Positions 1-64,000 of a DNA stretch of 64,000 nt are shown piece by piece. Under the pieces are notes generated by a model. That model saw only the letters and a list, made by a program, of their open reading frames with translations, had not been told where the DNA came from and did not search any database. The DNA lies in the NCBI GenBank assembly GCA_010093485.1, contig MU001509.1:94824-158823 (forward strand), read 5' to 3'. Every line of letters starts with the position of its first letter. Within the stretch, counting starts at the first letter, position 1. The translations under genes were made by a program, and so were the position numbers. Origin of the DNA: Karstenula rhodostoma CBS 690.94 (lineage: Eukaryota > Ascomycota > Dothideomycetes > Pleosporales > Didymosphaeriaceae).

Positions 1-762
1 CACACCTGCCTTCATGGTACCGATGTGTTGCTCAGCGGACTGGATCAGATTGGCACCTGCAACGATAGCAGCGTCGCATTCGTAGTTTTCAAGGGCGACG
101 CAAGCGACGTGAAGGCAGTATAGCGAGGAGGAGCAGGCCGTGTCGACGACCAGACTGGGACCCTTCAAGTTGTACACGTGACTAATACGGTTTCCAAGGA
201 TAGACGTGCCCATTCCGGTCGAATTATATCGGGTGAGGTAATCCGCATCGCGACTCTGCATGATCAAATAGTCAAAAGTGAAGTTGCCGACGTAGACACC
301 GGTGTTGGAGCCGGACGCCGCATCAAGCGGAACACCAGCACTCTCGAGGCACTCATAGACGACTTCGAGCAGCTTACGCTGTTGCGGGTCCATGTACGTA
401 GCCTCCAAGTTGTTGATGCCGAAGAAGGTATTTTCGAATTCACGGGTGTCCTCATTCAGGAAGTATCCCCCCTTGGTGATGACGCTACCAGCACGATCAT
501 TGCCTTGCGGATGGTAGAAGCCGTCAACGTTGAAGCGGGAAGCGGGAACAGGGCAGTTTCCAGTCCGAGCATTGGCAATGAGGTCCCAAAGTTTGGCCGG
601 TGAGGTTGAGTCACCTGGCAACCGACATGCTAGTGATGGTCAGGATCAAAATCGGATGCAGGAAGAGCATCACATACCCAATCCACAGATGGCAATGGGC
701 TCCTTCTCGGAGGCAGGGCCAGAGCTCTGGTTAGAGGAATCGGTCAGTCTAATCGGAGCCAT
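1..762 (-). CDS. Polyketide synthase, highly reducing type, N-terminal fragment (runs off left edge)
   Basis: Builds a polyketide chain by repeated condensation; only the start of the ketosynthase (KS) is in the window. The start is ATG at 762. Exon 1 is 762-678, a 48-nt intron (GTATGT...CTAG) spans 677-630, and exon 2 runs from 629 off the left edge, about 238 residues in all. After a short leader with EPIAICGLACRLPGD come YMDPQQRKLLEVVYE and the KS active-site block VDTACSSSL with the nucleophile Cys, then GANLIQSAEQHIGTMKAG. The last block is typical of fungal reducing PKSs, but the later domains (AT, DH, ER, KR, ACP) are unseen, so 'reducing' is inference. The gene is divergent from the reductase at 1201 across 438 bp, which suggests shared control. 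A type I PKS is nearly certain. Confidence 0.93.
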
Positions 763-1200
763 TTCGATGGGATGGCGGCTTTGGAGGGATGGGGAAGTGA
801 CGATGACTGAAGTTGAGGCAGTGTCGTTACGTTCCGAGATCAGATTAGACGAAGTCCTCGTGGCATGGGAATGACCAACGTTGAGGATGAGAGGATGGAA
901 GACGAATTTGTTGTCGAGGAAGCTGGTTTATACGCAACAAAACCACTCGAGTTTGTTGAGGCTTCCCGACTTTGGCAGTGGACGTGCAGGAGAGGTACAA
1001 CCCCGACAAATGCCGGTGTCGGGCACTGGGCTGTGCATCGCCGACTCCAAGAAAGAAAAGTGACGTCGAATTCCCGGAGGCATGATCAAGAAGCCAATGG
1101 GGGTTTTCACGTAAAGGTGACGGTGGAAAGTGCATAGTTATAGTGTTGTGCATCTCGAAGAAGGCAGAGCTCTAGAACAAAGACGATTCGAACCGTTCCA
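763..1200. promoter_or_regulatory. Shared intergenic region between PKS and SDR
   Basis: This 438-bp gap separates two divergent gene starts (PKS at 762 leftward, SDR at 1201 rightward). Short reading frames here resemble no known protein. It probably carries both promoters; I cannot name a regulator site with confidence. Confidence 0.5.
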
Positions 1201-2350
1201 ATGGCTGCACGCAGTCCCTCCGTTCTGATCACTGGGTAGGCGACAGCAGTCTTTTTTCGGCATGGACTAACCGTTAGACAGTTGCGGTCAAGGAGGCATC
1301 GGGCATGCGCTTGCGAATGAGTTCAAGGCCAAAGGCTTCACGGTGATCACAACGCTCTTGGCGCACGAAGACCAGAAGCACCTTGTCGAGGCAGGCATCC
1401 ACGCGTTCGTGGCTGACGTGACAAAGGATGAGGACTTGGAGCTGTTGCGGAAACAGGTCACGGAATTGACAGACGGGCGGCTGGATGTGCTCGTCAACAA
1501 CGCGTGAGTAAATTTGGGCGGAGCGGGCAGGTGGTGGAGTTGTGGTGAGCAAAAGCCGATGACGCTGACAGGGGTGTGTGTTACACCATGACGGCAATCG
1601 ACCACGACGTGAAGCAGGTCGAGAAGATGTTCGCGGTCAACGTGTTTGGACCGATGAGGATGGTTGTGCACTTTCACCGGCTGCTGGTGGCGGCAGGCGG
1701 CAAGGTGGTCAACATTGGCAGCGTCGGCGGCATCGTGCCCTACGTCTACGGCGCGTCCTACAACGCGAGCAAAGCGGCACTGCACCACTGGGGCAACACG
1801 TTGCGGGTGGAGTTGAAGCCGCTGGGGTAGGTCTGCCGGAGGCGTCGACGGGATGGATGGTGCACGACTGACGCGGGTGCAGGGTCGACGTGGTGAACAT
1901 CATTTCGGGCGAGGTGGCAACCAACATCCTGCGGCACGACCGTGGGCGCAAGCTGCCAGAGGGATCGCTCTACACGGTGTTAGCAGCCGAGTTTGGGGGC
2001 CATGTGGATCGCACGCCAAGTAAGTCTTTTAACGGGCAATGGTGGGCAACGCATACGCACAGGACAGGCGGACGAAAGGGGGAAGGAAGAAGGAAGAAGG
2101 AAGAAGGAAGGACTGCGCGGCTGACGTCTTGGCAGATACAACGAGCCCTGCAGATTATGCGGCGGCCGTGGTGGGCGAGGTGAGTAAGCGCCGGCCGAAG
2201 GCGTGGTTCTGGACGGGCGCAACGACGTCGATTGTGCGCTGGGGGGACATGTTGCTGCCACGGACGTACTGGGATGGCCTCTTCACGAAGTGGTTCAATC
2301 TGGACAAGGTGAAGGCGGCAGCCGACGAGGCGCGGGTGCGGGTGAACTAG
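1201..2350 (+). CDS. Short-chain dehydrogenase/reductase, AYR1-like (1-acyl-DHAP reductase type)
   Basis: Predicted NADPH-dependent reductase of 287 residues. Exons are 1201-1235, 1282-1503, 1572-1826, 1883-2019 and 2136-2350; all junctions keep frame and have GT...AG ends. The cofactor motif is TGCGQGGIG at residues 11-19, NNAG lies near 83-86, and the catalytic residues are Ser136, Tyr149 and Lys153 (YNASK). The TGC..GGIG form and the C-terminal part (WFWTGATTSIVRW, then a hydrophobic patch) match the AYR1-like branch that often sits in fungal metabolite clusters. Intron 4 (2020-2135) contains a purine-rich GGAAGAA run of about 45 nt. Position next to the PKS suggests it reduces a carbonyl of the polyketide or its product. 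The exact substrate is unknown. Confidence 0.9.
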
Positions 2351-2939
2351 AGCGATGTGGCCTTGGCAAGTCACATGACCTCCCCGCTCCGCTCGACTTG
2401 GCGTAGCCCCATACAATAGTGCATGTTATAGTCACCACCCAGTGTGGTTTTCTGAGTGTTGGCACGGACCACGTAGTAGGGGGCATATTACTTGTAAAAG
2501 ACCACTCGAAGACTCTGCGAACCTTGACGAACAAGTCTCCCGAGCCATATGCCTGACTGTAGCCGTCACTTGCAGCGTGTGTCCCTGACAATGCGGATGC
2601 CGATCAAAACCTTGACATGTAAAGGCCAGGCTCCTTCCCGCGCCACTGCCGCCCAAGCACTCGCACGCCAGCAGCTCCTCACCATCCGATGGTCGGACCC
2701 GACTGCACATTGCATCCTGTTGCTGGAGCGTTGCTGATCGCTCCCCGTACTCGGTCGCCGTCCGCCGCTGGGCAGTGCATTGTACGTGTCTTAAAGAAGC
2801 TTCAAGTTCAGATCATATGTCTTATGCACCTTGGCCTGGATACATGCTACCTACCCCCTCCCGAGAACGCCACCCAGAACACTGCAGCCGCCCCTCTCAG
2901 CATCCTTTACTCGACGCCCATCTCCCCACGCCAGCGGCA
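2351..2939. other. Intergenic, no gene seen
   Basis: 589 bp between the SDR stop and the regulator start. Only short unconvincing frames; probably terminator of the first gene and promoter of the second. Confidence 0.5.
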
Positions 2940-4067
2940 ATGTCAGACTCGCCCCTCATGCTAGACGGAAAAGTCCTTAGATTACGCGCATCTTGCGATT
3001 CCTGCAATGAGAGCAAGGTCCGCTGTAGTCAGTCAAAACCCACCTGCTCTCGGTGCCAGAAGCAGGGCACCACGTGCATATACGGCCTTTCTCGGCGCAG
3101 CCATCGCTCTGCGCCTCGGATAGGTGCGACAAGCATGCCGCTTCTGCCGCAACACTACCAAATGGTAAATTCTCCCATCCAATCAAACCATGCAGCCGCT
3201 CAGACCCTCCCTTTGTAGAACACATGCACTGGAGCCCACAGCACAGACGCATATGATCAATTGGACAGCTTCTCTGCTTTTTTGGCAATGCCGCCTCCTT
3301 TTCCAGCCTCCCCTATACCTACCAACTTTGCCGCATCGGGGTGGAATACGCCATCAGACTCGGATTCCGATTCGTTCCAGACGCCGTCATGTACACTCGA
3401 TGCATTTCCAGCCTCGGATTTCGACTTCGATCTAAACATGGCCTTGGACTCGAGCTTGGATGACTTTGGTCTTCGCTCGCCCAGCCTCTCCTGTCAGGAC
3501 TTCCCCCAGGTCCCCTTCACGTCCAAAGCAAAGTGCGCCTGTGTGTCCCGTGCCACCACCGAGCTCATGTCAACAGTGGCGCTCTCCAATCACGAAGCCA
3601 GCTCCATCGACCTCCAGCTCTCCTCGATAAAACGTGCAATTGCAGTCTCTCACGACTGTATAAATTGTGACCAACAGTGCAGCAAGCAAGAGTTGACTGT
3701 GTTGACCATTACGCTACTGCTGGGCCGCATCATCCAAGGGTTCGACGCCGCGTTGGCGCACAAAGAGTCGCCCACAAACCGATGCGACCCGGACCAATCT
3801 TATGCAATGAGCTCCAGCGCTTCGCCTCATCTCACATGGGGCACGCTGTCCATAGAAGGAGACGAAGAGCTGCAGCTAAAGCGACGTCTACTTTTGATCC
3901 ATCTCCAAAAGCTCGAGGGCGTGCTGAGACAACTAAGCGATTCGGTCAAGGAGCTCAGGAGCAGGACTGATACCAACAACTCGGCATACGTCATCGCCTG
4001 CGAGTGCATACACATGTGGTTGGATCAGCGGGCTCAGGCGGTCAAACGGAACTTGTTATTAGAGTAG
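2940..4067 (+). CDS. Zn2Cys6 transcription factor with AflR-type C-terminal domain
   Basis: Predicted pathway-specific activator in the nucleus, 357 residues. Exon 1 is 2940-3164, an intron (GTAAAT...TTTGTAG) spans 3165-3218, and exon 2 is 3219-4067. The binuclear zinc cluster uses Cys19, 22, 29, 36, 39 and 46 with spacing CX2CX6CX6CX2CX6C. A basic linker (SRRSHRSAP) follows. The second exon has the hydrophobic helices and scattered Cys residues of the AflR regulatory domain (KCACVSRATTELMSTVALSN; CINCDQQCSKQELTVLTITL). AflR-family proteins control polyketide clusters such as aflatoxin, so this gene probably controls the PKS and tailoring genes around it. I chose ATG 2940 because it is the first Met close to the zinc cluster; the open frame extends further upstream without similarity. 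Confidence 0.9.
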
Positions 4068-4704
4068 TCTTGTATAGTAACGCAAATGTTTAAACCTGCT
4101 TGTAGCATCATGGCACGACCAGCTAAAACAACCTCACTTAGAAGCGAAAGTCAAAATGCAAATAAGCGCTTTTGAAGTAGCATATAGGGATCCCGGGGCC
4201 GTGGAAGATAATAGAGATATAACCGGGGGGTACCTATACGGCGCCCGTAAAGAGGAAACGGTATGGCGGTACTCAGTAAGTAAATTCTATCTGGGCAGAA
4301 ATAAAAACAAAGAGATAGAGTTATTCTGTGGGGTACAAAGTTGGTCAGAAATATATACAGTCACTTATAGATAAACTATAGCTCTAGGACTATTATTATT
4401 TTAACTATTTTCATGCTACTAAAGCCCTATAGAATAGAATAGAAAATCATAGGGCGAACGGCTTGTAAGAGAAACATGAGTTACAGGCGGAGTATACAAA
4501 TCGAGGAGGGAGGTGCTACGGTCTCTCACTCACCACAACTGTTGAAGTGAGGTGCACATGTAGGGGTATTGAATTTTCATTCAGCCAGCGGTGGCATTAT
4601 CTTTATACGATAAGCGAGTTAATGCAACAACGACGCTTGTTGACCGTCTACCAATCCTTTGCGGCAAAACGTCAAACCCGCATCTAGGTATGCACCCAGG
4701 CTAT
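4068..4704. other. AT-rich intergenic, no gene seen
   Basis: 637 bp between the convergent ends of the regulator and the cupin gene. A 72-residue frame at 4156-4374 has no recognisable features. The sequence around 4380-4450 is markedly AT-rich. Confidence 0.5.
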
Positions 4705-5442
4705 CTACGGCTGGGCACCCTGGCCCAATCCTGCATACTCGCCCTCCAGATCGCCCAAGTCTTCTCCCAGCGCATGCTCACCAACCTTCAACGGCGTGAT
4801 GTCAAGCAGAACAAACAGCATGCGGCCGCTCTTTTGCTGGTCGACGTTCCTCCACTTGTGCATGGCTCCGCGGTTCACGCCTACGCTGGTCAGCCTCCCA
4901 TGTCAACACTCTCGCGCAGGCAGCTACCCACTCATGTCTCCAGGATACATAATCTTGCTCTCGCCACTGTCCAGGGTGAACTCGAAGGTGCCCTCGACGA
5001 CAATGCCGTAGTCGATCGATGCCGCGCGGTGAAACGGCGACTCGATGCCCGGCGCGAAATCAATCAGCCGCGCAACGCTGCCGTTGGCAATGTGAATCCC
5101 GGGCTATCATCATCATCGTCAGCAGCTACCTCCCTTCTCCATCCCGCAGGCATCTATCTCGCCAGCCAACAAACATACCTCGTTGTCCCGCGCGTAGAAC
5201 AGATCCTTGTCCCCGTTCAAGTCCACGGGGTTGCCCTCGGTCGTGTAGATGATGTTGGACACGGCGTTTCCGTTGACCATGAGGCGGTGGTGCGCACCAT
5301 CATCATCGTTGACAAAGACACCCTCGCCCTTGGTGTTGTGCCCCGTGACGAACCGGCGCGCGTGGCGGAGGTCGTCGGCGGGGAACTTGCTGATCGGGCC
5401 GGGGCCGTACACAGGGCCCGGGGCGGCTTTTGGTGGTGACAT
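4705..5442 (-). CDS. Cupin-domain protein
   Basis: Small beta-barrel protein of 203 residues. Exons on the minus strand are 5442-5179, 5103-4932 and 4880-4705; introns of 75 and 51 nt have GTATGT and GTGGGT donors. The cupin core reads [20 protein letters not shown], followed by [16 protein letters not shown] and RGAMHKWRN, that is, metal-ligand-type His/Glu positions in the usual order. The N-terminal half (residues 1-88) has a conserved-looking RRFVTGHN...[12 protein letters not shown] segment found in fungal cupins of this size. Such proteins can be dioxygenases, isomerases or cyclases, and cluster members often act on polyketide intermediates. No specific reaction can be assigned. A 282-residue frame on the other strand over the same bases is a shadow. 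Confidence 0.87.
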
Positions 5443-6355
5443 GTTGCAATGGATGCTGTAGGTAGTAGAAGCTACCGGAGTGTTTGGTTATGGTCTGATA
5501 AACAAGTGTCTTTTATGTTTCTATGCGGGTACTTTTTAAGTATCGTGGTGGATGCGTGTTTGCATTATGTGACGCGCATACTGCTACGGGGACCCCACAA
5601 GACTACATCGCCCGTGTGAGTGCCCGAGCACGCGAGCCACATTGTATGGCAACCGTCTACCATCAAAGATGCAGTGAGCGATTCTTCGTGAACTGATCTC
5701 CGGTCATATGTCGGTGATTCGGGCAGGTCGGGAAGTCGGGCATACAGTGCAGGGGTCATTTCAACCCTGCATGTGTACGGCTCGGAGGCTTGGCGCCGGA
5801 CTAGGGCGGGAGGATTGGAGGGTTTGCAACGTCGAAGATTATAGGAGCGGTTGCTAACATTGCCAACATCAGTCCAGGGCAAGATTAAGCACGGCAACCT
5901 TCACTATGCACGCAATTCTGCGCCGTGTCAGCCAATTTCAAGCTTTTGCTAGTACGCCTGGAAAGTTGGAAATGTGTTGGTTCGAAGCGGTCGGATCTTG
6001 GCATCGGAATCCTTCGTTGTCTCGTGCGGGATGATCTACTGTATGCTGCAACCCCAACGCAAACGGTTAGCTCGGTTGTTTACACTATCACAATCTATCG
6101 TTCTCACGTCAGCAATGGAAGCGAAAAAGAGATCGTACTTTCTTGATCTGGCTGTGACTATACATGTCGATTGGATAGCGGATCTGAAAACTCAATGCAA
6201 AGTGCGCAACGAGTTTTTGTAAAAGATAAAAGGTGCTATCACGTCCAACGCAACCCCTCCTGGCACAAGATTCTAGCGACGCGCATAGTAAACCCTCAAT
6301 CCAGCTAGGGGTAATTATTAAATTTCTAAGGTTGACCGAGGATCTCTACTGTAGG
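5443..6355. other. Intergenic, no gene seen
   Basis: 913 bp upstream of the cupin gene and downstream of the second SDR. Frames of up to 110 codons show no family motif, plausible splice structure or start context. I see no repeat. Confidence 0.5.
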
Positions 6356-7249
6356 CTAAGACGACTGGAGCTGTAGCAACGTCCCGCCATCCACAATCCA
6401 ACCAACACCCGTAACATAGCTCGCAAGCGGACTCGACATGAAGACGATAACATCAGCCACTTCCTCTACCTTTGCGATGCGCCCCATCGGGATGACCTTC
6501 TGCATCATCTGCTCCAGCTCCTTGTTACCCGCGACTGCCGCCTCAACCATTGGGGTTTCTACCCAGCTAGGACATATCGCGTTGACGCGGACGCCATGCT
6601 TTGCGAGATCCAATGCCGCGTTCTTCGTCAGGCCCAGAACTGCGTACTTGCTCGTAGTGTACTGTGTCAAGTCGGGTGTCGCCATGTAGCTGCTGCACGA
6701 TGCGAGGTTGATGATCACGCCGCGGCCTATGTCGCGTGTGCGCCCTCGCGTTGTGGCCTGCTGGCTGTCCTGCGCGATCATGGCGGTGGAAACGGCCTTC
6801 ATAGAGTTCACGGTTCCCATGACGTTGATCCTCCAGAAGCGGTTCATTTCGTCGATATCGACGTTTTGAATAGATGCCGGCTTCTGCACGCCAATACCGG
6901 CACTGTTGATGCTGTAGTCTATACGACCGAATTCTTTTACTGCGGTTTCTACCATGGAATTGACGCTGCTGGGATCCGAAACGTCTACGGCCAGAGCAAG
7001 TGTGCGGAAGCTGGGATTAGTGGCCAGTTTCTCGCTTTCGCGAGCAGTGTTTTCGGCGGAGCTGTAGTTGAGGTCCGCCGTTATGAGAGCTCGCGCTCCA
7101 TAGGCGGCGTATGCAATCGCGACTTCCCGGCCGATGCCGCTACCTTCGTTCAGTGATCGTTAGTAACAGCTCAGTTGGGTTGGAACGACAGCGGAGATGT
7201 ACGTACCTGCTCCAGTCACAAGTGCCACACCATCGATAAGTAAGGCCAT
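6356..7249 (-). CDS. Short-chain dehydrogenase/reductase, classical type
   Basis: NAD(P)-dependent oxidoreductase of 276 residues. Exon 1 is 7249-7207 and exon 2 is 7143-6356; the 63-nt intron interrupts the dinucleotide-binding motif codon GG|T. TGAGSGIG is at residues 12-19. Downstream are the NSAG motif, the Ser of NLASCSSY and the active-site YTTSKYAV. The C-terminus (SYVTGVGWIVDGG) is the usual classical-SDR ending. It is divergent from the P450 start at 7546 with only 296 bp between, so the two probably share a promoter. It likely oxidises or reduces an alcohol/ketone in the PKS-derived product. Substrate unknown. Confidence 0.92.
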
Positions 7250-7545
7250 CTTTCCAAAAGTCGACTTGCGTTGATAGCGGAGACAAAAGTTGGCAGTATT
7301 TCCACTTAACTTTGCTCCTCCGTTCTATTACCTGATAATACACCTGATAATACACCTGTTTTATTATCAATCACCGGATGATAGTCATTGCCGAATGACT
7401 GTCGGTGAATCGGTCATGACTGCAGATGTTCGGAGTGCGATGATTGCAAGAGCCCTAGCACGCCAAGTGATTCCACTTCAAAGACGTACAAACACTTCCG
7501 ACGCCCCCATCGCGTATTCTGGACTCATACCACGGGCCATTCACC

Positions 7546-9356
7546 ATGGCGCAATTTATCTCTGCGGCAGATATCACCGCTAGTAGCGTCCTCAAGACGT
7601 TCGCTTCCTGCTTTCTGGTGTACTATGTTACCAGCGTTGTCTACACTCGCTACTTTCATGCTCTAAGTGCATTTCCTGGCCCGTTTTGGGCGTCAATTTC
7701 CAACTTCTGGAAACTATGGATTTTGTCTACGAAGCAATCGCACACTCGAGCTATCGATTACCACAAAGCATATGGTCTGATTCATCATGTTATGTTCATG
7801 CTGCACACACATGGCTAAGGGATCCGCAGGCCCCGTCGTTCGCGTCGCCCCGAACATGCTGGTGTTTAACGACCCTAAGCTCGTTCCCATCGTTTACCAC
7901 CGCAACGCCGATAAATCCGACTTCTACAGTCCTGGTGTTCTAGGCCGTCTTCGCCCACCGTTCCAGACACAAGACCACAAGGAGCATGCCGCCAAGCGCA
8001 AGCGCATAGCTGCGTCGTTCCAAATCTCGAGTCTTCGAAGGATAGAAACGGATGTCAACGAGACTATTGAAGAGCTATTCACCCAATGGGAGAAAAGATT
8101 CGTCAACACTGGCAAGCCTCTCGATATCTCTGACTGGATCAAGTGAGCTTCCTCATGCGTACCTTTATCATTGACTAACGCATTGTCGTGCAGATGGTTC
8201 GTGTACGACACAATCTCAGCCATGGCGTTCGGAAAGAAGGTTGGCTTCGTCGAGCAGGGCAGAGATATCGAGACATTGATTAAGAAGTTCCACGACATGG
8301 CGCCTATGGCTGGAATCGTCGCTGCCATCCCCAACTGGATGAACCCGCTCCTTAACGCGCCGATTCTTGGAGATTGGCTCATGCCTAGTCCCGGTGATGG
8401 AACAGGAACTGGACAAATCATGAAGGTGGGCTATTCACCCAGTCATTTGGAGAAACATACCAACACATGCAGTATCGAGACGACATGCTGCGATCCCGTT
8501 TCGCCGATCGCCACGCCAATGTGCACGGCGATTTCCTAGACAAGTGCGCTTTGCATAATGCAATAGGTCCCGTTCTCAACACTAACACATTTCCAGCCTT
8601 ATGAATGCCAAAAATGCAGACGGAACGTATCTGACCGAAGATGAGATCAAAGTCGAATGCTTCGTCCTGATGGTTGCCGGCCCAGACACCACCGCCGCCT
8701 TCATCGGCCCTTTCGTGAACTACATCATTCAGAATCCCAAGGTGCACGCCCGTCTCCGTCGCGAAATTCAAGAGGCCGAACTCGCAGGTGCGCTTTCCCC
8801 AGGTGTTGTCAAACACGAAGAAGCCAAGAAGCTGCCTTTCTTCATGGCCTGCGTCCAAGAAACACTGCGATTCAGCCCATCGACGCCTGTAGCTCTTCCC
8901 CGTATAGTCTCCCCCGGCGGTCTTAAGATTGAAGGTAAGTACGTCCCCGAAGGCATCGAAATGGCCGCAAACCCCTACGTGATTCATCGCGACAAGGGCG
9001 TCTATGGCGAAGATGCCTTCGAATACAACCCTGAGCGGTGGTTGCAAAGTGAAGAACGGTCGCGCGAGATGAGCAAGTACCTCATGAGCTGGGGCTATGG
9101 CGCGAGACAGTGTCTCGGCAAGAATGTCGCTGAGCTGATGACGCAGAAACTGTGTCTTGAGGTGAGTTGTCTTGCGTTCACAGGCGCGGATTCTTCGCAA
9201 GCTAATCGCCCTACCTAGCTGTTCCGACGGTATGAGTTCAAAAGTGTGACGCCCGAGCAGCCATGGAAATCGAAGAACTTGGCACTCATGATCTACTGGG
9301 ATCAACTGGTCACGCTGGAGCCAGCTCAGAGATTGCCTCCAGCTGCGGCTCCGTAA
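7546..9356 (+). CDS. Cytochrome P450 monooxygenase
   Basis: Membrane-anchored haem monooxygenase of 515 residues, a normal length. Exons are 7546-7774, 7830-8142, 8194-8425, 8473-8543, 8597-9161 and 9219-9356. An N-terminal hydrophobic anchor (about residues 12-35) is followed by FPGPFWA. The I-helix oxygen-binding motif is AGPDTT, the K-helix is ETLR, and NPERW follows. The haem loop is WGYGARQCLGK with the ligand Cys; the usual first Phe of FxxGxRxCxG is Trp here. Introns are 47-57 nt. A 340-codon frame on the opposite strand is a shadow. It lies in the PKS cluster and probably hydroxylates or otherwise oxidises the product. Confidence 0.93.
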
Positions 9357-10824
9357 AGCTTGAGATTCAGGGAAAATTGTCGCGGCACGTGAGTGGTTTT
9401 GGGCGGGCTTTGTATCTACAACGGTCATACCTGTGCGCATTGTATCTAATGATCGTAGATATTTTTCGTTAGGTTTTCTTTTATACGTCTTGGGCAGCGC
9501 TATAGGAGATGAATATTATTCAACGAGAGTTCTTGAAGAATCGCGGAGCTAGACAAGGTATCGCGAAGCTGAAAAGGTTGTGCAAGAGCTGTCAGGATCT
9601 TCGCTCGAAGTGCGATACTTTCACTTGTAGTATCGCAAACGTTGTTGTAACAGCTTGATGATCACGAAGCAACGACCGTGAAGGATTAATTTCTGCTCTC
9701 GCAGTTGTGATGCTCGCGCATACTCCCGCTTCTATCAGGTTCGGTACCCAAGCGCACTTATTCACCTGACTCCCCCTTCTATTTATCGCAAACGTTGTTG
9801 TATCAACTTGATGATCATAAAGCAACTAATGTGAATAATCGAATTCTCCTCCCGTTTTTCTTGTGTTGAACTTTCCGATCAAAGCTGAAGCTCGCAATCA
9901 ACAACTGAAATGATGTTGTAACTCGCGTCGTCGGTTTTCGCCCCCACTAGCTTGGTACACTAGCGTTCACCTACGGAATCAGCTACCTAATGATTAATCA
10001 CCGACGCATAATCCCCCTCCTCGACGCGAGCGCGTCTCCATGCGAAAATAACAGCACCGTAACTCACCACCACTAGCTAGGCCTCGGTGGTTGCTTTTTC
10101 CGCTACCCTAAACACTGCAAGACCTGTCTACAAAGCTTGAGCAATAGCTATAATCGCATACTTCTGGAAGAAAATGATGTGTAACGACACACGACATGTC
10201 CGGAGGTGCTGAATCTCAGTCTTTCCGTTCCTGGACTAAGGTCACCGAGAACGCACGGGCCGATCCTTCCCGGTCATCACATTCCTACGCCACCATCAGT
10301 TCGACATATGCTTTATTTTTGATGCTGCGTTTATTCTGTAATAAATCACTTTTATTTTGATTACCGTACGAGGTACGTGTTTCAAATAAATGACACGAGA
10401 CGAAACCTGACCCGAAATGGTCATTGATGCAGTTTTGCTGTCGATTTTGCGCTTGATTACGCCTACAACCATCAATCTCGTATAGATGCATGTCCACGTA
10501 GGATTAATTGATGACTTAAGTCTCGCTACTGAACACATTCTTGCCGAAAAGTCTCGTTTGTACGCGCCATATCTGACAATGATGGTTCGACTTTGTTATA
10601 CAACACCCGAGTTCCCGGGAACGTGGCGCATAATCACCGTGTTACCGAGAGAATGAAAACAAATGCGGGAATCTACCAAGCACAGGCCCTTCATTGGGTC
10701 CCAGTATATATATTAATATATCCTGCATATCTGGGGACTCAGCACGCATATCTGGGAACTCAACTTCCGTCTCATTGGAACTTTCAACACTCTAACTTTG
10801 GTACCTTGCAGAAAGTTCTTGGCC
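9357..10824. other. Long intergenic region with short repeats and AT-rich patches
   Basis: 1.47 kb without a convincing gene. It contains a diverged direct repeat (9631 and 9784, listed separately), a second short repeat of GCATATCTGGG at about 10726 and 10747, and a TATATATTAATATAT tract near 10702, about 120 bp before the next start, which could serve as a TATA element. A frame near 10195 (MSGGAESQSF...) has no match I can name and is soon interrupted. Confidence 0.5.
9631..9834. repeat. Diverged direct repeat, two copies 153 bp apart
   Basis: The segment TATCGCAAACGTTGTTGTA at 9631 recurs at 9784, followed in both by (C)A(A/G)CTTGATGATCA(C/T)(G/A)AAGCAAC. The roughly 50-bp copies differ mainly by C/T and G/A changes. 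This may be the remains of a mobile element or a local duplication altered by RIP-like mutation. Confidence 0.6.
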
Positions 10825-12532
10825 ATGCTCCGAAACTCTGGACGTGGGCTTATTGCCTGCATTATTGCGACACTGCTCGCCACTACCGAGGCATCTGCCC
10901 TGCCATCGGTCTTCCGGAACACCTCGCCCCGTGCGACCAAGCTCAGTGCTGAGCAGGTCGGCAAAGAGCTCATACCCACTCTGTCGACTACTGCTGCTGT
11001 CTACACCTCGGGTGACCCTCGTTGGGCTAACGCAACTGCACGCTGGCAGACTTGGAACTACCCCAACGTGCAACTTGTCATTGAGCCTGGATCTGAGGCT
11101 GACGTGCCAAAGATCGTAAGTGTTGGCCCACTGTAGGGCCTTGGCCTTGTCAAGTATTCGAAATTAACATTCTCAAAGGTCAAATATGCGAACAGCTACA
11201 ACGTTCCCTTCTACACTAGGGCCACCGGCCATGGTTCCACCAAGACCCTGGGAAAATTCACTGGTATCGAGATCTCTATGACGCAATTGAGGGGTATGAC
11301 TATCCTACCTGGCGAGAAGACTGCTCTTCTCCAGGGTGGTGTCTTCGGCAAGGAAGTCATTCAGTTCATGTGGGACCGAGGGTTCATGACCGGTAAGGAA
11401 ATTCCTGGTATCAAATTGAGAGATTTATGCTCATTGCTCTCACAGGCACGGGTAGCTGTGGCTGTGTCTCCCTGCTTGGCCCCGGCCTTGGTGGTGGTCA
11501 CGGTCGTATGCAGGGACGCCACGGTCTCATTCTCGACCACTTCGTCCAGCTCAACGTCGTCCTCGCTGATGGATCCACCACTACTGTTTCGGAGAAATCC
11601 AACCCTGACCTCTTCTGGGCTATGAGAGGTGCAGGTCACAATTTCGGTATTGTGACCAGCTTTGAACACAAAATCTTCCCCCGTGACGGCGACCTCTGGT
11701 ACAGCAAGATTTACACCTTCAACTCGACCAAGCTCGAAGCTTTCCACACCGCATTGAACGAACTGGCTAAGAAGCAGATTCCGGAGATCATCAACTGGTC
11801 CATCTACCTGTTGGACCCGTCTGTCAGCACCACAGAGCCTGTCATCCACTGGGCTTTCGAATACATTGGCGGTGACGCAAATCTGGCCAAGCCTTACCTG
11901 GCACCTTTCGAGGCTTTGAAGCCGATCAACTCTGTCGAGCAGTTGCTCACCTACCCTCAAATCCCAGTGGCCGAGGGTACCCACGCCGAAGGTTCTCTAT
12001 GCGAGAAGGGTGACCAGCGCATGCAAATGAACGCTGGCCTGAAGCAATACAACGTCACCGCTCAGCGCCAGATCTTTGAACTGTACAAGAAGAACATCTT
12101 CTACGACCCGGCCATCCAGGGCTCTGTCATCGTCATGGAGGGTTACTCGATCCAGGGTGTTACCGCTGTTGACCCTGCAAGCACGGCATACGCTCTGCGT
12201 GATGACGACCTTCTTTGGTGCGTATATCTGTTCATCAATTTCTAATTATGAGCTAGCATGTACTAATATGACTGAACAGTGCCGCCATCATCAGATACCA
12301 CCCTAACCCCAAGCTTGACGCCTTTGCTATCAAGTGGGCATCGGACACACGTAACATCTGGAACGCGGGTCAGCCCACGCGCAAGTTGACGACTTACACT
12401 AACTATGGCTTTGGAGACGAGTCGCTTGAGTCCCAGTACGGGTACGAACCTTGGAGACTCACCAAGCTCCGCGCTCTGAAGAAGAAGTTCGACCCCAAGA
12501 ACAAGTTCTCATACTATAACGGGATCAACTAG
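10825..12532 (+). CDS. Secreted FAD-linked oxidase, berberine-bridge-enzyme family
   Basis: Predicted secretory flavoprotein oxidase of 509 residues that oxidises an alcohol or amine-type substrate using O2. Exons are 10825-11115, 11179-11392, 11446-12217 and 12280-12532. A signal peptide covers about residues 1-25 (IIATLLATTEASA). The FAD_binding_4 domain has ATGHG with His115 and TGSCGCV with Cys173, the two positions that carry covalent FAD links in bicovalent members. LGPGLGGGHGRMQGRHGL and MRGAGHNFGIVTSF follow. The BBE C-terminal segment ends YYNGIN. I took the first ATG (10825), which places the signal peptide at the very start. Such enzymes are common tailoring oxidases in fungal clusters. 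It is the one clearly secreted enzyme of this cluster. Confidence 0.92.
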
Positions 12533-13722
12533 GCGCCATTAAACAGGTGCTAGAAGGAAAGTGATTTTGTTTCAGGTTTTGGTTTTCATTGTGTGTAGAT
12601 GTGTCAGGTGTTGGTGTTCATAGTAAGTAGTGTCAGTGTGTGCTTAGATCGTAAACTTGTATATAGAACAATGGAGCAGTATACATGCGGAGCTGGAACC
12701 ATCATTGATCTTGCCACGGGAATCTTCTAGTGCCCAGAAACATGCGCGGACGTCCGCGCAAGTCACAAACCCGGTGACAGGCGGACATACATGGAGTTGA
12801 GTGGCCAAACGTAGCTTCTATCCGCACTTCGCGAGCAATCGATAGAATCCAGCAGACATCGTATCGCCGGTGACCGAACAGCTTGGCACACTGGCTTGCT
12901 ACATCTCAGATAGTATGAGGTGCTTTGCGGCGCAGCCGTGGGCTTGGCAGTGGTTCGAGAGGTTGTTAGCGCTGCAAGCGGCTGGAAATCTTTACCTTGC
13001 ATGCACATCTTACTGGTCGCTTTCTTCCCGGTCATGCAGACAAAGTCGCTGCCAATCCGAAAGCTCCCGGGACTGTGGCTTACGCCTTTTGCGCAGATGG
13101 GCATCTACAGAGGTATTGGTGGGGCCGAAACAGCAGGCTGGCCTTGTGCCGCCCATTTCATGACGTGGCAACCGCGGAAGTTGTCGCATGCAACCACAAG
13201 ACCATCCATCTGCCTGGGCGTGCATGTTGAAATCGACTTGCATTACCGTTCATGTCCGCTTTTTACTAGAAAGATTATCAAGCTTTGGACATGCATTGTG
13301 CAAGACACAGCCCTAGCGACATTGAGCCCTCCTCTACATGGTTGCTGGTTGCAAAAGCTGACACGAGCTAGATGTAATAGGCTGTAACATGATCGCATCA
13401 TGAGCCTGGTGTCAGAAAACACGCTCTTTGTCTTGCGGCGTGGTTGCGGACGTGCTTATGCTGCAGACAAAGGACCCCATATCGGGGAATCGTCTAGGCG
13501 AGCCGTCGGTGACCGTAAGCCTGAAAAGGCCTAGCCGTTCCTCACCACAACAACGCAACAGTACAAAAAGGATGCTAAGGGTCAGTAGATTCGAACCAAC
13601 AACACAAGTGCTTGCAAGTTGCATCTTTTGCGCAAAACTACAACTCCCTACTCGCCCACACAAAACCACCAAGAGAATTCTGATCGTGTCAACAATCAGA
13701 AAACCACACCGCACGCGCAGTC
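12533..13722. other. Intergenic, no gene seen
   Basis: 1.19 kb. Frames of up to 155 codons around 12763-13387 on both strands overlap each other and show no domain, signal peptide or splice pattern. A TTCGAA-centred T-loop lookalike near 13590 was examined and rejected as a tRNA. Confidence 0.5.
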
Positions 13723-14902
13723 ATGCCAACAATCGTGGGAAAAGAGGTTGGGCCAATTGGTCTTGGTCTCATGGGTAAGAAAACGTAACATACCGCTGAA
13801 TGTGCTACATACTTACACTCTTGGAAGGATTGACATGGCGCAAAGACCCGATCTCCACAGAAGAGTCTATCAAAGTCCTCAAGGCCGCGCTCGACAATGG
13901 AGTGAACCTGTGGAACGGCGCCGACTTCTACGGCCCGCCCGAGGCCAACAGTCTTGTGTTGCTTGAAAAGTACTTCGCCAAGTATCCCGAGGATGCTGAC
14001 AAGGTTGTGTTGAGCATCAAAGGTGCATCTGGAGCTGGTATTACCCCTGATGGAACGCCAGAGGGTGTGCGCAAGTCCCTCGATGCCGCCATCGCTCAAC
14101 TCAATGGCCGAAAGAAGATCGACCTGTTTGAGCCAGGACGTATCGACCCAAACACTCCTCTTGAGGTGACATTCAAGGTGTACGAGGAGTACGTGCAGAG
14201 CGGCAAGATTGGCGGTATTGGACTTTCTGAAGTCAAGGCGTCGACCATCAAGGCTGTTTCCAAGATCACCAAGATTGCTTGTGTTGAGGTTGAACTCTCC
14301 CTGTACGTGCATCGCTTTCTTCGGATTCGCTATACTACACAAGCGATCCCCTCTACTCCCCTCTCAGGCAGTTTTAAAGGCAACTTCCAGCTTTTTTATT
14401 CGGCACCGACAATGCCCGCATATGACAATCTTACTGACTACCTCACAGCTTTTCTCTTGATGTTCTCGAGAACGGTGTTGCCGCCGCCACTGCCGAGCTT
14501 GGAATACCTCTTGTGGCATACTCCCCGTTGAGCCGTGGATTCCTGTCCGGTCAATTCAAGTCGCTGGACGATATCCCCAAGGAATCACTCCTACACCACT
14601 TCCCTCGATTCCAACCTGATGTTTTCCCCCTAAACCTACAGCTAGCAGACCAGGTCGCTGAGATTGCGAAGAAGAAGGGCGTCACTGTTGCGCAGCTTGC
14701 AATCAATTGGGTGGTAGCACAGTCTCGCAAGGCTGGTGTTACCATTATCCCTATCCCTGGCTCTACCACAACCGCTCGTGTGCAGGAAAACTCGCAGACC
14801 ATCAACATCACTGATGCTGAGTTGGCGGAGATTGAGGAGACGCTAAAAAAGCTCCCAATTAGTGGAGGTCGTTACCCCAGTTTCGTTCCAACCGAGGGTT
14901 AG
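13723..14902 (+). CDS. Aldo-keto reductase, pyridoxal-reductase-like (AKR8 type)
   Basis: NADPH-dependent aldehyde/ketone reductase of 326 residues. Exons are 13723-13774, 13828-14302 and 14449-14902; the last intron (146 nt) is longer than the others in this cluster. The barrel start carries LWNGADFYGPPEAN, where the family's usual catalytic Asp position is Asn, as in the pyridoxal-reductase branch; the Tyr is kept, and the Lys lies in VVLSIKGA. GLSEVKAS, AYSPLSRGFLSGQF and the cofactor-binding IPIPGSTTTARVQEN follow in the normal order. It could be a general pyridoxal reductase or a cluster enzyme. Its position between the FAD oxidase and the exporter favours a role in the pathway, but this is inference. 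Confidence 0.9.
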
Positions 14903-16340
14903 AGTTCCTTTTGAGAATGTGAAGGGACCAGTGTTGCGAAGGTGATCACGAGGGCCTGGTACTTGCATGGGGCTCGTAGTGCAATAGCTATCGCAGGTTT
15001 AATAAGCAATATTTTGTACAAAGTTGCCCGTCGTGATGGGACACTTCACCCCGCGACTGATCTCAAAGATCACCTGGAGGCGTGATGTAAACCGGAGGGG
15101 CTGGTCTGAAAGGACTCCCTTTCCTTAGCATCCGGGTATTAACATTCAGTGCACGAGCCTGGAGTGACGATATATGTATACTCTGCAAGTCCCCGGCTTT
15201 GACAACGCAATCAATCATTCCATCTCTCGAGATAATTTTCCACTGGCTGCGCCAACCCCTACACCGGGGACCGTGCATTCGTTTCCTTTTAGGCTTGCGG
15301 AGCGTGTTGTGGTAAGCACTGCCCAGCAGGTCTGGGCATTTTCTTGGAAAGGTTGCGTTGGGAGTGATGCTGGGGCCCACTTGTCTTGTATGTGGTGACT
15401 TGCACGCGAAGGAGTCGCTTACGGGTTCTGCGGTGATAGGCTCGGCTGTTTCGCTATCGGAAGTCGGGCACGAGCTTGTAGGCTTCCGGTCTGACCTATG
15501 GACCAGGTATGACGATGTACCGCTGGAAGGGAACAATCAGATATTCGACCAAGTTGTGTTAAGGACTCACTGGACCCGGGCACTTGGGTGAATAGCACCA
15601 GAGGCCGCCAAACTTTTCCGTTGTACGCACTAAGCCGGTCGGGTATACAGTAATTCTAGGTAGTTTGATTTTCCGGGAAAGATGCCTACTTCAATTGAGG
15701 CCATCAAATATCGCGATTCAGAATACTCCTCGCGGTACTTTGGTGGTTCGGATTGGCTTTGACTGATCGACGTCAGGTTAGCATTCTCCTGTCTCGGCTT
15801 GTTTTCATGTGTTCTTTAGGTAACGTTCGTGAAAATACAATGGTTTGACGAGAGGTGCTGTTGAGTAGGGGTCAGTGCAGGATTCTTTTGGTGTAGCCGA
15901 ACATTCGGCTCGAACATGAGCAATGCACCATCCGCAATGCTGCAGGTTCCATCTACGGGACGCTCAGCATATCGTGATCCAGGAACGATGGCGCTAACCC
16001 CACAATATCGGCAAAGACCATGATTCACACCCGCGTGACAGATGAATCATCGCGTCGGGACGTTTTTCCGGAGCACGTGACCTCCACAAAAGCTTGTCTT
16101 CATCTAGTGAAGAGTCACTCTACGTCAAGTAGCCTCCAAGCGGTGCCAATCATTACCAGGCTGGTTATAAGTACCGAGTGCAGGTCCAGATCGCGCGTCG
16201 AAACGTGTGGCTTGTGTAAGGTCCCCGCACCTCGGATATGGAATCCCGCCATTCTGGACGGCACCAGCATGTTTAAGATGCTAGGAATACTCGTCGAAAT
16301 GTGGTATCCCAGAAGAGAGAAGGATCGGTCAGTCGTCAAA
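14903..16340. other. Intergenic, no gene seen
   Basis: 1.44 kb. A 157-codon minus-strand frame at 15063-15536 and a plus-strand extension of the transporter frame back to 16020 look like chance frames with low-complexity composition. Probably the promoter region of the transporter. Confidence 0.5.
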
Positions 16341-18226
16341 ATGTCGTCCGACAAGATGCCAACGTCTCATCAGGAGAACATCGACACCATTTCGACTTCG
16401 ACACCATCCAATGACCCAGAAAAGGTATATGCAGATACAGCAGTCGGCGCGAATCTTGAGCTGGACGAGAGTGCGCTGCCGCCCGGATATTTCCGCTCAA
16501 AGTTCTTCGTAGGAACGATGGCAGGTATTGGGTTGGGATTGTGTGCTGGTGTAGCTGCGTTTGGATATGCAGCGCCCATTCTAGGCATCATCAATGCGGA
16601 CATCGGACCTGTGAGTCTCTTTGTGGGGCTTTCACGGAACCCAGTAGCTAACTCAAGCCAGGATCCAAACATTACATGGGTGGCTCTCGCGTACACGCTC
16701 ACTTCCGCTGTCACCCTCACCATCATTGGGCGCGTCTCTGATATTTTTGGACGTCGATGGGTGTTTGTTGGAGGTGCTGCCCTCGGTGTGATCGGCAGTA
16801 TCATTGCCGCAACTGCGCAAAGCGTTAATACCCTCATTGGCGCGACTACTATCCTGGGCATCGCTGCCGCTACGCAACTCTCGTACTTTTATGTCATGGG
16901 CGAGCTCGTCCCCATGAAGTATCGCCTCGCTGGAAATGGCTTTTGTTATCTCTTTTGCATACCAGGATCTGGAGTTGCACCGCTCGTCTCAAATGCATTC
17001 ATCGTCTACCAGCCGAAGGTCGGATGGCGCGGCTGTTATTATGTCCTCATCGGCATCGAACTTGCCTCTTTCCTCTGCTGGTTCTTTTTCTACCACCCTC
17101 CAACATTCCGCATGAAACACGGACAGCAAGCTTCCGTCGTTGAGTATGTTAAGAAGTTCGATTATGTCGGCACTACACTGTACACAGGAGGCCTTTTGAT
17201 CTTCATGATGGGGCTCAGCTGGGGAGGGTCGGTGTATCCATGGGCTTCGGCATCAGTCATCGCCACAATCGTGCTCGGGTTCATCGCACTGGTAGCGTTC
17301 GTTCTGTGGGAATGCTTTGTCGACTTGAAGGAGCCGCTGGTGCCGATGCACATCTTTTCAAACTACTCCTGGAATGCGTCGGTCCTTCTGACTGGACTAG
17401 GTGCATCAGTATACTACGCCTTCGCGATCGTGTGGCCTTCCATGGTTGCTGTTCTCTACAGCGATGGTGGAGTTATGGCAAGCGCAGCATTGTCCTCGTT
17501 TGTCGGATTATTCATCACCATCGGGCAGATTGTGGGCGGCTTCGCGGGCAAGAAGATAGGGCATCTCAAATGGCAATGCGTGATCGGGATCACGCTCGGG
17601 GCGATTTGCTTCGGGTCAATGGCAACCTGTGGCGTCGGTACAAAGGCGAGGGCTTCGGCGCTTGTTGGTGTAGGCGTCTTCTTCATCGGCTGGACCGAGG
17701 GTGCTGCGATCACCATCGTTACGCTTGCGGCGAAGGATCAGTTTGCGCTGGGAACTTCTGCTGGTGTGGCGGGCTCGATTCGCTTCCTCATCTCGTCCAT
17801 CGCATCCACTGTGTAAGTCTGCCCTCTTTTGTCATTCGCTGCACTGCTGACCTCTCAAGCTACTCCGTTATTCTGTCCAACAGACTTGCCACAACTATTG
17901 CAGCTCAGGTGCCAGCTGCCGTCATCGCTGCCGGGCTCCCAGCCACCTCAGTCTCGACGTTTATCTCGGCATTTTCTGTCGGGACCTCCGCATTCGAACA
18001 AGTCCCAGGAGTGACGCCAAAAATCCTCGCAATCGGTACAAACGCCTATCAGCATGCAAACGCAGACGCATATCGAACCGTTTTCTTCTCGAATATTGCC
18101 TTCTCCGGAGTGGCAATCGTCTGCAGTTTGCTGCTCCCGAACGTGGACCATTTGCTTACCGGACAAGTAGCTACGACGCTGCACAGCGGGCGGGATGAGG
18201 ACCATATCGTAGGTGAGAAATCGTGA
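16341..18226 (+). CDS. MFS exporter, TRI12 / 14-TM (DHA2-like) family
   Basis: Plasma-membrane drug:proton antiporter type protein of 587 residues, likely to export the cluster product and protect the cell. Exons are 16341-16610, 16662-17812 and 17884-18226. Intron 1 is 51 nt with no in-frame stop, so retention would only insert 17 residues. About 14 hydrophobic segments are visible. The A-loop motif GRVSDIFGRRW lies after TM2, and GMxxG-like motifs (ELVPMKYRLAGNG) follow. The TRI12-type layout (long N-tail with YFRSKFFVGTMAGIGLGL, C-terminal IAAQVPAAVIAAGLP) is clear. I chose ATG 16341 over the in-frame upstream Met at 16020 because the upstream part has no family resemblance. It closes the visible PKS cluster on the right. 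Confidence 0.92.
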
Positions 18227-19100
18227 AGGTAGCATCGTTTTCGTAGAAAACTCTAGCTGAACTGTAATGGAATCTTTCAAGCTGCCTCGGTTCAAGCTTT
18301 CTACAGTGCCCGGGCTGTCTGTCGCTGCGCCCTTCTCGGTTCTTGGCGTCATCGCAGCACTGCTGCCGGTTGCTTGCAACTGACCATGCTGTATCAGTGC
18401 CGAAGCCATAGAGCTTGATCCGGACTCGAGACACAATGGAACTAGGATAGGAGAGACAATATTCAGATCAGCCAACCCTGAATAACAATGTCGTGTCTCA
18501 CTGTAGCAATAAACATTTTGGCAGTACGCACGCCATCACCACATTGCCGTGAGGGTTCCCATGCACGCCGGATATCAGCGTAACTTGTGCCTCAATGAAG
18601 GTTGTCGAGTACAGCCAATGTTGGCGTTGGCGGCTGCCTATCCCGCCCCGTCCCGCCTGCCGTTTGCAATAAATATAGCAGGAGCGCTGTGGAGTAAGTC
18701 GAGACACTCTTGCGATCCCAAGCCTGAATTTTTACCTCCCCAATGACACATTCCATCGTCTTCCGGCACGGCGCCGCTTGCGTGGCATCATGGCTCTGCG
18801 CCCCCGAAACCATACGCCGGCCAGCAGCAGACCTCTTGGCCTGTGCTATGCACAGAAGGCCGGTCTCCAGTATTGGAGCAACCCTCCAAGTCTCTCTCGC
18901 GCCCACTTGCTCCTGCTTCGCCGCTTGTATCCATGCACGTCCCTTGCGTGGTTCACCGAGAATTTCGGTCGTGAAGCAGAAAAAGCCAATGTCCTCGACC
19001 TCCAGAGCCCGCCTACACAATACTCTCAGTTTCGTCGCGTGAGCTCCCCAGGTACGCCCATTCACCACGATTTAAAGTGGGGACCCAGCCGCACAACGGA

Positions 19101-19108
19101 ATATATAT
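19101..19108 (+). promoter_or_regulatory. TATA-like element
   Basis: TATATATA about 120 bp upstream of the ATG at 19224, in a plausible core-promoter position for the F-box-like gene. Confidence 0.4.
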
Positions 19109-19186
19109 AGCTGGACGCTGCGTCTCCAGGTCACCCTCATCGAACAGTATCCAGCTCCTAACCGTACTCCGACGTTCCTCCAAAAG

Positions 19187-19208
19187 CCGCCGCCGCCGCC
19201 GCCGCCGC
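19187..19208. repeat. GCC trinucleotide run
   Basis: Seven successive GCC units in the predicted 5' untranslated region of the gene starting at 19224. A simple-sequence repeat prone to length change. Confidence 0.8.
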
Positions 19209-19223
19209 CACCACCAGCCGGAC

Positions 19224-20767
19224 ATGTCGTAAGGAAACCCTGTGGTGTGCAGACATTAAGCTGACGAAGGGTCCCAGTGAACAAATCGAGGCCAAGTTGC
19301 ACGATGCGCAGCCCAGGGAGTCGCTTCCTGAGATGCCCACGGAGGTCCAGATGCGCGTTGAGACGCAGCGCAGTAGGGCGACGCTAAGGCCCGCTCCTCT
19401 CAAGCTCGAGGGTACCGGCTTCGATGAACAACCTCGCATTGGGTGTGTATCTCCATCTGTTGATTCGGGAAGACGTGAACTGACAGACTGCAGCCCTCTT
19501 CCGCCGACTCCGCTCAACCCGACCGCTCGCAAGCGCAAAGCCACCCCGATGGTCTTGGAGAGCAACAAGCCATACTATCAGCAGAAGAAGCGAGTGGCTA
19601 TCAAACAGCGCTCTCCCACCATCCCAATCGCGAATCGAGTTGGTGCCAACAGGCGTATCGGAGTCAATGACCTCGCGATCACCATGAATGACCAAGGCGC
19701 AAACATGGTGGACGATATTCCTTTCCCATTCATGGAGCTGCCCGGCGGTGAGTGTTGCCTGTCCGCTGCTTCTAAGATTGGCTAACGAGTAGCAGAGATC
19801 CGCAACATGATCTACGCATACTGCGCAGACATGTCTACAAGGCAAGCGCTCGTCATCTACCTGCCAAAGACGGGCACGTTACGCTCCAGTACCCGACAGG
19901 TCCGAGCTGCCCCCGGAAAGTATCGCGAGCTTGACGACTCAGACAAGAAGAGGAGGGGACGGAAGGTTGCATTCGAGGCTGCTCCCACACAGGTTGCCCC
20001 GAAGGAGTCCAACCGACCGTTTGTTGGTTTAACCCAGGTCTGCCAGCAAATCCGCAAGGAGTTCTACCCAGTGTACATTGCGAACCAGGAGATTGGCATG
20101 GATCTAACCAACACGTCCAAGTATATGGAGACGTTCTTCAACCCGAATGTTCCTCTCTCCTACGCAGACGTCTTCGACCCGAACGGCAAAAACATGCCCT
20201 TCCGCGGCAACATCACAATTGCGGTAGCTGAGAAGCCTCTACCGATTGAGAGGGCCGTTGGCTGGATTGACGTCCTTCCCCTCTTGGACACTTGGGCCAA
20301 CTCAGCTCACATCGAGGCTGGCTTTGGTCGTTACTCTCGGCATGACTACCGTCCCCAAACAGATGGCGAGGCCAAGGATCTGTAAGTTCTGGAATTGGGT
20401 ATTCAATATGGATAGTAGTCGCTGACGATATGCCAGGTACCGTCTCTATGGCCGCAGGGTGCGTCCGGACCGCTCTTGTACGGAGATGAACAAGATGTGG
20501 CGCGTCATTTTACGCCATCGCAAGCTGGCCGCTGTCCGCGTTCATCGCCAGCCAGGTGGTCAGGACAAGGCCTATTTCCACCTCATCTGGAAACACGCGC
20601 ACCGCGAGTCGTGGATGACGGGCAAGCATTCCGCTATCCCGGGCACCGTGGATGGCCGCGCTACGGTCGGTAGCTGGCTGTGGAACCTTGGCTTCGATGA
20701 GATGGAGCACTTCGAGGTCCGCGTCGGTGCTGAGCAGCGTCCCGGAGAGTTCCGCTTCAGCAACTAG
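19224..20767 (+). CDS. Hypothetical protein with F-box-like LPGEIRNMIY motif
   Basis: Unrecognised protein of 446 residues. Exons are 19224-19228, 19278-19442, 19494-19747, 19796-20381 and 20437-20767. The first coding exon has only 5 nt (ATGTC), followed by a 49-nt intron with GTAAGG donor, CTGAC branch site and CAG acceptor. Splicing this way gives MSEQIEAKLHDAQ and keeps frame throughout. The N-terminal third is basic and disordered. The middle has LPGEIRNMIYAYC, the F-box-like start seen in a large group of fungal proteins of unknown role, and GLTQVCQQIRKEFYPVY, the typical companion segment. F-box proteins usually bind Skp1 and select ubiquitination targets; that role is inference here. 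Gene structure is well supported, function is not. Confidence 0.8.
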
Positions 20768-21808
20768 GCGTAGGTGCGCTTTGGGTCGTTCTGCCTGGTT
20801 GTCTCTTTCAAAAAGTGCCCTAGTCGTGACCTTGGTATTACCCACTGCGGCCGTTACGCGACCTTGTCTGGGTGTTGAAGACGACCAGAGGTTGACGACG
20901 CTAGCTTCTCGCGGTTATTGATGTGGTTGCCCTGATTTCAGACGCGGTGCGATGGAGGCGGTTCCCCTGGCGGTGTTTTGACAAATCTACGATTCGATCT
21001 GGAGGCTGGAACTGGTTTGAATACTCATGCTGCCAAATAGCGCTTGCATTAATTTGGGCAGACATGTCGAGATGGTTGTAGCGACCATTTTGACGGCGCC
21101 TTGGGACTCTCTTGATTCTGGATAACTCATCAAATGCATATACCTTTCTCTCTTGCTGGCCCCTTCGAAGATGGATGCGTTCTGGATGCGCATTGATACG
21201 AGTCGTGCTGCGTCCCTGCGCTCTGGTGTTTCGAATCCGCCTGTTTCGATCGCTGCTGACGTTGTATCGCAGGCTTTGAGACGCAAGTCGGCGTGGGACC
21301 TGATGGGGTCCAGATGGGTTACGCCCCTCGGGTTGCGAGTAGGAGGCCCAATTTCGCTAGCGCGGCACGCACCCCCTTCCTCACTGCAACCCAATTCAAC
21401 GCCAGGGCATTACGACATTGAACCGGTACCTCATCGACTACCTCTCCCCACAATGTGCATCTGACATGGGCGACCACACGCGAGTACACAGTCGACACAG
21501 CGCCAACTGTGTGACACGCACGCGGGCGCCAATGAAACAAAAACTGCATCAAAATGCGCCGTCGAACGGCCGCTTCCAGACGCGTCGGCGAATCAGGCAG
21601 GTGTCAACATTGCGGCCACAAACAACGAGCCGCTTCACGGTATCTACGAGGCTCGGTGCGGGTGTTGCAACGAAATTCCGAGGGGGTCTCAGCGCTGGCG
21701 TGGTCCTCGACCGGTGAGGTCATCGACTAGGGTTTGGGACCTGTTGCTACCCCAGCCCGCTCTGTGTCTCTGTCTCGGTGTCTCCTAAACTGAACGTAAA
21801 CGTCTGCC
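20768..21808. other. Intergenic, no gene seen
   Basis: 1.04 kb between two genes in the same direction. The frames of 99-135 codons on both strands show no family feature. Confidence 0.5.
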
Positions 21809-23176
21809 ATGGATCCGCCGCCCAGGAGGCATTCTCGCGCCTCTCGCTCGGTGCACTCGGCCACGCACTTCTCAGAGCCGCCGCTGCACCCGGTGAGGGA
21901 GCACTATTGGGACGACGACATGTCTACGCGCCCGAAGAGCATGTCCGACTTCCAGGCCCTGATCGACGCGTCTACCCCGCTGAATGCGCTGAACGGGCAG
22001 GGCCTGCCACGCAAGAAGCCCAGTATCTCGCTGGCTGCCGGCCTGATGATGACCTCGGAGAGCCCCAGGAACTTTAGCAGGCCGACCACGCCCGCAACCG
22101 CCCCCGCTGCCCCGGCCGGCGGCCCGTGGAGCGAGAACCTGTTCTATGCGTACGCGCAGAAGGTATACACTGCTGTACCCGACCCCTTTGCTGTTCTTGC
22201 ACCCGTGCGACGGTTGAGCTGACCGTGCCCTCCGCAGAGCGACTATGCCCAATCCGCTCCCTTCGTCCTCACATTCGCCTCCGCCCTGGTCGCCGAGCAG
22301 TGGTGGTCCCTCGTCCAGCGCGAGTATCCCGAATCCTCACGGCCCGGCCCGCAGCTCTTCATACTCAAAGGCGACGACATGCAGGAGCAAATCCAGGACA
22401 ACCCCAAGTTCTTCCATCTGCGAAACAGTTGGTTCTACACACCTAGCGACGGAGCGACAGCCCCCATCCCTCTACAAGACTACCGTGGCAACCCCGTCGC
22501 CGCGCCCGAGCCCTCTAGAGACGGGGAAGAGAAGGCAGAGACCAGCGCGTTCGATTTGAAGGGCCTGGAGTCGACGCTGAAGAAGATGGCCGCCATGATC
22601 ACCGAGAACACGCAATCGATCCGCGCCCTTTCCGTTGCGCAATCCACCGGCCTCCAGACAATGCAAGAGATAAACGAATCCACCTCCACCCAGATCAAAG
22701 CGCTCGCCGACAACCAAGCTGCTCTCCAGGCCATCGTCGACCAGAACGCCTCCCACTACATTGCACTGTCCAACTCTACCTTCGGTGCCCATTCTTCCAT
22801 GCAGAATGTCCTTCAATCCAACGCCAAGCAGATTGAAAGCCTCGCGCGCGGTCAGAAAAAGTTGGTGGAAACCTGCGCAGATATGATGCACAGCGTTGAG
22901 AAGGTCGGCGAGGCAATGAAAGAGGTTGGGTCGGATTCAGCGAGCAACGCAAGCGTAATGAGGGAGACAGAGAGGAGCATTGGGACCATTGTCAACCGCA
23001 TCCAGCCTCCGCCGCGCAAGTTGAACAGGAGGGTCAAGGGCGTGTGGTACGAGTACGATGACGGGCCGAATGGCGCGTCTCAGCTCTCGGGGTCCGTGAC
23101 GCCGAGGAAGAAGGTCACGATGTTAGATACGCCGCCGAAGACGCCGAAGACCTCGTTGAGCGCGAGGACTACTTGA
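21809..23176 (+). CDS. Hypothetical protein with C-terminal coiled coil
   Basis: Unrecognised protein of 430 residues. Exon 1 is 21809-22162, a 75-nt intron spans 22163-22237, and exon 2 is 22238-23176. Residues 1-110 are rich in Ser, Pro and Arg and look disordered. The segment just after the splice junction is aromatic and helical (QSAPFVLTFASALVAEQWW). Residues of roughly 220-370 form a long Gln/Glu/Ala-rich heptad stretch (TLKKMAAMITENTQSIRAL and onwards), suggesting a coiled coil or oligomer. The tail is basic with TPRKK and TPPKTPK, candidate proline-directed phosphorylation sites. No signal peptide or membrane segment. Clean reading frame and splice sites make it a real gene; I cannot give a function. 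Confidence 0.8.
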
Positions 23177-23765
23177 CCAAAATGCAGAGCAATTTTGTTT
23201 GATTATGATAGCGCATTCGAAACGGCGTTTTTCTGGCGTACTGGCGCGAGGTGCGTTGGTTTTGTGCACTGGTTTTGTGCATTGGTTCATAGTAATCACG
23301 TCTGTAGAGAGAAATCCATCATCAGCTCGGCCTTGCGTCCCAGTATGCGATCGAGTCGATAGATTCTGTTGTTGACTCCGCGTTCTACAGTAGCGTAGAA
23401 GTACGTCAAGAGCCTGGCTAACCCCGGGGCTGGTGACACTCTAACCCGTCACTGGCCATATCGCTTTCAATTGTTGTCGCGCTTCGCGATCCTGGTCCCC
23501 TCGTAATTGATTAAGTAATTTGGTAGTAGCTATAAAGAATTTACATGTGACTTTAAAGAACGCCAAGACTGATTGCGATTTTCCCTTACTGCTAATGCTC
23601 GGGCTTCAATCACTCTTATCATAGAAGACGCCTACTCAGATACAAGCGACGGCTACAAGTAGCCGTACCAAACATCGAGCTCTTTCGCGACGTCATCCTT
23701 AGCGGTGAAGGATCGCTCTAGACCTCCACCACACTGGCAAAATGTCATGGAAACACATCCCGCAA

Positions 23766-23804
23766 AAACATATAGCAGCGAGGATTCGCTGTTGGTCACC
23801 CACG
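23766..23804 (-). pseudogene. 5S rRNA 3'-end fragment
   Basis: Read on the minus strand, about 38 nt match the 3' end of a 5S rRNA gene (CGTGGGTGACCAACAGCGAA followed by TCCTCGCTGCTATATG and a short T run). The 5' two thirds are absent. It differs from the adjacent full-length copy by several C/T changes. Confidence 0.75.
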
Positions 23805-23911
23805 TACTGCTGTAGGGAGTTGCATAAGTTAGCTGGTATATTCTCCGCTATCCCTCGCTAGTCTCGAAGTCCCACACCGCACACACCACCACCAAAAACT
23901 TGCCGAAAAAA

Positions 23912-24030
23912 ACATACAACAGCGGGGATTCGCTGCTGGTCACCCACGCAACTACTGATCCGCCGGTACACTGCTTATATATGGCTGAGCGGACGGGAAG
24001 CCTAGTTTTCAGTGTCCTATGGTCGTATGT
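23912..24030 (-). rRNA. 5S ribosomal RNA gene, divergent copy
   Basis: On the minus strand the 119-nt sequence begins ACATACGACCATAGG and ends GCTGTTGTATGT followed by a T run (Pol III terminator). Hallmarks of fungal 5S rRNA are present: GGCTTCCCGTCCGCTCAGCC, the GTGGGTGACCAGCAGCGAAT segment, and pairing of the two ends (helix I). The second helix differs from the common fungal sequence, but ACACTG and CAGTGT remain exact complements, so changes on the two sides compensate. Dispersed 5S genes outside the rDNA array are usual in filamentous ascomycetes. It may be functional or a recent pseudogene; the intact helices and terminator favour a gene that was under selection. Confidence 0.83.
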
Positions 24031-25310
24031 GAAAGGTAAGGGAAATTATCATACTATATACCCCACCACCGCATAAGTATAACCATCCAACAGGAACTCA
24101 ACCAGGAATGTTAGTATACTACTTATATAGACTCTGTAAGGACCAGCCTCAACATTGTAATCTGAAATGTACCACCGAAGCGGCAGCATGCTCTTCTCTA
24201 CCGCACGAGATCCTTAAGGCCCTTAATTGACCCTAACCGCCCCTTACCAGCTACTGAAACCCTCCCCTATCTCCCCTGCTGGCTGTTTGTTGTAACTATA
24301 GTCGCTCGTCCTCGTATTATGGGTCAACTAGATCTCATTGACCATGCTGGTAGGGGCACAAACATGCTGGTAAATGAGATGAATTTAGAGAAGCTCAAGG
24401 AAGTATTAAACTCCTGCTATGCGGCGTATAAGAGCATCACCAGCCATTGGATTGAGTTAGTAAGCCAGTGTTCTATCAAGGTGTATCGCTTACAATAACA
24501 GATTTAATCAGGAGTCTGTTGGGCTGGGTAACCCGGGGAGCCGGCTCTGTAGAGGAGCGGCTCGTTACTGAGGTTTGGGTGACGATTGCGACAACAGACT
24601 TAAAGGAGAGACACCCACGAAGAATAGAGTTGAACGTTATTTTTCCATCTAAAGAACCACCATCTCCTAAGCATATAAAGTTATTCTTTACATAGCTCAT
24701 CCGTATATCAGTCTATTTGCGACATGGAAGATGAACACTATATCGATCCCAGTCAACGACCTTTTATATCTTCCCAACTCCTATATCATTCAACTTAATA
24801 TCATCCTCGCTGATCTTTACAATGGCTGCAACAGGCCTTTCGTACCCTTAGGGTACAGTCAACAGCTCAAGTTCATCATTTCTCAGCAAATCTACGGTGC
24901 AGAAATCTCTCGTCGTTGGGATAGAATACGGGCCCTTCTTTCTTCGTGGACTCCCTCTGTACTTGGACATCCCATGGTAAGATGACTGTTGACTGCTCTT
25001 AAAAGCCTAGCGTTGGCGGGGCGAGGCATACAAAGAGGAAGGGACAATATGAAACTTCCATATCTTAGCGAGAGAAGGCATGGAGCTGCAAATCATAGAG
25101 ATACTAGCTTCGACGACTATAGACGTCTTAGGTATCAATAATGTAATCCACAATACAACGCACTTGCACAGTGGTACAATTTAACCGGCTCGTGTATCCC
25201 GATGGGCTTTGTAGAGCTTAACGTGATAGTACATAACAATCGCATCAGCTATGATAGCACTGTAACTCGTGTATCAGTGTATATTCCTCCATATCCCATC
25301 AGGAAAACTC

Positions 25311-26010
25311 ACATTGACCCTGTCATAGATATATACAACACGCCAGCCTTTCTCTTTCGATTTATGTTCAGCTTTGACACGATCGGGGTGGGTATGTAGA
25401 AAATCAGCAAGTCAACTACCAGGTTAACTACGCCGATAACCAATGAGACGAGCACATTTCCTTCCGAGTTCTTTTCATTCACTGCCGTTCCCTAAGCCTT
25501 TCCGATAGGAGGAGCCAATTGCGCCGCAAGAATAAACGCAGTACAGAATAGCGGAATAGAAAAGACCACGGCGGCGATGATTTGCCAACGAAAATGGGTG
25601 ATGTGACCGAAGAAGTCCCAGTAGAGAGTCAAAATATATATTTTCCCCAGGAACAAAGTCAGAGGGCTTAGCAAGGCCTCACAAAAGATAATCTAGATTC
25701 TGTGAGATGGGAATACATTAAACTTAGAGAGTAGGGTGCTACCTCTTGGGCCCGTGCTGATGTGATAAAGCTGATCAAAATATAGCAAGCGTCTCTGCTA
25801 AATTTAGGCATGATCACTACCAGTAACGCAGCATTGCCAGCGCTTATGATGAAGGTGACAACTAGGAACCCTGGTACAGCTGTCAATACCAATCTCCAAA
25901 GAATATTTGCGTTAGAAAATTCTTTACCGTCTCCGAATTTCCATTTACTCTTTCTGCCAATCTTCGACCAGACTCGCAAAGCCACAAGACAGTCAAGACA
26001 GGCATCAGTA
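25311..26010 (-). pseudogene. Relic of a fungal rhodopsin/SAT4-type integral membrane protein
   Basis: Read on the minus strand, pieces of a seven-TM fungal membrane protein follow in the correct order: VALRVWSKIGRKSKWKFGDG, then after a 66-nt stretch with intron-like ends LLSPLTLFLGKIYILTLYW, then FFGHITHFRWQIIAAVVFS, then after an in-frame TAG (25494-25492) VVDLLIFYIPTPIVSKLNIN and KRKAGVLYISMTGS. The TAG is one G-to-A step from TGG. The 5' end seems out of frame with the preceding hydrophobic segment. The order of family motifs (aromatic FRW, Asp in TM6, PIPxxxxLxLxxxxKxGV-like loop) supports the SAT4/rhodopsin family. No complete frame can be made, so I call it a relic. Confidence 0.65.
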
Positions 26011-26089
26011 TTGCCACCACTACTATTGTGTGCGTCAAGAGTTCAGATTGTTGCGTCACCATGCTTGTTTAACTTCCACACGCCTACTC

Positions 26090-27215
26090 TTGAGACCATA
26101 CTTGGGTCATTCAGTATTTCTGCCAATGGGTCTGCTCGCATTATGCAAAGACAAGACGAGCACGAGAAACAAGATTGTGTCAAGGCGAAGACCTTGTTTG
26201 AGGAAATCCACGATATGCAAGTCAAACAAACTTCCGGATCAGACCTTACTGCGACGACACAACACGCGACTTCATATCTTGCCACTAGGCTTTCAAGCAG
26301 CTACTTGAGCAAGGTTATGGTCTCTCAAAATGGTGTAATGTGTATTCCGTTGAAATACTGGACAAGAGAACTTCAAGTGCTTGCTATGCAAGATGTGTTC
26401 CTTGGCCCCGCGATGGAATTGATGAGCCCTGGGTTGCCTTCGATTCTATTCAAATACTCTAAAGTCAGCTGGCAGACATAGTACCATATGCCCAAAGCCT
26501 TTAGGACGGGTAACCATCGCTACGCCAAATACATCCAAGATTCTTTTCGACGGTACTTGTCTATGAGTGCCGAGGAACGCAGTGCCGCATGTAGTGTAGA
26601 TGGCTGGGCTAGTCTTTGAAGGGCTGCAGCTTGAAATAAAATGATCAAAGTTATTTTATGCATTTATACTACTGGGGGTATGTTTCCAATTTACTACTTG
26701 AATCCGATCAGCTGGTTGAGCGACAAAAGCTAATCGACGATTAGAATCAGCATGAATCCTGCAAATCTCGTATCTTGGCTTTTAGCCCATATATTATATA
26801 TTGAGAGTCACATGGAACTCATTCGAGCCGAGACAGATTCAGCCTTCAAAGCAGACGGAACTCTCGACACCTATTATCTTGTCAACTCATGTCCGCGTCT
26901 CGAATCAGTATGGTACGAGGTCCTTCGACTTTACAATTCCGTTACTACCGTTTGTTATGTTACTAAGGATACTATACCCCACGATTTTCATCTCAAAAAA
27001 AGTCACGCTGTTCTGTTTTCTGCAAGACAAATGGCGTTTCACGACCCACGTCTAGGCGAAAACCCGCTCCAGTTTGACTCAACAAGATTTTTTCAGATCC
27101 AAAGAGGAAGTACCTAAGCAGCCATCGACACTTTGGCGGGGGGGAATATGTATGTTGTGGTCGCCATATCACCGAGCATGACCACGCTGCTTTTGAGAAG
27201 ATAGTGTACGGTTGG
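26090..27215 (+). pseudogene. Relic of a cytochrome P450 gene
   Basis: Fragments of one P450 occur in order on the plus strand: a middle part ending LQVLAMQDVFLGPAMELMSP and a tail broken by TAG at 26479-26481; YAKYIQDSFRRYLSMSAEER in another segment near 26520; the K-helix region SVWYEVLRLYNSVTTVCYVT at about 26910; then, in a shifted frame, the haem loop FGGGEYVCCGRHITE at 27132-27176. The N-terminal anchor and I-helix are not found. The pattern resembles fungal P450s of the CYP7/8-like group. Several stops and a frame change show that it is not functional. It is unrelated in sequence to the intact P450 at 7546. Confidence 0.72.
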
Positions 27216-27449
27216 CCTTTCCGCAGAAATTCCCAGGCGTCTATGAGAACGAGCCTAGCATTGGAGTGCTATTGAGTAACGATGACATCTATTTGCAATT
27301 TGAGGAACGCTCGTAGGGCTGTTACTGAGGGCCATATGTCAATATCGCTCAGAATTACCTAGGGCTTGCTCTTATACCCATCATACCCTCATCTGTACGT
27401 TGTAACCACCCGAGAACGTGACAATGACTTTCTTTCACTCTTGTAGTAG

Positions 27450-28340
27450 AATCAATGTGATGTATTGTGCAGAGTCGAGCACCCTGTAGAGCACCCTGTC
27501 GAGCACCCTGTCGAGCTATATGGCCGAAGATATTGGAGAGAGACGTGAACGCAGGAGGCCGTGCATGACATAGTTGAGAACTGACAGCCGGATTGCGCCA
27601 CCCATAATGTGGAACTGAGTTATCGCTCCATAGCAACTGTGTTGTCCTGCTCCGATACAGAGAACAGCGTCATGAGTGTCAAGAGCGAGATGTTGCCACA
27701 TCCAGAGCCCGCAATAATTTGGTATCCATATTGCGCTTTGTTGACTGTTGGGGATGCAGGGAGAGTACCGTGTAGAGAGAATCCGACCATCTGCAGGCAG
27801 GATACTACCAGTATAAGGTAGATTGGTGGCCCGCCTCTCTTTGCAATAACCGCGGTTATGATGGATGTGATGGAAGCCAGTGTATGACATGAGTCGGACA
27901 CCGGCTGCTATCGGCGAAAGGCCATGCACAATTTGGAATCTTTGGGGGGAGCTGGAAGACTACAGAAACCCAGAAAATACCCAGATAAAGTGCATTGCCG
28001 TCTTTGAAGTCAGTGATACGTGACGGGACAGAATTTGATGGTGTGCGGGTGTGCGAGAAGCTACTCATATGGTCATTCCAAGCCAGATTCGGCTCGTGAA
28101 GAGGCGCCATGTAAACCCGGGCTCGGTGATCGAGCGACAGACTGTGACATGTCGCTCCCATAATTTAAATAGAGCCCATAACACAGCTGAGATGCAAAGA
28201 AGAGCGATGAAAAAGGCGTCTTTCCGGCCAAAGGTTAGTCAGGCTTCTTCCAGAGCAGCAACAAGGGCCAGAGTAGTAATAATCAAGAGGAAGCTGCCCG
28301 GAATATCGACACATGCAATGGAGACTACTGAAATACCAGG
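27450..28340 (-). pseudogene. Relic of a DHA2-type MFS transporter (C-terminal half)
   Basis: On the minus strand, MFS pieces appear in order across frames: a TM with ITTLALVAALEEA interrupted by TGA and continuing LTFGRKDAFFIALLCISAVL; LPQRFQIVHGLSPIAAGVR preceded by a stop; VIAKRGGPPIYLILVVSCLQ; TLPASPTVNKAQYGYQIIAG; ISLLTLMTLFSVSEQDNTVA; and GLLRSRLSPISSAI. The SPxxAGxR and QYGYQIIAGxG motifs are typical of the fungal aflT/DHA2 group. Stops and at least two frame changes show decay; the visible stops are compatible with C-to-T or G-to-A changes. A 12-bp tandem repeat (GAGCACCCTGTC, 27477-27515) lies in its 3' end. Confidence 0.75.
27477..27515. repeat. 12-bp tandem repeat, about three copies
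   Basis: GAGCACCCTGT(A/C) is repeated three times without gaps in the 3' part of the MFS relic. It probably arose by slippage after the gene lost function. Confidence 0.7.
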
Positions 28341-28718
28341 GCGTGACTCTCAAGTTCACCAGAGCTACTCCGAACAAAAGCTACATCATGTTCTAATAGA
28401 GCAGAAGTGCACAATGACCGAGTAGTCAGCAGATAGGTTGCACGTGCATATCTTATTTTTCTACTGTCATCAAACATGTTTTCTCTGAAAATAGTCTTTC
28501 GATATTGTCAACCGACATTACTGCCAAAGCCGACAGCAGATATCCACATCCACCAAACAGTCAATCATCACAGGATAGTGGGTTTCAAAATTTAGACCCT
28601 GGTAGATATCTTGTATTATTACTGTCGTGGGAGCGTATCATTAAAACCTAGATAGTATGTACATATAGATGCGACGGACTATAAGTATTAGCCGAATCCC
28701 TTATTCCCAAATATCCCC

Positions 28719-29904
28719 TCAATCCAGTGGTACCCCATGATCCTCTACGAGCTCTCCGCCAATCTCATGGTAGGCATATGTACCGACGGGTATGCTATTC
28801 AGGGACGTTTGTTTGAGCAGGTCTTCGAATCCCACAATCGTCCAAACGCCCAATGCAGCTAAAACGGGCAGGCACTCAAGCGTGTAGAAGAATATCTCGT
28901 TGTGCATCAGTACCAGCAGGTGTCCCGTGAAAATTCCCGAGAGCTCAATGAGACGGTACGCTACTCTCGTGAATATGGCTGCAAGGCTGAAGATCAAGGA
29001 GTAGATCGTCGAGCGGCATTTGTTCGACAACTGACTGGAGACATAGGTCGCTTTTGCTCTTAAATCGACAACCTCGTTGTCTCTCAATTTCTTGTGGAGT
29101 AGGATGGCTATGATGGACACATAAACCACGAGGACTTCTTGAACACCGATGCCGACGAGATAAAATTTGAGCCCAATTATGGCCGTGCTGGAGCCGCTGC
29201 CTGATGGAGACGATCTATGCTTCGGAGCGATGAGTACACTGGCGACGAGTTGCTCAATTGCAAGAAAAGGAATCGTGACGAGAAGTACCCGTGAGAGAAC
29301 GCCTCCGGTCACACCGAGAAGTTTCTCATCTTGGCGGTAAGCTGTAATCAGTCTTTGAAGGACAGTGCAATCAAGCGCGAATATCACTGCGAACCAAGGC
29401 GAATTAGCACATAGGTGGAAAGAAAAAGACATGACGGGAGTCGAGACGAGCTAGAGTAGTTGAAGGGACGGACTCACATATCGGGCAAACCAAGACCAGT
29501 GTGTCAGAAAAAGCCACAAACTCCGGCACTTGCTGATATATCGTACCGAATGCACGCAGGATGTAGGCTGCCAAGAGGCACGTCGCGACAAGAGCCCCGA
29601 TCCAAGGCAGCGAGAGGCTATGTCCCCTTGACGGTCCTCTTTCGATTCGCGGCTGGTGACGGCGAGAGACAGAGCGGGCTATCAGTGACGAGAACCCGAG
29701 TAGTACCAAGACTGCAGCGGCGCAAAAGACCAAGGCCGCAACGAAGGATGGGTAATAAGGCCGGGAAATGTAGCCGCAGGTTCCAGGAGGTACCCAACCA
29801 TTGGCATCGGGCTTCACTGTCGTTGTAGGACAATCGTGTGATGGTGACGGATCGTCTGGAGCTGAACGGGACGAGACCAGCGGTAGACGAGCGAATGAAA
29901 TCAT
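28719..29904 (-). CDS. RTA1-like multi-pass membrane protein
   Basis: Predicted 7-TM protein of 364 residues of the RTA1/lipid-translocating exporter family, whose members confer resistance to toxic lipids or drugs. Exon 1 is 29904-29478 and exon 2 is 29386-28719; the 91-nt intron has GTGAGT and CAG ends. After a Ser/Pro-rich leader and CGYISRPYYPSFVAALVF the protein has seven hydrophobic segments. The family core is IFTRVAYRLIELSGIFTGHL followed by HNEIFFYTLECLPVLAALG, corresponding to the RTA1 pattern with Arg, Glu and a following E..FY. I chose Met at 29904 because the frame further upstream lacks family features. It sits at the left edge of the RiPP region, so a role in transport or self-protection is possible. 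Placement in the cluster is inference. Confidence 0.8.
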
Positions 29905-30403
29905 GGCCACTCGATCAGAAAGACCATAGCATGGTGGTAGATGCGTAATAACCAAATATCGGGCAATTGGAGAAGGTCCAGAGAGCAGCGTATTATCAAC
30001 GAGGCGGCCGAAGAGGGAATGGAGAATGTCACTGTGCAACAAGTGCACGCTGCAGTCCCACAGCTCTGGCAACACTAGCCAAGTTCGATAGCCCCCATGG
30101 ATGATGATCCTTCGGCTAGATGCGGGGTAGAGCGTTGAGGCCCTTACCAAGATCTTGGAAACAGTGCTAAGCATCCTACGACAAAGATCGTCACTCCTCG
30201 CGCGAGAGTTGATAGAGCTTGACAATCCAATTGGGAAGGTAGGCATCGAACAACCTTAAGAGAGCTTATCAGCATCTTTTCATACACGATGGCCTTCAGC
30301 CTAAGTCTTCATTGGTCACTAAATCCATTTGATCCCAGTTCCAGGGGTTTACAATTGAAAAGTAGTACATTCGTACAGTCATACAGTCGCGCGATTGCTT
30401 GCG
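29905..30403. other. Intergenic, no gene seen
   Basis: 499 bp upstream of the RTA1-like gene and downstream of the first UstYa gene, holding only an open-frame extension of the former that lacks similarity. Confidence 0.5.
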
Positions 30404-31426
30404 TTATTCTCCGCACCTAGCAGGTGGTGTTCGTGGGCCAATGTAGATACGCCCTAAATAAAAGTCAGGATCAGATTGTTAGCAAAGGGGGATGTTCTCA
30501 CCATCGGGCGTAGTAATCAACTTCTCTTCCTCCGAAAAGGAGTGTTGTCGCGTCCAATCCTGAACAGCATCCCAGTTGACGCACGCCGAATCTACAGTGT
30601 TGTTTGCAAATGCAACACCAGGCTTATCAGGGTTCCAAGCAATAGCTCTGACACCGAGGTCCGGCTGGCAAATAAGCCTTTTCCGTAGAGTCTCGATGCA
30701 GTGATCTATATGTGGTGGGAAATAGTGCGCCTCGTCCATATCATAGTGCTCCGTATGGTTGGCTGTCGGATCATGGGGGTTTGAACAGCGTACTCCCGCT
30801 ATTTGATGTCGAATGGAATCCAGACAATGGAGATGGTGATAGACGTTCATGGAGACCCAGACGTCGCCAGAATCGTCATTTAGAGGGATGCTTTCAAGGT
30901 CTAAATCGTCTAAAGATGTTGACGGGACGCGTATTGAGTACCCTAGATATATGACTTGATTAGCAATCCAGGCCTGTGACACGGAGGTCAACCTACTTAC
31001 CATCCATGAGCTTCATCCATCGTTCTGTCGTTTCTTGAGTTGGAAACCCCTGATATGGGCTCGTGTGACCATGGCCCTCAAGTTCGTGATGTGTTAGAAT
31101 CAATGGCCGTGAAGATATGGCCTCGAAGGCCGGTGCTTATTGGTAATCTCTGTCAGCCTGAACACTACTTGAGGGCGACTAATAGGAAATGCTCCAGACA
31201 TACAAGGCACCATCGAGTACTGCGCGAGTTGGTCGCTAGCTCCCTGTGGACGTTCATTGCTAAGGAACAATCCAACAAACACTCCAGAAGTAAACAAAAC
31301 CACGTTGATTGCCAGATATCGAATGTTCAATGCGCCGCTCCAGCCAGTCGTATCAAGGTTTCCGTGTGACAAGACCTCTTCGCCATCTTCTTCGCTTCGA
31401 AGTTGGGTATACTTTTGGTCCGGCAT
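30404..31426 (-). CDS. UstYa-type oxidase 1 (DUF3328 family)
   Basis: Predicted membrane-anchored oxidase of 282 residues of the family that makes side-chain ring closures in ustiloxin-type RiPPs. Exons are 31426-31204, 31135-31001, 30942-30502 and 30453-30404. One TM segment lies at about residues 31-55, followed by SPAFEAISSRP and SPYQGFPTQETTERWMKLMD. The two diagnostic HxxHC motifs are YHHLHCLDSIR and PHIDHCIETLR; their His/Cys residues are thought to bind the metal. The last intron (48 nt, GTGAGA donor, GCTAAC branch, TTTATTTAG acceptor) gives a tail ending PPARCGE. If it is retained, the protein stops at 30479 with ENIPLC. It is divergent from RiPP precursor 1 with a 574-bp shared promoter region, which strongly suggests joint action. 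Confidence 0.9.
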
Positions 31427-32000
31427 GGTCCGGAACTGTATGACGAGAAGCGCGAAAGCCAAATTGAAAATCTGTGAGGGCGTTCGTAGATCGTGACCTC
31501 GAGTGTTGTACAGAACGATTGGCCAACTGACTCAGAGCGCTTGAGAGGCAGTTTCCGTATCAGGACTAGTTGGTGTAGTCCAAGTCCGCGTACCGAAGGT
31601 GAGGCAAGAGCAGACAAGAGAGAGTTGGAAATCTAGGCACGCATCTGGTGCAGCTGAGGATTGATGCAATGAACACGCGCGAGAACCATCTGCCAGCAGG
31701 ACTGAGGATTCCGAGTCTGATGAATAAGGAAGGTGAGATGTTTACACCTACGCAAGGTCTGCATAGCAGCTACTTGGCGGGTGGCGGTCACCTTGGCGTC
31801 CCACACCGCTTCCTTCAGGATCAACGTACTCCTATGTCGGCCCTTTACACTACAGCCTATCGATAACGTTGCCATACGCTATGTTCTAGGGACATGGTCC
31901 AAACCGCCAACCGTTTCGGAACGCGTATATATCAGGCCTCTCTCAATTGTGATCTTCTCTTCGTCTCACACTACATATCTTGCAATATTCAATATTCAAC
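31427..32000. promoter_or_regulatory. Divergent promoter region between UstYa 1 and RiPP precursor 1
   Basis: 574 bp between two divergent starts. A TATATAT element at 31926-31932 is 69 bp before the precursor ATG. Short frames in the region lack coding features. Confidence 0.55.
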
Positions 32001-32590
32001 ATGCGTGTCTCTACTGTATCCGCTATTATCGGGCTCACTGCCGGCTTTGCCAGCGCAGCTCCGGTGCAGCCCAAAGAAGTCCAGAACCGCGATGCCGATC
32101 CCCAGTGGTACGACATCACCTACGTTGACAAGGTGAAGCGCGAGGATGCCGACAAGAAGCGTGAAGCTGAGGCCCAGTGGTACGGTAAGTGTCTCTTCTC
32201 GGGCACCACATCTGCTAAATTTGAATGCTCACCGCTTCAATAGATATCACTTACGTCGATAAGCGCGCTGAGGAGGAAAAGAAGCGCAAGGCCGACCCTC
32301 AGTGGTACGATATCACTTATGTTGACAAGCGCACCGAGGAGGAGAAGCGCAAGGCCGACCCCCAGTGGTACGACATTACCTACGTCGACAAGCGCTCTGA
32401 GGAGGAGAAGAAGCGTCAGTGGTACGATATTACTTATGTCGACAAGCGTGCGGAAGAAGAGAAGAAACGCAAGGCCGACCCTCAATGGTACGACATCACC
32501 TATGTCGACAAGCGTGCTGAAGAGGAGAAGAAGCGCAAGGCCGACCCTCAATGGTATGACATTACCTACGTTGACAAGCGCGCTGAATAG
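32001..32590 (+). CDS. RiPP precursor 1: secreted Kex2-processed repeat protein with seven QWYDITYVDK units
   Basis: Precursor of 176 residues for a ribosomally made, modified peptide. Exon 1 is 32001-32184, an intron spans 32185-32243, and exon 2 is 32244-32590. A signal peptide (about residues 1-19, ending FASA-AP) leads into the repeats. QWYDITYVDK occurs seven times, with codons for its Gln starting at 32103, 32175, 32300, 32363, 32417, 32483 and 32549. Units are typically 22 residues: a KADP lead, the core, KR, then an acidic spacer (A/S/T)EEEKKR. Dibasic KR sites on both sides are expected targets of the Golgi protease Kex2. Unit 1 ends DKVKR, unit 4 lacks one Lys, and unit 5 lacks KADP. 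The intron (phase 1) splits the second core between Tyr and Asp. Trp and two Tyr residues in each core are suitable for UstYa oxidative ring closure. The final cyclic product is unknown. Confidence 0.93.
32290..32590 (+). repeat. Tandem coding repeat of precursor 1, period about 66 bp
   Basis: Core codons recur at spacings of 63, 54, 66 and 66 bp in exon 2. The 54-bp step is an exact 12-bp (four-codon) shortening and the 63-bp step a one-codon loss. Synonymous differences between copies (CAG/CAA, GAC/GAT, ACT/ACC) show that the amino acids are kept while the DNA drifts. Confidence 0.9.
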
Positions 32591-33159
32591 AGGGGGCAGC
32601 GTATGAAGCATGAAATCTGGGGATTCACCCGGAATCTTGTCTGAATAGGGTAACAGATCGAAAGAGCACCGGTTCGCATAGACAGGTGTAGCTGTATGGC
32701 TCTACCATTGGTATACAATGAAACCTATTCAGTTACTATGATCGTGTCATCTAAAACTATAGCCTGATATTTTGACCTCTCTTATCGATCACTTAATGCG
32801 GGGCAACTCAAACGCTCGTTGTAGTCCGACACCTTCCTCTTTCGGTGAACGCGAAGGATCATCACGCACTAGTAGCTGACCTACTTTAGTCTAAAAAGTT
32901 GGCCGGCCTTTTGTATCCCATGACCTTTGCGCTCCGAGGCCTAAACCTTGGCCGCACTCTTGGCGAAGTGTAGTCTATTCACGATAGTCCGCAGAGGATT
33001 GCGCACTAGACAAACCCAGCACCTTGCCCTGCCAATCAAGCTGACCCTGGCTGACGTAACGGCTTGTCTGAGTCCTTCGCCTGAGAGGCAAACTCCAGTC
33101 CTCATAATCTAATTTGAGGTTAAGAGAGCATCGTCAATACATTGTGCCACTGGTCGGAG
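32591..33159. other. Intergenic between precursor 1 and UstYa 2
   Basis: 569 bp containing the 3' region of the precursor and the promoter of UstYa 2. No further gene seen. Confidence 0.5.
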
Positions 33160-34149
33160 ATGGATCCGCCGATTGAGCGGATGAGCTTCGAAGATTCGGA
33201 AAGTAGTCAGGACAACCACTCTCGTTCGTTGGAAGGGTTGTCGCATGATGGAGACGCCGATACAGAGAAGTTCCTTTTATTGGGCAAAGACAGTGGAAGC
33301 GTTCACAAAGCGTCTTGGAGAAGTTCCTGGTCCTGGTCAACCAGAACCATGGTTTTCGTGACGATTCTAAATGTCTTCTTGTTGTTGGTATCGATAGTGA
33401 TACTATCAATGTCCACGAAGGGTTCTTTTTCTGATCAGGACTACTGGAGAGCTACGTCCTACTATTGTGAGGCCGCCCTCATATGTCGATCCAATCTTGC
33501 CACTGACCCGATTCTAGCCCCAGTATTTGACCGCTTCAACATCCCGAAGCTCACGCAAGTTACAAACGGCACATTCTGGAACACGGAACCTCCCTCTATT
33601 TGGCGCGCCCGCACAGGCGCCGAAGCAGATGCAGCATGGGAATCTATCGGAAGCAACATTGCACCCATCATAATCAATTCCGTCGAGGTTCTTGCGCTCG
33701 GTAAAGACCCCTCCGTGGCCGTGAAAGCACCTCCCGAACTCAACCTCGGCTCAGACGCGTACATCGCAGGTATGGACGTCTTCCACCACCTACACTGCCT
33801 GGACAAGCTCCGCCGAGAAATCTCATACAAGCACTATCACGAGGCTGAGGAAGGACCGAGTCCAGGGTCGGAGTTGCATGAAGCACATATCAACCACTGT
33901 CTTGATGTGCTTGCGCAGGCATTGAAGTGTACCGGCAGTGTTGATATGGTTACTTTCAATTGGGTTGAGGGGCATCGGATGCCACAGCCGGACTTCAACA
34001 ACAAGAAGGTTTGTCGCGATTTCGAAGCGCTGAGGGAGTGGACTGTGGAGAATGGGGTCGATAGCGATGGATTTTTCAAGGCTGCAGACAAGCCGCCGCC
34101 AGGTGCCGTCATCGTGCCTGAATTCCACCCTCATAATCATGGCACATAA
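33160..34149 (+). CDS. UstYa-type oxidase 2 (DUF3328 family)
   Basis: Second UstYa homologue, 312 residues. Exon 1 is 33160-33466 and exon 2 is 33518-34149. The 51-nt intron (GTGAGG...CTAG) has no in-frame stop, so an unspliced reading is open, but splicing restores the family pattern TSYYSPVFDRFNIPKLTQ. A TM segment covers about residues 64-84 (MVFVTILNVFLLLVSIVIL). TNGTFW follows. The two HxxHC motifs are FHHLHCLDKLR and AHINHCLDVLAQ. The tail is longer than in UstYa 1 and ends HPHNHGT. It lies 569 bp downstream of precursor 1 on the same strand. Expected to act on the secreted core peptide in the secretory pathway, forming a ring or an oxidised side chain. Confidence 0.92.
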   Translation: MDPPIERMSFEDSESSQDNHSRSLEGLSHDGDADTEKFLLLGKDSGSVHKASWRSSWSWSTRTMVFVTILNVFLLLVSIVILSMSTKGSFSDQDYWRATSYYCEAALICRSNLATDPILAPVFDRFNIPKLTQVTNGTFWNTEPPSIWRARTGAEADAAWESIGSNIAPIIINSVEVLALGKDPSVAVKAPPELNLGSDAYIAGMDVFHHLHCLDKLRREISYKHYHEAEEGPSPGSELHEAHINHCLDVLAQALKCTGSVDMVTFNWVEGHRMPQPDFNNKKVCRDFEALREWTVENGVDSDGFFKAADKPPPGAVIVPEFHPHNHGT

Positions 34150-35301
34150 GAGACATGCTCGTCAAAGATGTTTAGTGCTTCAGTCATCCATTCTTCTTCA
34201 GCGATGAATATCGCTTCTTTTCTGTCAAATCTCAGGAGACGAGGCACAACGCATAAGCTCAGTCGATCTGAGAGTCCAAACGTGATTGTCTGTGTATCGG
34301 TACATGTACTTTGCTCCGTGGGTTGCGACATGGCAGTTCTGCAGTGAACGCAAATACCTACATGCATAAAGGCGGCGCCAGTTAACCTCTAATCTTGGGT
34401 GGACTCGCGGCTGGCATCCGTAAACTCAAATCGTATATCCCTCTCCATACACTCTCGTGGCCATCTTTAAATCATCGTCAGTGTTATTTTCGCACGGGTT
34501 AGACGGTATATCATATCCGTTGAAAGGGTCTGCTATCCAAAGTGGGGCATCGACAACGCAACTTTCCAGCAAACTTGTGTAACACTTATCTATCTTCCAT
34601 GCAAGTACCCGCACCGCTCTTTGCTCACCAGCTGCCGCCGCCACAGCGCACATATAAAACCAATGTCTTTTCCTTTGCCCCGAAAAAGATACATTCGAGT
34701 CCACGGCTTAGTCCGCTTTGCATGTCATCGCGGAACCCAGGCATGACCAAGGTCAGGACTGGGATCGTTCTTGGCATGATACGCGCAGCTGTTGGCTCTT
34801 CTTCCCAGCGGTTGTCACATATATGCCTAGATCAAATAACGGCCTTGACACCTCAGTTCTTGCGCATTTTTCTTGGCAAGTACTCCTAACCATGGGCCTA
34901 CATCTCCCCTTCTCGCGTTTATTTCATGGCGGATTTGAAGTCTCTGCTGTTTGCAATGATATCGAGTGGATTGAGTTTGACGTCATGCTTGGGGGTGTCT
35001 CATTTTTTGTCTCGCAATGCAAACGTCCCCTAAGAGTTGACTGTCTCGCACTCCGATAAGCAGTTTACACCGGGTGGGCTACCACAAAACTTGTAGAGTC
35101 CTTTGTGATTGAGACGTTGCCAGCTACGCGAGAAGTATAAGTCTATGGCGTACGTGAACTCAGCAGTCCGTCAATCGGGCGCTCTCTCAGGCCAGCCACG
35201 TGCCTGATTCCCCCCAGGCAGCAATGTTGACAACATTTCCAAAACCCCAACAACACCAAAGACTTCCCTAGAACGGTTCATTCCGCACATTCTCACTCAA
35301 G
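34150..35301. other. Intergenic, undetermined
   Basis: 1.15 kb. Minus-strand frame 34426-34704 (92 codons) and plus-strand frames at 34542-35059 have no recognisable motif. A small spliced gene cannot be excluded, but I cannot support one. Confidence 0.4.
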
Positions 35302-35938
35302 ATGTCACAGACCGACCGCCTCCCCCTAGACCAACAGATGCTCCGCGGTGCAGGGATCTGACAAGCCATCATCGCCCTCCTCATCTGCCTTCTCCTCGGC
35401 GCCGAAGCCTTCCAAACCCTTCTCAGACCGAGGGATCTGGGCATCTACTACTTCCTGTACACGGCACTCTCTTCTTCTAATCCCGTCTCGCTGACGATCC
35501 ACAGCCGCAATAGCACCACCGCTGTGCTGGCCGCCGTGATCATCTTCTCCGTCTACGTGCAACGCAAAGCCGAGATCTCGGCATAGCAAAATCTGCTTTT
35601 CGAGGCGGTGAAATCGGACTCGGCGACCGGGCTGTGGCTCTGGTTTATTCTCGATGCGGCGTTTGGGCCGTGGATGGCGTATTGCAGGGAGCATGCTTGG
35701 ATGCAGCCCTGCCATGTGAGTGAAAGGGTAGGCCGCGCGGCGCTGGCGGGTATTGCGTTGTTGTGGGTGACTGGGTCCCTTTTGAGTATGCGTGCTAAGT
35801 TTGGACAGTGTTTTTTACTATCCGGCACTTGGGTACTCGTACTTGGTGTGGAGGACGGCGCCGGAGAAGGGTGAGAGTGATGACGGAGAGCATGTTGAGC
35901 GAGGTGAAGTAGCTGATAGGTCGCCTTTGCTGGGTTGA
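35302..35938 (+). pseudogene. Broken gene for a small multi-pass membrane protein
   Basis: A coherent frame of about 195 codons starts at ATG 35302 (MSQTDRLPLDQQMLRGAGI), is interrupted by TGA at 35359-35361 and TAG at 35584-35586, and otherwise reads well: AIIALLICLLLGAEAFQTLL, STTAVLAAVIIFSVYVQRK, GLWLWFILDAAFGPWMAYCR. A 46-nt intron (35767-35812, GTGGGT...GACAG) leads to the tail VFYYPALGYSYLVWRTAPEK, ending at 35936-35938 with ADRSPLLG. The coding quality on either side of each stop argues for recent loss. The TGA is one G-to-A change from TGG. The family is not recognised; four hydrophobic segments are visible. It lies between UstYa 2 and the transporter, so it may be a decayed cluster member. 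Confidence 0.62.
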
Positions 35939-36248
35939 AGAGTGCGTGTTTGATCAAGAAAACTGCTTAGTCCGGGCTTTGGGCTCAGACGCGCATCTAT
36001 CGCTAACCTGGGATGCAATACGTGCTCAGTGTGGACCGCCGTTCTTTGACGTTGGGCGAGGAAGAGGCGACAGTAAGTTTTCCTGTATTTTCTTTTTTGT
36101 TTTTGCAGCATTTGACCAGTGGATCCTCCTGGAACACCACCTACAGTGTCATGCTTTATTCACCAATAGTCACTCTTACGCAGTCAATTGTCCCTACACT
36201 GCATGCCTCTCCACTCATACGTCACATACCCTGCGCCATGTGATGCAC

Positions 36249-38109
36249 TCACCGTTTGAAGCGCAACATCCTGTTAAACCCTCTCTGCTCAATCTCTCTT
36301 CGCGCCGCCCCGTCCACAAACTCACCGCCATTCCCATCTCTCGACATACCGTCGCCAAACACTCTCAACAACACCACCATCATCCCAGCAGCAAGAATAC
36401 TCCCACAAAGGATCCCAATCATGACAAGGTTACTTTTGCGGTACTTATGCGGACCCTTTGCATCCTCAGGCCATCCTGTGTACAAGGCGTATGTCGTGAG
36501 GATGGAGCCGAGGTTGCCCAGTCCGGAGACGAGTGCGGATGCGGCGGCGACACCGACTTCGCCGTGACGGGGCTGGAAGATTTCGTTCGTCCAGGTCATA
36601 CAGATGGGCACCGTGGGACCCAGACCGAAGCCGACCTGGTCATAATGGTCAGCGATCTGTTGTAGAAGAGTACTGGGATGAGGTTCATACGAGAAGGAGA
36701 CCTCCGTAGCGAGTCCACGATTTCGCGCCGCCTCCAAAGGTGGTCATGAGGAGGCCTCCAATCTGGATGAGCACTGCGAAGGAGAAGAAACCAGCGCGGT
36801 GGTGGTGGAATCGGTCTGAAAGGGGGGTGAAGATCAGGATAGCGATGAGATCCATCTAAGCCGTATTAGTTCTTGTCCGAAAATCAGAACTCTTGCAGAG
36901 GGAACGTACGATCCAGATAGGAGCGGTCAGCAGCGAGAGGTCAATGCCGGAAAGATCAGGATTGATACCACGGATGATGACTGAAGCATACGCTTGGGTT
37001 CCAATGCCGACACCGACGACGCCGAAGTACATAACAACCAATGGCCATAACCGCCAGTCGATGACAACATGCCAGAGATCCTTCATTGTCCACACCTTGC
37101 GGCGGTACACGCGGGTCAGATCTTCGTAATGGATCCGTGCATCCTCGCCTGACAGTGCAGGTTTGCTGTCGGGGATGAATTTGCGCCAGGATGGTTTCTC
37201 GCGAACTTCACCCGGAGGTAGAGGCCGATCTGGGAGCCACCAGAGCAGCGAGATACCAACAAGAGTGCCCACGATTCCGTAGAGGAGAAACATCCATTGA
37301 AAGCCTACGAGGCCGCCCAGGCCGTCCATCTTCTGGAAGCCGGCAGAAACAAGGCCGACGACAGCGGCAGAAACTTGAGAAGCCGTGAAGTAGCGGCCAA
37401 TCCGCTTGCCAGTCCTTGAAGGCGGGTAGAAGAGCGTGAGGTAGTACGACATGCCAGGCCACATGCCTGCAATAACTATACCCAGCAAGAGTCGCAGGAG
37501 GCTAGACTAGTGTCAGCAACAGTGTGTGGAGTGTGGCAGAAGAAGGCTCACTAGAAGCTCCACGCAGCTTTCATACCAGTCAAGCCAATGCCAATGATGC
37601 CCACTCCTGTGACGATTCTACTCATCCACACATGCGGACTCAATTTGGACATGACTAAGTTGGAGGGCATATCGAAGATGACGTAGCAGACGTAGAACAG
37701 GGCTAAACCAGTCGACACTTGCTTGGGGCCCAGATTGAGCTCTGAAGCGAGGTCGTGGCCTTGGGCGATGTTCATCGTTTGCGCCAGGCCGACGTTGGAT
37801 CGGATGGCAGAGCACATGAAGTAGAGGATCCAGAAGGCTGAGTCGTGTTAGGGTTCGGATGGCGGGGCTAGTTTAGAAGAGCAGTACCTGGCAAGATGCG
37901 TCGATCGAGCTTACTACTTGTTGTTAGGCGTCGTACAGAGAAGAGCAGCACTTCACACACCTGTACACCTGCTCAATGCGGTCAATATCCACTGCCTCGG
38001 ACCCTTGGTCGACATGTTGCTCCTCTATATCGTCTGGCTTGCGTCTAGGCCGTGCCGACTCGGCCATGTTTTTATTTTCGGGACCCCGCCCAGTTGCCTC
38101 TACGGACAT
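36249..38109 (-). CDS. MFS transporter, anion:cation symporter (Dal5/TNA1-like) family
   Basis: Plasma-membrane permease of 534 residues, 12 TM segments. Exons are 38109-37961, 37913-37888, 37837-37552, 37501-36910, 36855-36691 and 36635-36249; the second is only 26 nt, and all junctions keep frame. After a hydrophilic N-tail comes KLDRRILPAFWILYFMCSAI, the standard ACS-family opening, then GLALFYVCYVIFDMPSNLVM, GIVIAGMWPGMSYYLTLFYP and GKRIGRYFTASQ. The central loop and WRLWPLVVMYFGVVGVGIGT follow. The C-terminal half includes FGLGPTVPICMTWTNEI. ACS members import vitamins, allantoate, nicotinate or similar organic anions. In fungal clusters they also occur as product or precursor carriers. 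The first in-frame ATG is 38109; a GTG-led extension upstream is not used. Confidence 0.92.
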
Positions 38110-38326
38110 TTTTGCCTTGGTCTCGCGTACCAGATGCAATCTGATAAGGTGTGGTAGCACAGGTGAGCCAGTGTTCACAAAGTACTTCGTACAGATTTCC
38201 GTGGTGGGGGTGCACTAGTGATGGTTTGGGCAAGCGTCAAGCGTCATTGACGAATGGCTCAAGCTCCACGTCCAAGATGTTGGTCGCGATGCCACGACTG
38301 CTTCACCAACACACTCCATCTGCACA

Positions 38327-39050
38327 ATGTTTTGCCGCGCTGCGCTCCAAACGGTGCGCCTCCCGGGCGTCTTCAAGCCGACCCTCGGCGTGCGAGCTGT
38401 GTCGACGCTGCCATCGAATCCGCACATCTACGTCTTCCAACATCCGCTCGACGCGACGCGTTCCCTCCTCACGCTTCTTCCCACGGAGCCTCCGAATGTC
38501 GGTCTCGCGTTGGGGGCGACCTCGTCCGTTCCGCCCACTCCGGACTCGTTCACAGAAAACCGACAATTCCACTCGATTCTGCAGTCGGTCATGGCTACGC
38601 ATGCTACGAGCGACCCCTCGGTCAAGCAGCAAGCCGCCGCCTTTGCCTCACCTGGCGGCTTCAACCTCGGGGCCAACAAGCGCAGCAGCGATGGTGCCGG
38701 CGCCGCCAATCAGCAAGCAGGCATGGGCGGCGCGAATAAAGGTGGCTGGATTCACGTCAGTGACGAGCGGAATCCGCCCGACTGGGGAAGGATCGCGTGG
38801 CCCGAAGACATCTTTGGGAGCGTCGAGGTTGATGGGGATGGGTCACTGATCGGCAATTGGCAGGATAGTGGAACGTACAGGATCGTCACCCGCGAAGGAA
38901 TGTGAGTAACCTCTACAATTCGGTGCAGCAAGTGGCAAAGCTACGTCGTCGAGGCAAATGCTAACGTGTGCGAACAGCCTCGGACTTACGCCCTACCTGA
39001 GGGCTAAGCTCGTCCAGCGATTGAAGGACCTTGAGAGCAGCACCAAGTAG
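38327..39050 (+). CDS. Conserved hypothetical protein, probably mitochondrial
   Basis: Protein of 215 residues. Exon 1 is 38327-38901, a 76-nt intron spans 38902-38977, and exon 2 is 38978-39050. The N-terminus MFCRAALQTVRLPGVFKPTL is an amphipathic, Arg-rich stretch without acidic residues, typical of a mitochondrial presequence. The body contains HIYVFQHPLDATRSLLTLLP and later GNWQDSGTYRIVTREGI, LGLTPYLRAKLVQRLKDLE. I know this kind of ending from conserved fungal proteins but cannot name the family. It looks like ordinary cell machinery inside the RiPP region, so it may mark an inserted or bystander gene. A shadow frame of 232 codons overlaps it. Confidence 0.8.
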
Positions 39051-39274
39051 CGCGCTAAGTCTGCTGCCCAGCACACTGTATTGAACATCTGTAACAACAG
39101 CTCCACCCCTCCTCTTATGTCCCAAACCATCACTCCACAGCAAGATTATCTACATTCCATTGCCGAATCTTATCAAAATTCCGACACTTCTGATGCGGTG
39201 AAAAATCGAATGTCTCGCCCACCGGAGCCGTCTCGTCGTATCTACCACGTCTGTATCAGCAATAGAGCTCTCGC

Positions 39275-40152
39275 TCAGAGGAAGCGCACATACACGATGA
39301 AATAAGGCGTCACATCCACATGGCACATCATGTCTTGCCTGAGGACATCGATGCAATGGTCCAGATGCGTGCGGATCAGATTATCGGAGAGCCCATGGAA
39401 GTGCTCGGGCAGTGCGCCGTCGCGCGCCATATAGTGGTCCTTGTATGACCACATGCGCAGCCAGTCCTGATGGATCCTGTCAGAGCAGTTCTTTTACACA
39501 GAGCGGGAGAGGGAGAAGTACCAAGCAATGCAGTTGGTGCATCCCCCACAGCAAAGCCGCGCCGCCGCCCTTTGGCGTGCGCACGATGGTGGGGTCTGCA
39601 GTGCGGTTCATGCGCGGCCACGCCGACTCGGGAACGTCGAATTCGCGGTCTGGGTCGATCTTAGCTCCGGGCGTTTCGAGGCGGGGAGATGGATCTTGAC
39701 GAGCTTACAGTCCCAGAGCTTCAGCCATTGCTCGTCGAGCTCCGGCGTCGGCTTCCCGCGGTAGTCGGATGCTTGGCGGAAAGTGCCAGTGTAGTCTTCT
39801 TCGTGGTACTCTACGGCTTCGAATGCGGGTGCTGGACTTTCGTTAGGAGCAACGTCACGGCTTAGGTATAGGATCGAGACTTACACCATGTGTAGAGTTG
39901 CTTTACGCATTGTGAATCCGTCACAGGGCGCATGTATGCCACCATGACAAGAACGATGGAGGACAAAAATAACAATACATTTGCGATGGTTGCGATGGAG
40001 AAGCAGTAGCTGAAACGATTTGCCGGCGCGGGTCGCGTTGAATTCAACAGTGTCTCTGTTGATTCTGTGGAAGCGTCGGTTTCAATTTTGGCGTAGACCG
40101 CCTGCCCACCGGGCGTGCCCCATCGGCCTCTGATCCAGTCTCGGACAGCCAT
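39275..40152 (-). pseudogene. UstYa-type oxidase 3 (DUF3328), apparently frameshifted
   Basis: Third UstYa homologue, about 242 codons. Exon blocks on the minus strand are 40152-39885, 39832-39709, 39664-39522 and 39466-39275. One TM segment (about residues 52-74) follows a soluble head. Exon 2 begins SPAFEAVEYHEEDYTG and continues, in the next frame, with DYRGKPTPELDEQWLKLWD, so the two halves of a normal UstYa segment are joined by an extra base, most simply at the AAAA run 39780-39783. The HxxHC motifs MHQLHCL and HLDHCIDVLRQ are intact. The first intron to exon boundaries fit consensus. If the extra base is an assembly error the gene is functional; if real, it is a recent pseudogene. The similar SPAFEA start in UstYa 1 suggests common origin. 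Confidence 0.7.
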
Positions 40153-41665
40153 GTCGTTGAAAGAAACCTCAAAGACAGAGCGAAGACAATCTCAAAAGAT
40201 CCAGTCCCGCTCAATTGCGCTCGTCCCACCCAACATGACGGAACACCACGCCCTAGGTACCGAAATCCATCGAAACTCCACCTCGCCACTCTAGCAACTC
40301 CCCGAACATGGCTTGGTGTACCCTAGTCGTCTCACTAGAGTTTACCGCCCGCCGGGCTTACGCTGACAGCCTACTTCCAGGATTAAGGTACTACGTGTAG
40401 ATTGCGTATCTACGCCGTAAACAGCAGGTGGCTATGATAGCTTGGAGTGTTTACCCACTCGCGTACGTGGCATGGAGCAATGAAGTGCGCCCGGGGTGTC
40501 ACCGCGGTCTTGGCATTGAGGTTTCGGGAGGCTAGCACGCGCTGATGGGGACGCGATAGTTGGGGTGTGCTGCGTGCGATAGTCTACGATAGTCTACGAT
40601 AGGTGAGGGCGGCACAAGGGGGCTGTGTTAGATGCGATTTGGGAGGGAAGGGAATGAGTGTCTGTGATGTCCTTCTTAAAGCAGGCAAGGTCTTTTTTCA
40701 AATTGGAGTTACTTCGTGAAAGGAGTATGAAGGTTTTTAGTAAAATAGCCCGCATTCAGTGTCTTGCCAGATATTAGGCTATGTTTGTATGACTGGTGCG
40801 CATTAAGCTGTAGGTACTGTGGTCCGTCAGACGTTATTGCATGCAGAAGCGCCAGGAACGTATACTAGCTGCTTGCAGACTAGCGTCAGCTTGACAAAAG
40901 CTTCTGCTTGCTTCGCTTCCAGACTACCTCTCTACACATTGAAGAGCAACCTCTAAATCCAGGCCGCAATGACGAGATCAACATTACAGATTGTGTGTAT
41001 CGGAAAGTTGTTTTTAGCAAATCACTGCTAGTATCGCCCCAAGTGGCCCACAATGACCATGTCCCGATAAGTCCCTTACACGATCGCTTCGAAGAGCTTA
41101 TGTCAATAAACGGCACCATTTCCCTTCTGGGGATGAGCGTATAATACTTGAAGCCGCTATTGACATTGTAGGATCATGTATGACTGAGCTTGCATGTCAC
41201 CGGGCGCAGGGTGGCCAACTGATCGCCTCTCCCCCATGATACCGCCCACCTATCGGAAGCAAAAATGACAACAATCCAGATAGATAGATATGCACAGCAA
41301 CATTCGACCTGCTCTTTGGGGTTATGTTCCGAGCACTGGATGTCACAGCCGCTATCATCGAGCCGGCAAGCTAACCCGCGTGGTCTCACCATCGCACTAG
41401 TGTTTGAATCTATGAACGAAGGATCCCCCGAGGATAGAGAACCTTGCGGGATAACCAGGACCTTGTAGGCAGGTGCATGCTACATATATCGGTTGCAGCG
41501 GATGTCACAGTGCGCGGCAGGCAAACCGTAGTGAGCTTCTGGTAGGCATAAAGGCATCGTATCTGCACACATAAAGTATCTCGTATCTGAACAATCACTC
41601 ACTACTCCGCCGCAGACACACACAGTCGCTCCTAGCTTTATCTTCTCGTCCCACGCCCCTCCACA
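40153..41665. other. Intergenic upstream of RiPP precursor 2
   Basis: 1.51 kb between divergent starts of UstYa 3 and precursor 2. It includes a short tandem CGATAGTCTA repeat (40577-40603, period 10). Frames of 60-78 codons at 40886-41598 show no domain. Confidence 0.5.
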
Positions 41666-42121
41666 ATGAAGTTCTTCGTAACTGTCCTGGCTGGAGCCGC
41701 GGCTCTGAGCACGGCTTTTGCCGCCCCGATCGAAGGTACGAATCTACATGAACTGTAATGGTTACTGGAGAACTGACGCTGGACAGCTACGGAGGCCAAC
41801 AAGCCCAGCGTTCCTCCGGTCCGAATTCGGCCCAGCATCAAGTCGGTGGGAGTTTATGCAACCGACGACGGCGAGGCTACCAAGCGCCTCCCTCCGATCC
41901 GAATTCGGCCCAGCATCAAGTCGGTGGGAGTTTATGCAACCGATGACGGCGAGGCTACCAAGCGCCTCCCTCCGATCCGAATTCGGCCCAGCATCAAGTC
42001 GGTGGGAGTTTATGCAACCGACGATGGCGAGGCCACCAAGCGCTCACCCCCGGTTAACGTTAAGCCAAATATCAAGTCGGTGGGCATATACGCTGTGGAC
42101 GAGCCCACCGCCGAAGATTAG
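41666..42121 (+). CDS. RiPP precursor 2: secreted Kex2-processed repeat protein with four SVGxYA units
   Basis: Precursor of 134 residues, unrelated in core to precursor 1. Exon 1 is 41666-41735, a 51-nt intron (GTACGA...ACAG) spans 41736-41786, and exon 2 is 41787-42121. The signal peptide MKFFVTVLAGAAALSTAFA ends before API. Three units end SIKSVGVYATDDGEATKR, preceded by PPVRIRP or PPIRIRP; each KR is a Kex2 site. The fourth, C-terminal unit is diverged (PPVNVKPNIKSVGIYAVDEP) and lacks KR, yet keeps IKSVG(V/I)YA(T/V)D, which points to that stretch as the functional core. Each core has one Tyr. UstYa 3 lies 1.5 kb away in divergent orientation. The protein could also be a processed secreted peptide without cyclisation; the neighbouring oxidases favour a RiPP. 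Confidence 0.88.
41821..42054 (+). repeat. Three near-identical 78-bp tandem repeats in precursor 2
   Basis: Units start with CCGAATTCGGCCCAGC at 41821, 41899 and 41977, exactly 78 bp (26 codons) apart. They differ by only a few synonymous or conservative bases, far less than the fourth unit. This suggests recent duplication or gene-conversion homogenisation. Confidence 0.95.
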
Positions 42122-42184
42122 ATAGCATATCATACTATCTAAAGCAAATACCAAACCAAATGTCATGCTAGTCATGCTATCATT

Positions 42185-43274
42185 CTATTCCACCACCCTC
42201 CCAAAAGCAAACCCCCTCACACCACTGCTAATCCACACGCCCTCTCCGACCTCGACCGTGTTCACACTAATCGGCTCCTCCATGCAAAACCCCTTCTTCA
42301 GCGCCCACCGCCTCGAGGTGCCCCTCTGCCCGCCCGCCCCCACCTTGGCACTCCGCACACTGTGGCCCCACCGCCCAGCAAACGGCTTCCGCAGCTCGCC
42401 TTCGTCCAGATCCGCACTCTCGCCCTCGACGTCTTTCAGTGTTTGCGCGGTGAACTCGCCGGCGGGTACGCCGACCGGGGGCGTCACCCAGCGGCCACCG
42501 CGGAACACGTAGATGGTGGTGAGAGTGCCTTCGGTGAGCTCGTGGGTCGAGTTGTACAGGATGACTTCGGAGTAGGGGGCGCCGGCCGGGTTGGTGGGGA
42601 GCGCGCGGGAGCGAGCCGCGTCGTACTGTTCTCTCACGGTCGTCTTTAGCAGAGTGAAGGCGGAGGTGGGCGTGGGCTGTGTGTCGAGGCGGAGGTGGTA
42701 TTCTGGTGGTGGGGGAGGTTCTGATGGTGGATTAGAGTGAAACGCGTCGGTAGGACCAAGGATGAGGGCGCCGCCTGTTAGAGGCGAGGGCAGGAAGGTT
42801 GGGGGATCGGGGTTTGCAGGATGGGGTGTGGGTTCCGGTCTTGGTGGGTCGAAGGATGCGGGGTAGAGGGTTGACAGAGGGACTGGGGGCGTGGGAGCAA
42901 AGTCGATGGTTATGTTTGCGGCTTTGTCGAATAGGATACGCATCTGTGGGTTGTCTCAATTTGTGTGGCTTGCTATGTTGTTGTTGTGGTCGACGTACTT
43001 TAAGTGGTCCATCGTGTCCTCCTCGGTGCAGATATTCTCCTACTTCCTGTAATAACTCTTGGTGTAGTGACTCCCCGTGTTCGAGCCTTTGGGTCACAGC
43101 GTGGAAATCGAAATGCTGCGCGGCCTCGAGCATGCGGTCGCGGTGGTAGATGAGCATGTAGAATGGGGAGGGCGAGACATAGTTCAGGATGGGCAGGGAA
43201 TTTTCGGCCGATTTCAAAAGCAGAGGGTCATAACGAATGGAAGTGAATAGGTGGAATGAGTGGTCAGACGCCAT
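42185..43274 (-). CDS. Aminodeoxychorismate lyase-like protein (class IV aminotransferase fold)
   Basis: PLP enzyme of 344 residues, by family the lyase that releases pyruvate from aminodeoxychorismate to give p-aminobenzoate for folate synthesis. Exon 1 is 43274-42999, a 55-nt intron spans 42998-42944, and exon 2 is 42943-42185. Exon 1 holds FTSIRYDPLL and the segment HRDRMLEAAQHFDF. Exon 2 holds LLKTTVREQYDAARSRA, where the Lys is the likely PLP Schiff base, and VILYNSTHELTEGTLTTIYV, the class IV signature around Glu-Gly. The C-terminal WALKKGFCMEEPISVNTVEV precedes a GVRGF motif. The middle has a proline-rich insertion (about residues 110-175) that may be a loop. It lies just beyond the end of precursor 2, so this may be the cluster border. 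Confidence 0.82.
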
Positions 43275-44071
43275 GGTACTTTAGACGTGGGGTAAACGCC
43301 ACGGATAGATTTTCACTATGGTGGTGAGTAGTGGGGATGAAGCAGAATATGACTATGCTTCGCGGAGGAGCTGACGTAGCGGAACTGCGATATGGCGCGA
43401 AACCGTGTGCATCGACATGGATATAAACGGGGAGCTTAGAGGCCCATGATAAGCGACCTGCATATACCGCCAGCGAAGATATTATGGGTCCTTGGGCCCC
43501 AGATCCAAGTCACGTGATGATATGGGACCTAGGTAAGGTTCCCAGGTTCCAGTTGCACACTCAAACATGAGTGGTCCTTTGCACTGCACGCATGCACTTC
43601 TAATATCGAAAAGGGTCGCGAAACAAACACATCGCGCAGGATCGACAGCATCAAAACGTTGTCCTACCGTGTTCAGATTGACCAAGGAAGAAGCGACGCG
43701 CCGCAGAGTAGCTCTGCTCTACCTCGAGTATGCACTGGTGGTACAGCTTGAATTGCGGAAGACGATAATGGCACCTCAACCATTTTTCTTGAGCGGATGG
43801 TGCTTCCGTAAGTGGTGCTGATGGGAAATGTGAAGCTGCTGGCGCGTGGATTGGATGACGTGTGATGGTCTGAGCACCAAAACTTCTCCGACCCTGAGCT
43901 TCACCTCAAAGCCAACACCCTTCATCGCCACCGACTCCCACCATTGGCTGCGTCCGGTCTTTCCTAGTCGCATCTCTTCCCATTAATTCCTTTCGGGCCC
44001 TGCCTCTGTAATTGTAGTCATTCCCACCTGCCGACTTGCGCGAGCTTTCGTACCCTCTTCCGCGTCCCAAC
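43275..44071. other. Divergent promoter region, no gene seen
   Basis: 797 bp between the lyase-like gene and TOM70, divergent starts. Short frames at 43567-43821 show nothing recognisable. Confidence 0.5.
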
Positions 44072-46291
44072 ATGTCGGCCAACCCAGCAGTTCCGGTCGG
44101 ACCGGGTCCCTTCCCCGTCACACTTCCGCCAGTAGGCTCCAGCTCCCTGTGGGACCGCATATCATCGTGGGCATCCGAACACAAAGGCGTCGTGTACACA
44201 GCCGCGGGTCTCACGCTCGTGGTCAGCGCTGGAGGCGTCATCTACTATCTATCAGACGACAGGAAGGACACAAGCGAGCCGTCGCCCTCATCGAACAAGA
44301 AAAAGACCAAGCGCGATAAGAGGCGGGCAAAGGAACGCGCCGAGAAAGAGGCTGCAAAGGAGCAAGAACCCGCAGCTGAGCCGAAGAAGGCAACCGTCGC
44401 GCCTGCCGTTGAAGACGAGCTGCCGCATGTGGACGAGAGCACCGTTGGGTCGCTCTCCGAAGAGGTATGTCTGTGAATGGAAATTGCCAGCGTGTGGTCC
44501 TCTATGGTACTGCGTGCAGCGACCACTTTCTAAACCAGCCCAGTGTGGTTGGAGTCTTCTGACATACTGCAGGAGCGTAAAGATCATGCGGCCAAGCTCA
44601 AGGCCGCCGGCAACAAGGCGTACGGCTCCAAGGATTACAACCGCGCCATAGATCTGTACGGACAGGCGCTTCTGTGCAAGCAGGATCCCGTCTTCTACTC
44701 GAACCGTGCCGCCTGCTGGAATGCCATGAGCAACTGGGACAAGGTCATTGAGGACACTACCGCTGCCATCAACCTTGACAACGAATACGTCAAGGCGCTC
44801 AACCGCCGCGCAAACGCGTACGAACAGGTGGATCGTAATAGCGAAGCGCTTTTGGATTACACTGCTAGCTGTATCATCGATGGCTTCAGGAACGAGAGCA
44901 GTGCCCAGAGCGTCGAGCGTCTGCTCAAGAAGGTTGCCGAGGTACGAATGGCCGTTCCACTTTGACATGTGCGACGCAAAGACTGACACCTACACAGGCG
45001 AAGGGCAAGGCGATCCTTGCGCAAAAAGAGAAGAAGCTCCCAAGCCCGACGTTCGTCACAAACTACCTCCAGAGCTTCCGGCCCATGCCCCCGCCGTACG
45101 GTCTCGACGATGACACAAAGCTGGACGAGGAGAGCGGCAAGGGCCAACTCAGGATAGGTCTTCACGCCATGAGCACCAAGACGGCTGAAGGATACGCCGA
45201 GGCTGCCGCGGCATTTGAGAAGGCGCTTGAGCTTGGAGATCTCGGCGAGCACGAGTCTTTCGCGTACAACATGCGCGGCACTTTCAGATACCTCAAGGGC
45301 GACAACGAGGACGCGCTCCATGACATGGACAAGAGCGTCGAGCTCCAGCAATCCCTTACTCAGAGCTTCATCAAGCGCGCCAGCATGCACTTGGAACTCG
45401 GTAAGTGTCTCTTCAAACCGACTGCTCTGAAGCACGCTAACCACTAGAATCCACAGCAAACCCAGCCGCTGCCGAAGCTGACTTCGAAGCTGCCCTCGCT
45501 CAGAACAAAGACGACCCTGACATCTACTACCACCGCGCACAATTACACTTCATCAAGGCCGAATTCGGCGAGGCTGCGAAGGACTACCAAAAGTCCATCG
45601 ACCTGGACAAGGACTTTATTTTCTCGCACATCCAATTGGGTGTCACGCAGTACAAGATGGGCAGCATTGCATCTTCCATGGCAACATTCCGTCGCTGCAT
45701 GAAGAACTTCCCACAGGTGCCAGATGTGTACAACTACTACGGTGAGCTTCTTCTAGACCAGCAGAAGTACCAAGAAGCGATTGAGAAGTTTGACACGGCC
45801 GTGGAGATGGAGCAACAGAACAAGCCCTTGTTCATCAATGTCCTTCCACTTATCAACAAGGCGCTCGCGCTGTTCCAATGGAAGAACGACTTTGCCGAGG
45901 CTGAGCAACTCTGCCAGAAGGCATTGATCATTGACCCGGAGTGCGACATCGCGGTCGCAACCATGGCACAACTGCTCCTGCAGCAAGGCAAAGTCACGGA
46001 AGCACTCAAATATTTCGAGCGAGCCGCGGAGCTGTCTCGGACAGAAGGTGAAATAGTAAACGCCCTCAGTTACGCCGAGGCCACACGGACACAGTTGGAG
46101 GTAAGTTTCATACCCAGTGCTGCACAAGCACTGTGTTTCCTAGATCTGGTAACGCAGGAAACCAGCATCGCGAACGGCAATTTCTTTCGGCATGAACATA
46201 TGCTAACGATAAACAGGTGCAAGAGAAGTACCCTAGACTCGCCTCTCGGCTAGGGCAGATGGGTGCTGGACTGGGTGCAGGCATGCGATAA
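44072..46291 (+). CDS. TOM70: Mitochondrial import receptor subunit Tom70
   Basis: Outer-membrane receptor for mitochondrial preproteins, working with Hsp70/Hsp90, 627 residues. Exons are 44072-44464, 44573-44941, 44998-45400, 45457-46100 and 46217-46291. One N-terminal TM anchor (about residues 40-58, [20 protein letters not shown]) is followed by a Lys/Glu-rich linker and then tandem TPR repeats: first [20 protein letters not shown], which begins the chaperone-binding clamp, and later [20 protein letters not shown] and [20 protein letters not shown]. The length and ending ([13 protein letters not shown]) fit fungal Tom70. Introns are short and consensus. Housekeeping gene; not part of either cluster. 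Confidence 0.96.
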
Positions 46292-47168
46292 ACCCCGCCT
46301 GACTGTTCCCTATCCTGTGTTCCATGTTGCATCTCGCTCAAGCGCTTTTAGCTGACCGCGAGGGTTTGGTCAAGAGGACCATCGGGGTTCTTTGTACAAA
46401 ACTTTGTCACATTCTTCTGATCATGTCTGCCGGATGGCACATTTAGATTGGTGGGATCGGACTTGATCGCGTTGGACTTGTCGAGGTTATCTTGTCATGT
46501 ATGATTATGGTTTGGCTGGGTATGTGTACAAAAATGCGGGATGTAGAAGTCTTTAATGCGTGAATGAAAGGCATCTCAGCTTTAACAGCACAATGTTGGG
46601 AGTGGCCAGCTGATCGGCTCGGCCAGCATCCATTTGCAAATTGGTCTAGAGAGGGTTTCCCAGTCACCACTATCGCTTCATGTAGATCAACCTCTGCGTG
46701 GGCGATTGATCCTGATGAAGTACCCCGAGTGAACTCAACGCAGCATGAACGGACGTCTATCGGTCACCGTGAAGCATCTAGTATGAACAAGCACCAACAA
46801 TTCCGTTTGATAGAATCATTCGAATAATCATTCCGTATCTCACATTTTTGTCGCACAAATATCCGAACCCGCCACGTGCGACCTTGGAACCCATGCGTTA
46901 TGATACAAAACAACCGACCTCATATACAGAAGGCTCATGGCCGAGGGAGCGAGATGATAGTAAAACAAGAACCCGAGCATTCGAGACGAGAGCGAAGGGC
47001 AGGACAAGGAAGGCCAGACGCACAGGTGACATGTTACGGGGATAGTAAGAGAGGGAGAAATCCAAACGCCGTCGCTAATCAAAACCAACCCAAAATTTTG
47101 CCGATGCGTGCTTTCGTGCCGTGGAGGCCTTGTGATGTCTCGGACGGCCTGGGGAGAGGCGGGCGCAA
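46292..47168. other. Convergent 3' region, no gene seen
   Basis: 877 bp between convergent ends of TOM70 and the PRELI gene. Only short frames. Confidence 0.5.
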
Positions 47169-48023
47169 CTATTCCTCGTCCGCACGTGTGGGACCGTCCT
47201 TGAGGAGATCGCGACCCTGCAAAATGGCCTCGCGATCCTTCCGCATACCTTCCAGCACGCCGACGAGCCCGCCCTCGCGCATTCGCTCCAGCACAACCTT
47301 CATGCCTTCCCTCGCATTCGGCTGGCTCCTCAATGTCCTCGTCAACCCGATCTTCTCGATGTTCCGCTGCAGCGCGGCAGTGCCCCAGCTCCTCAGAAAG
47401 CCGACTTTCTGAGGCTGCTCCTCCTCGGACGAAGACGAGCCCTCGGAGGCAGCGAGCCGCTTCTTCCTCCACGTTTCGCCGACGTGCGAGTGCAGCGTCA
47501 CGGAGCTCTCGACGTCTGTCGTCTCGCCGTTGAGATCGACGCCGACTTTCACGCCGGCGCCGCTGCCGCCAAAATTGAGGAAGCCGTGTCGTCGCGCGGC
47601 GCCTTCCATGCCCTGGAACACCTTGATGTTATCAGGGACGTCAGGCACGGGGCGCCGGAAGATCTGCCGCTCGACGACGGAGAGCACGCCCGTCCACTCC
47701 AGATTCCGCGACTCCGTGTCCATCCAGCCTTCTTTGACGTCGACAACCGACTTCTCGAGGATGTACGACTGCGTATCGCCGGTGGCCGAAGCGCCGAGCA
47801 GCGAGCGTGGGAGTAGCTTCGTGACGGCGGAGGGCAGCTTGGAGCGCTTGAGATGCAGGCGGATGGTGGTGAGGCGCTGCGTGTCGGGGTCGAAGTGGCG
47901 GGCGATGGTGTCGGTGGAGATGACGTGAGTGGAGTAGGGGTTCGGGTAGCGGAGGAAGTAGGCGAGGGTGACGGCGGGGAAGGGGTATGGGTAGGTGTCG
48001 GTGGAGGAGTAGAACTTGACCAT
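47169..48023 (-). CDS. PRELI/MSF1-domain protein (mitochondrial lipid transfer family)
   Basis: Single-exon protein of 284 residues. By family (yeast Ups1-3) such proteins carry phospholipids between mitochondrial membranes, usually with Mdm35. The PRELI domain starts at the N-terminus: MVKFYSSTDTYPYPFPAVTL, FLRYPNPYSTHVISTDTIAR, then RLTTIRLHLKRSKLPSAVTK, and the characteristic SYILEKSVVDVKEGWMDTES and RNLEWTGVLSVVE. The C-terminal 100 residues, with an acidic SSSSEEE stretch and a basic helix-rich tail, exceed the usual 175-190-residue family size. The frame stays open upstream past the ATG, but conservation starts at MVKFYSS. It is head-to-head with the tRNA synthetase gene (436 bp). Confidence 0.9.
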   Translation of the reverse strand: MVKFYSSTDTYPYPFPAVTLAYFLRYPNPYSTHVISTDTIARHFDPDTQRLTTIRLHLKRSKLPSAVTKLLPRSLLGASATGDTQSYILEKSVVDVKEGWMDTESRNLEWTGVLSVVERQIFRRPVPDVPDNIKVFQGMEGAARRHGFLNFGGSGAGVKVGVDLNGETTDVESSVTLHSHVGETWRKKRLAASEGSSSSEEEQPQKVGFLRSWGTAALQRNIEKIGLTRTLRSQPNAREGMKVVLERMREGGLVGVLEGMRKDREAILQGRDLLKDGPTRADEE

Positions 48024-48459
48024 GTTGGCGGTGGTCTGGTCTCGCGTGGTTGTTGCTGGGGATGGAGAAGGGGGAGGTGGTGCGGAGCTCTGTGGTAGCG
48101 GACAAGCTAAAAACGCGTGGTGGTGTGTGTGCGACGAATGCGCATGGTCGTGTGCGTCCAATTGCAGGGTGGCAGGTGGATGTTGAGCGGGGTTGGATAT
48201 GGAGAGACGGGATGGGTGGTTCGACGTCGATGAGCTCAGAGCTGCGGAGGTGCTCACGAGATTTCGCCAAATCCGAGATGCTGACCAGGGTATTGTCGGC
48301 GCTTCAAACCGCCGACCCATGGCGGGGCAAGTGCGGGCGGGTCGCTCCTTCCGTTGAATGGCTGACTCAGAAGTGCTCCAAATTCGTGTTGCTCGTACTT
48401 GACCTGGGTCGTGTCGCTCCATTTCATTCCATCGGAACCCTCTGTGTCCTCTTTACGCC
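48024..48459. promoter_or_regulatory. Divergent promoter region between PRELI gene and tryptophanyl-tRNA synthetase
   Basis: 436 bp between two head-to-head housekeeping starts. The open frame that extends from the PRELI gene into it is not conserved and is probably non-coding. Confidence 0.5.
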
Positions 48460-49935
48460 ATGACAGAGCCCGAGCCGCCCTCCGTCGCCGCTCTCAGCCT
48501 CGCCGAGACGGCGGTTGAACCCGCGCAGGGAAAGAAGACGGAACAAGAAATCAATCCCTGGGATGTGCAAGCCGCCACAGACGAGCAGGGAAACGTCCTC
48601 GAGTTTGACTACCCTGCCATCTCGCAGAAATGGGCCACCAAGCTCATCGACGACGAGATCCTCGCCCGCTTCGAGCGCGTCACAGGCCACAAGCCGCACC
48701 GCTGGCTGCGACGCCGCCTCTTCTTCTCCCACCGCGACCTGGAGCTCATCCTAGACACGTACGAGAAGGATGGCGAGTTTCTACTGTACACTGGACGAGG
48801 GCCCTCGAGCGAATCCATGCACATCGGTCACACGATCCCCTTCGAGTTCACCAAGTGGTTACAGGATGTCTTCGACGTGCCACTAGTCATCATGTTGACC
48901 GATGACGAAAAGTTCCTCTTCAAGGAGAAGCTCACACAGCCCGAGGTTTACGAATTCGCTCGCGGCAATGCAAAAGACATCCTTTCCATTGGCTTCGACC
49001 CGAAGAAGACTTTCGTGTATATCGACTCTGAATTCTTCACCAGCGGATACAACCGCCATTTCTCGCTCAATGCGACAGAATTCGAGAAGCTCATTACCAA
49101 CAACCAGGTCCGGGGCGCATTCGGTTTCCACGGTTCCACAAACATCGGCAGCAATGCTTTCGCGGCGAAGCAATGTGTCGCTGCCTTTGCAAGCTCGTAT
49201 CCTTTCATCTGGGGCAACGACATCAAAACGTACCACCGTTCCGCCAAACTTGCCGCCATGCCCTGTCTAATCCCCTGCGCTATCGACCAAGACCCGTACT
49301 TCCGCCTCGTGCGCGAGAACTGCTCCCGCATGTCACTGCCTTCGCCCAAACCAGCTCTCATTCATTCTAAGTTCCTGACCGCGCTGCAAGGTGCTGGTGG
49401 CAAGATGAGCGCTTCGAACCCCAACTCGGCCATCTTCATGTCGGATACGGATAACCAGGTCAAGAAGAAAATCAACAGCCATGCATTTAGCGGCGGACAG
49501 GAGACGGAAGCCTTGCACAGGGAGAAAGGCGGAAATCCAGACATCGATGTCCCGTACCAGTATCTTGCGTACTTCGAGGACGACGACGACAAGTTGCTCA
49601 GGTTGGCGGATGGGTACCGAAAGGGTGAGATACTGACGGGGGAGATGAAAAAGGAATGTATCACCCTGATGCAGAAATATGTGAAGGGCTTCCAAGAAGC
49701 GAGGTCAAAAGTCACGGATGAGGTGCTGGAGGAGTTCCTGCGACCACGAAAACTGGAGTGGGTCGGAAACCCAAAGGTTGAGAAAAAAGAAGTCAAGGAG
49801 GAGGCAGCGGAGGGTGGTGCGCAGTTAGGCGAGGATGGGAAGCCCATGACGAAGAACCAGCTTAAGAAGCTGTTGAAGGCGCAGGAGACAGAGCGCAAGA
49901 AGAAGGAGAAAGAGGCAGCAAAGGCGGCAGCGTAG
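48460..49935 (+). CDS. WRS1: Cytosolic tryptophanyl-tRNA synthetase
   Basis: Charges tRNA(Trp) with tryptophan in the cytosol. Intronless, 491 residues. The class I catalytic core is clear: GRGPSSESMHIGHTIPF contains the HIGH motif, and GGKMSASNPNSA contains the KMSKS-equivalent KMSAS. In between are the eukaryote-type segments VIMLTDDEKFLFKEKLT and FGFHGSTNIGSNAFAAKQC. The C-terminus is Lys/Glu-rich (MTKNQLKKLLKAQETERKKK), an extension common in fungal orthologues. The first ATG follows immediately after a GC-rich leader. Length and motif order match yeast Wrs1 with a longer N- and C-tail. Confidence 0.97.
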   Translation: MTEPEPPSVAALSLAETAVEPAQGKKTEQEINPWDVQAATDEQGNVLEFDYPAISQKWATKLIDDEILARFERVTGHKPHRWLRRRLFFSHRDLELILDTYEKDGEFLLYTGRGPSSESMHIGHTIPFEFTKWLQDVFDVPLVIMLTDDEKFLFKEKLTQPEVYEFARGNAKDILSIGFDPKKTFVYIDSEFFTSGYNRHFSLNATEFEKLITNNQVRGAFGFHGSTNIGSNAFAAKQCVAAFASSYPFIWGNDIKTYHRSAKLAAMPCLIPCAIDQDPYFRLVRENCSRMSLPSPKPALIHSKFLTALQGAGGKMSASNPNSAIFMSDTDNQVKKKINSHAFSGGQETEALHREKGGNPDIDVPYQYLAYFEDDDDKLLRLADGYRKGEILTGEMKKECITLMQKYVKGFQEARSKVTDEVLEEFLRPRKLEWVGNPKVEKKEVKEEAAEGGAQLGEDGKPMTKNQLKKLLKAQETERKKKEKEAAKAAA

Positions 49936-50985
49936 GTGGAATACACTTGCGTCTTGCTTTGATTTGTATTGCATCCATGCCATGCCGGGCATTAGTGTTG
50001 GCGATGTCGTTGAGCACGCAAATGATACCACTAAAAAGTTTCTCCACGAAGTAACGGTCCCTCTTTCATAAAACGTGCAAAGCATAACTCCAGTATGTTT
50101 TATGCCCAAGCCAAATCACATAGCGCCAGGACAAAAGTCTGGGTACAGTGTGTCACCCTAGTGTAGTCGATACGTAGATCGATGGTACCCACACTTTTAT
50201 CTTAGTACGTGTGGTGATCGCCAATAACGGATGTCCAGAACGGCAACATTACCAGAGTTTGGAGGTGAACATGTATAGCAATGATGCTTCTGCCACTGGA
50301 GGAGGCCCAGAAGCTTTGCTCTACGATCAGTACCCCCTCTACCTCAATCTGCACTTACTTCACCATGCCCTCCACGACGATCTTAACTACCTCCTCGTGG
50401 ACAACTAGTACCTTCTCCACGACGAACTATGCTTCCTATACCAGCCTATGCCCAAGCTGAGTCAGCTAAATTGTCCAAGAGAAGAAGAGAACAAAAGCGA
50501 GAGGAAAGATGTATATTTAGAAAGCGGAGGGGTTTGGGTTGCGGCGGTGCATGCGGTGTGGCGTAAGCTGGGGAGGAAAGCCACATGATACAAGTTTCAG
50601 CTGAACGTCCAGAGGGGGAAGGAGGCTGACCGACGCAAACATTTCAAATTCGCACGCACTCGTACCGAGCAGACTGCTCACAGGACTCGCTTTTGAGCGT
50701 CATCTACCTACTCCACGTCATTGCGCTGCGCTGCGCTGTGTTCCCGTCGAACGCCCGCCGTTGCTAGGTAAACAGTCGCACTACGTCAACGGCCCCATCT
50801 CCACAAAACCAGCCTGAAACGAAGGCGCTTAGCCGCATCCTCGAGCATCACCCGGGTTGCGCTGTCGTAGGTAAACAAGCAGCCCGCCCCAGTCATCACT
50901 TCACATTTTCCCGCTGCCGTCTGGGACGTTTGAAGTTTTGAAGTTCGAGGACGCAGCAAAACAGCCAGGCATTCCTCCCTTGGCA
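49936..50985. other. Intergenic, probable long 5' leader of chitin synthase
   Basis: 1.05 kb. CT-rich and poly-purine stretches before 50985 are typical of a long fungal promoter and 5' UTR. No coding frame is convincing. Confidence 0.5.
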
Positions 50986-53900
50986 ATGGCTAGTTACAAT
51001 CGCCTTGGTACGTCTCTTTGAGTTCCCCCAGAAGGCTTACAGTGCTGCGGATGCCGCGTGGCCCTCGACCGCGCCTCCCTCGCTTGGTCCTATCATTCCT
51101 GCTTTATAGCTAGACAGCCACCCAGAGGCGACCTACCTTTTGACGTCGTCGCCGGTGCAGCGCTACATTCGCCTGCTCAACAACCTTCACTATCATTATC
51201 GCGTGGGATACGCTGTCACAATCGCTAACCGCTCACCACATAGACGAAAGCATGGATCCGCGACGGCCAGGTCGCACGCCCTCGCCAGGGCACCCGCTGC
51301 AACACTACCAGCTTGACAACTATTCACATTCGCAAGCCGGCCCGCTAGAGATTCCCATGGGACCTGGGCCGGGTCCCGGCACGCCAGGCGACAGGCTCCA
51401 GATACAGCCGAGTGTATGTGTGCATCGGAAGGGCACAAAGGACGTGGAACTGACTGCGCGCAGTATTCGGTCGAGAACATTCCCTACGGACCGACCGATT
51501 ATCACGACGACTACACACCGCATCCGCAGCCGCACCGCCAGGATAGCAATTACTCGCTTGATCCCCAAGCGCATCACGATGCGTACTACAACCCGCCCTA
51601 CGATCCCTCGCCGCACGACGAGAGCCCGCATCCGTATGGCGCACAGCCCGACCACTACTGGCAAGACGATGATAGGCGGCCCATGATAGCCGGTGCGAAC
51701 TCGTACGGTCCAGATCCGCATGGCCCTCTCGATCACGACGAATACTCCCCGGGCGACGACAGCCATCTGCACGCCGAGAACCCATTCCAAGACGAGCCGC
51801 TACCCACTCCGAGCCCTGCGCCCATAAAGCGATGGAAGACGGTCAAAGAGGTGCAGCTGTTCAAGGGGAACTTGGTGCTTGACTGCCCGATTCCGCCCCG
51901 GCTACTCAACCAGGTCCAGCATGCACAACCCCCAGAGCGCGACGAATTTACGCATATGCGCTACTCGGCCGCCACGTGCGACCCTGCCCATTTCGACGAG
52001 GAGCGTTTCACGTTGCGGCAGAAGCTGTTCGCAAAGCCAAGGCACACTGAGTTGTTCATCGTCATTACTATGTACAATGAGGAAGACGAACTGTTCGCGC
52101 GGACCATGATTGGCGTCATCAAGAACATCGAGTACATGAACTCGCGGACAAACAGCAAGACGTGGGGCAAGGACGCCTGGAAGAAGATTGTGGTGTGTGT
52201 CGTTAGCGACGGACGTGCTAAGATCAACCCAAGAACGCGGGCTGTTTTAGCAGCGCTCGGTGTCTATCAAGATGGCATTGCCAAGCAGCAAGTCAACGAC
52301 AAAGACGTGACAGCACATATTTATGAGGTGACTATGACATTTGAGGCATCTCTATGCGGAGCTGACGCATTCATAGTATACTACCCAAATGACCCTGGAC
52401 ATCAAAAAGAGTGTTGTCGGTGTCAAAAAGGGCAACACACCCGTGCAGATGCTTTTCTGCCTGAAAGAAAAGAACCAGAAAAAGATCAATTCGCATAGAT
52501 GGTTCTTCCAAGCGTTCGGAGCGGTGCTAGACCCAAACATTTGCGTGCTGCTAGATGCTGGAACGAAACCTGGCAAAGACTCCATCTACCATCTTTGGAA
52601 AGCGTTCGATTTGGAGCCCATGTGCGCCGGCGCTTGCGGCGAGATCAAGGCCATGTTGGTCCACGGAAAGAAGCTGCTGAATCCGCTCGTTGCGACGCAG
52701 AATTTTGAGTACAAGATGAGCAATATCCTGGACAAGCCGCTGGAATCCGCATTCGGTTTCATTTCTGTGCTTCCGGGCGCTTTCTCCGCCTACCGCTACG
52801 TGGCTCTGCAGAATGATAAGACTGGTACCGGGCCTTTGGAGAAATACTTCCTCGGTGAAAAGATGCATGGAACGAATGCTGGTATATTCACAGCTAATAT
52901 GTATCTTGCTGAGGATCGTATTCTCTGCTTTGAACTCGTCTCCAAGAGGAATTGCCATTGGATTCTGCAGTACGTCAAGTCTGCCAACGGCGAAACGGAC
53001 GTTCCAGTTGAGATGGCCGACTTTATCTTGCAGCGAAGACGATGGTTGAACGGTTCATTCTTCGCCGCTGTGTACGCCTTGGCCCACTCCTTCGACATCT
53101 TCCGCAGTGACCACTCGTTCCTTCGGAAAGCCATGTTCCTCGTGGAATTTTTGTATCAGACTATCAACATGCTCTTCGCCTGGTTCGCTCTCGGTAACTT
53201 CTTCCTGGTTTTCGCCATCCTGACCAAGTCACTCGCCACGGAAATCGGCACAGCTGGGAAAGTCCTCTTCATCGTCTTCGAATGGTTATATATCGGTGTC
53301 TTGATCACATGCTTCATTCTTGCGCTCGGCAACCGACCACAAGGATCAAATCGATGGTACATGAGTATGGTGTACTTCTGGGCCATTATCATGGCCTACC
53401 TCATGTTCGCCTCGGTATTCATCACAGTCAGATCGGTCCAAGCGCAAATCGCGAGTAAACACGGGTTCAATGTGGCCGACATCTTTGCAGACAAGATCTT
53501 CTTCACCTTGGTAGTATCGCTTGCTTCGACATACCTCATGTGGTTTATCGTCTCGATCCTCTTCTTGGACCCATGGCACATGTTTACGTGTTTCATTCAA
53601 TACCTTCTCATGACGCCAACTTATATAAACATCCTTAACGTCTACGCTTTCTGCAATACGCACGACATCACCTGGGGTACCAAGGGTGACACCAAGCCGG
53701 AAAAGCTGCCCTCCGTCACGACCAAAGCAGACGGCAAAGCCGAGATCCAGGCCCCTACCGATGACGCCGACCTCAACACCCAGTACGAAACGGAGGTCCA
53801 GACTTTCTCCACAAAGTACAAAGAGCCGGAAAAGAACGTGTCGGATTCGGACAAGCAGGAAGACTACTACAAAGGCTTCCGTTCCGGTGTTGTTCTGTTC

Positions 53901-54169
53901 TGGATGTTTTGCAATCTGGCTCTTTGTGCGGCTGTGCTACAGACGGGTGGACTGCAGGTCACGCACAAAAGTGCGGATGAAGGGGAAAAGAGAGAGGACG
54001 CCGCGGCAACGATTTATTTGGCCGTTGTGCTGTGGAGTGTGGCGGGGCTGTCCCTTTTCAGGTTCATCGGGGCGATGTGGTTTTTGATTGTGAGGATGGT
54101 GAGTTTCCCCTGTTCCTTACGAATTGTGCTGGGTCATGGGCTAACGTTGAATAGTTCCGCGGTGTGTAA
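50986..54169 (+). CDS. Chitin synthase (GT2 family, class I-III type)
   Basis: Plasma-membrane enzyme of 930 residues that polymerises UDP-GlcNAc into chitin. Exons are 50986-51007, 51244-51413, 51464-52327, 52377-54098 and 54155-54169. The first exon codes MASYNRL and the last only FRGV plus stop; both are supported by in-frame consensus splice sites. The N-terminal 190 residues are Pro/His/Tyr-rich. The catalytic region has [66 protein letters not shown] and [14 protein letters not shown], the last being the QxxRW motif. Seven or so TM helices follow, and the C-terminal [19 protein letters not shown] block is standard. Class I, II or III cannot be separated safely by eye. Confidence 0.95.
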
Positions 54170-55345
54170 ATTAGAGGTGCTTCGCATCGGGGCTTCACAG
54201 ACCTTGCGGAACGTCTCAATGGCTGTTTTGATATTTTGCTGGACCGGGCCCCAACCTGCACTGGTCTATATACCATGTCGTTTTTATGTCGGCGTCGATT
54301 GTTGTCTTGGATACGTTTGTTGGGGTATGATGAATAGCGTGCACGACTTTGATACCAATACCAATGGAGTTGGTTCTTTGCTCTACTATCGTGGCGATTT
54401 CCCGCTCATTTCCAGGTGCGTGTTCACCGCAAAGGATACGTATACTGTTGTGTCCATTCAAAGACTCATCTTCATTACCCAAGGCGTGGCAGCATGCCGA
54501 TTTCCCCATGCGCGCTACCGTCTCTCGTCTTCTGCTACCTTGTATTTACTTGAGGAAGTTTTGACGCGCCAATGCTATGGAAATTGGCCGGGTGGCACGT
54601 TTCGATGTGGCACTCTTGCTTGCATGTTCATGTTGTTGTTCTGCTTTAGTAGACCACCAGTGCACAGGAGTTGCTCGGGTTGATGCCCTGGGCTCTCACG
54701 GGAGGGTGAACACCGGCGATACAGTATTAGGCCAAGATTACAAACTTTTATAGTAAGCTAAGTTACTCTAGGATTAACTATGACTAGCAAAGGTATTAGC
54801 TGACATCTGGTCTTTATGTTCCCATGAGAGCCTGGGCTCTTTCGAGACACTATTTTGCATTCTTGATGGACATCATCTGTCTGCCCAGTCCACTTAACAC
54901 CAATTAGCCTGCAAAAGCCTGTCCTTGCAGCTGCCTCTCACCGCGAGCGGTTCTCGTGCTTTCCACCGCAACCGCGCCTGCTTCACCTGGCAACCCGCTC
55001 CTGCCTCTACTCTCACGGCGCCCGGACTTACTCGGCCTCCGAACGACGCATATCACACTGCGGTAGTTACCTTCTCTTCTCCCTCACCACCCTCTGTTCA
55101 TTCGCTACGACGTCCACAAATTGTACCCGCAAGACGCCCTGTGTGAACAGTATTTACACAACAAGGTATGTACCCCGCCGCGCACGACTTTGCCAGGAAC
55201 GGGGGAGCTCGTCTTCACGGACTTGTCGCGCCTGTTGTTACATCTCCGCCGGACCTGTTCCTCGTGTTTCGCTTTAGGACGAACGAAGCTGACCCCGCAA
55301 GTAGCTTTTCCAAGTCTCTCACGACTCCGAACCGATCCAACTACA
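54170..55345. other. Intergenic, no gene seen
   Basis: 1.18 kb. The open frame continuing past the chitin synthase splice site to 54683 is an intron read-through artefact. The region before 55345 looks like a promoter and leader. Confidence 0.5.
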
Positions 55346-57067
55346 ATGTCTGGTTGGGGTGCTGAAGGTACGCAGCTCGCCAAAATATCTGCTCCTGCTG
55401 ACTTTGTTGCAGCTGGTGGAGACGATAGCTGGGGCTCCGGTGGCGGCGGTGGCGACACAGCGACTGCCAATGCCGGCGGCGATTCCTGGGGTGCTGGCAA
55501 CGATGGCTCTGGCAATGCTGGCGGTGGTGATGCTGGAGACCAGACCTGCCGAGTGTATGTGTTCCGTCTTCGTACTCATCACTACTGCGTGTACTAATAT
55601 ACCGTAGCTGCAACCAAGTCGGCCACTTCGCCCGCGAATGTCCTGACAAGCCTGAGGGCGGTGGTCTGACGGGAGAGTGCTTCAACTGCGGCGAGGTCGG
55701 GTGAGTGAGCACCATTCCTTTAACAATGAGCCGTGATTGCTAACTCCTCTATAGTCACAACAAGGCCGATTGCACCAATCCCAGGGTCGAACGCCCCTTC
55801 ACCGGCACTTGCAACTTGTGCGGTGTTGAAGGTCACAGCGCCCGCAACTGCCCCACCGCTACTTGCAAACTCTGCGGTGAGCCAGGCCACAAGGCCCTCG
55901 AGTGCAAGTCTCGCCGTATGGTCGACTGGACGGGTGTCCCTGAGCTGGATGCTGAGGAAGCATGGATGAAGCTTGTCGCCGCATCGGATGAGAGGGACCT
56001 CGACGCTTTCCGTCTCTCCCTGCGTGCATACGCTCGTGCCATCGATGGCGAGTTCAATGTGTCCGAGGTCGAATCTGCCCTTCGCGAATCAGGTCTCAAC
56101 GTCTTCCTGATTGCTATCACGCAAGAGGTTGCCCCAAACATGACTATCGTGGACCTCATTGGCAATCCCGACCGAGAGTATGTTCTCACAATCCAGCTCT
56201 CTGCGAAGCCTCGCCGTGCGAAGCTGGCACAAGGTTGGCCTGCGGATTCTGTAGAGAACCTAGAGCGACTCAAATCCGCCGGTTTCGTTCAAGATCGCGG
56301 CGTACCTATCTGCTCCAACTGTAACGAGCTCGGCCACATCAAGAAGCATTGCAAGCAGGAGATCGTTGAGTACGAGAAGAAGACTCCGATGGTCACTTGT
56401 GTCTATTGCCAGGAGGAAGGCCATCGTGCGCGCGATTGCCCGAAGGAGCGCGTCAACCCTTACGCCTGCAAGAATTGCAAACAGGAAGGTCACAAAGCAG
56501 CCGAATGTCCGGAGCCTCGTTCAGCCGAGGGAATTGAGTGTCGGAAATGCAACGAGACCGGCCATTTCTCCCGAGACGTAAGTTGGTTCAACTCGCATTG
56601 GTAGAGATATCACCGACTAATGTCTGTTGAACAGTGCCCGAACGTCGAAGCCCGTCCACCTCGAACTTGCCGCAACTGCGGTTCTGAGGATCACATCGCC
56701 AAGGAGTGTGACAAGCCGCGCAACCCTGACACGGTAACCTGCCGCAACTGCGAGAAGCAGGGTCATTTCTCTCGCGACTGCCCCGAGCCAAAGGACTGGT
56801 CCAAGGTCAAGTGCTCCAACTGCGGAGAGATGGGTCATACTATCAAGGTAAGCGTTCTCCCCACTCAAACGATGCTTCTATTGACTGTTTTAGCGCTGCA
56901 AAGAGCCCATCGCAGAAGGCGATGGCACCGGAGATGGCGGTGCCGTAGGTGGTGGTGGTGGTGGTGGCTGGGATGATGCTGGTGCTGGGGCTGCTGCCTC
57001 TGGCGAAGCTCCTGTGACTGCTGGAGGTGAGGACTCCTGGGGCAGCGGTGGCGGCGCCGCCTGGTAA
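55346..57067 (+). CDS. CCHC zinc-knuckle protein with 11 knuckles (Gis2/CNBP-like)
   Basis: Single-strand nucleic-acid-binding protein of 488 residues. Exons are 55346-55367, 55413-55554, 55608-55700, 55755-56577, 56635-56847 and 56894-57067. Eleven CX2CX4HX4C knuckles can be counted: CRVCNQVGHFAREC, CFNCGEVGHNKADC, CNLCGVEGHSARNC and CKLCGEPGHKALEC, then a roughly 140-residue helical insert without knuckles (VDWTGVPELDAEEAWMKLVA and on), then seven more, the last completed across the final intron (CSNCGEMGHTIKRC). Both ends are Gly/Trp-rich (DDSWGSGGGGGD; GGGGGGGWDD). Yeast Gis2 has seven knuckles in 153 residues, so this is a longer fungal form, and the insert is unusual. Likely roles are translation control or RNA granule binding, by family. 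Confidence 0.93.
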
Positions 57068-57739
57068 ATGTCACGATGGAGTGCTACTGTCACTCGACAT
57101 GGGCTCGGAGGTATGACCATGTGTCAGAGGGCAAAAAAGCGGATGGGATGAGATTCTACGAAACGGTCTCGTATATGATGGCATGGTGTAGGCGACCGGG
57201 TTATTGATCAGCTTGCTGCCACGGTGCAAACTGGTGGGATTTGACGGGGCGATGTACCACAGCAGCTGTGAGATTCTTCTGGATGGGCTCCATATCTTTC
57301 TGGCAGTGTAGCGAGATAGTTCTCATGCAAGTATCAAGCACAGCAGCTCAAAAGCACATGTTGGAGGTGATGAACTAAGTGAGTGGTGATGGTGGGCCGG
57401 CCGTGGTGTTGCAGCGGCGAACGGGTCTGTGCACGACATCGAACTTCCGAAGAGGTCGTCGCCCCACTTCCGCTCCGTCCACCACGCCTCCACGATTGCC
57501 GCCACGCCCCCAGCTTTTCCCCGCCGTTCCTGTACTCATTGCACTGATCCGGCTAGCAGGAAGCGCATACTCAGCGTTGAAGCACAGCCAAAGGCCTCTT
57601 TGTCGGTCTATGGTGCCCGCGTCAGCGCTTCATAGCGGGGTTGTGACGGCCTGTTGGAGCCCGCCGACGGTTTGACTGACGCACGCGCAGAGCTTCCGTG
57701 CAGCACGACACCCACCATCTGAACCGCCGACGCTCAGCC
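57068..57739. other. Intergenic and 5' leader of SNF1
   Basis: 672 bp with no convincing gene. The frame leading into SNF1 is open upstream of ATG 57740 for 42 nt only. Confidence 0.5.
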
Positions 57740-60565
<2,826 letters not shown>

Positions 60566-61710
60566 CCCGGACAGAGGGCATTATTGCTGCCAGGTGCGGC
60601 TGCAATGCGTGTCGGTTCACTATAGAGCGAGCGTATTGAAACCAATCCCAACACGGGGATTCTCTCCTCAATCAGCTCCATCTCTGCAGTGGCAAAATGT
60701 GATTTTGATATGATTGCATTGAGTTTTAGAACGTAGACTTGCACAGGAAAGGTCGCATCAACACCATAACATACGTCCAGAGCGCAGCTGTCGGCAACTC
60801 AAGCCAGGCAAGGGGCGATCTTCTCCGAGGGGACTTGTATACTGATGCATCCCCGGGACCTCGACATCCATTCCCTTCCCATTCCCGCCAGCAGTCACTC
60901 AGCATCGAAAACCACGCACCCGAGTCTGCGGAAACGACCCGCAGCGCATCCTGCAGCCAAGCCCAGTAGCCGCTAACGACGGACGGCCGACCAGCATGAC
61001 GCGTCCCCCCAGCACGCACCCAGACTCCCAAATCTGGCACTCCGGCGCGCTCGCCCTCACATGGCACCCGCACACACTCGTATAGGTACATCCCTCTTGC
61101 GCCGGTGCGTCCCCGGCCCTCGCAAATGACTTACGCGCCGGGAGCCTTCCCCCCTTCTTCGCGTCCCCGGATCGGTAGATTACTTGGATATAACAATACC
61201 AGGCAATAAATATCGCCATCCCAGTTCTGTTTTCTGTTTGCCACACCGCGAGCGGGAAAGGTATCACAGCCCTGCCCTGCACAATACGGCCAATGATCCG
61301 ACTTGCTTCCCTCGTTGAGCAACCCTTGTCCATGAACGTGCGATAGCCAGCGTCGCTGCAGGGGTATGAGATGGTGGCACCGGACGCGCCCGCTTTTGGT
61401 ACCCAATAGAGGGGACTGGGGGTGGGCGCGTGGTTGAGCGCTTGCGGGTGAGGCTGGGCATTGGGGGGTGTGGCGGACTTTGCTTCTCGGGGCGGGTCGC
61501 ATGTGTGGTGCGGTGGGCCGGAAAGGGAGGAGGCGAGCGTTGTAAGGGAAGATGGCTGTGGCGTATAGCAGGTTTCTTCGCGTGGGAGATTCGTTGGGGG
61601 TTGGGATATGCGTGATGGCTGGCTGGCTGGCTGGCTGTTGTAGTAAGGCCGGTTTAATCAGGATATGCTCGCTTCACTGCGGATGACTGCATGGCACGAG
61701 ATGAGACGCA

Positions 61711-61738
61711 GATGATGATGCTGATGATGATGATGATG
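61711..61738. repeat. GAT-rich microsatellite
   Basis: GATGATGATGCTGATGATGA followed by further GAT units; an interrupted trinucleotide repeat downstream of SNF1. Confidence 0.85.
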
Positions 61739-62021
61739 TGGATGCTGTATGGTATTAGGGTATGTAGGTCTATTTTGGATTCCCGAACGTCAATATGAGA
61801 TAGCCACCCAATAAAGGCCCCGAACGCCGCGTTCATACGTGGGGCCGGCCATGCCTGGCAATAAACAGAGCGTGACTCGAGCGAGAGTGAGAAAAGAATA
61901 TATACAGGGTATCGTAATGCAGGAACAGCGGACTAAGCCGGACAAGCAGCGAAAGCAGGCGGAGCGGTCGTGAGTGAGCGAGCGTGCGTAGATGGGTAGG
62001 GTAAGATGTTTGGAACGCGGA

Positions 62022-62052
62022 TGTGGACGTGGACGTGGACGTGGACGTGGAC
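62022..62052. repeat. GTGGAC hexanucleotide repeat
   Basis: Five uninterrupted GTGGAC units lie in the 3' flank of the DUF3455-type gene. Useful as a length-polymorphic marker. Confidence 0.9.
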
Positions 62053-62068
62053 GACAGACGTCCAGTGC

Positions 62069-62826
62069 TTATGCCTTCGGGCCGTACACCCAGTATTGAG
62101 CCGCATAGGGCACTTCGAAGTATTTCTTCTGGCCTTGACACGTCGCCGGCTTGTCGCCACCGGCGGTTTCGAGCCTGTAGACCGTGTTGACGCCTCCCTG
62201 CGACAGGTTTGCATCATCGACGAGATACAGCCACTTCACGGCGCCTTCGCCTTTTGTTCCCTGGCAAGCCGTCTTGGGCGCATCTTGGTCGGCCTTCTTC
62301 GACACCAGGGCCAGCGGGTGGGGCGTGGTCTTGGTCCTATACAGGGAGAACGTCGGGACCTTCAGAGTGAAGAAGTGGTTTCCCAGCCATTGGTTGTAGC
62401 CTTCAGCCGTGAGATACATGTCGAGCTGCCAGGTGCCAAACGTGGAGAGCGAGAGTGCTAGTCCAGATATCGCGGGGATCTTCCATTGCGCGAGAGGGTC
62501 GACGTTCAATCTTGTGCCGAGGTCGTAGAGCTTCGCTGCGGTCCGTTAGTAGGGCTCTATGTCTGGACAAGGTGCATGAGCTTACCCGTTGCTCCAGTTG
62601 TGTCGGGTGCATCTGTGGCGTTGCCGGTCAGGCAGGTATAGTTCTGTGTGCCGACGCCGAGCAGAACGTATTTGAGTTCTCCGGTAGGTACGGGAAGAGT
62701 GTTCGCAGGTATCTTCTTGGCGAGGTTGCTCAGGCTGGTCGCTCGTGGCCACTGGGGCAATGCATCGACTGTGGATGTCAAGGCAGCGACAGCCATGACA
62801 GCGGTGGAAAAAGTTGGGAACAACAT
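62069..62826 (-). CDS. Secreted DUF3455-type protein
   Basis: Predicted extracellular protein of 235 residues and unknown role. Exon 1 is 62826-62586, a 50-nt intron spans 62585-62536, and exon 2 is 62535-62069. A signal peptide occupies about residues 1-22 (TAVMAVAALTSTVDALPQWP). The domain begins GELKYVLLGVGTQNYTCLTG, continues with ATAKLYDLGTRLNVDPLAQW and GNHFFTLKVPTFSL, and ends WLYLVDDANLSQGGVNTVYR and CQGQKKYFEVPYAAQYWVYG. This order of GTQNYTC, H-F, and GGKxxxTCxGQ-like blocks is typical of DUF3455 proteins, which fungi often encode in several copies. Cysteines near residues 65 and 216 may pair. Not part of a visible cluster. Confidence 0.9.
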
Positions 62827-64000
62827 CGTAATGTGTAGGAGTACGACGTGGTTTGGGAGACGGAGGTGAATGGCGAAGCTTTCGAAGTCGTGGAACTACT
62901 TTCCGATAGTTCTTTTGAGGTGATGAGGCTCGGGTGGTCCGGTAAGACTAAGATGCTGCAGGAAAAATAGTTGCCGTGAGCAAAAGGAAAGGACGAGTAA
63001 GGCGTATGCAGAACAAAGAAGTGTAGATATTTGGCGCGGTTGGAATCTCCAGGTTGGGGGAAGCTAGAAGAGTGGTGCCCTTGTCCGAATTCTTCGGGAT
63101 GTAGAGATTGCCTTCTTTATAACCTTTCCTTCCATCTTCTGCACCGTTTCCCGAAAAGTAGGTAGGCGGCCAGCCATCCTAGCCCATGCACGTACATGCA
63201 GGCCGCGATCCTCATCCTTGAAGCGACCTGCATGGTTAGACTGGTGAGACCTTGGATAGAATTAGAACCATGGGGGCCAGCCGATGGTCTCGCGCTTTGT
63301 TCTCGAATCGGCCAAAGCGGCAAAATGCTTGTGCTCGAGGGCCTGCCTGATAGGTTGAATCTACGGGATCAGAGGCATGGTTAGACTGGGGACGTGGTGA
63401 AGCGCCAGCGCTCTACCAGAGAGCGATCTGAGCCGCATCTCTGCATGCATCACGGTCGTGGCAAGGCTTGCCTCGCGCGAAACGACAATGCCAGCGTGAT
63501 CGTGAACTATGAGCCCCGTACGCAGTTCGGGCACAGAGATCACTCTGCATCCTACATAGTAACTGTCTGAAGTTTCTCACAGTTTCACCATGGACCCTGC
63601 GGTGCAGTTGAAACCTAAAACGATTGCTGTCTGGTGAAGGACTTCGAAGGTAGGAGATAGAAAACGGCTTAAGGTGGCACGGGCCTATTCACACGACCGT
63701 GCATACTGTCCACCAACACACCAACACACCAACATGGGCCAATTTGCGGTCGGCAAGGGTCGTAAATAGCCAGCAAATGACCTGATTGTGGATGCGGCGC
63801 TACCGCAGGTGCCCCGCTTTGAGCCAGAATGTGGGCTAATTAGCTCCGCATATTCAATATTAACGGACATGGTGGCTTGCATCCTTCGGTGCATCTTCCG
63901 GTCACAACACCAGCACCCGACAGATGAGGGTGTCTGAGCTCTCGTTTACTGACGGCAACCTGGAATTCAGCAGACGCATACCGCTGAGATCTCTAATGTT
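62827..64000. other. Intergenic to right edge
   Basis: 1.17 kb with no supported gene. GCATGGTTAGACTGG occurs at both 63230-63244 and 63375-63389, 145 bp apart. A D-arm-like segment on the minus strand (63404-63424) was considered and rejected as a tRNA. Confidence 0.5.

Follow-up and report, generated by a model that had tools for sequence, protein, structure and literature searches.

A seven-copy QWYDITYVDK repeat precursor between two UstYa genes is a candidate RiPP locus in Karstenula rhodostoma

We describe a gene of Karstenula rhodostoma CBS 690.94, here called precursor A, which encodes seven identical copies of the core QWYDITYVDK and lies between two UstYa genes (YA and YB). Precursor A is probably the precursor of a Kex2-processed, UstYa-modified RiPP of the broad dikaritin or asperipin kind. 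The original prediction of an UstYa-type RiPP precursor, made from one stretch of DNA, is thus supported by the architecture of the gene, by two flanking UstYa genes bearing HxxHC motifs and by the apparent linkage of YA relatives to similar precursors elsewhere. All window coordinates refer to that stretch of 64,000 nucleotides (contig MU001509.1, positions 94,824 to 158,823); coordinates with a contig prefix (C4, C14 and so on) refer to other positions in the genome or to the contig carrying precursor A (C18).

Results

Gene structure and repeats of precursor A

The two exons of precursor A (Table 1), 32001-32184 and 32244-32590, join to encode 176 amino acids. The product begins with MRVSTVSAIIGLTAGFASAAPVQPKEVQNR, followed by the seven identical cores. 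The signal peptide is plausible and the protein looks secreted, both as judged by eye, 13 KR dipeptides border the units and acidic stretches of the AEEEKKR type form the spacers. The signal peptide, the KR cleavage sites around the units, the acidic spacers and the seven copies had all been predicted and are borne out, the seven copies exactly so after splicing. Positions 32001-32590 also stand as a repeat-precursor gene, but not as one continuous reading frame: six of the seven copies are uninterrupted in the genomic DNA and copy 2 is split by a GT...AG intron.

Among the seven cores 8 of 30 nucleotide positions differ, all of them third positions and all synonymous. Under a simple model that ignores gene conversion, eight independent random changes would all be silent with a probability between 3e-7 and 1e-5, according to the transition bias assumed. 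Since the variation among the cores is entirely silent, the copies look held constant at the protein level. Slippage can generate repeats, yet a neutral repeat array or a misread frame without a secreted product is hardly credible given purely synonymous core variation and conserved relatives in other genera.

The lysine of QWYDITYVDK is mostly the first half of a Kex2 KR site, and the mature peptide is therefore probably QWYDITYVD, or QWYDITYVDKx where KxKR comes next, as it does after copy 1 of precursor A and after several units in relatives.

Profile searches with NCBIfam gave no match to precursor A or to the UstYa relatives P0011 and P0058. The Pfam profile Abhydrolase_2 matched residues 18-52 of precursor A (E 1e-5, over the cut-off) and, among the relatives, P0001 over the cut-off and P0006 and P0004 below it. 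We judged this a chance match amplified by the repeats, because a 39-residue piece with a single unit scored 15 bits (E 0.018) and P0002, P0003, P0005, P0007 and P0009 had no match. A PDB search with the same 39-residue piece found nothing. The match on residues 18-52 is a possible lead on the evolutionary origin of the core.

Table 1. Features of the window and of further loci in the genome
Feature	Coordinates	Strand	Description
RTA1-like membrane protein gene	28719..30246 (rough limits)	-	PF04479 on 28719-29432; candidate cluster member
YA, upstream UstYa gene	30404..31426	-	282 aa; exons 31426-31204, 31135-31001, 30942-30502, 30453-30404; PF11807
Precursor A, exon 1	32001..32184	+	Signal peptide, pro-segment APVQPKEVQNR, core copy 1, start of copy 2
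Precursor A, intron	32185..32243	+	59 nt, GTAAGT...AATAG, inside core copy 2
Precursor A, exon 2	32244..32590	+	Remainder of copy 2, copies 3-7, KR sites, AEEEKKR-type spacers
YB, downstream UstYa gene	33160..34149	+	312 aa; exons 33160-33466, 33518-34149; PF11807
MFS transporter gene	36249..37900 (rough limits)	-	PF07690 on 36856-37464; possible exporter, candidate cluster member
YC, third UstYa gene	39276..40153	-	236 aa; HQLHC and HLDHC; tentative four-exon model
Precursor B, second Kex2-type repeat protein	41666..42121	+	134 aa; intron 41736-41786
L043, repeat precursor	C4:1250.7-1250.9 kb		Four (A)TYAPLVYTGG/VGG cores with three KRDAEAD sites between; ~1.4 kb from UstYa matches
L042, repeat precursor	C14:664.0-664.3 kb		QAYARGDGAPLGFKIN and QAYTRVDGSPLGFKIN, the second after KRDAEA; ~1.1 kb from UstYa matches
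L002, repeat precursor beside UstYa			IFxSDGALQV...DASSYA
L006, repeat precursor beside UstYa			DQAFVNVAYYGLK
L008, repeat precursor beside UstYa			GESIWT...
L051, repeat precursor beside UstYa			KDSDDVWLW
L044, pheromone-like	C14:1512.7 kb		YSLPGQPIG, YRLPGQPIG with KREAEAEAGW or KRDAEAEAEAGW
L038, pheromone-like	C15:1553.3 kb		RHRLPGQPIG and NCRFPGMPCS

Relatives and conservation of the core

A search of 5.8 billion proteins with precursor A returned ten matches at E ≤ 1 (best E 6e-58), which include proteins of the Pleosporales Kalmusia sp. (P0006) and Periconia macrospinosa (P0007). A similar leader is present in P0001, P0002, P0003, P0005, P0006, P0007 and P0008. The cores of the relatives read QWYDLTYVDK, QFYDVSYIDK, QFYDISYIDK, QWYDLVYVDK, QWYDISYIDK and WYDITYIDK, with a few single variants, and the frame across the family is [W/F]YD[I/L/V][T/S/V]Y[V/I]DK.

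Our core pattern matched 32 units in 8 of the 11 proteins (precursor A and its ten relatives) and none in P0008-P0010. Tyr3, Asp4, Tyr7, Asp9 and Lys10 were invariant in all 32 units, these being residues that the pattern itself demanded, while position 2 was Trp in 21, Phe in 10 and Val in one; position 5 was I, L or V among the relatives. Core-like units outside this set break the frame, namely QWF at the broken end of P0008 (Tyr3 to Phe), QWYDITYMYV in P0010, QWYAWG in P0006 and units cut by introns. The breaks in P0006, P0008 and P0010 may be gene-model faults or real change.

Judged from read-through translations (...[WF]YG in place of ...[WF]YD), an intron lies at the same codon as in precursor A in P0001, P0002, P0003, P0005 and P0009. 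Two successive units of P0009 are each interrupted at this core codon, which suggests that repeat units were multiplied together with their intron.

The flanking UstYa genes

The start codons of YA (31426, minus strand) and YB (33160, plus strand) lie 574 and 569 bp from precursor A. The predicted distances were right, and both genes match the UstYa profile PF11807 (DUF3328), with E 1.6e-22 for the main exon of YA and E 1.4e-49 for the YB reading frame. YA carries the motifs HHLHC and HIDHC and, by eye, an N-terminal hydrophobic segment; YB carries HHLHC and HINHC. The YA model is one of four splice models and is borne out by its relative P0058, its end coordinate 30404 being computed from the model length, and the YB intron was deduced by comparison with the YB relative P0011. 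P0058 and P0011 share 27% identity over 236 positions. YB is 80% identical to a listed protein of Paraphaeosphaeria minitans, a fungus of the Didymosphaeriaceae (Pleosporales) to which the host is probably related, and a search for a solved structure related to YB by sequence found none.

We compared the contigs of the precursor relatives with those of 24 YA relatives and 47 YB relatives (E cut-offs 1e-20 and 1e-15). Precursor and YA relatives were found on contigs of equal size in three records, P0007/P0062 (53,507; Periconia macrospinosa), P0004/P0067 (39,246) and P0001/P0073 (6,733), a linkage that is inferred from equal contig sizes rather than from coordinates and concerns 3 of the 10 precursor relatives. 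None of the ten contigs coincides with one in the YB list (among the 47 proteins listed). The contig of the Kalmusia precursor (1,530,639) coincides with neither list among the matches listed, and six of the other precursor contigs are shorter than 7 kb. Relatives of YA and YB occur together on contigs of equal size in Bimuria (P0058/P0019; 625,023) and Periconia digitata (P0059/P0014; 3,687,698). Close relatives (at least 63% identity) make up 19 of the 24 listed for YA, and the named organisms among these 19 we take to be Pleosporales; YB relatives extend to Colletotrichum and Aspergillus (P0044 of Aspergillus flavus among them).

Because of the apparent contig sharing with the precursor in three other records, YA appears to be the steady and better supported partner of precursor A, while the role of YB is less settled. 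A variant that overlaps with our preferred explanation is that YA alone modifies the core and that YB is a mere neighbour with a separate, widespread function. This variant would fit the coincidence of precursor contigs with the YA list only, as well as the wide spread of YB relatives beside the close set around YA. We regard it as possible but doubtful, as relatives of both genes apparently occur on shared contigs in Bimuria and Periconia digitata, at an unstated distance, and the relative lists give just the longest contig for each cluster.

Processing signals

Six of the seven cores of precursor A are preceded by residues that parse fully into X-Ala/X-Pro dipeptides, in the style of the Ste13-type signals of alpha-pheromone precursors (DADP, EAEA and, four times, KADP). 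Copy 5 has no such residues and abuts KR, and copy 1 is preceded by NR instead of KR. All dipeptides end before the same Gln. For precursor A and its relatives together, 21 of 32 extensions parse wholly into X-Ala/X-Pro (one of the 21 being empty) and 11 do not, 8 of which read KSDP and 3 of which are in P0007. Among candidate proteases the genome holds one match of the Kex2 type (P_proprotein) and three of the Ste13/DPP type (DPPIV_N), which include those at C13:847778 and C1:1255758; the third of them is weak and has two stops.

A survey describes the Ste13 signature as generally dedicated to alpha-pheromones in Ascomycota, and in its account the signature is not predicted for the ustiloxin and phomopsin precursors and is absent from the epichloecyclin precursor GigA (PMC6339444), in all of which respects precursor A differs. 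Precursor A combines the Ste13 signature with UstYa neighbours. This pairing is not without precedent, because 17 of 76 KEPs (Kex2-processed repeat precursors) homologous to basidiomycete pheromone-like KEPs are reported to have DUF3328 neighbours (PMC7329392). We judge it an unusual trait in an otherwise known precursor architecture. A 2019 review described the proteases responsible for removing the core-flanking sequences of ustiloxin as unknown (PMC6514808).

UstYa-plus-repeat loci across the genome

The genome contains at least 59 UstYa matches, which form 42 loci with a merging distance of 1 kb and 39 with one of 5 kb. The pattern KR[ED]A[ED]A was found 23 times at 16 loci (4 in the reversed control), and an UstYa match lies no more than 5 kb away at three of these loci: precursor A, C4:1250.9 kb and C14:664.2 kb (P 0.0004, or 0.008 without the precursor A locus, under a rough model of uniform placement). 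On visual inspection, roughly one in two of the remaining loci is an ordinary gene or a frame without meaning.

Using a scan for repeats plus KR sites, a crude filter that missed the pheromone-like loci L038 and L044, repeat precursors were found at 4 of 15 sampled UstYa loci outside the window (L002, L006, L008 and L051; flanks of ~1.5-2.1 kb). The sample comprised the next best-scoring loci (L002-L008) and a chosen set (L048-L055), the two loci found by motif being excluded. The same scan found none at 18 loci taken for other reasons (L011-L028). Counting the precursor A locus, the genome has at least eight loci that pair UstYa with a repeat precursor. The repeated parts of L008 and L051 contain Trp and no Tyr, which is of interest for UstYa chemistry on residues other than Tyr.

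Further repeat proteins were seen away from UstYa genes. The gene at C17:310.7-311.9 kb (L041) looks secreted and has many AVRGSN units between KR/RR sites, many of them after dipeptides of the EAEA/DAEA type. L031 (C5:1187.7 kb) and L040 (C16:1222 kb) are KR-punctuated repeat proteins with units of the GPPS...WGK type, and no UstYa match was found within 140 kb of them or on the contig.

A second candidate locus lies in the window itself. Precursor B has three near-identical units of 78 nt (96% matches), resembling LPPIRIRPSIKSVGVYATDDGEATKR, and one diverged unit, with IKSVGVYA in the units. YC faces it at ~1.5 kb; its model scored highest, by a simple measure, among 76 splice combinations, with UstYa profile matches at C18:134125-134289 and 134503-134691. 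YC probably serves precursor B rather than precursor A, and the two form a separate candidate RiPP locus. Elsewhere in the window, positions 24000-29000 have a GC content of ~44-49% compared with 51-60% at 20-24 kb, and a P450 match confined to 26734-27114, among short broken frames, is perhaps a decayed P450 gene.

Discussion

Is the peptide a pheromone?

The processing signals raise the alternative that the secreted peptide is a linear signal resembling a pheromone; the UstYa genes would then either be neighbours from a different pathway or introduce a light modification such as hydroxylation. In addition to the alpha-pheromone-style dipeptides of precursor A, such KEPs are called hormone candidates in the survey cited above (PMC6339444), basidiomycete KEP peptides with Ste13 motifs were reported as minimally modified (PMC9769878) and the AVRGSN-repeat gene at C17:311 kb carries the signature with no UstYa match within 270 kb. 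However, two UstYa genes directly adjoin precursor A, YA is apparently co-located with the precursor on three other contigs and annotated mating factors and pheromones are reported almost never to have DUF3328 neighbours, with three exceptions (PMC7329392). Moreover, UstYa matches are found less than 2 kb from two further repeat precursors with the KR[ED]A[ED]A motif, and the Ste13 signature thus does not preclude UstYa modification. We therefore consider a linear signal unlikely compared with an UstYa-modified product.

That precursor A encodes the mating alpha-pheromone of the lineage is far more improbable still. Like precursors of the MF-alpha type it places X-Ala/X-Pro dipeptides between KR sites and the repeats, the genome has one Ste2-type receptor locus, and P0006 shows a weak MF_alpha_N match (E 0.044). 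The published Pleosporales pheromone motif PYGxPxG has no strict match in the genome (control 1), and its looser form gave fewer matches (18) than the reversed control (37), which leaves room for such a reading. Against it, the MF_alpha profile has no match to precursor A at E ≤ 1, and better candidates with LPGQPIG units are present at C14:1512 kb and C15:1553 kb, both read from single frames rather than from gene models and far from UstYa matches. The Cys-type pheromone pattern C-x3-GQ-x-C gave 227 matches compared with 144 in the control, and five regions picked among the matches listed held no repeat precursor. We rejected the mating-pheromone reading, since the core fits no GQP, Cys-pair or PYGxPxG type and two DUF3328 genes are adjacent.

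Comparison with known systems

The preferred reading of precursor A as an UstYa-modified RiPP precursor places it among the KEPs with DUF3328 neighbours described by Umemura 2020, whose architecture is exactly that of precursor A; DUF3328 genes are reported there to be enriched beside KEP genes, with such a neighbour for 1758 of 7878 KEPs and the highest DUF3328 count at the next gene (PMC7329392). Kex2-separated repeats and adjacent UstYa genes with two HxxHC motifs each make the locus dikaritin-like in a broad sense. In the narrow sense of Ding et al. (summarised in PMC12048977), a dikaritin cluster has five genes, among them a tyrosinase, a methyltransferase and a transporter or S41 peptidase. 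The predicted ustiloxin/dikaritin type thus survives as precursor plus DUF3328 but fails in the narrow sense: the tyrosinase profile has 33 matches in the genome and none on contig C18, and a classic ustiloxin-type pathway with tyrosinase was rejected. No methyltransferase exceeded the Pfam cut-off in the 30 window reading frames scanned, a scan that multi-exon genes could escape, and a sub-threshold methyltransferase match (E 0.0065) coincides with the YA exon itself. As candidate transporters, the MFS (36.9-37.5 kb) and RTA1-like (28.7-29.4 kb) genes lie in the vicinity.

As C18 has no tyrosinase match, the pathway would resemble that of asperipin-2a from Aspergillus flavus rather than that of ustiloxin. 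Asperipin-2a likewise derives from a repeat precursor with Kex2 layout, has an UstYa homologue (AprY) and is described with a four-gene cluster without tyrosinase. The original prediction held that the core is unlike known dikaritin cores, and this is so for its residues but not for its spacing: WYDITY and FYDVSY share their aromatic-Tyr-x3-Tyr spacing with the asperipin-2a core FYYTGY (PMC6514808), a likeness of core spacing and not of core identity. The two systems differ in that the residues are not the same, the precursor A core is longer and there are two UstYa genes rather than one; an isoflavone-reductase-like gene, present for asperipin-2a, was not recognised in the 30 window reading frames scanned.

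The ustiloxin and phomopsin precursors share with precursor A the signal peptide, repeats, KR sites and DUF3328 genes, and Y3-D4-I5 has the Y-x-I spacing of YAIG, YVIG and YVIP (PMC7329392). They differ from it in that the precursor A contig has no tyrosinase match and position 5 varies between I, L and V. Both the asperipin-2a and the Y-x-I spacing likenesses are leads from short motifs. The core of GigA is presumably unrelated to QWYDITYVDK. GigA is likewise a secreted repeat precursor and is reported to yield nonapeptides with a Tyr-based ring (PMC9233826, PMC6514808). Precursors of the MF-alpha type differ from precursor A, which has UstYa neighbours and neither a GQP- nor a Cys-type core.

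Searches of literature main text for WYDITYV, QWYDITY and WYDITY, and for YDITYVDK, YDLTYVDK, YDISYIDK, YDVSYIDK, YDITYIDK and YDLVYVDK, found none; supplementary KEP tables may list the core. We know of no product of the QWYDITYVDK core family.

Proposed biosynthesis

In the biosynthesis that we propose, precursor A would be a secreted KEP that Kex2 cuts after KR in the secretory pathway. A Kex1-type carboxypeptidase would trim off the basic residues, and removal of the X-Ala/X-Pro dipeptides (EAEA, KADP, DADP) would fall to a Ste13-type dipeptidyl aminopeptidase. Together these cuts would release as many as seven peptides QWYDITYVD(K), all beginning with the same Gln, which may be converted to pyroglutamate. 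YA as the conserved partner, perhaps together with YB, would oxidise the core, probably as a membrane-anchored protein with its HxxHC domains in the lumen. These steps, their order and the crosslink are all predicted, and the likeliest product would be a Tyr-O to C-beta ether macrocycle via Tyr3 and/or Tyr7, formed without a tyrosinase. The predicted [M+H]+ values are 1202.536 for QWYDITYVD and 1330.631 when K is retained, 1200.521 or 1328.616 after loss of 2 H and 1198.505 or 1326.600 after loss of 4 H, with pyroglutamate forms lighter by 17.027.

Of the Tyr or Trp crosslink originally envisaged, the Tyr version appears the likelier because Trp2 is often replaced and Tyr hardly ever, both Tyr residues being present in all 32 units matched by a pattern that asked for them; a Trp-specific crosslink as a conserved feature was rejected, position 2 being Trp in just 21 of 32. 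UstYa proteins are also reported to hydroxylate or chlorinate and to occur in non-RiPP clusters (PMC12048977), and POI2 of Neurospora is an ustiloxin-type KEP needed for sexual development, as cited in PMC7329392. Toxins are known among relatives.

Conclusion

This work names a conserved core family and predicts for it a dedicated enzyme (YA) and residues of note (Tyr3 and Tyr7). A tentative and rather improbable extension is that the QWYDITYVDK, (A)TYAPLVYTGG and AYTRVDGSPLGFKIN families all comprise UstYa-cyclised peptides that would mature via the alpha-pheromone route (Kex2, Kex1 and Ste13) to the same N-terminus and would act as crosslinked extracellular signals rather than toxins. The Ste13 signature, generally a pheromone marker in Ascomycota according to the survey (PMC6339444), adjoins UstYa genes at three loci of this genome, which makes the maturation of UstYa-type RiPPs by pheromone proteases a testable question. 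With precursor A, a sound new candidate joins a large class of peptide natural products from fungi, most of which await characterisation.
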